Shown: piece after piece, positions 1 to 21,954 of the stretch | How positions within the stretch are numbered: position 1 is the first letter of the stretch | Layout: each line of letters begins with the position of its first letter | Assembly (NCBI GenBank): GCA_028565635.1 | Contig: JAOXYB010094049.1 | Span: forward strand, 1 to 21,954 | From: Phoronis ovalis | Lineage: Eukaryota; Phoronida; Phoronidae | DNA: 21,954 nucleotides | Reading direction: 5' to 3' | Translations under genes and position numbers: made by a program | Notes under the pieces: model-generated | Told to the model about the DNA's origin: nothing | Seen by the model: the letters and a program-made list of their open reading frames with translations, nothing else | Databases searched by the model: none

Positions 1-1003
1 GTGCAATTGTTGATAGGATAATTTATGTCTACTAAACAAACTGCAAAAGGGTTAGTAGCCATTTCCCCACTGTAATATAATATGAAGTTTACATGGAGAA
101 ATTTATAGCCTAGATAGGACTGGACAAGACTACCGTTTCTTAATTTATTTGTTTCTTTCTTAAAAACACATTTTTGTCCATGCTGAAGAGCCACAGTCCT
201 TTCCACAGTTTACTTATAATATAAAAATAAATTAGATAACAAAATATATGCTCTTTAAACCTATAATTGCATATTTATTAGTCGATTTAAGATAAATATA
301 TCGTTTGCTCGATAACATTTTTGAATGAAGAGTATTTGCTGTAATACGTCGTAGTGTGTAGCGACATCTTTTAGGACCCAAACCTTCCAAGCATGACGCA
401 TGCGCATTTTGTGAAAGAACAATGACGTAGTTCGTCGTACGCTGGCACAATTCATTCACAAAACGCCACATTCCTCGCATACTGAGCCAAGACCAAAACC
501 AATCGTATTACCGTTTGTTTAAGAAATACTTCCGTTTTGTAATAGATTACCTTAGTTTTCCAAAATATAAAGTATTATTTATTAACATTTTATTACTTTG
601 ATTAAGTTTCACCGATTAATGCAACTATAAAATCGGCTTTTAAAAATAGTATGTTGTTTTTAACTGAGAATCATAGGGTCGAAGGAGACCGATGGTGCTG
701 CCCTCAAGTACATGTAAATATTATTCTCGAAATAATAATTGATCAAAATTAATATATTACAATATGTTGTAAAAAAAGATCAATTATAAGGTTTTCTAGT
801 AATATAATAATGTGTGATGATGAAAATAGCTATACTGTATTACTGAATGTGCAGCCCTACATCAGATTGACTTAGCACCTTTTGGATCAAATTTGTGCTT
901 TTTTAAATTATATTTCATGTATAAAAAGTTGCACAGTGATTCATGACAAAATACGGCTGAGAATGCAGCAAAATGCATTAAATATATTAAAAAAAAATGC
1001 CTC

Positions 1004-1171
1004 TTACTTTAGCTTCACCCTCATGAAACCCGGATGCGAGACACTTCGTCTAATCAAACCTCCAGAAAAGTGCCGGAACACCCGTGCTCTAAAAGTCTCA
1101 CCAAGTGTCATACCTGTTTCAAAGTCACTTCGTATACCTACATCTGGGTTCCAATCGGTGTTGAAAGGCAT
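1004..1171 (-). other. Protein-like 55-codon open frame, unidentified
   Basis: The minus strand has ATG at 1171 and TAA at 1006-1004, reading MPFNTDWNPDVGIRSDFETG then TLGETFRARVFRHFSGGLIR. The stretch is clearly less AT-rich than its surroundings and is also open on the plus strand. No splice sites fit it into either gene. It may be a fragment of a repeat or retrocopy; no family is recognised. Confidence 0.25.
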
Positions 1172-1740
1172 TGGAATTTAATGCCGGATTATGTGATCAG
1201 ATCGGATTGAATGCAGGTTCTTGATATTTGGAGCATAAATATTAGTTGGAAGAGGATATATTGTCCAAAACTGACCCAGGGCCTGTTTATCTAAAGGAGG
1301 CCGTATGGATAGTATACCATATATTTATTTTAAAAATGTAACTACGCTTTCTCGTCAGATAACCGTATCCAAGACGGGTTTCAATGTCTAGCTTGCTAAA
1401 GATTACTAAATTCAAGCAACTGTGGCATTGCAAGTTAATGAGAAATAAAAAATGAATTGTTATGACAACTTGGATGTTTGTTAAATAGGTTCAATTATTT
1501 TTAAGGAAGCAAGCTTTTTAAAAGCTTGTCTAACCAGCGTATACTTGGACTGACAGTGCTCATTAGTGCTTCTATTTCTTCTTATACGCCAGTAATAGAA
1601 CACCCGTGTATTCATGTAACTGACACAGGAAGTCATAACATAAATTATAGAATGTAGGCGCGCGAGAATGGAAAATCTAATACCAAAATATGCGCAGGTC
1701 TGGAAACAGTCCTCCAAGTACACATAAATAAACCCGAATC

Positions 1741-1752
1741 GGGGGGGGGGGG
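1741..1752. repeat. Poly-G tract
   Basis: A run of 12 G preceded by CCCGAATC, which could form a short stem with the G run. Confidence 0.9.
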
Positions 1753-2093
1753 TTTGATGTAAAGACGACGATTTACGATTCGAGTTCCTTCTGGGAAGCC
1801 AGACCTGAGCTAATTATGTAGATAAATCAATGAATGCAATAGGATGGTCTAAATAGTTTTATGATTTTTATGTGGCATGCATATCTTGAACATTGAAGTA
1901 AAAATTATTTTAATGAAGGCACGTACAGTGTTATTGCTGCCGTAAACTATATTTATTAAATAAATAAATATGATTTCAATTTTCAGCATTTAGAAGACCA
2001 CATGAACAATCCATGTAACGAATGTCTATTTTTCAAATATGGGCATGTATGCTCGTAATTATAATATATCTGTTTTTTTCTTTTTCTTGTCAG

Positions 2094-2297
2094 TATTTGA
2101 TTGCATGGAACAAGAAAAAGCTTCTGGGGCAATTATATCTTCAGTTACTGGTGATCCGCGGTCTTTGGGCTCCGTGGTATCTTACCGATGTTTCCCAGGG
2201 TACTTGCCCGCGAGCGGATCACGAAACATCACGTGTGTAGGGAAACAAAATGGAGAAGGTTATATTAAATGGAATGGAGACAGGTTAGCATGTACAA
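2094..2297 (+). CDS. RTK exon 1: CCP/sushi domain
   Basis: A T-rich tract ending TTGTCAG precedes 2094 and GTAAGT follows 2297; the exon is phase 1-1 (68 codons). The four CCP cysteines appear in order as FDC, YRC, ITC and LAC, with the usual aromatic/glycine FPGY after Cys2 and a KWNGDRLAC ending. CCP modules bind protein or complement-like ligands in extracellular proteins. A start at ATG 2039 would also read in frame into this exon through a hydrophobic run, so a first-exon interpretation cannot be fully excluded. Confidence 0.85.
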
Positions 2298-5200
2298 GTA
2301 AGTTAATTCAGCAGAACTGTCAACTGTTTGTCTAACAAATCTCCATGAAATATTTTAATACATAATTTGCTCTGACGACGATGTACTATGACGAATTAAT
2401 ATTCAAAAAAACGTTCAGAAGAGGTGGCTGCTGTCAAGTCCGTGCTTTATAAAGTCAACTATATTATGTTCGTGCGAATATATTTGATATATTTACGCCT
2501 GAATTGACGTTCTCATATGTTCACGTCTAACGCTTTAAAATCTCAGTCATTTATCGTTTATGTGGAAGAACTGATTCACGATTCAACAGCTAATTTCAGC
2601 TTCTTTCACCGCCTAAACAGACGCAAAAGATGTACATTCCCCTCTAACAAGGGAGGTACAGACACAGGTAGAAAGAGTAAGCCATGCATTAGTGTGCAGT
2701 ATTACAAATTACAATTACAATAATATAACATGATCTTAGATAATGTAGCTTTGGCCAAGCCTGCAACACAATCATCTACCTATGTCGGCAAGTCATATGA
2801 AGGTTTAGCATCGTTGGCAGTAGACGGTAATGCAGATCCTTTACTGCACCGTGGACGCTCGTGCTCTCATACTAAATTGGAGGTTAATCCCTGGTGGAGA
2901 GCAGACCTAAATGAAGTGTATGCGGTCTTTGAAGTTACCATTACAAATAGAAAAGTAGAAACATGTATTTTTTTCTTTATACCACAGCAAGCAGATAGCA
3001 GAGTTAGGGTGGGCATTATTGTTTATTTAACCAAGCTGGTTTGTACAATATAACATCAAGGGCGATAGGTCTATCATATAAAGAATTATAGTTTATATAT
3101 TTTTTATCTCAGATTTCTATTCACATGTAAATAGCCTTTTCGGAGATTTTTATTTCATTTACCATCTTAATATCTGAATTGCCTCGTTTGCTGAATTTAC
3201 TGTTTCATTAAAAATTCTAAAATAAAATAATTGCTAAAAGGTATTCAACAAAAATAGTCCAACTAAATTAAAATGTGATCTCACATAATATATATATATA
3301 CACGTGTACTGAATATGTTAGTTGTAATTTATCTTACATATATAGGCGTCCCAGATGATCGACTGCACGATGTGGACATTCGCATGAGTAATCTTTCTTT
3401 ACCCAGCATTGAGGATACAGAATACCAGAGATGTAACTATAGAGAAGATATATTTCCTGACGGGCTGTCTGAAGATATTATATGTGACAATATTGTGTAT
3501 GGGCAATATGTCTTTGTAAACATACGCAGTAGATCAGACCAATATGATTTTCTCACGTTATGTGAGGTTGTAATAAAAGGGTGCGTAGGTGAGTGTTTAT
3601 TAAGAATATTTTTAATCCGTATGAGAACAAGGCGAATTTACCGAAAAATATATGCACAATTACTATGTTCACTTTCAGCAATCTATCTTCGTTTAACTGT
3701 CCAAACTGTATATCAAACGTAAATCAGCCACAATGTATTCTGCGCTCAAGGTTGTAGCTGGTACATTGTACACCAGTCTGAATAAATCCATCCGTTAGTG
3801 TTCCGTACCTTCTCAACTAACGTCTGGGCTTAACTATGTTCATTTTTTGTTTATTGTCTCTAAAAGCAGAAGAACGATAATCCCATTAATTGTACACCAG
3901 TCTGAATAAGTCAGGGCTTAACCATATTCAATTTTTATTTATATTTCTATATAAAATGTCACGAAAGTCTTGACACCAATCAAATTGGAGCTTCCAATAA
4001 TAGGTATAACAGGGACTAAGCGGCTAGGGGGGTCGATCACACACATGCTGTAAATGTAACTGAAATTGACTATGGTTAAGCCCAGATGTTAGTTGAGGGG
4101 GTAGGGAACACTAACGGATGGAAACTGGTATATTACAGACTGTATTATTTTTTTTTAGCAAAATGCGACTGGTTACTTGATTTTAATAACAACACATTAG
4201 TCAACGAAAGGTTGAGGTATTTATAGATATATAAAGTTTTTTGATCAAATGCAACACTTTTAGAAAATGTATTTACCTGTACAGTAACGCCACGGAAGAC
4301 AAATGTCACTTTATGTTAGTATGTTCGCTGATTAACTGCGCTGCGTTTTATTCCTGAATATATTACAGATAAACTTTTACCTTTTGGTGTAAATGAGCAT
4401 GTATTGAAAGACATGTTAGCAATGCCTGGTTTAGTTTTAACCAGCGAAATACTAGAAAACTACTATCGTGTTTCAGTTTGACCATCGGTGAACAAAGTAC
4501 AGCACGGATAGGGGAAGATGATGCCAAAGGTCTTGTTCTTTTTATGTCTGGTAACGCCTCTGACATAGTGCATATATTGGGACCTCCTAGTCTAACCGAA
4601 TGGCGAAGTTTTACTTTGACGTTATCTATTTTTCCTGATAAGCTGGTAAGTCCCAAAGTACCTCTCCCTGGGCTAAGCATGTTACAGTCTGGAAAAATCC
4701 AACCGTTATTGTTCCGTACCATATCAACCGACGTTTAGGGTCAACCATAGCTCACATTTTTCTTTATTATCTTGAAAATCAGAAGAACGATTATCCCTTT
4801 ATTTTTATGTAAAGTCTTCGTGAAAGCCTAGGAGCCAATCAAATTGCAACTTATAATAACATGTATAACAATGGACTAAGCGGGTAGCTAGCACAATCGA
4901 TCAATCACACATTCTGTCCTGTCAAACTTTATCTATAGGACGCTATGCAAAAATCAAGCGATACCTATTCACAATTATATTCAGACTGAGCATGTTTGTG
5001 CTCCTACAACAGCTGTAGTGGAATCTTTAATACCTCAATAGCTGACAAATTAGCTATCTTCTTCAAGACACATCTGGAACAATTTGTATTTCGTGCTACT
5101 CCCTATATACGCCCGATCACCTATCATTTTTATCGCATAAAACACGCATACACTGTCGATTGTAGGCCTACTTACTTCTATGACACCTTACAACATTTTA

Positions 5201-8200
5201 TGCTGTTTGTAATGTCTTCATATGTGCAATCATATAAAAAGTATGATCTGCCATTATGACTCCAAATGTTGCCTGCCATAAATAATAAAATGTGATAAAA
5301 AACTGAAACTGGTCGTTTTTACTAGCGAATATTACATAATCAGTTCCAAACACAAAGGGCTCATACTGTATTATTCCCCCTCCACTCACCTCACAACACA
5401 AACATGTTTTCTATATAATCAAATCCACATATTTTGTTCCAAATTAGTTAAAGGAAAGTTAGCTTTTATACTGTTTATAACCAGTCCTGAGATAATACAA
5501 AATACGTTCAGCCGAGTAAACATTGTCCGCTTCCTTCCTGCCGATCTGACGGTAAGTTCGGTTTGTGGTATATCGAATATTGTTAAAGAACTTCTTTTAA
5601 AGCCTCATTTTGATCGATTAATAAGGCGCTGTATATGCCACATCTAGAATATAAAAGGCAGATCCATGGGTCTGTTATCAGAGAACGAGATAGCAGTCAC
5701 ACGCCGCATGCTCTGTAAAAGCACCCATTAGTATTGTTGTATTTCTCATATATTTTATTTAGACATGTGATGCACTTTTTAGACAGCTGTTTAAACAAAT
5801 CATCACTATCGTTTACTGCTTTGTATTATTCCTATATGGCTTACTTAAGACTGCAGATATCGTTCACTTATTAAGAGACCTGCAGTTGATATCGCTTAAA
5901 GCTCTACGTAAATCCCCTAGCCTGTTAATAATTCAATAAGGAAAAATCAGCCTTTACGCGATGGGGCTTTAAAAACCCACTGTTCTCCAGACACCGGCCT
6001 ATTGTTCACCCCTCATTCAGATGAAGATACCTCTGTGTTGCCATGATCATGTTTATAACTATTTTAGACAATTAGCCATTCAGCCCCCATAAATCTATTT
6101 AAACGTGCTATAAATGCTATGTGAAACGGTCAACTATAAATCGGAATATTCTGATAGCTACGTAGTAGTAACCAAAAATTCTCTCAGTTTTGCAATAGTT
6201 TTGTTATCTCCCGCAACCAGTTTTGTTAATGAAAAAAAAACAAACTTACATCACACTTCAGTTAATCTGTTATTTCTATGTAATGTCTTAGATTCATCTT
6301 AATGCTAATTACAAACATAAAACAATGATAACTAATAATTAATGGATGCAAAATACGACCGATCACTTTGGCAAAGACAAAGACACCTCTTGAAGTTTAC
6401 ATATCGTAAAACTACTAAACTTCTTTTGACTGCAGGCACCATAGAGATTGAACTAAATCGGTAACGACATACCATGTCAATGGTATTAAAAGCTGGCTTG
6501 ACTTTAATCATAGTAAGATTTTTATGCGAACAGGGGACACGACAAGCTATAATTGGCGATTTCACCAATCCACCGATGTTCTTGTTTCGTCTGGAAGCAA
6601 ATGGAACACTCTGCCTAAATCTTAGGAAAAATTGGTATAATGCAGACGGTGAGGGTGACGACGCTGACGCTGCACAAGTTTTAGTTGATGTTTGTGGAGG
6701 AGAGTTGGAAGAGAAAACGTGGTGAGTCTTAGAAAAGTAGAAGCTGTAAGTCTCAAACACGCTTGCATAGGTGACCTTCCTTTGTCGTTTTTAAACAGAT
6801 AATTTGATTTCAATGTGTACTCTTTGTGATTCAAGACACTTATTCCATTTTTTAACTTGTTTATGTCTATACAAAAATAAATTCACTTTTTTATTAATTA
6901 CAAGTGTAGGTGATTTGGGAATTTCGATAACAGGTTGTATATAATAAATATAATTAATATAATTATGTGCTAACAGAAACGCAAGAAACATGAACATATA
7001 TATACAGGACTTCACCACAATTCCAACTAGGATGACAAAACTCTGCTTCACCATCTACCATCTTCTTCAGATTCTAAACACCGCCATTACAACACCAACA
7101 TAGCGTGGCCAATGGTATCAGCATCGAGCACAGTGAACGCAATACAAAAAAAAACGGTTCTGGAGAAAGACACTCTTTTACCATACTAACTAGACCTAGT
7201 AACATTTATCAACTGACAAAAGTACTTTCAATATCGTATAACACTTTTTAATGAAATAGCACATTCTTGTAAGATTAACCACGTTGTAAGATCAATCTCA
7301 CTCCTAGTTCACCGATTTGCCAAAATTACACAAAGACACAATACATACTATACGAAAAAATACAAAAATGCGACTATACCTGGAGATACTGTCTAGAATA
7401 GCAATGACACCCAGCATACGTATAAGATAGCACAAACGGACCGAGCAATGTTGTCTGTTAACTAGATAAATATCAATGTTCTTTCCAACTAACAAAATAT
7501 AGGTGTGTCTATAATAAGCTAAGTTACTATATTTATAACTAGCCCTGCGTGACATTTCCCAAGTGTTCAAATCGTTACCACGAAACTGAAATCGTTGGAA
7601 AAGTCCCTTGCGTTATAACCTATTCTTGGTCGGAAAATGGCACAGTTAAATTTTCTACAACCTGATTGACTAACTCAGGAAATTTACCCTGATGTCTAGC
7701 GCCTGCTAGCGGATACGTTCGGTCAGACTTATAAATAACGCAACATAGCACATGTGCTTTTATCAAATACAAACGTATATTGGGATTGGCAGCTTACTTT
7801 TTATTAAGATAATAATGAGCTTTTTAATTCAGAAATGATTAGTCGTGCGCAGTAGCTGTCATCATCATACCCCTTTGGTAAAAATCATGCCCACGTCAAA
7901 AACCTTTCCTGCATATGTCACGTGACTTCTGCTAATTAGTGGTTCACTTTAGTATATCCCACAATCCCATGTCACTCTGAAATTGGTAGGTTATTTTAAC
8001 GTTTTAGAGGAAAGACATTGAAACATTTATATACATGTAATACCGAACAGGATTCCAAATTTCATTTTCGAAAAATTCGTTTTTTAGGAAAGTTCTTGTT
8101 TCACCTTCGGAATCGGTCCCCATGGACGAGTGCATTTGGATCACACTGTTCATTTGAATGTGACCTTTAATTATCTGCTTAGACATTGACTAGGGATAAT

Positions 8201-11200
8201 TGGTTTTCTACGGATAATATTCGCAGCAATCGGCTATAGGAGGTTTATAATGAACATTTGCAAAAAATAGAAACTTTTCTAAAAAGAAGGATATTATTTT
8301 TTTTTTAAACTTGAAGGTAGTATATCACTTACTGTGATAACAATTATTATTCACTTTTTTTCATTGCAACGTTAAAAGTATCATACGAATTGCTTGGTGA
8401 CACGTGGAATATACTATCGAAAACTTGAAAAATGCTTTTAGGAGACAAAATACCCTGTTAATATTAATTTTAACAAAGCCATGAATAACCATTTAAAATT
8501 GATTAACTCCTTTCGCATTAACCATTTTTACGACACCGAAATAAAGTATTATTCGTAATCATTAGCGTTTTCAAGACCTTAAATGACAATTGTTTGACTT
8601 GTGAAAAATCAAATTCTGTTGGTATCCAAACCTGTAATTTCTTCACTGACAGGCATGAAATTGGATTTTCCTATGAATATAAACATGGCAGAGCTACTGT
8701 ATGGCAGAATAATAACATAAGGGCACAGAAAATGACTACGTCCGTCAATAAGAAACTCCAACATAACCAGCATGTACGCTGGGAGCTAGGATTCAATGCA
8801 AAGGACAACAATGAAAACTTTAACGGCCGTTTTGGAAAGTTGTACATCAAAAAAGGTTGAGCTTTGAACTTTATTTATGTAGTAATAATAAAGTGACACA
8901 GGAACGTATGTGCAATATTACAAATAACTAGATGTAGAAACATTAAATACAGGCCTACCTAATCAGCGTGGACTCGAACCGTCAACCCGTACTCTCGCAT
9001 CTGTTTCGAGTCGCAGGAATTCCGTGCGAAACCGGGAAAAAATGTTCGATAGTAGGAAACAAGCGCGTGAGAGTGGATAGACGGTTCGAGTCCACGCTGG
9101 CTAGGTAGGCCTGAAATATTTGTAAGTAAATTAAAATAAATGACTTTCGTTTCAGCGGCTTTAATTCAAAACATTGTCCCACTCAAATCAATCCAATGCG
9201 TTACCATGATATCTACACATGTATATATCCCCTGTTTTAATTTCTAAGTCTGGTTATTGTATTACTTTTAATACTTGAAATCTCTTTCAAAGTCTGGAGT
9301 ACATGATGCGACATAATTTTATTTTCACTATAAATATTAAGCAGACTATGCTGCATTGTAATGTTAGAAAGTATTAAACATAATCTTAAATACGAATTAA
9401 ACCTATCGAGCGAAGTAACAAAAGAATATCAATCGCTAACCTGAATCTGTTAAAAAAATGCTTTGAAGTTCTGGGACTTCAGTATACAAATTACTTCACT
9501 ATACCATAACAACCCAAGTACCTAAAAATGTTTTTACAACTATTGCTAATTGCTGTTCCTGTTTCTGTTACCTGTGGTGAGACTATGAGGATAAGTGTCA
9601 CCAACCACAAAACCACGGCGTAAACAGTAGTAGCAACACACGAGCAGTGTAGGAGGAGACTGCTTAGATGTTATTCAAGATAAGTGAGAATCAAATTAGC
9701 ATGTTTTTCAATTTGAAAAACGACAAATATGTATAATATATATAAAGTGGCAGAAAACTTTTAAAACTATTTTTATTGTGGCAGATGATCCAGATGAAAT
9801 CTCAGTTATGAATACAGCACGATCAACAACTGATGGTAAGCGTAACTAACAACTAAACTGTCATTGTATACCTTTATGGCTGGCTATACAAGTTGATACC
9901 CGTATTGAGATAAACAGACATTTTGAAAGCTTACCTTACTGAAATTACTGAAATCACTGTTAACTGAAATGGGATACTGGAAAATATAATTTATATACTG
10001 TCAGTATATTCATTTCATATTGTCCCATCTATGCATTTTAACTCAGAGACAGTAAACTATTCGGGGATGTATCCGCAAGCTGCGGCTTGCAAAGACGGGC
10101 AAGAGAAATGTCTAGTATTATCACCAGAACGTCTATAGCATAAAGTAGTAGCTGCTGTCGGGATAAACGTATTCTGAAATAACACAGAACAACATTTGTA
10201 GTATATTGTAGGTCTTGTAATTAAAAAGTTTTAAGACTATCTTATATTGTTTTTCCTTGTAGCACGTTATACAGATAAACAAACAGTTGCTGGTTCTTCA
10301 ACAGTTCAGTCAGAGACTAATGGCAAGTAGAATATAAAAAATCATAATTTATGAGTATATTTATGCAGAATTTTTTGTAGAATTTTGAAATGTATTGTTG
10401 CTGGAACTGTATCTCAATTCCTTTTTGCTAACACGAAATTATTATACAACGTCACACAGAATATATAGGCCTAAAAACATAAATAATTTACAATAAAAAA
10501 TATTCGGATATATACAGGAGCCTAATATACAGGAGCCTAACATACAGGAGCCTAATATACAGGAGCCTAATATACAGGAGCCTAATATATACAATATTTA
10601 AAAGTTTGTTTATACGTCAATTCTACTAGTCAATTTTTAGAACACCCCTAAAGAACGGTAACATCCGACGTAGAGGTGTTTAATTTAAGTATAGGTCCGG
10701 GTTAATAGTTGGACACAACTATTTCAAAGTAAATCAAAGCGAATGTTTGAAAGTAAAAGTAAAACTCAATCCTAAGTTTTTAAAAGTTATAAATCGCTCG
10801 CCATTAAAATTGGGTATTTTACAGATATTATATTTTGTTCGCACTATAATTAATCTGGCGAAATGTGCATATTTCTATTTTTAGATATTGTCATATATGT
10901 AGTGGCCAGTGCAGCATCAGCGATGGTAGTATTACTAATTTTTGTCATCATTGCCGCATTTTGGCGTCGATGTCACCAAGCCTCGCAAAATGCAGAAGCA
11001 CTCGACAACAGTCGTAACCGTGAAGTTTTATCAAGAAGTAACCATAACAGTATGGCACAGAAATGTTCTGAGGTTTTCCGTAAGTGACTTCAAGAATACG
11101 TTTATCGAACGTCAGTTGTAAGTTTTCATTATTTTGGATTAACATTGAAATTAGGAACTTCATTCTTTTAGACGAATATAAGTCACAAAATATCGGAATG

Positions 11201-14200
11201 ATGAGTGATTTATCATGTTTGGGCATACTTTCTATTTAATTCTCCTTCCGATGAATTGCTGTTGAAGCCAACAGTTTCCTCAGCTTGGTACATATTGGTC
11301 CAAATTTTGCAAAAACAAATTCAGAAGCAAACAATTCTAATATATAGCAATCTGTAGAACTTGTTGCCTGTCAATTGTTCTTTAAAATGATATCTCTTCA
11401 AATCAGGGTTTCGCTGCATCGTCGCTTATCACGGCAATTCTGTGTTGATGACTCATAGCATAAGAGCTGTTATCGCTTAGAGGACTATGCAAACCTGCTA
11501 AGATAGAATGATTTCAACACAGCCTCCCTACATACCTTTACTTGTTTGAATTCGTGCTAGCTCGCTTGCTCTTGTTATTCATCAACAATCCATCATGTTT
11601 TATTTTCGAAATTTACCATTGCAGCAATACCGGCAACTCATTTACATGGCGCTTCCGCAAGTGGACATTTTAAAATTAGCAATGTTTTACGTGACATACT
11701 GAGTAAAACAGTACAGATGAGGTTATGTCCCCTGCTGAGAGATGCCAATCCACTACAGTTAAAAGAGAAATTAGGAAAAGGTATATAGTTCTGTAGGAAC
11801 CGAGTTCCACTTCATGCAAACATATTCCTGTACTGAGTGATATAAATATATAAATGTACACTAACAAATACACAGTTGTATTTGAAATGCATAGTTACTA
11901 ATTAATAATCAACCAGGTGCCAGGGAAGGGACACGTAAATAATGTTCGGTTAAAATTAAAGTGACATAGAGGAATCTTTTAAGTTCACGCAGACTTTAAT
12001 TTATTTCTGTTTCCAACGAAGTACCACCCGGGGGGTATGGCGGCAATTTGTTTGTAACGACGCCTTTTATAATAAGGGCATTAGATATGCGGGAGAGGCA
12101 TTATCGCATTACCTTGGACCTTTGGAAACTAATTTAATCTACATCATTATAATTTCATCGCAAAGCTTTCGCTTTTTTCAAAATTTGAACCAGCTGTAGT
12201 TTAAGGTATAATGCGGCAATGCCTTTCCTGCATAACTAATGTTCTCAATTCAAATTCTAAAATGCGACGTCACAAACTAACAACTATAATACCGCACTTC
12301 ATTACAAACAGTAATAATGTAGACATTTCGTAGACCCGTGCTACATGCTAATAAGTTTAATCTGCGTATGAATAATTAGTAAACGTTAATTTTTAGAAGA
12401 ATGTAAGTCACAAAATATACCGTCCACAATTAAGCTAAGATATTTGACCCTTACAAAAGATGATCCACATGAATAACTTACGTATTTCCGAGTACTATAA
12501 ATGTTCATCGATATTTCAAACTAAAGCAGATATATTGTATCCGGACTTTTGTTCAAATATTAAACGGAACACATCAAGTTTCCGTATCGAACCAGGCTTC
12601 ACGTTTCATTTGACTTTTCCATCTCATATATTAAGGACACATATTTTATTAGATCGAACCACCATGAGAATCAGTGTATGTATGTCACTCCAAAGATGTC
12701 TTTGCTAGCATGTAAACTATATAACTTAGTTTGCACATTAACTATTTTAGGTGCATTTGCTTGTGTTTTTCGAGGTGTATACACATTTCAAAATGGTACA
12801 GGAAACAAGGTGAAAAAGACAGTTGCTGTTAAAACTTTGAAAGGTAGTAAACACTTATAAGTTTTTTCCCGAGGTTTCTTTATCGGGAGGGGTCGCGTAG
12901 GGTTTCGGGATCCGCGCCACTGTAATCGTTATTAATTTGATCTAAATCGAAAAGTCTAAGCGGTGTATGTTTTATAAATAAATATACTCTAGTTTCCTCC
13001 AACGCCATAAGAGTCAGTTATTTTTATCTATGTACCACTGATATTTTAGAGGGCGACAGTAGCAGTGATAATATTGTGCAGCTTATTGAAGAAGCTTTGA
13101 CAATGGCGGAGTTTAAGCATCAACACATTATGCCTGTTATTGGTGTGTGCATTTGTATGGATACCAATATTCCGATGATTCTTATGCCTTTTATGAAACA
13201 CGGAGATCTTCATTCATTTTTGAAGAAATTTCGAAGCAATCAAGACTTCATGTCACAGGTAGGTTGATATAATCGATATATTATGATTGTATTAAAGTAT
13301 ATTTTCCAACAGTTTAGTAACTTGTTGAATTCTGATTTTATAAGAGTTTCTTCAATAATGATTCCGTAAACTGTACATAATATAATGGCTTACTCCAGCC
13401 ACTAAATCAGTAAACAGGATGTCACCACTTGAGCAGATCATTTCTGAAGAGAAAATGTGATTCATTATGAGGGGGTAGGGGTCCCCCATGGTACAATGCT
13501 TGCACTTAAAATTGGCAAAATGGTCTCCAAAAAAAATCCTCGCGGTAAGTTAAAGAACAAAAAAGTGGTCACCAAAAGGAAACGCTCGCTGCTCGCGAAC
13601 CCCCCCCCCCCCATAGCCCTATATGTTCTGCCTACTACCATGGCTGCAATTGGCTATCTAACTTAGGCATTTAAACTGAGACAGGCCTAACATTAACTGC
13701 TAGAAGAATTTTGGACCAATTTATGCAGTGTAAAATGTGACCTGTGGTTTTGCACAACTGTGAGTATATGCATTTGTTTATACAATATATGTATGTTTAT
13801 AGATGTTTGTATATATTAAACACGTCCCTATGCTGCAGCGTATCTTGTCATTGCAGGTCCCAAGTAATTTGAAACTTTTGGAGTTTGGCCAGCAAATTGC
13901 TAAAGGCATGGAATACTTGGAAAGCGCGACGTTTGTGCACAGAGATCTCGCAACAAGGAATTGCATGTAAACTATTTCAATCTAAAACATTTTTTAGCAG
14001 AACAAAAGGCGTGTGTTATATTTTCGTCACATAAAATTTAACCATGAAACCATTCTCACCTGATTACATGCCTGCAAGTCATATGTATATTTTAAAAAAC
14101 TCATAATAGTGTCTATTGAGCGATCCGGGTTATTGGAAATAATCATAACAGGTTATAGATGAATACCATGTATTTTGTAAGTGTCGACAGTTGACTAATA

Positions 14201-16469
14201 CAAGAAATACCTTTTCCCCTAATATTATATTCAGCAAGGAAAAGTTTATACAACTTATGGAATCAGCTGATGTGTGATAACTACAATCCTCCGCTGATTA
14301 TGTTATCATATAAGCAAGTTGGTTACTTAAAGCAGCTTCACCATGAACTGTAGTTGTTATATGTACATAATGTATTATTGTTAATATGTTCACTCAGTTT
14401 TTATGTATTTCGGTTATGTAACTCGTTGACGTTTAAAAATGTACATGTGCATTGTAAAACATGGGCCTCAAGTTTAATAAATAACAAAAAATCATATTCA
14501 TATCCAACATACGAGAGTCCATCTAAAGTTTTTTTTAATTATAATTGAATGCATTTCCGATGTTCTGTCTCTCAAACGTTCTCATTTACCACATGACAAA
14601 AGTTAACATTAAGTTCTTTATTCTCAACAGGATTAATGACCAGTTACTGGTGAAGGTGGCAGACTTTGGTTTGGCAAGAGACATCTACAGTGATAACTTT
14701 TATAAACAAGATAAAGTAACATTACTACCTGTTAAATGGATGGCAATAGAATCTCTGAAGTATAGATTATTTACTACACAGAGTGATGTGGTAAGGGAAT
14801 GGTAGTCATTTAATACATTCATACAACAGCACGTGCTTCTATATTTTACTTTTTGTTAACTACAGCCTAGGATAACTTAAACATATTCTTAATATTTTGC
14901 CCCCGCTAGATTAAACGTCATATGTAAACGAGCAGTGTGATCTAGTCGTTATTGTCCATGTGGGGCGATTTCGAATGCGTATTGTGGGCAAGAGAGCATT
15001 ATAACGGGATTTGCGAAACAAGGATTTCCTGAAAAACGGTACATTCGTTAATTATGAAATGAATCCTGTTAGACGTTATATCTCTAACGCTGATAAAGAA
15101 GTTTCCGTTTTCGACAAAAACGCTAAAAACAATGCACGAATTTCGGGGTGAAATGAGAGAGTGTGATATACTATATAAACGTATATGTAGGTGGGGATTG
15201 TGTCACGCGACTTAATATATATGTATTACTTTCAGTGGGCGTATGGTGTCACTCTTTGGGAGATCTTGACTCTTGCAACAACACCTTATCCGGACGTAAA
15301 TATGACCGACATATTGGATTATTTAGAATACGGCGGTAGATTGAAACAACCTGATGAATGCCCAAACGAAATGTAAGCATCAGACAGGAAACGTTATAAA
15401 TAACTTGGATACAAAATTTGCTTAGGCTTCTTGTTTAATGTGTGAAACTTATGGGGCCGATGTCTTATCTGTCTACATAGTCTGAATTTAAATTAACATA
15501 AGAAATTAGTTTTATGCTTAACTATGTGTTAAGGCAAGTGATAAACTTAGGATAGTTGAGACATAAGAAATCCTGGGGGGGGGCAGTCAATATGAAAGTG
15601 GGTACGCATGTTCTAACAAAATTTCGCGTGAAAGGATATGTTTTTCGAACCGCCAGAGCCTAACGCGCGTTACGCGCTTAGGGTCTGTTTTTGGCAAAAA
15701 TCACAAAAAGGGGTGTTTTTTGGAGTTGTGTCACTTCGTTAGAGGTGTTTTTTTCCCAAAACTCACTTCCTTCAGGGTGTATTTTTTCAAAAAACTCACT
15801 TCCTTAGGGGTGTATTTTTTGCAGAATTTCACTTCGTTAGGGGCTCTTTTGAAAAGCCATGTTGGAACATGGGTACCCACTTTCAGATTGACTGCCCCCC
15901 TTGGGTAACAAATCCACCCTTCACGTATAGAAGGTAATTTATAAATCAAAATTAAATTCTTTGCATGAAAAGACCATTAAGTGAAGTCAGTAGATCCCAA
16001 GATAGATTTTGTGAAAGTCACGATATCATACTAAGTATATAGACTGTGATAAAATGTCAGAAAATTAAATTCAAGTAAGCTATAGTCTTACTGTTAGTCC
16101 CTATATTAATATATGGTCTCATTATTTTTGTAGAAATTAAATTTTGTACAAAGTAACAATTAAATCTGCGTAAGAAAACAAGTTTTATCAGATACCTTGG
16201 TGTTATGCAGGTGCTTTCTATCATGAATCGATTTATCCTGCTTGGGAGATTAATATATACGTACTGCGTTTAAACGTTTTTCGTTGTTAATTATTCTTTT
16301 CTCTTGCAGCTATGCCTTGCTGTTGAGTTGTTGGCAGAAAAGTTCTGCAGACCGACCAAGCTTCAAGCAAATTGTAGAGAATCTTGATAAATATCTTAAC
16401 TCCAAAATTGAGTATCTTGATCTTACATCACGTGACAATGATTCTGATTCTGAACATTACTACACATAA
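2094..16469 (+). CDS. Lectin-type receptor tyrosine kinase (CCP - F-lectin - LamG - TM - MET/TAM-like kinase), 17 exons, 5' partial
   Basis: Exons: 2094-2297, 2740-2964, 3346-3588, 4159-4210, 4477-4645, 6534-6721, 8653-8855, 9785-9835, 10263-10322, 10885-11079, 11625-11780, 12751-12843, 13050-13258, 13857-13966, 14631-14790, 15236-15372, 16310-16469. Phases match at all 16 junctions, giving 870 complete codons and a TAA stop. Approximate residues of the visible product: CCP 1-68, F-type lectin 69-224, LamG-like jellyroll 225-428, Ser/Thr-rich stalk 429-465, TM exon 466-530, juxtamembrane 531-582, kinase about 575-850, short tail. The kinase keeps VAVK lysine, [11 protein letters not shown] and WMAIESL, so catalysis is expected. 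By family knowledge it would sit in the plasma membrane, bind a glycan or protein ligand outside and phosphorylate tyrosines inside. Ligand and biological role are inference. No signal-peptide exon is certain; the gene probably continues left of the window. Exon boundaries were placed by eye from splice consensus, phase and domain continuity. Confidence 0.92.
2740..2964 (+). CDS. RTK exon 2: F-type lectin, N-terminal half
   Basis: Phase 1-1 exon (acceptor ATCTTAG, donor CAT/GTATTT). It reads [17 protein letters not shown], then [23 protein letters not shown] and FEVTITNRK, the hallmark order of fucolectin/eel-agglutinin F-type lectins. The SHT histidine (2868-2870) and the NR arginine (2949-2951) are the usual sugar-contacting positions and are 26 residues apart, as in the family motif. 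The donor at 2965 was chosen over an earlier GT at 2955 because only the former gives the phase needed by the next exon. Confidence 0.9.
3346..3588 (+). CDS. RTK exon 3: F-type lectin, C-terminal half
   Basis: Phase 1-1 exon between TATATAG and GTGAGT. Translation starts [15 protein letters not shown] and ends [13 protein letters not shown], matching the second half of F-lectin domains (RL..VDIR, cysteine pair C-N-Y...IICDN, then the closing LCEV strand). Joined to exon 2 it completes one domain of about 156 residues, the normal size. Confidence 0.9.
3774..4142. mobile_element. MITE-like element, copy A, with about 65-bp terminal inverted repeats
   Basis: The left arm (3774-3838, starting CAGTCTGAATAAATCCATCC) is the near reverse complement of the right arm (4070-4142, ending ACGGATGG...CAGACTG). 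The shared core is CCATCCGTTAGTGTTCC...CTCAACTAAC.TCTGGGCTTAA. No coding capacity. TA flanks the right end, suggesting Tc1/mariner-type ends, but the left flank is ambiguous. The element ends 16 bases before RTK exon 4, so that intron's branch region is transposon-derived. Confidence 0.75.
3889..3930. repeat. Internal duplication of the MITE left end
   Basis: TTGTACACCAGTCTGAATAA at 3889-3909 repeats the left end seen at 3765-3785, then jumps to the GGGCTTAAC part of the arm. It looks like a nested or tandemly duplicated, deleted terminus inside copy A. Confidence 0.6.
4159..4210 (+). CDS. RTK exon 4: first strand of LamG-like domain
   Basis: A 52-bp exon with acceptor TTTTTTTTAG and donor AAAG/GTTGAG, phase 1 in and phase 2 out. 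It encodes [17 protein letters not shown], resembling the first strand (L-D-F-x-N-x-T-L) that opens LamG/concanavalin-like jellyrolls. Phase 2 matches only the acceptor at 4476, which argues against the tempting AG at 4368. The acceptor lies 16 bases after the end of a MITE-like repeat. Confidence 0.72.
4477..4645 (+). CDS. RTK exon 5: LamG-like domain
   Basis: Acceptor GTGTTTCAG, donor CTG/GTAAGT, phase 2 in and phase 0 out. It reads [20 protein letters not shown], then [10 protein letters not shown] and [16 protein letters not shown], the pattern of LamG_3/concanavalin-like domains where a sFTlslWv.P strand follows the surface loop. A second copy of the MITE-like repeat begins about 40 bases after the donor. 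Confidence 0.85.
4685..4920. mobile_element. MITE-like element, copy B (3' truncated relative of copy A)
   Basis: It starts TTA/CAGTCTGGAAAAATCC and follows copy A in order: AACCGTTATTGTTCCGTACC, AGAAGAACGATTATCCC, GTGAAAGCCTAGGAGCCAA, GGACTAAGCGGGTAGC, and CAATCACACAT. The right inverted arm present in copy A is absent. It begins about 40 bases after the donor of RTK exon 5. Confidence 0.7.
5454..5551 (+). other. Candidate alternative or relic LamG-like exon
   Basis: An open frame ends at a strong donor (CTGACG/GTAAGT) in phase 0, with possible acceptor AGs at 5446-5447, 5452-5453 and 5461-5462, all phase 1. It reads [18 protein letters not shown] then [12 protein letters not shown]. The pattern resembles exon 5 ([14 protein letters not shown] ... 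FPDKL/GTAAGT) only loosely. Phase 1-in, 0-out would let it replace exons 4+5 between exon 3 and exon 6. The acceptor is pyrimidine-poor, so it may be a decayed exon or chance. Confidence 0.3.
5620..5690. repeat. Dispersed repeat, copy 1
   Basis: AATAAGGCGCTGTATATGCC through GGGTCTGTTATCAG is repeated at 18491-18560 with roughly 80 percent identity by eye. Similarity stops on both sides, so this is a short conserved block of an interspersed element of unknown type. Confidence 0.7.
6534..6721 (+). CDS. RTK exon 6: LamG-like domain
   Basis: Acceptor TGCGAACAG, donor ACGTG/GTGAGT, phase 0 in and phase 2 out. It reads [12 protein letters not shown], then [15 protein letters not shown] and [13 protein letters not shown]. 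The [18 protein letters not shown] and CGG...TW pieces are core LamG-like strands. The open frame continues upstream to about 6465, but only the AG at 6533 gives the phase 0 start required by exon 5. The final tryptophan codon is split TG/G across the next intron. Confidence 0.88.
6722..8652 (+). other. RTK intron between exons 6 and 7
   Basis: About 1.9 kb of AT-rich intron. I see no further exon, RNA gene or structured repeat in it; the short open frames have random composition. Confidence 0.5.
8653..8855 (+). CDS. RTK exon 7: end of LamG-like domain
   Basis: Acceptor CTTCACTGACAG, donor AAAG/GTTGAG, phase 2 in and phase 1 out. The first base completes the split Trp codon, giving [20 protein letters not shown], the counterpart of the W-H-x-V-x-x-x-Y-D strand pair of LamG domains. 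It ends [14 protein letters not shown], the usual closing strand (F.G.i..l.i). The downstream linker is lysine-rich. Confidence 0.88.
8856..9784 (+). other. RTK intron between exons 7 and 8
   Basis: Holds the foldback element at 8950-9113. Nothing else recognisable. Confidence 0.5.
8950..9113. mobile_element. 164-bp foldback/MITE-like element with 5-bp target duplication and B-box-like arms
   Basis: The ends CAGGCCTACCTA...TAGGTAGGCCTG are inverted repeats of about 50 bp. The core CAGCGTGGACTCGAACCGTC is a perfect 20-base match to the reverse complement at the other end. AAATA flanks both sides (8945-8949 and 9114-9118), as for a target site duplication. Each arm contains GGTTCGAGTCC (opposite strands), the consensus of a tRNA T-loop/Pol III B box, though no complete tRNA cloverleaf or A box is seen. 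Confidence 0.8.
9785..9835 (+). CDS. RTK exon 8: extracellular stalk mini-exon
   Basis: A 51-bp exon with acceptor TTTTATTGTGGCAG and donor GATG/GTAAGC, symmetric phase 1-1. It encodes [16 protein letters not shown], with no domain, only acidic and Ser/Thr residues. Its symmetric phase and position between LamG and TM suggest a skippable membrane-proximal spacer, possibly O-glycosylated. Confidence 0.75.
10263..10322 (+). CDS. RTK exon 9: extracellular stalk mini-exon with GC donor
   Basis: A 60-bp exon after TTTTTCCTTGTAG, phase 1-1, encoding [20 protein letters not shown], a Thr/Ser-rich low-complexity stalk. The downstream donor is ATG/GCAAGT, so this would be a GC-AG intron; the other intronic bases fit the donor consensus. 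No GT donor nearby keeps the phase. Confidence 0.7.
10323..10884 (+). other. RTK intron between exons 9 and 10 (GC-AG)
   Basis: Begins GCAAGT and ends TTCTATTTTTAG. It contains the 15-bp minisatellite. No other structure noted. Confidence 0.55.
10511..10585. repeat. Five tandem copies of a 15-bp unit
   Basis: The unit TATACAGGAGCCTAA occurs five times without gaps; only the third copy has a change (T to C at its first base). It lies in the intron between stalk exon 9 and the TM exon. Confidence 0.95.
10885..11079 (+). CDS. RTK exon 10: transmembrane helix and start of cytoplasmic domain
   Basis: Acceptor TTCTATTTTTAG, donor TTCC/GTAAGT, phase 1-1. It starts with a helix of about 25 hydrophobic residues ([20 protein letters not shown] continuing IIAAF), followed by the positive stop-transfer WRRCHQ, which puts the C-terminal side in the cytoplasm. 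The rest ([20 protein letters not shown]) is a polar juxtamembrane segment without an obvious docking motif. Confidence 0.93.
11080..11624 (+). other. RTK intron between exons 10 and 11
   Basis: Contains a 30-base segment at 11166-11195 (TTTTAGACGAATATAAGTCAC...) that recurs in altered form at 12391-12420. No exon recognised. Confidence 0.5.
11625..11780 (+). CDS. RTK exon 11: juxtamembrane to start of glycine loop
   Basis: Acceptor TTTACCATTGCAG, donor AAAAG/GTATAT, phase 1-1. It encodes [20 protein letters not shown], then [17 protein letters not shown]. The last residues begin the kinase glycine loop and are completed by exon 12. The preceding helix-rich segment occupies the place of the L-x-x-L-L-x-D juxtamembrane region of TAM kinases. 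Confidence 0.85.
11781..12750 (+). other. RTK intron between exons 11 and 12
   Basis: Holds the foldback element at about 12051-12277 and the second copy of the 30-base AG...GTAAGT segment at 12391-12420. Otherwise featureless. Confidence 0.5.
12051..12277. mobile_element. Foldback element with long diverged inverted repeats
   Basis: The left arm at 12051-12115 (TTTGTAACGACGCC ... GGGCATTAGATATGCGGGAG ... GCATTACCTT) matches the reverse complement of the right arm at 12203-12277 at roughly 75-80 percent. Weak similarity may extend the arms to about 12020 and 12310. A spacer of about 85 bases separates them. No coding capacity; it lies in the intron between exons 11 and 12. Confidence 0.65.
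12751..12843 (+). CDS. RTK exon 12: glycine loop and VAVK strand
   Basis: Acceptor TTAACTATTTTAG, donor AAAG/GTAGTA, phase 1-1. Joined with exon 11 it gives [19 protein letters not shown] and then [10 protein letters not shown]. The ATP-anchoring lysine of VAVK is present. The third glycine of the G-x-G-x-x-G loop is alanine here (GKGAFA). Confidence 0.92.
13050..13258 (+). CDS. RTK exon 13: alpha-C helix, hinge, alpha-D
   Basis: Acceptor GATATTTTAG, donor TCACAG/GTAGGT, phase 1 in and phase 0 out. It reads [20 protein letters not shown], then GVCI and [19 protein letters not shown]. The alpha-C glutamate is available in IEEAL, and the [11 protein letters not shown] hinge is typical of the TAM/MET group. 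The residue before PFM, the gatekeeper position, is methionine. Confidence 0.94.
13259..13856 (+). other. RTK intron between exons 13 and 14
   Basis: Contains a run of 13 C at 13600-13612 and, upstream, two imperfect purine-rich repeats around 13521-13545 (GGTCTCCAAAAAAAATCCTC) and 13567-13592 (GGTCACCAAAAGGAAACGCTC). The homopolymer and GC-rich CGCTCGCTGCTCGCGAAC border suggest an old repeat fragment, but no terminal inverted repeat was found. Confidence 0.45.
13857..13966 (+). CDS. RTK exon 14: alpha-E and catalytic loop
   Basis: Acceptor GTCATTGCAG, donor GCAT/GTAAAC, phase 0 in and phase 2 out. It reads [20 protein letters not shown], then [10 protein letters not shown]. Catalytic Asp and Asn are present; the loop is HRDLATRN rather than the common HRDLAARN of receptor tyrosine kinases. 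Confidence 0.95.
13967..14630 (+). other. RTK intron between exons 14 and 15
   Basis: AT-rich intron with nothing recognisable. Confidence 0.5.
14631..14790 (+). CDS. RTK exon 15: DFG and activation loop
   Basis: Acceptor TTTATTCTCAACAG, donor GATGTG/GTAAGG, phase 2 in and phase 0 out. It encodes [20 protein letters not shown], then [19 protein letters not shown] and FTTQSDV. The Mg-binding DFG is intact. The activation loop carries Y-x-x-x-F-Y instead of Y-x-x-x-Y-Y. AIESL in the APE position is shared with TAM (IAIESL) and MET (MALESL) kinases. Confidence 0.95.
14791..15235 (+). other. RTK intron between exons 15 and 16
   Basis: Nothing recognisable beyond splice sites. Confidence 0.5.
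15236..15372 (+). CDS. RTK exon 16: kinase C-lobe (alpha-F, alpha-G)
   Basis: Acceptor TTACTTTCAG, donor GAAAT/GTAAGC, phase 0 in and phase 2 out. It reads [20 protein letters not shown], then [27 protein letters not shown] is the alpha-F start; the TPYPDV and RLKQP-x-x-C pieces are shared with MET/TAM kinases. Confidence 0.95.
15578..15900. mobile_element. 323-bp MITE-like element with GGGGGGCAGTC termini
   Basis: The left end GGGGGGCAGTCAATATGAAA followed by GTGGGTACGCATGTTCTAACA is mirrored by the reverse complement of the right end at 15860-15900 (GGGGGGCAGTCAATCTGAAA then GTGGGTACCCATGTTCCAACA), about 90 percent identity over about 41 bases. The interior holds the palindrome TAACGCGCGTTA and a 33-bp tandem array. 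Flanks CTGGG and TTGGG might be a diverged 5-bp target duplication. It lies in the intron between exons 16 and 17. Confidence 0.85.
15706..15862. repeat. 32-33-bp tandem repeat inside the GGGGGGCAGTC element
   Basis: Units begin CACTTCGTTAGAGGTG, CACTTCCTTCAGGGTG, CACTTCCTTAGGGGTG and CACTTCGTTAGGGGCT at 15732, 15764, 15797 and 15830, each followed by a T-rich segment; a partial unit precedes them. Confidence 0.9.
16310..16469 (+). CDS. RTK exon 17: end of kinase domain and C-terminal tail, stop
   Basis: Acceptor CTTTTCTCTTGCAG, phase 2 in. It reads [20 protein letters not shown], then [14 protein letters not shown] and an acidic [11 protein letters not shown] before TAA at 16467-16469. CW-x(6)-RPSF closes the kinase fold. 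EYLDL resembles the FGFR C-terminal tyrosine site that binds PLC-gamma SH2. A 93-base open frame in another register begins exactly at the stop and may be the former rest of the tail. Confidence 0.95.
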
Positions 16470-16561
16470 ACATTGTGTCTGAAGCGGAGTTTGGTGATAA
16501 TGACGATGTTACTGAGGAAGGATCACGACACGTTAATAAAAGCGAATCTTCCATCTACTGA
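16469..16561 (+). pseudogene. Out-of-frame continuation of the RTK tail (possible frameshifted C-terminus)
   Basis: In the register two bases ahead of the RTK frame, 30 codons follow before TGA at 16559-16561. They read [20 protein letters not shown] then HVNKSESSIY. The composition (Glu, Asp, Ser-rich, hydrophilic) continues the acidic [11 protein letters not shown] end of the main frame and does not look like AT-rich UTR. A two-base insertion near 16467 would explain it. Chance openness over 30 codons is possible. Confidence 0.45.
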
Positions 16562-16903
16562 TAAATTTGAGCAAGATAGCCACTTTTAATTAGTGGTCAT
16601 CTGTGGTTTATAGCTATTAGTAATATTCATTTTATTACATATATTTACATTTTGTATGTATTCAACTATATGCATACGTTAAAAAGTGAAACAATTACTT
16701 CGCCCCATCAATAGGTCGGCCATAGTTCTTTGAAAACTAAATATGAAATGCTAAATGTGAAATTTAACATCCAGATATGATTTTATTGTTGTTGCAATGT
16801 CGTGTAGTCAAGTAAATGTTAAGGTCAATGTTGCGTCAGGAGTGTAATAAGAGAGGTTTTGAATGTCATTTCTCGTACAAAGTATATGCAGTTATGTAAT
16901 TAT

Positions 16904-16909
16904 AATAAA
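16904..16909 (+). promoter_or_regulatory. Probable poly(A) signal of the RTK gene
   Basis: AATAAA about 435 bases after the stop, within an AT-rich stretch. Another AATAAA at 16535-16540 lies only 66 bases after the stop but falls within the coding-like out-of-frame tail, so it is less convincing. Cleavage site cannot be seen. Confidence 0.45.
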
Positions 16910-18490
16910 ACATATTTAAATTTAAAATCAAGAACTAGTTTATTCGAACGACAGTGTGTGCATTCTATCGGAGTGTCCAATTCTATAAAGATAGGTCTAA
17001 GTATTCCACAGTAGGATAGACTTCGTTAAGATGCATCATCAGAACGAGGCTATTATAACATTTCAGCTTTCGTTTTGGTTCCTTTTCATTCCAGATGTTT
17101 TGTAATTACATATGTGGCAATTTGTAACAAAACACAACTATTTCTGACCATCGACATTGGAATTCGGGTCTATTTGCTATTAAATTAGTGCGATTAATGG
17201 GTACGTTTTTAAATAAAAAAATATCTACTAGTATATTATATCAGATCGAGGTTGAATGTCCATACCACCATGCATATCATAAGATGATATAACTATTATA
17301 AATTGGTACACATACACACTATAACGGAGGAGCCTGAGGAAATGTGAAAGCAATTTAGTGTTTAAGAGTGTAACCTGTAACTTTCTATTTAAATCAAAGT
17401 GTAGAAGCCATTTTTTTTTGCGGCCAAGCTTTTAGTAGTCATATCATTCACACTGAAAACACAGAACGCTCAAAAACATATAAGCGTGACTGCACGAAAC
17501 CGTTACTTAATTTTTTATCGAAATTCATGAAATTTGATGATCAAAACGGTCATGAAAAGGTCAAGTCTGATTACATGTAAGGGTAAGTGAAATTCAACAA
17601 CAAACCATTACTCCGCGCGGTAGGAGGTGTTTGCTAAAAAATGGCTACATATTATCTATTATAATGCAAAGGAATACGAGAGCGGTTCCTTTTTTAAGAC
17701 TTCTAGAGTAAATAGCTAGAAGTCAAGTGGTAGATGTCGACATGCTTATTTTATATTGCACACAGCTTTATTTTTATTTTTCGTAGGCTGAAACATTGAG
17801 ATTTATCTCCTAATCTTCATCTTTCAAATACATTCTTGTCACTGAAAAGCAAAACAAAAATTGAACAAACAGTATGTAAGTAGGACAGGTGTTACAGCAA
17901 ATAATAAATTAACGCTTTTATCGTTCTTTTAATCATGTTAATTATAAAACAAGTAATGATATATAACACAAATGTGTGCGTTAGCTATGTTTAATTTTCA
18001 CTTTCTGATTGATGGCATGGAATTGTTACTTTATCTCCCTGACTGAAATCCATACGGTAACATTAATTGTTAGGTCTTTAGAAGCGTTTACTAATTGCTT
18101 TTGTACCTGCTTGGCGTAAAATCAAAACGTTTTTTGCTTATTTAATTTGGGAGCACGGAGACTTTCTTTTTTTTTTGCTTGTCAATTTCAAATCGGTAAT
18201 TCTCAAAATAACAAAAACACACCCCCCTTTTGAAATAGTGTCTGACGGCCCTGCATCTATACCGAAAAGTATGTACAATTGTTTTAAAATAACTATCGGT
18301 ATGCTACTATGAATATTAGGAATTCGGAAACAATGACATATTTATTCTACATGTTAAGCAACGGGGCATGATTGTTAAACTTGTTAAAAAAAGTTATTTA
18401 AACTAATCTTAATTGTTGCGTTTTGTTAAATTTAATGACAAAAAATTAATTCAAATTGTCAAATAAATGAAAGCCCTATCGCGACATGCC

Positions 18491-18560
18491 AATAAGGCGC
18501 TGTACGTGCCGCATCTCGAAAACAAAAGGCAGATTCGTGGGTCTATTATCAGCATACGAC
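18491..18560. repeat. Dispersed repeat, copy 2
   Basis: AATAAGGCGCTGTACGTGCC through GGGTCTATTATCAG, a diverged copy of the block at 5620-5690 in the same orientation. Confidence 0.7.
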
Positions 18561-18956
18561 ATTAGAAGCCCATTGCTATAAACCTCACTGCACTCTCAAC
18601 AATCACACCATACCTTCCTCCTTCAATTTCCAACAGTGAGATTCCCTCGAGGCATAAATGGTTTGACACACAGCTTGATCGAGGTACAACGAAGACGTTT
18701 TACCGCAAGTACCCCTTGGTTTACTGTTACAATGTTTCACCTTTTACAATAAATGCATACAATTTAAGTATTAATATAAAATACAGAACAACTGCGTATA
18801 TCTATCCACCAAACAACAATGTTTACTGATCTCACTTCTTACACCATTATGTCACCATTGATGGCGAAGGGCAGTAAACCAGATCTTAATAAATGTTGAG
18901 TAACAAATAAATACACGCAAGAGTAAAATAAAACGATCTTATTTACAACACAATAG

Positions 18957-19190
18957 ATGTGTGTGTTTGTGTGTGCATGCGTGTATGTGTGTATGTGTGT
19001 GTGTGTGTATGTGTGTGTATGTGTGTGTGACTGCGTGTGTGTCTGTGTGTGTGTGTGTATGTCTGTCTGTATGTCTGTGTGTCTATGTGTGTCTCTGTGT
19101 GTGTGTATCTGTCTCTATCTCTATCTCTATCTATGTGTCTATATGTGTCTCTATCTATCTCTATCTATCTCTATCTATCTCCATCTAGCT
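18957..19190. repeat. Compound microsatellite: (TG)n-rich then (CTAT)n-rich
   Basis: About 150 bases of interrupted TG repeats with TATG and CTGT variants, followed by about 85 bases of CTAT/ATCT repeats. Alternating purine-pyrimidine TG runs can adopt Z-DNA. Confidence 0.97.
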
Positions 19191-19194
19191 ATCT

Positions 19195-19297
19195 ATAGGA
19201 TGAACTAGTCGAAAACTACTCTTCACTCATTTCCATAATGGCTCGGATTGGTGGGCGGAAAATGAGTGAAGAGTAGTTTTCGACTAGTTCATCCTAT
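19195..19297. repeat. Near-perfect 103-bp foldback palindrome
   Basis: The left arm 19195-19234 (ATAGGATGAACTAGTCGAAA, then ACTACTCTTCACTCATTTCC) is matched by its reverse complement at 19257-19297, with one extra A as the only difference over about 40 bases; the spacer is 22 bases. It directly abuts the microsatellite. Such perfect arms suggest a recent foldback element or transposon end. Confidence 0.93.
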
Positions 19298-19584
19298 CTT
19301 CAGATTATCGCCTCGTGTCACTGCTGAATGTGACGTCATATCCTGCCAAATGAAGTCTGCAAGATGGAAATTTTGCATTGATCTTAGTGGTAATGGATTT
19401 GTGGGATAAAAGTCACCTTGAGGAGTACTAATCGAGCTTAAAGTGACAGATAACAGAAGAAGAAGTATCACTGACAAAGAAGGCAACAATATTGCTTTGA
19501 ATTATTTGATTTTTTTACATACGGTGAGTGTTTTTGAAAGAGATCATGCAACTTCTACTGGTTTTAACACTATTTGGGCTATGA

Positions 19585-19619
19585 CCCTATGGCTTCGCCA
19601 TAGGCAAGCCATAGTAGGG
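19585..19619. repeat. Small hairpin with two alternative stems
   Basis: CTATGGCTT can pair with GCCATAG at 19597-19603 (tight TTC loop) or with AAGCCATAG at 19606-19614, extended by CCC/GGG. No role can be assigned. Confidence 0.6.
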
Positions 19620-20139
19620 CCATAAAGCTAGGACTAGTTAACGGACTACATATAAACTCATACACTGACGTGACAAAAGGTATGTACACATCCCTGTGAG
19701 TAGTTAGATGTGACACAATTGTGCGCTTCAGTCCATAGCCTCTAGTAACCAATTAAATGTGAAATGTAATTTGTTATACAATAAAAGTTTATTAAATAGT
19801 TGTTTTAGTCCATGACGTTATACCCATTAATGGAATCCCGAGGGTTTGAAATTGAGATACATTATTTAATTTAATATGCATTATAAATATTGTATGTAAC
19901 AACTTAATTAGTAAACCCTGGGTTTTTCAAAACTGACTTGCTTCATCAAACTAGCGTGATCAGCATTCTGAAACTTCACATTGGACAATCATTAAATAGG
20001 GTCTAATCAGTAACCCAACAAGAAACCATGGAGCTTATACAAGTAATCCCTAAAAAAAGACGAACTGTTAGTAAAATTGGATATGTATATAGCAAAAATG
20101 AAACTAAAACTAGAGATATGAATAGGGAGCAAACGCTAT

Positions 20140-20145
20140 TTTATT
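20140..20145 (-). promoter_or_regulatory. Poly(A) signal of the C-type lectin gene
   Basis: TTTATT on the + strand is AATAAA on the - strand, about 60 bases after the stop codon at 20206. Position and strand fit a terminal exon. Confidence 0.6.
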
Positions 20146-20205
20146 TACGATGAATTGACATCCACGCAAAATACAGTAAACATTCATGTTCAACTTTGTT
20201 TGACT

Positions 20206-20438
20206 TTAGGTATTATCACTTTTAACAAAAGTGCTTGTTTCATATTGACAAACGAAGTGGAACTTTTGATTACAAGGATAATCTTTCCACATATAGTTGT
20301 AATCAGAATCCATGGCAACACAATCTCTGTCATTATTTACCAGACGAGTTGGACAATCACGTGACCACTCTACGTTGGTTCCCAGATGGCTACCATCGGA
20401 ATATAAGAATGAGCCCTCTTGATACATGTCATCCAAAC
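20206..20438 (-). CDS. CTL gene exon D: C-type lectin domain, C-terminal half, stop
   Basis: Acceptor TTTTTTATTGACAG, phase 1 in, ends in TAA. It reads LDDMYQEGSFLYSDGSH, then VEWSRDCPTRLVNNDRDCVA and YPCNQKFHFVCQYE. The conserved Cys pattern (DC..., PC..., FVC) is complete. Where EPN/QPD and WND would sit, the sequence has no EPN and reads MWKD, so canonical Ca2+/sugar ligands are missing or altered. Confidence 0.93.
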
Positions 20439-21940
20439 CTGTCAATAAAAAAATGTTTTAATATTCGATGATTATCTGTGAAGTAATTGTATTTGAGAGT
20501 CGGATGTTTGTTTTGGATATAATTCTGTTGCTGATTACATTACGTAATAGTTGATTTACCTGTAAAATTTTGTGCAACAACAACTATTTCTGTAAGCCAG
20601 TGAATGCAATAGAATTTACGCATTAATATTCCATTATCCTCTTTCAAGCTATAGACATAACATCTTTTCAATTTGAAAACACTCGTTATGATCATACCGG
20701 AGCATCTAACAAACATTAGATAAGTAACATAGTTCTAATTCAACCAAGAGATAATTTATTATCGTCTATTTTTTTGCAAAGAATAATGATTTGCATACGT
20801 TAATGATCACCTATCTCTAAATACTGTAATTATTTATAACTGTGTTACCTATCCAGTTGCTCGTGTTCACTCCTGCGTGTAATGTGCTCGTGAGAAACTT
20901 GTGTGTTTCTTTATCGTTTACTATAGCCAGCAAACCATGATGTGTGGAACAGTAAGCATCGGCTTCATAGTAAGAAGTTGTTGAGTTTGAAAATTCAAAA
21001 CATTTATCTTTGAATAAAACTGTGCCAGGTGCACAAGGTTCTAACTCTGTAATACAACAGTCAAATAATGATGTTTTTATTTTGAGGTTAATAATATACA
21101 TTTTTGCGTTCATTATGGAGTTGTAACTGGTCGAATCAGATTGAAAAATTATAATAGTGGGCAAGGCAGCAGGACTAGGACTAATGAAATAGACGGCGCA
21201 TGTCTAACAGATACATTAAAATGTGTCATAATGGATGGATGGATGAACGGATGGATATGTACAGTCCAGGAAACCCAGGTGCAATAGCTTCTGGTATTGC
21301 AAATATTTGCAATCATACAATAGTAGATTTGTTATAATAAATTACTTTTATCTTACTTTTGCATTCATGTGATGAAGAAACTCCAATGTGTTCAGTCTGA
21401 TTTCCACTAGGACAAGATAAACATTTAGATTTTCCTGCTAGGCTTTGGTAACTATCAAGCGGACACAATTTGCATTGACCATTTGTAAGATCGTGGTGAG
21501 ATCCAGGTGCACATTCATCTGCAAAACGTAAAACCAACATGTTAACAAGACCAAATTCCACTGAGAATACCAGATCTTTTTCATATGGCAGGTAACTAGC
21601 CCAATTACAAAAACAATGTAAACGTATAACTATCCCAAAGATCTGTTTCAGAGTCACTGCAACATTGCCTCTTACAATTGCATTACACCAGTATTTGTAT
21701 CTTTGTCTCTGCTATACTATAATAAATCATCTTTTATGAGTTTATATTACATGTTCACAAAACGCGGGTACAGTTTTTTAAAACTTACAGCATTCGTCTC
21801 CACGCATAACTAGGTATTCTCCGCAGATTGGCAATGGGTTGCTAGCGGTAATTAATTTCACGTCCACTGTTACAGTGTGAGTCTGGTTCATTGTCACATT
21901 TAAAGCAGACGCATGCCTCTTTATGTTCTTAATGACTTCA
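20206..21940 (-). CDS. GCC2/GCC3 cysteine-rich + C-type lectin domain protein, 4 visible exons, 5' partial
   Basis: Exons in transcription order: 21940-21789, 21518-21357, 21046-20849, 20438-20206. Phases agree at every junction and give 247 complete codons and a TAA stop. Approximate residues: unassigned segment 1-36, GCC2/GCC3-type (SVEP1/ephrin-receptor-like) cysteine-rich module 37-105, C-type lectin domain 106-240, and a short tail ending VKSDNT. No TM segment is visible, and the CTLD is C-terminal, so this part would be extracellular, either secreted or attached through the missing N-terminal region. The CTLD lacks EPN/QPD, so calcium-dependent sugar binding is doubtful. It converges on the RTK gene. 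The first exon is bounded by CCATAG just inside the window edge, so further exons lie outside. Confidence 0.88.
20439..20848 (-). other. Intron splitting the C-type lectin domain
   Basis: Phase 1 intron directly after WIG of the CTLD. No internal features recognised. Confidence 0.5.
20849..21046 (-). CDS. CTL gene exon C: C-type lectin domain, N-terminal half
   Basis: Acceptor TTGTATTACAG, donor GATAG/GTAACA, phase 1-1. It reads CAPGTVLFKDKCFEFSNSTT, then ADAYCSTHHGLLAIVNDKET and SNWIG. The extra N-terminal Cys pair marks a long-form CTLD; AxxYC...LAxV...E...F is the usual alpha1/alpha2 pattern, and WIG is completed as WIGLDD by the next exon. Confidence 0.93.
21047..21356 (-). other. Intron of the C-type lectin gene
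   Basis: Contains a short ATGG/GGAT microsatellite at about 21231-21256; nothing else seen. Confidence 0.5.
21357..21518 (-). CDS. CTL gene exon B: GCC2/GCC3 (ephrin-receptor-like) module
   Basis: Acceptor TACGTTTTGCAG, donor AAAA/GTAAGA, phase 1-1 (54 codons). It reads ECAPGSHHDLTNGQCKLCPL, then DSYQSLAGKSKCLSCPSG and HECK. The C-x-x-C-P...YQ...G...C-x-x-CP spacing is that of GCC2/GCC3 repeats found in SVEP1-like proteins and Eph receptors. Confidence 0.88.
21789..21940 (-). CDS. CTL gene exon A: unassigned segment into cysteine-rich module
   Basis: On the minus strand TTTTTTCCATAG precedes 21940 and GTAAGT follows 21789; phase 2 in and 1 out. It reads NVTMNQTHTVTVDVKLITAS then ICGEYLVMRGDEC. 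The first 36 residues, with two potential N-glycosylation sites, are not recognised. The last part opens the CxxC-type repeat continued by the next exon. Confidence 0.7.
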
Positions 21941-21954
21941 CTATGGAAAAAATA

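Follow-up and report, generated by a model that had tools for sequence, protein, structure and literature searches.

A candidate lectin-headed receptor tyrosine kinase in Phoronis ovalis and its paralogs with different putative heads in the same genome

As a rule, each family of receptor kinases is recognized by a single, invariant ectodomain. A locus in Phoronis ovalis raises the question of whether a sugar-binding-type head and a tyrosine kinase can be parts of one receptor and, if so, how such a receptor was assembled and what it might recognize. A preliminary description had proposed that a CCP (sushi) module, an F-type lectin and a LamG jellyroll are connected through one transmembrane (TM) helix to an apparently active kinase of MET/TAM character. 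Here we examine this proposal over the window, which is the whole 21,954-nucleotide contig (C4631), and in searches of the same genome that covered 77 Mb in 4805 contigs, to which the C-numbers below refer. The reading that we favor, with a probability of about 0.55, is that the window gene and its family encode single-pass receptor tyrosine kinases, that the window gene is laid out as CCP, F-type lectin, LamG-like region, stalk, TM helix and kinase, and that phase-1 heads have been shuffled before a shared TM-kinase cassette.

Exon chain and extracellular modules

Seventeen exons on the forward strand, from 2094 to 16469, join in one frame to give 870 residues followed by a stop codon, with no internal stops (Table 1). 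Phase is consistent at all 16 junctions; the idealized chance figure for this agreement, 2e-8, is an overstatement since exon ends were picked with phase in view. The 16 donors comprise 15 GT and one GC (after 10322), and two of the GT donors (after 4210 and 8855) have the weak form GTTGAG. The sushi, lectin, LamG-like and stalk segments all start and finish in phase 1, and upstream of the kinase domain lies a single TM helix, read by eye in exon 10. Both the single open exon chain and the lone TM helix of the preliminary description are borne out by this model. A further exon at 5459-5551, which belonged to an 18-exon model and is still present in the version of the protein used for the Pfam run, was removed on the grounds of its poor acceptor and of the corresponding part of C3503, which lacks this exon and instead has a donor and an acceptor of phase 0 that lie 361 bases apart (taking the better donor), the next junction being phase 2, as in the window.

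Table 1 Exons of the candidate receptor gene and a competing upstream exon in the window
Feature	Position	Strand	Basis
Exon 1 in window: Sushi/CCP module, phase 1-1	2094..2297	+	Pfam Sushi; C2992; splice sites identical in C2052
Exon 2: F-type lectin, first half	2740..2964	+	PDB, Pfam; C2052 paralog 81% by residue, splice sites identical
Exon 3: F-type lectin, second half, ends phase 1	3346..3588	+	PDB matches
Exon 4: start of LamG-like module, weak donor GTTGAG	4159..4210	+	Phase-consistent; no paralog exon seen
Exon 5: LamG-like module	4477..4645	+	C3503 junction phase 0 at matching place
Exon 6: LamG-like module	6534..6721	+	C3503 exon 50%, junction phases 0 and 2 shared
Exon 7: LamG-like, C-terminal strands, weak donor GTTGAG	8653..8855	+	C3503 exon 40%
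Signal-peptide-like ATG exon, phase-1 donor (rival feature)	9528..9576	+	Scan of intron between LamG-like and stalk exons
Exon 8: short stalk exon, phase 1-1	9785..9835	+	Exon chain
Exon 9: Ser/Thr-rich stalk, GC-AG intron next	10263..10322	+	Exon chain
Exon 10: TM helix and juxtamembrane start, phase 1 in	10885..11079	+	Exon chain, paralogs
Exon 11: juxtamembrane, ending inside glycine loop	11625..11780	+	Exon chain, paralogs
Exon 12: kinase N-lobe, GKGAFACV and VAVK lysine	12751..12843	+	Pfam, motif check
Exon 13: kinase alpha-C, hinge, PFMKHGDLHSFL	13050..13258	+	PDB, Pfam, paralogs
Exon 14: kinase catalytic loop HRDLATRN	13857..13966	+	Pfam, paralogs, motif check
Exon 15: DFG and activation loop	14631..14790	+	Pfam, paralogs, motif check
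Exon 16: kinase C-lobe	15236..15372	+	Pfam, paralogs
Exon 17: kinase end, tail YLDL / DSDSEHYYT, stop	16310..16469	+	Pfam; similar tail in C858, C3653

Exon 1 has no start codon and opens in phase 1. An N-terminal start at an ATG at 2039, which is readable through the acceptor tract, was considered and rejected: its frame is not kept in C2052, the closest paralog, and the N-terminus of the long form therefore lies beyond the contig, leaving the gene 5'-incomplete. The paralog carries the sushi and first lectin exons with the same splice sites before its contig ends, and its identity to the window is 90% across a 1.0 kb alignment leading up to the sushi exon and 85% past that exon (84-85% by blastn in longer pieces). 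Upstream of its sushi exon C2052 has Ig and PAN exons whose phase options permit 1-1 modules, and to judge from this arrangement Ig or PAN modules may be encoded in the N-terminal part that the window gene lacks here.

The modules of the head are recognized with different degrees of confidence. The sushi module of the window protein scores 19.7 bits with Pfam (1e-3), slightly below the cut-off of 20.7, and a related exon in C2992, about 53% identical to that of the window, reaches 38 bits (2e-9), which supports the earlier CCP call. Compared with PDB sequences, the lectin part resembles FBP32 (6e-34) and eel agglutinin (AAA; 4e-13), and residues 94-198 match the galactose-binding-like Pfam model F5_F8_type_C_2 at 1e-10; by homology to FBP32, identification as an F-type lectin, as first proposed, is firm. 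The fucose-contacting His and both Arg residues align with eel agglutinin, as do the AVDGN (calcium-site) and LTLCEV segments. Roles for residues of the pocket are described in part in a review of F-type lectins (PMC5712786), which gives the motif as HX24RXDX4(R/K). The acidic residue of this motif, two positions after the first Arg, is replaced by Val in the window lectin, which reads RKV rather than RXD.

F-type lectin exons are also found on C2667, C1797, C4222, C2941, C3758 and C1434, with further examples on C3189, C121, C1280, C3963, C1730 and C3763. No kinase match was obtained in the stretches searched around the F-type lectins of the first six of these contigs, so the module is in wide use outside the receptor.

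The third module of the head is reached by a longer path. None of three HMM libraries (Pfam, NCBIfam and PHROGs) has a model that matches the 206 residues after the lectin, and a search against PDB sequences returned no direct match. Within the genome the region matches C3503 twice (1.9e-12 and 2.8e-9), C2163 (0.0026) and, weakly, C3417 (0.015), and the latter two match Pfam Laminin_G_3 at 1e-7 and 3e-16, respectively. The C3503 relative matches no LamG model itself, and it backs two of the junction phases in this part of the gene. A four-row profile of the region finds 4qvs, an S-layer-type protein, over most of its length (6.8e-6) as well as neurexin LamG domains; two of the four rows are true LamG sequences, so the profile is not independent support. 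Of the LamG jellyroll initially proposed, what survives is homology through the C2163 and C3417 intermediates in place of any direct HMM or PDB match, and we regard a LamG-like jellyroll after the lectin as probable.

Several other features of the window and the assembly were observed. At 20207-21711 the reverse strand carries another gene, in which a C-type lectin domain (8e-20, pieced together by eye from two parts) is accompanied by an Ephrin_rec_like module (1e-11); further exons of this gene probably lie past the contig end. A perfect inverted repeat at 19195-19297, with two 38-base arms separated by 27 bases, adjoins a long TG/TCTA microsatellite seen by eye. Introns of the receptor gene contain a short minisatellite of about five near-identical 15-base units (10518-10590) and dispersed repeats at 3773-4122 and 4685-4975 with copies, partly inverted, on C2578, C2208, C2941 and C2052; the minisatellite and several poly-G/C runs elsewhere in the window were noted by eye. 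The COI gene on C1114 reads by the invertebrate mitochondrial code (AGR as Ser, ATA as Met, AAA as Lys and TGA as Trp), a usage that points to an animal of protostome type.

The kinase and its relatives with other putative heads

The window protein matches a Pfam kinase model at 2e-89, and with the catalytic Lys, HRD and DFG all present the kinase is catalytically complete by sequence. These motifs are intact in the window gene and in all four paralogs long enough to be read, whose kinase is 63-68% identical to that of the window. Leaving aside a top PDB match labelled EGFR that sums two stretches, the nearest solved kinases are MER (3e-78), then AXL, MET and TYRO3. A tree of 17 rows groups the window gene with four paralogs, of which two are partial, in a single clade (99/98) that belongs neither to the TAM receptors (99/99) nor to the three MET-like rows (92/90). 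The three possible pairings are each compatible with the data (p-AU 0.409 for the family with TAM, 0.177 for the family with MET and 0.205 for TAM with MET), and a sister relationship of the family to TAM or to MET was neither adopted nor rejected. The family was likewise one clade (94/99) in a first tree of 24 rows, from which five with long branches or poor coverage, including an EGFR of the same genome, and two unnamed TAM-like rows were dropped. The MET/TAM character claimed for the kinase is therefore retained as regards its complete motifs and nearest relatives, and revised in that the kinase, while it belongs with TAM and MET, forms a clade of its own that is neither.

Does this kinase always carry the same head? 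Searches of the genome with the window protein and a paralog composite of the C-lobe located the closest kinase exons on five more contigs (C858, C3173, C2578, C3653 and C2208), and C345 is 57-61% identical over one kinase exon. All eight TM-kinase exons (10-17) have exon-sized matches in C858 and C3653, exons 10-15 have them in C3173 and C2578, whose contigs end after that, and C2208 matches exons 16-17 only. Wherever matches reach them, exon ends of the paralogs coincide with those of the window, and all five genes with a TM exon have a putative acceptor of phase 1 (AG|AT) immediately ahead of the TM codons.

On three of the four paralog contigs with a TM exon, modules of other kinds lie ahead of that exon in the same orientation, these heads being assigned by strand and upstream position rather than by an exon-by-exon chain to the TM exon. 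C858 has a WxxW module (1.7e-9) and three F5/8C modules, one by Pfam (3.4e-22) and two by repeated motifs and exon pattern. Upstream in C2578 are a kringle (1.9e-21), a PAN module (2e-4, 21.5 bits against a cut-off of 21.4), a second kringle (7e-18) and an F5/8C module (8.9e-30), with a further F5/8C by motif. C3173 has two exons of ApeC, the apextrin C-terminal domain (7.3e-7 and 2e-5, the second below cut-off; 8576-9274 in stretch L023 of that contig), a partial match that lies about 3 kb from the TM exon; at E <= 0.001 the scan of the 77 Mb assembly found ApeC nowhere else, so that its sole match precedes this kinase. The head of C3653 lies off its contig. As in the window, the three F5/8C modules of C858 and the kringle exon and first F5/8C of C2578 are of phase 1-1; the WxxW exon of C858 was called as starting in phase 0, and the partly chained ApeC exons of C3173 did not show the 1-1 phase. 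The most likely origin of this arrangement is diversification of a receptor family by exon shuffling of recognition modules ahead of a fixed TM-kinase cassette. These paralogs, like the missing 5' end of the window gene, go beyond what the preliminary description contained.

Kringle-PAN-kringle modules are building blocks of HGF-type ligands, and it is a separate observation that in C2578 they stand upstream of a MET/TAM-like receptor kinase.

The join between the head and the kinase

The part of the gene model that most needs scrutiny is the passage from the LamG-like region to the stalk. The donor after 8855 agrees with the consensus in 5 of 9 places; if it is left unused, translation runs into an in-frame TGA at 8858-8860. 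Behind this stop, at 8887, stands an AATAAA, a hexamer that occurs 31 times in the 21954 bases of the forward strand. When exons were sought that open with an ATG and a hydrophobic stretch and end in a donor of phase 1, one was found in the next intron; it reads MFLQLLLIAVPVSVTC, and its donor at 9576 fits the next stalk exon. By these criteria, which are crude, 20 loci read on both strands (345,928 bases) yield 46 such features, giving an expectation of 0.12 for the intron concerned. The weak donor, the stop codon behind it and the signal-like ATG make separate or alternative transcripts possible, and the ATG exon could provide the signal peptide of a short, headless form of the receptor.

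Taken to its conclusion, this evidence would describe two genes or transcripts, a secreted CCP-F-lectin-LamG protein ending at 8860 and a short-ectodomain kinase starting at 9528, or else one locus that makes both besides the long form. In keeping with such a division, the LamG-like relative in C3503 has neither a TM helix nor a kinase in the 9 kb read, and the lectins searched on six other contigs had no kinase beside them. Against it, every junction of the long form agrees in frame and phase, and the LamG module of C3503 ends with a GT at the codon position of the weak donor, which makes that donor plausible. Moreover, C858, C2578 and C3173 have extracellular modules upstream of the TM exon on the same strand, and some of the signal-like features counted in the scan are simply the pyrimidine tract of a known acceptor, as at 2022 and 2049 in the window and at 6007 in C858. 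We consider this division unlikely, if a serious alternative; from the shared frame and phase, the GT in C3503 and the paralog modules we infer one common mRNA for head and kinase, in keeping with the asserted link between lectin and kinase.

Possible roles and comparison with known systems

What might a receptor of this kind recognize? The sushi and lectin exons are diverging fast from C2052, with dN/dS over both exons of 0.68 (95% bootstrap 0.37-1.34), a value that does not prove positive selection. Four consecutive residues of the lectin have changed, a clustering that is borderline (1051 of 20000 shuffles), and by position they would correspond roughly to CDR1, described in PMC5712786 as the most variable loop among eel F-type lectin isoforms. 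A concentration of differences between duplicate lectin heads in one loop is what might be expected of a gamete or allorecognition receptor whose F-lectin heads were diversified for self/non-self or sperm-egg recognition, in the manner of oyster sperm bindin, named as a diverse fucose lectin in a title cited in that review. The ApeC and kringle heads of the paralogs do not suggest such a function, which seems quite improbable.

A better prospect, in our view possible without being probable, is a receptor for development or adhesion that has no immune role and senses glycans of the animal itself or of its matrix, much as the DDRs sense collagen. F5/8C, kringle and LamG modules are frequent in matrix and adhesion proteins, and the dN/dS value falls short of establishing positive selection. 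On the other hand, ApeC is best known from microbe or non-self recognition and the close duplicate C2052 suggests recent turnover. The F-type lectin, too, is best known from microbe or non-self recognition according to PMC5712786. A further reading is a combinatorial family of pattern-recognition receptors, in which one MET/TAM-like TM-kinase cassette is furnished with shuffled microbe- and glycan-binding heads (F-lectin/CCP/LamG, ApeC, F5/8C-kringle-PAN and WxxW); its members would make up an arm of animal immunity with germline-diversified lectin receptors that signal directly by tyrosine phosphorylation. We put this forward tentatively, as a rather unlikely extension of the head-shuffled receptor kinase family favored above.

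For that family we hypothesize the following. Phase-1 symmetrical recognition modules would have been placed by exon shuffling before a shared cassette of TM, juxtamembrane and kinase exons, giving in the window gene a protein in which one or more modules encoded upstream of the contig precede CCP, F-type lectin, LamG-like region, stalk, TM helix and kinase. Its head would bind a multivalent glycan through the His/Arg/Arg pocket of the lectin, or another ligand of the matrix or cell surface, and ligand binding would cluster the receptors. The kinase would then trans-phosphorylate activation-loop tyrosines, and the tail (YLDL, EHYYT) would recruit SH2 proteins. Clustering, trans-phosphorylation and SH2 recruitment are general behavior of receptor kinases; glycan binding, activation by clustering, the downstream pathway and any immune or other biological role are what we would predict for this receptor. 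One kinase lineage behind several unrelated heads at the same intron phase amounts to a snapshot of receptor evolution by exon shuffling and, should the ligands of the heads be microbial or self glycans, lectin recognition in an invertebrate would be coupled to direct tyrosine-kinase signaling.

The preliminary description knew of no characterized receptor with the CCP-F-lectin-LamG-kinase combination, and this still holds for the protein database and open-access literature searched. A whole-protein search of 5.8 billion proteins returned 26 matches, to the lectin part or to the kinase domain of unrelated proteins, with both parts present by listed Pfam domains in none, and among the best 120 of 4194 kinase matches none lists an F5/8C-type or lectin domain; a search with the juxtamembrane and N-lobe region returned 5 public proteins. 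Candidates in these protein searches were chosen by shared exact words, so absence from them is no proof. No paper on a receptor tyrosine kinase with an F-type lectin or ApeC was found in the open-access literature.

Among known receptors, the TAM group (TYRO3, AXL, MER) resembles the window gene in that MER is the closest solved kinase and in the PFMKHGDLH-type hinge segment, but TAM heads are built of Ig and FN3 modules, the window kinase lies outside their clade, and its catalytic loop reads HRDLATRN rather than HRDLAARN. MET and RON are similar in that MET comes next after MER and AXL among solved kinases and in the VADFGLARD and LPVKWMA segments, which are also present in a MET-like row from Batillaria, whereas MET heads consist of Sema-PSI-IPT and the window kinase falls outside the MET-like rows. 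By Pfam, the part of the ectodomain encoded in the window is unlike either of these heads, as the preliminary description had said; the absence of Ig applies to that part, and Ig exons are present upstream in C2052. The DDR layout, with F5/8C upstream of a kinase, is echoed by C858 and C2578, but their kinases are MET/TAM-like, C858 has three F5/8C modules and WxxW, and C2578 has kringles and PAN. As for the head, Drosophila CG9095 and furrowed and sea urchin SpCRL combine an F-type lectin with CCP modules, and the first two also have a predicted TM segment, according to PMC5712786; they differ in having a C-type lectin or other modules, no kinase is named for them there, and the word "kinase" occurs zero times in that review. 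Shuffling of ectodomains among receptor kinases over deep time is described in PMC8662651, to which the present family would add shuffling inside one genome on one kinase lineage.
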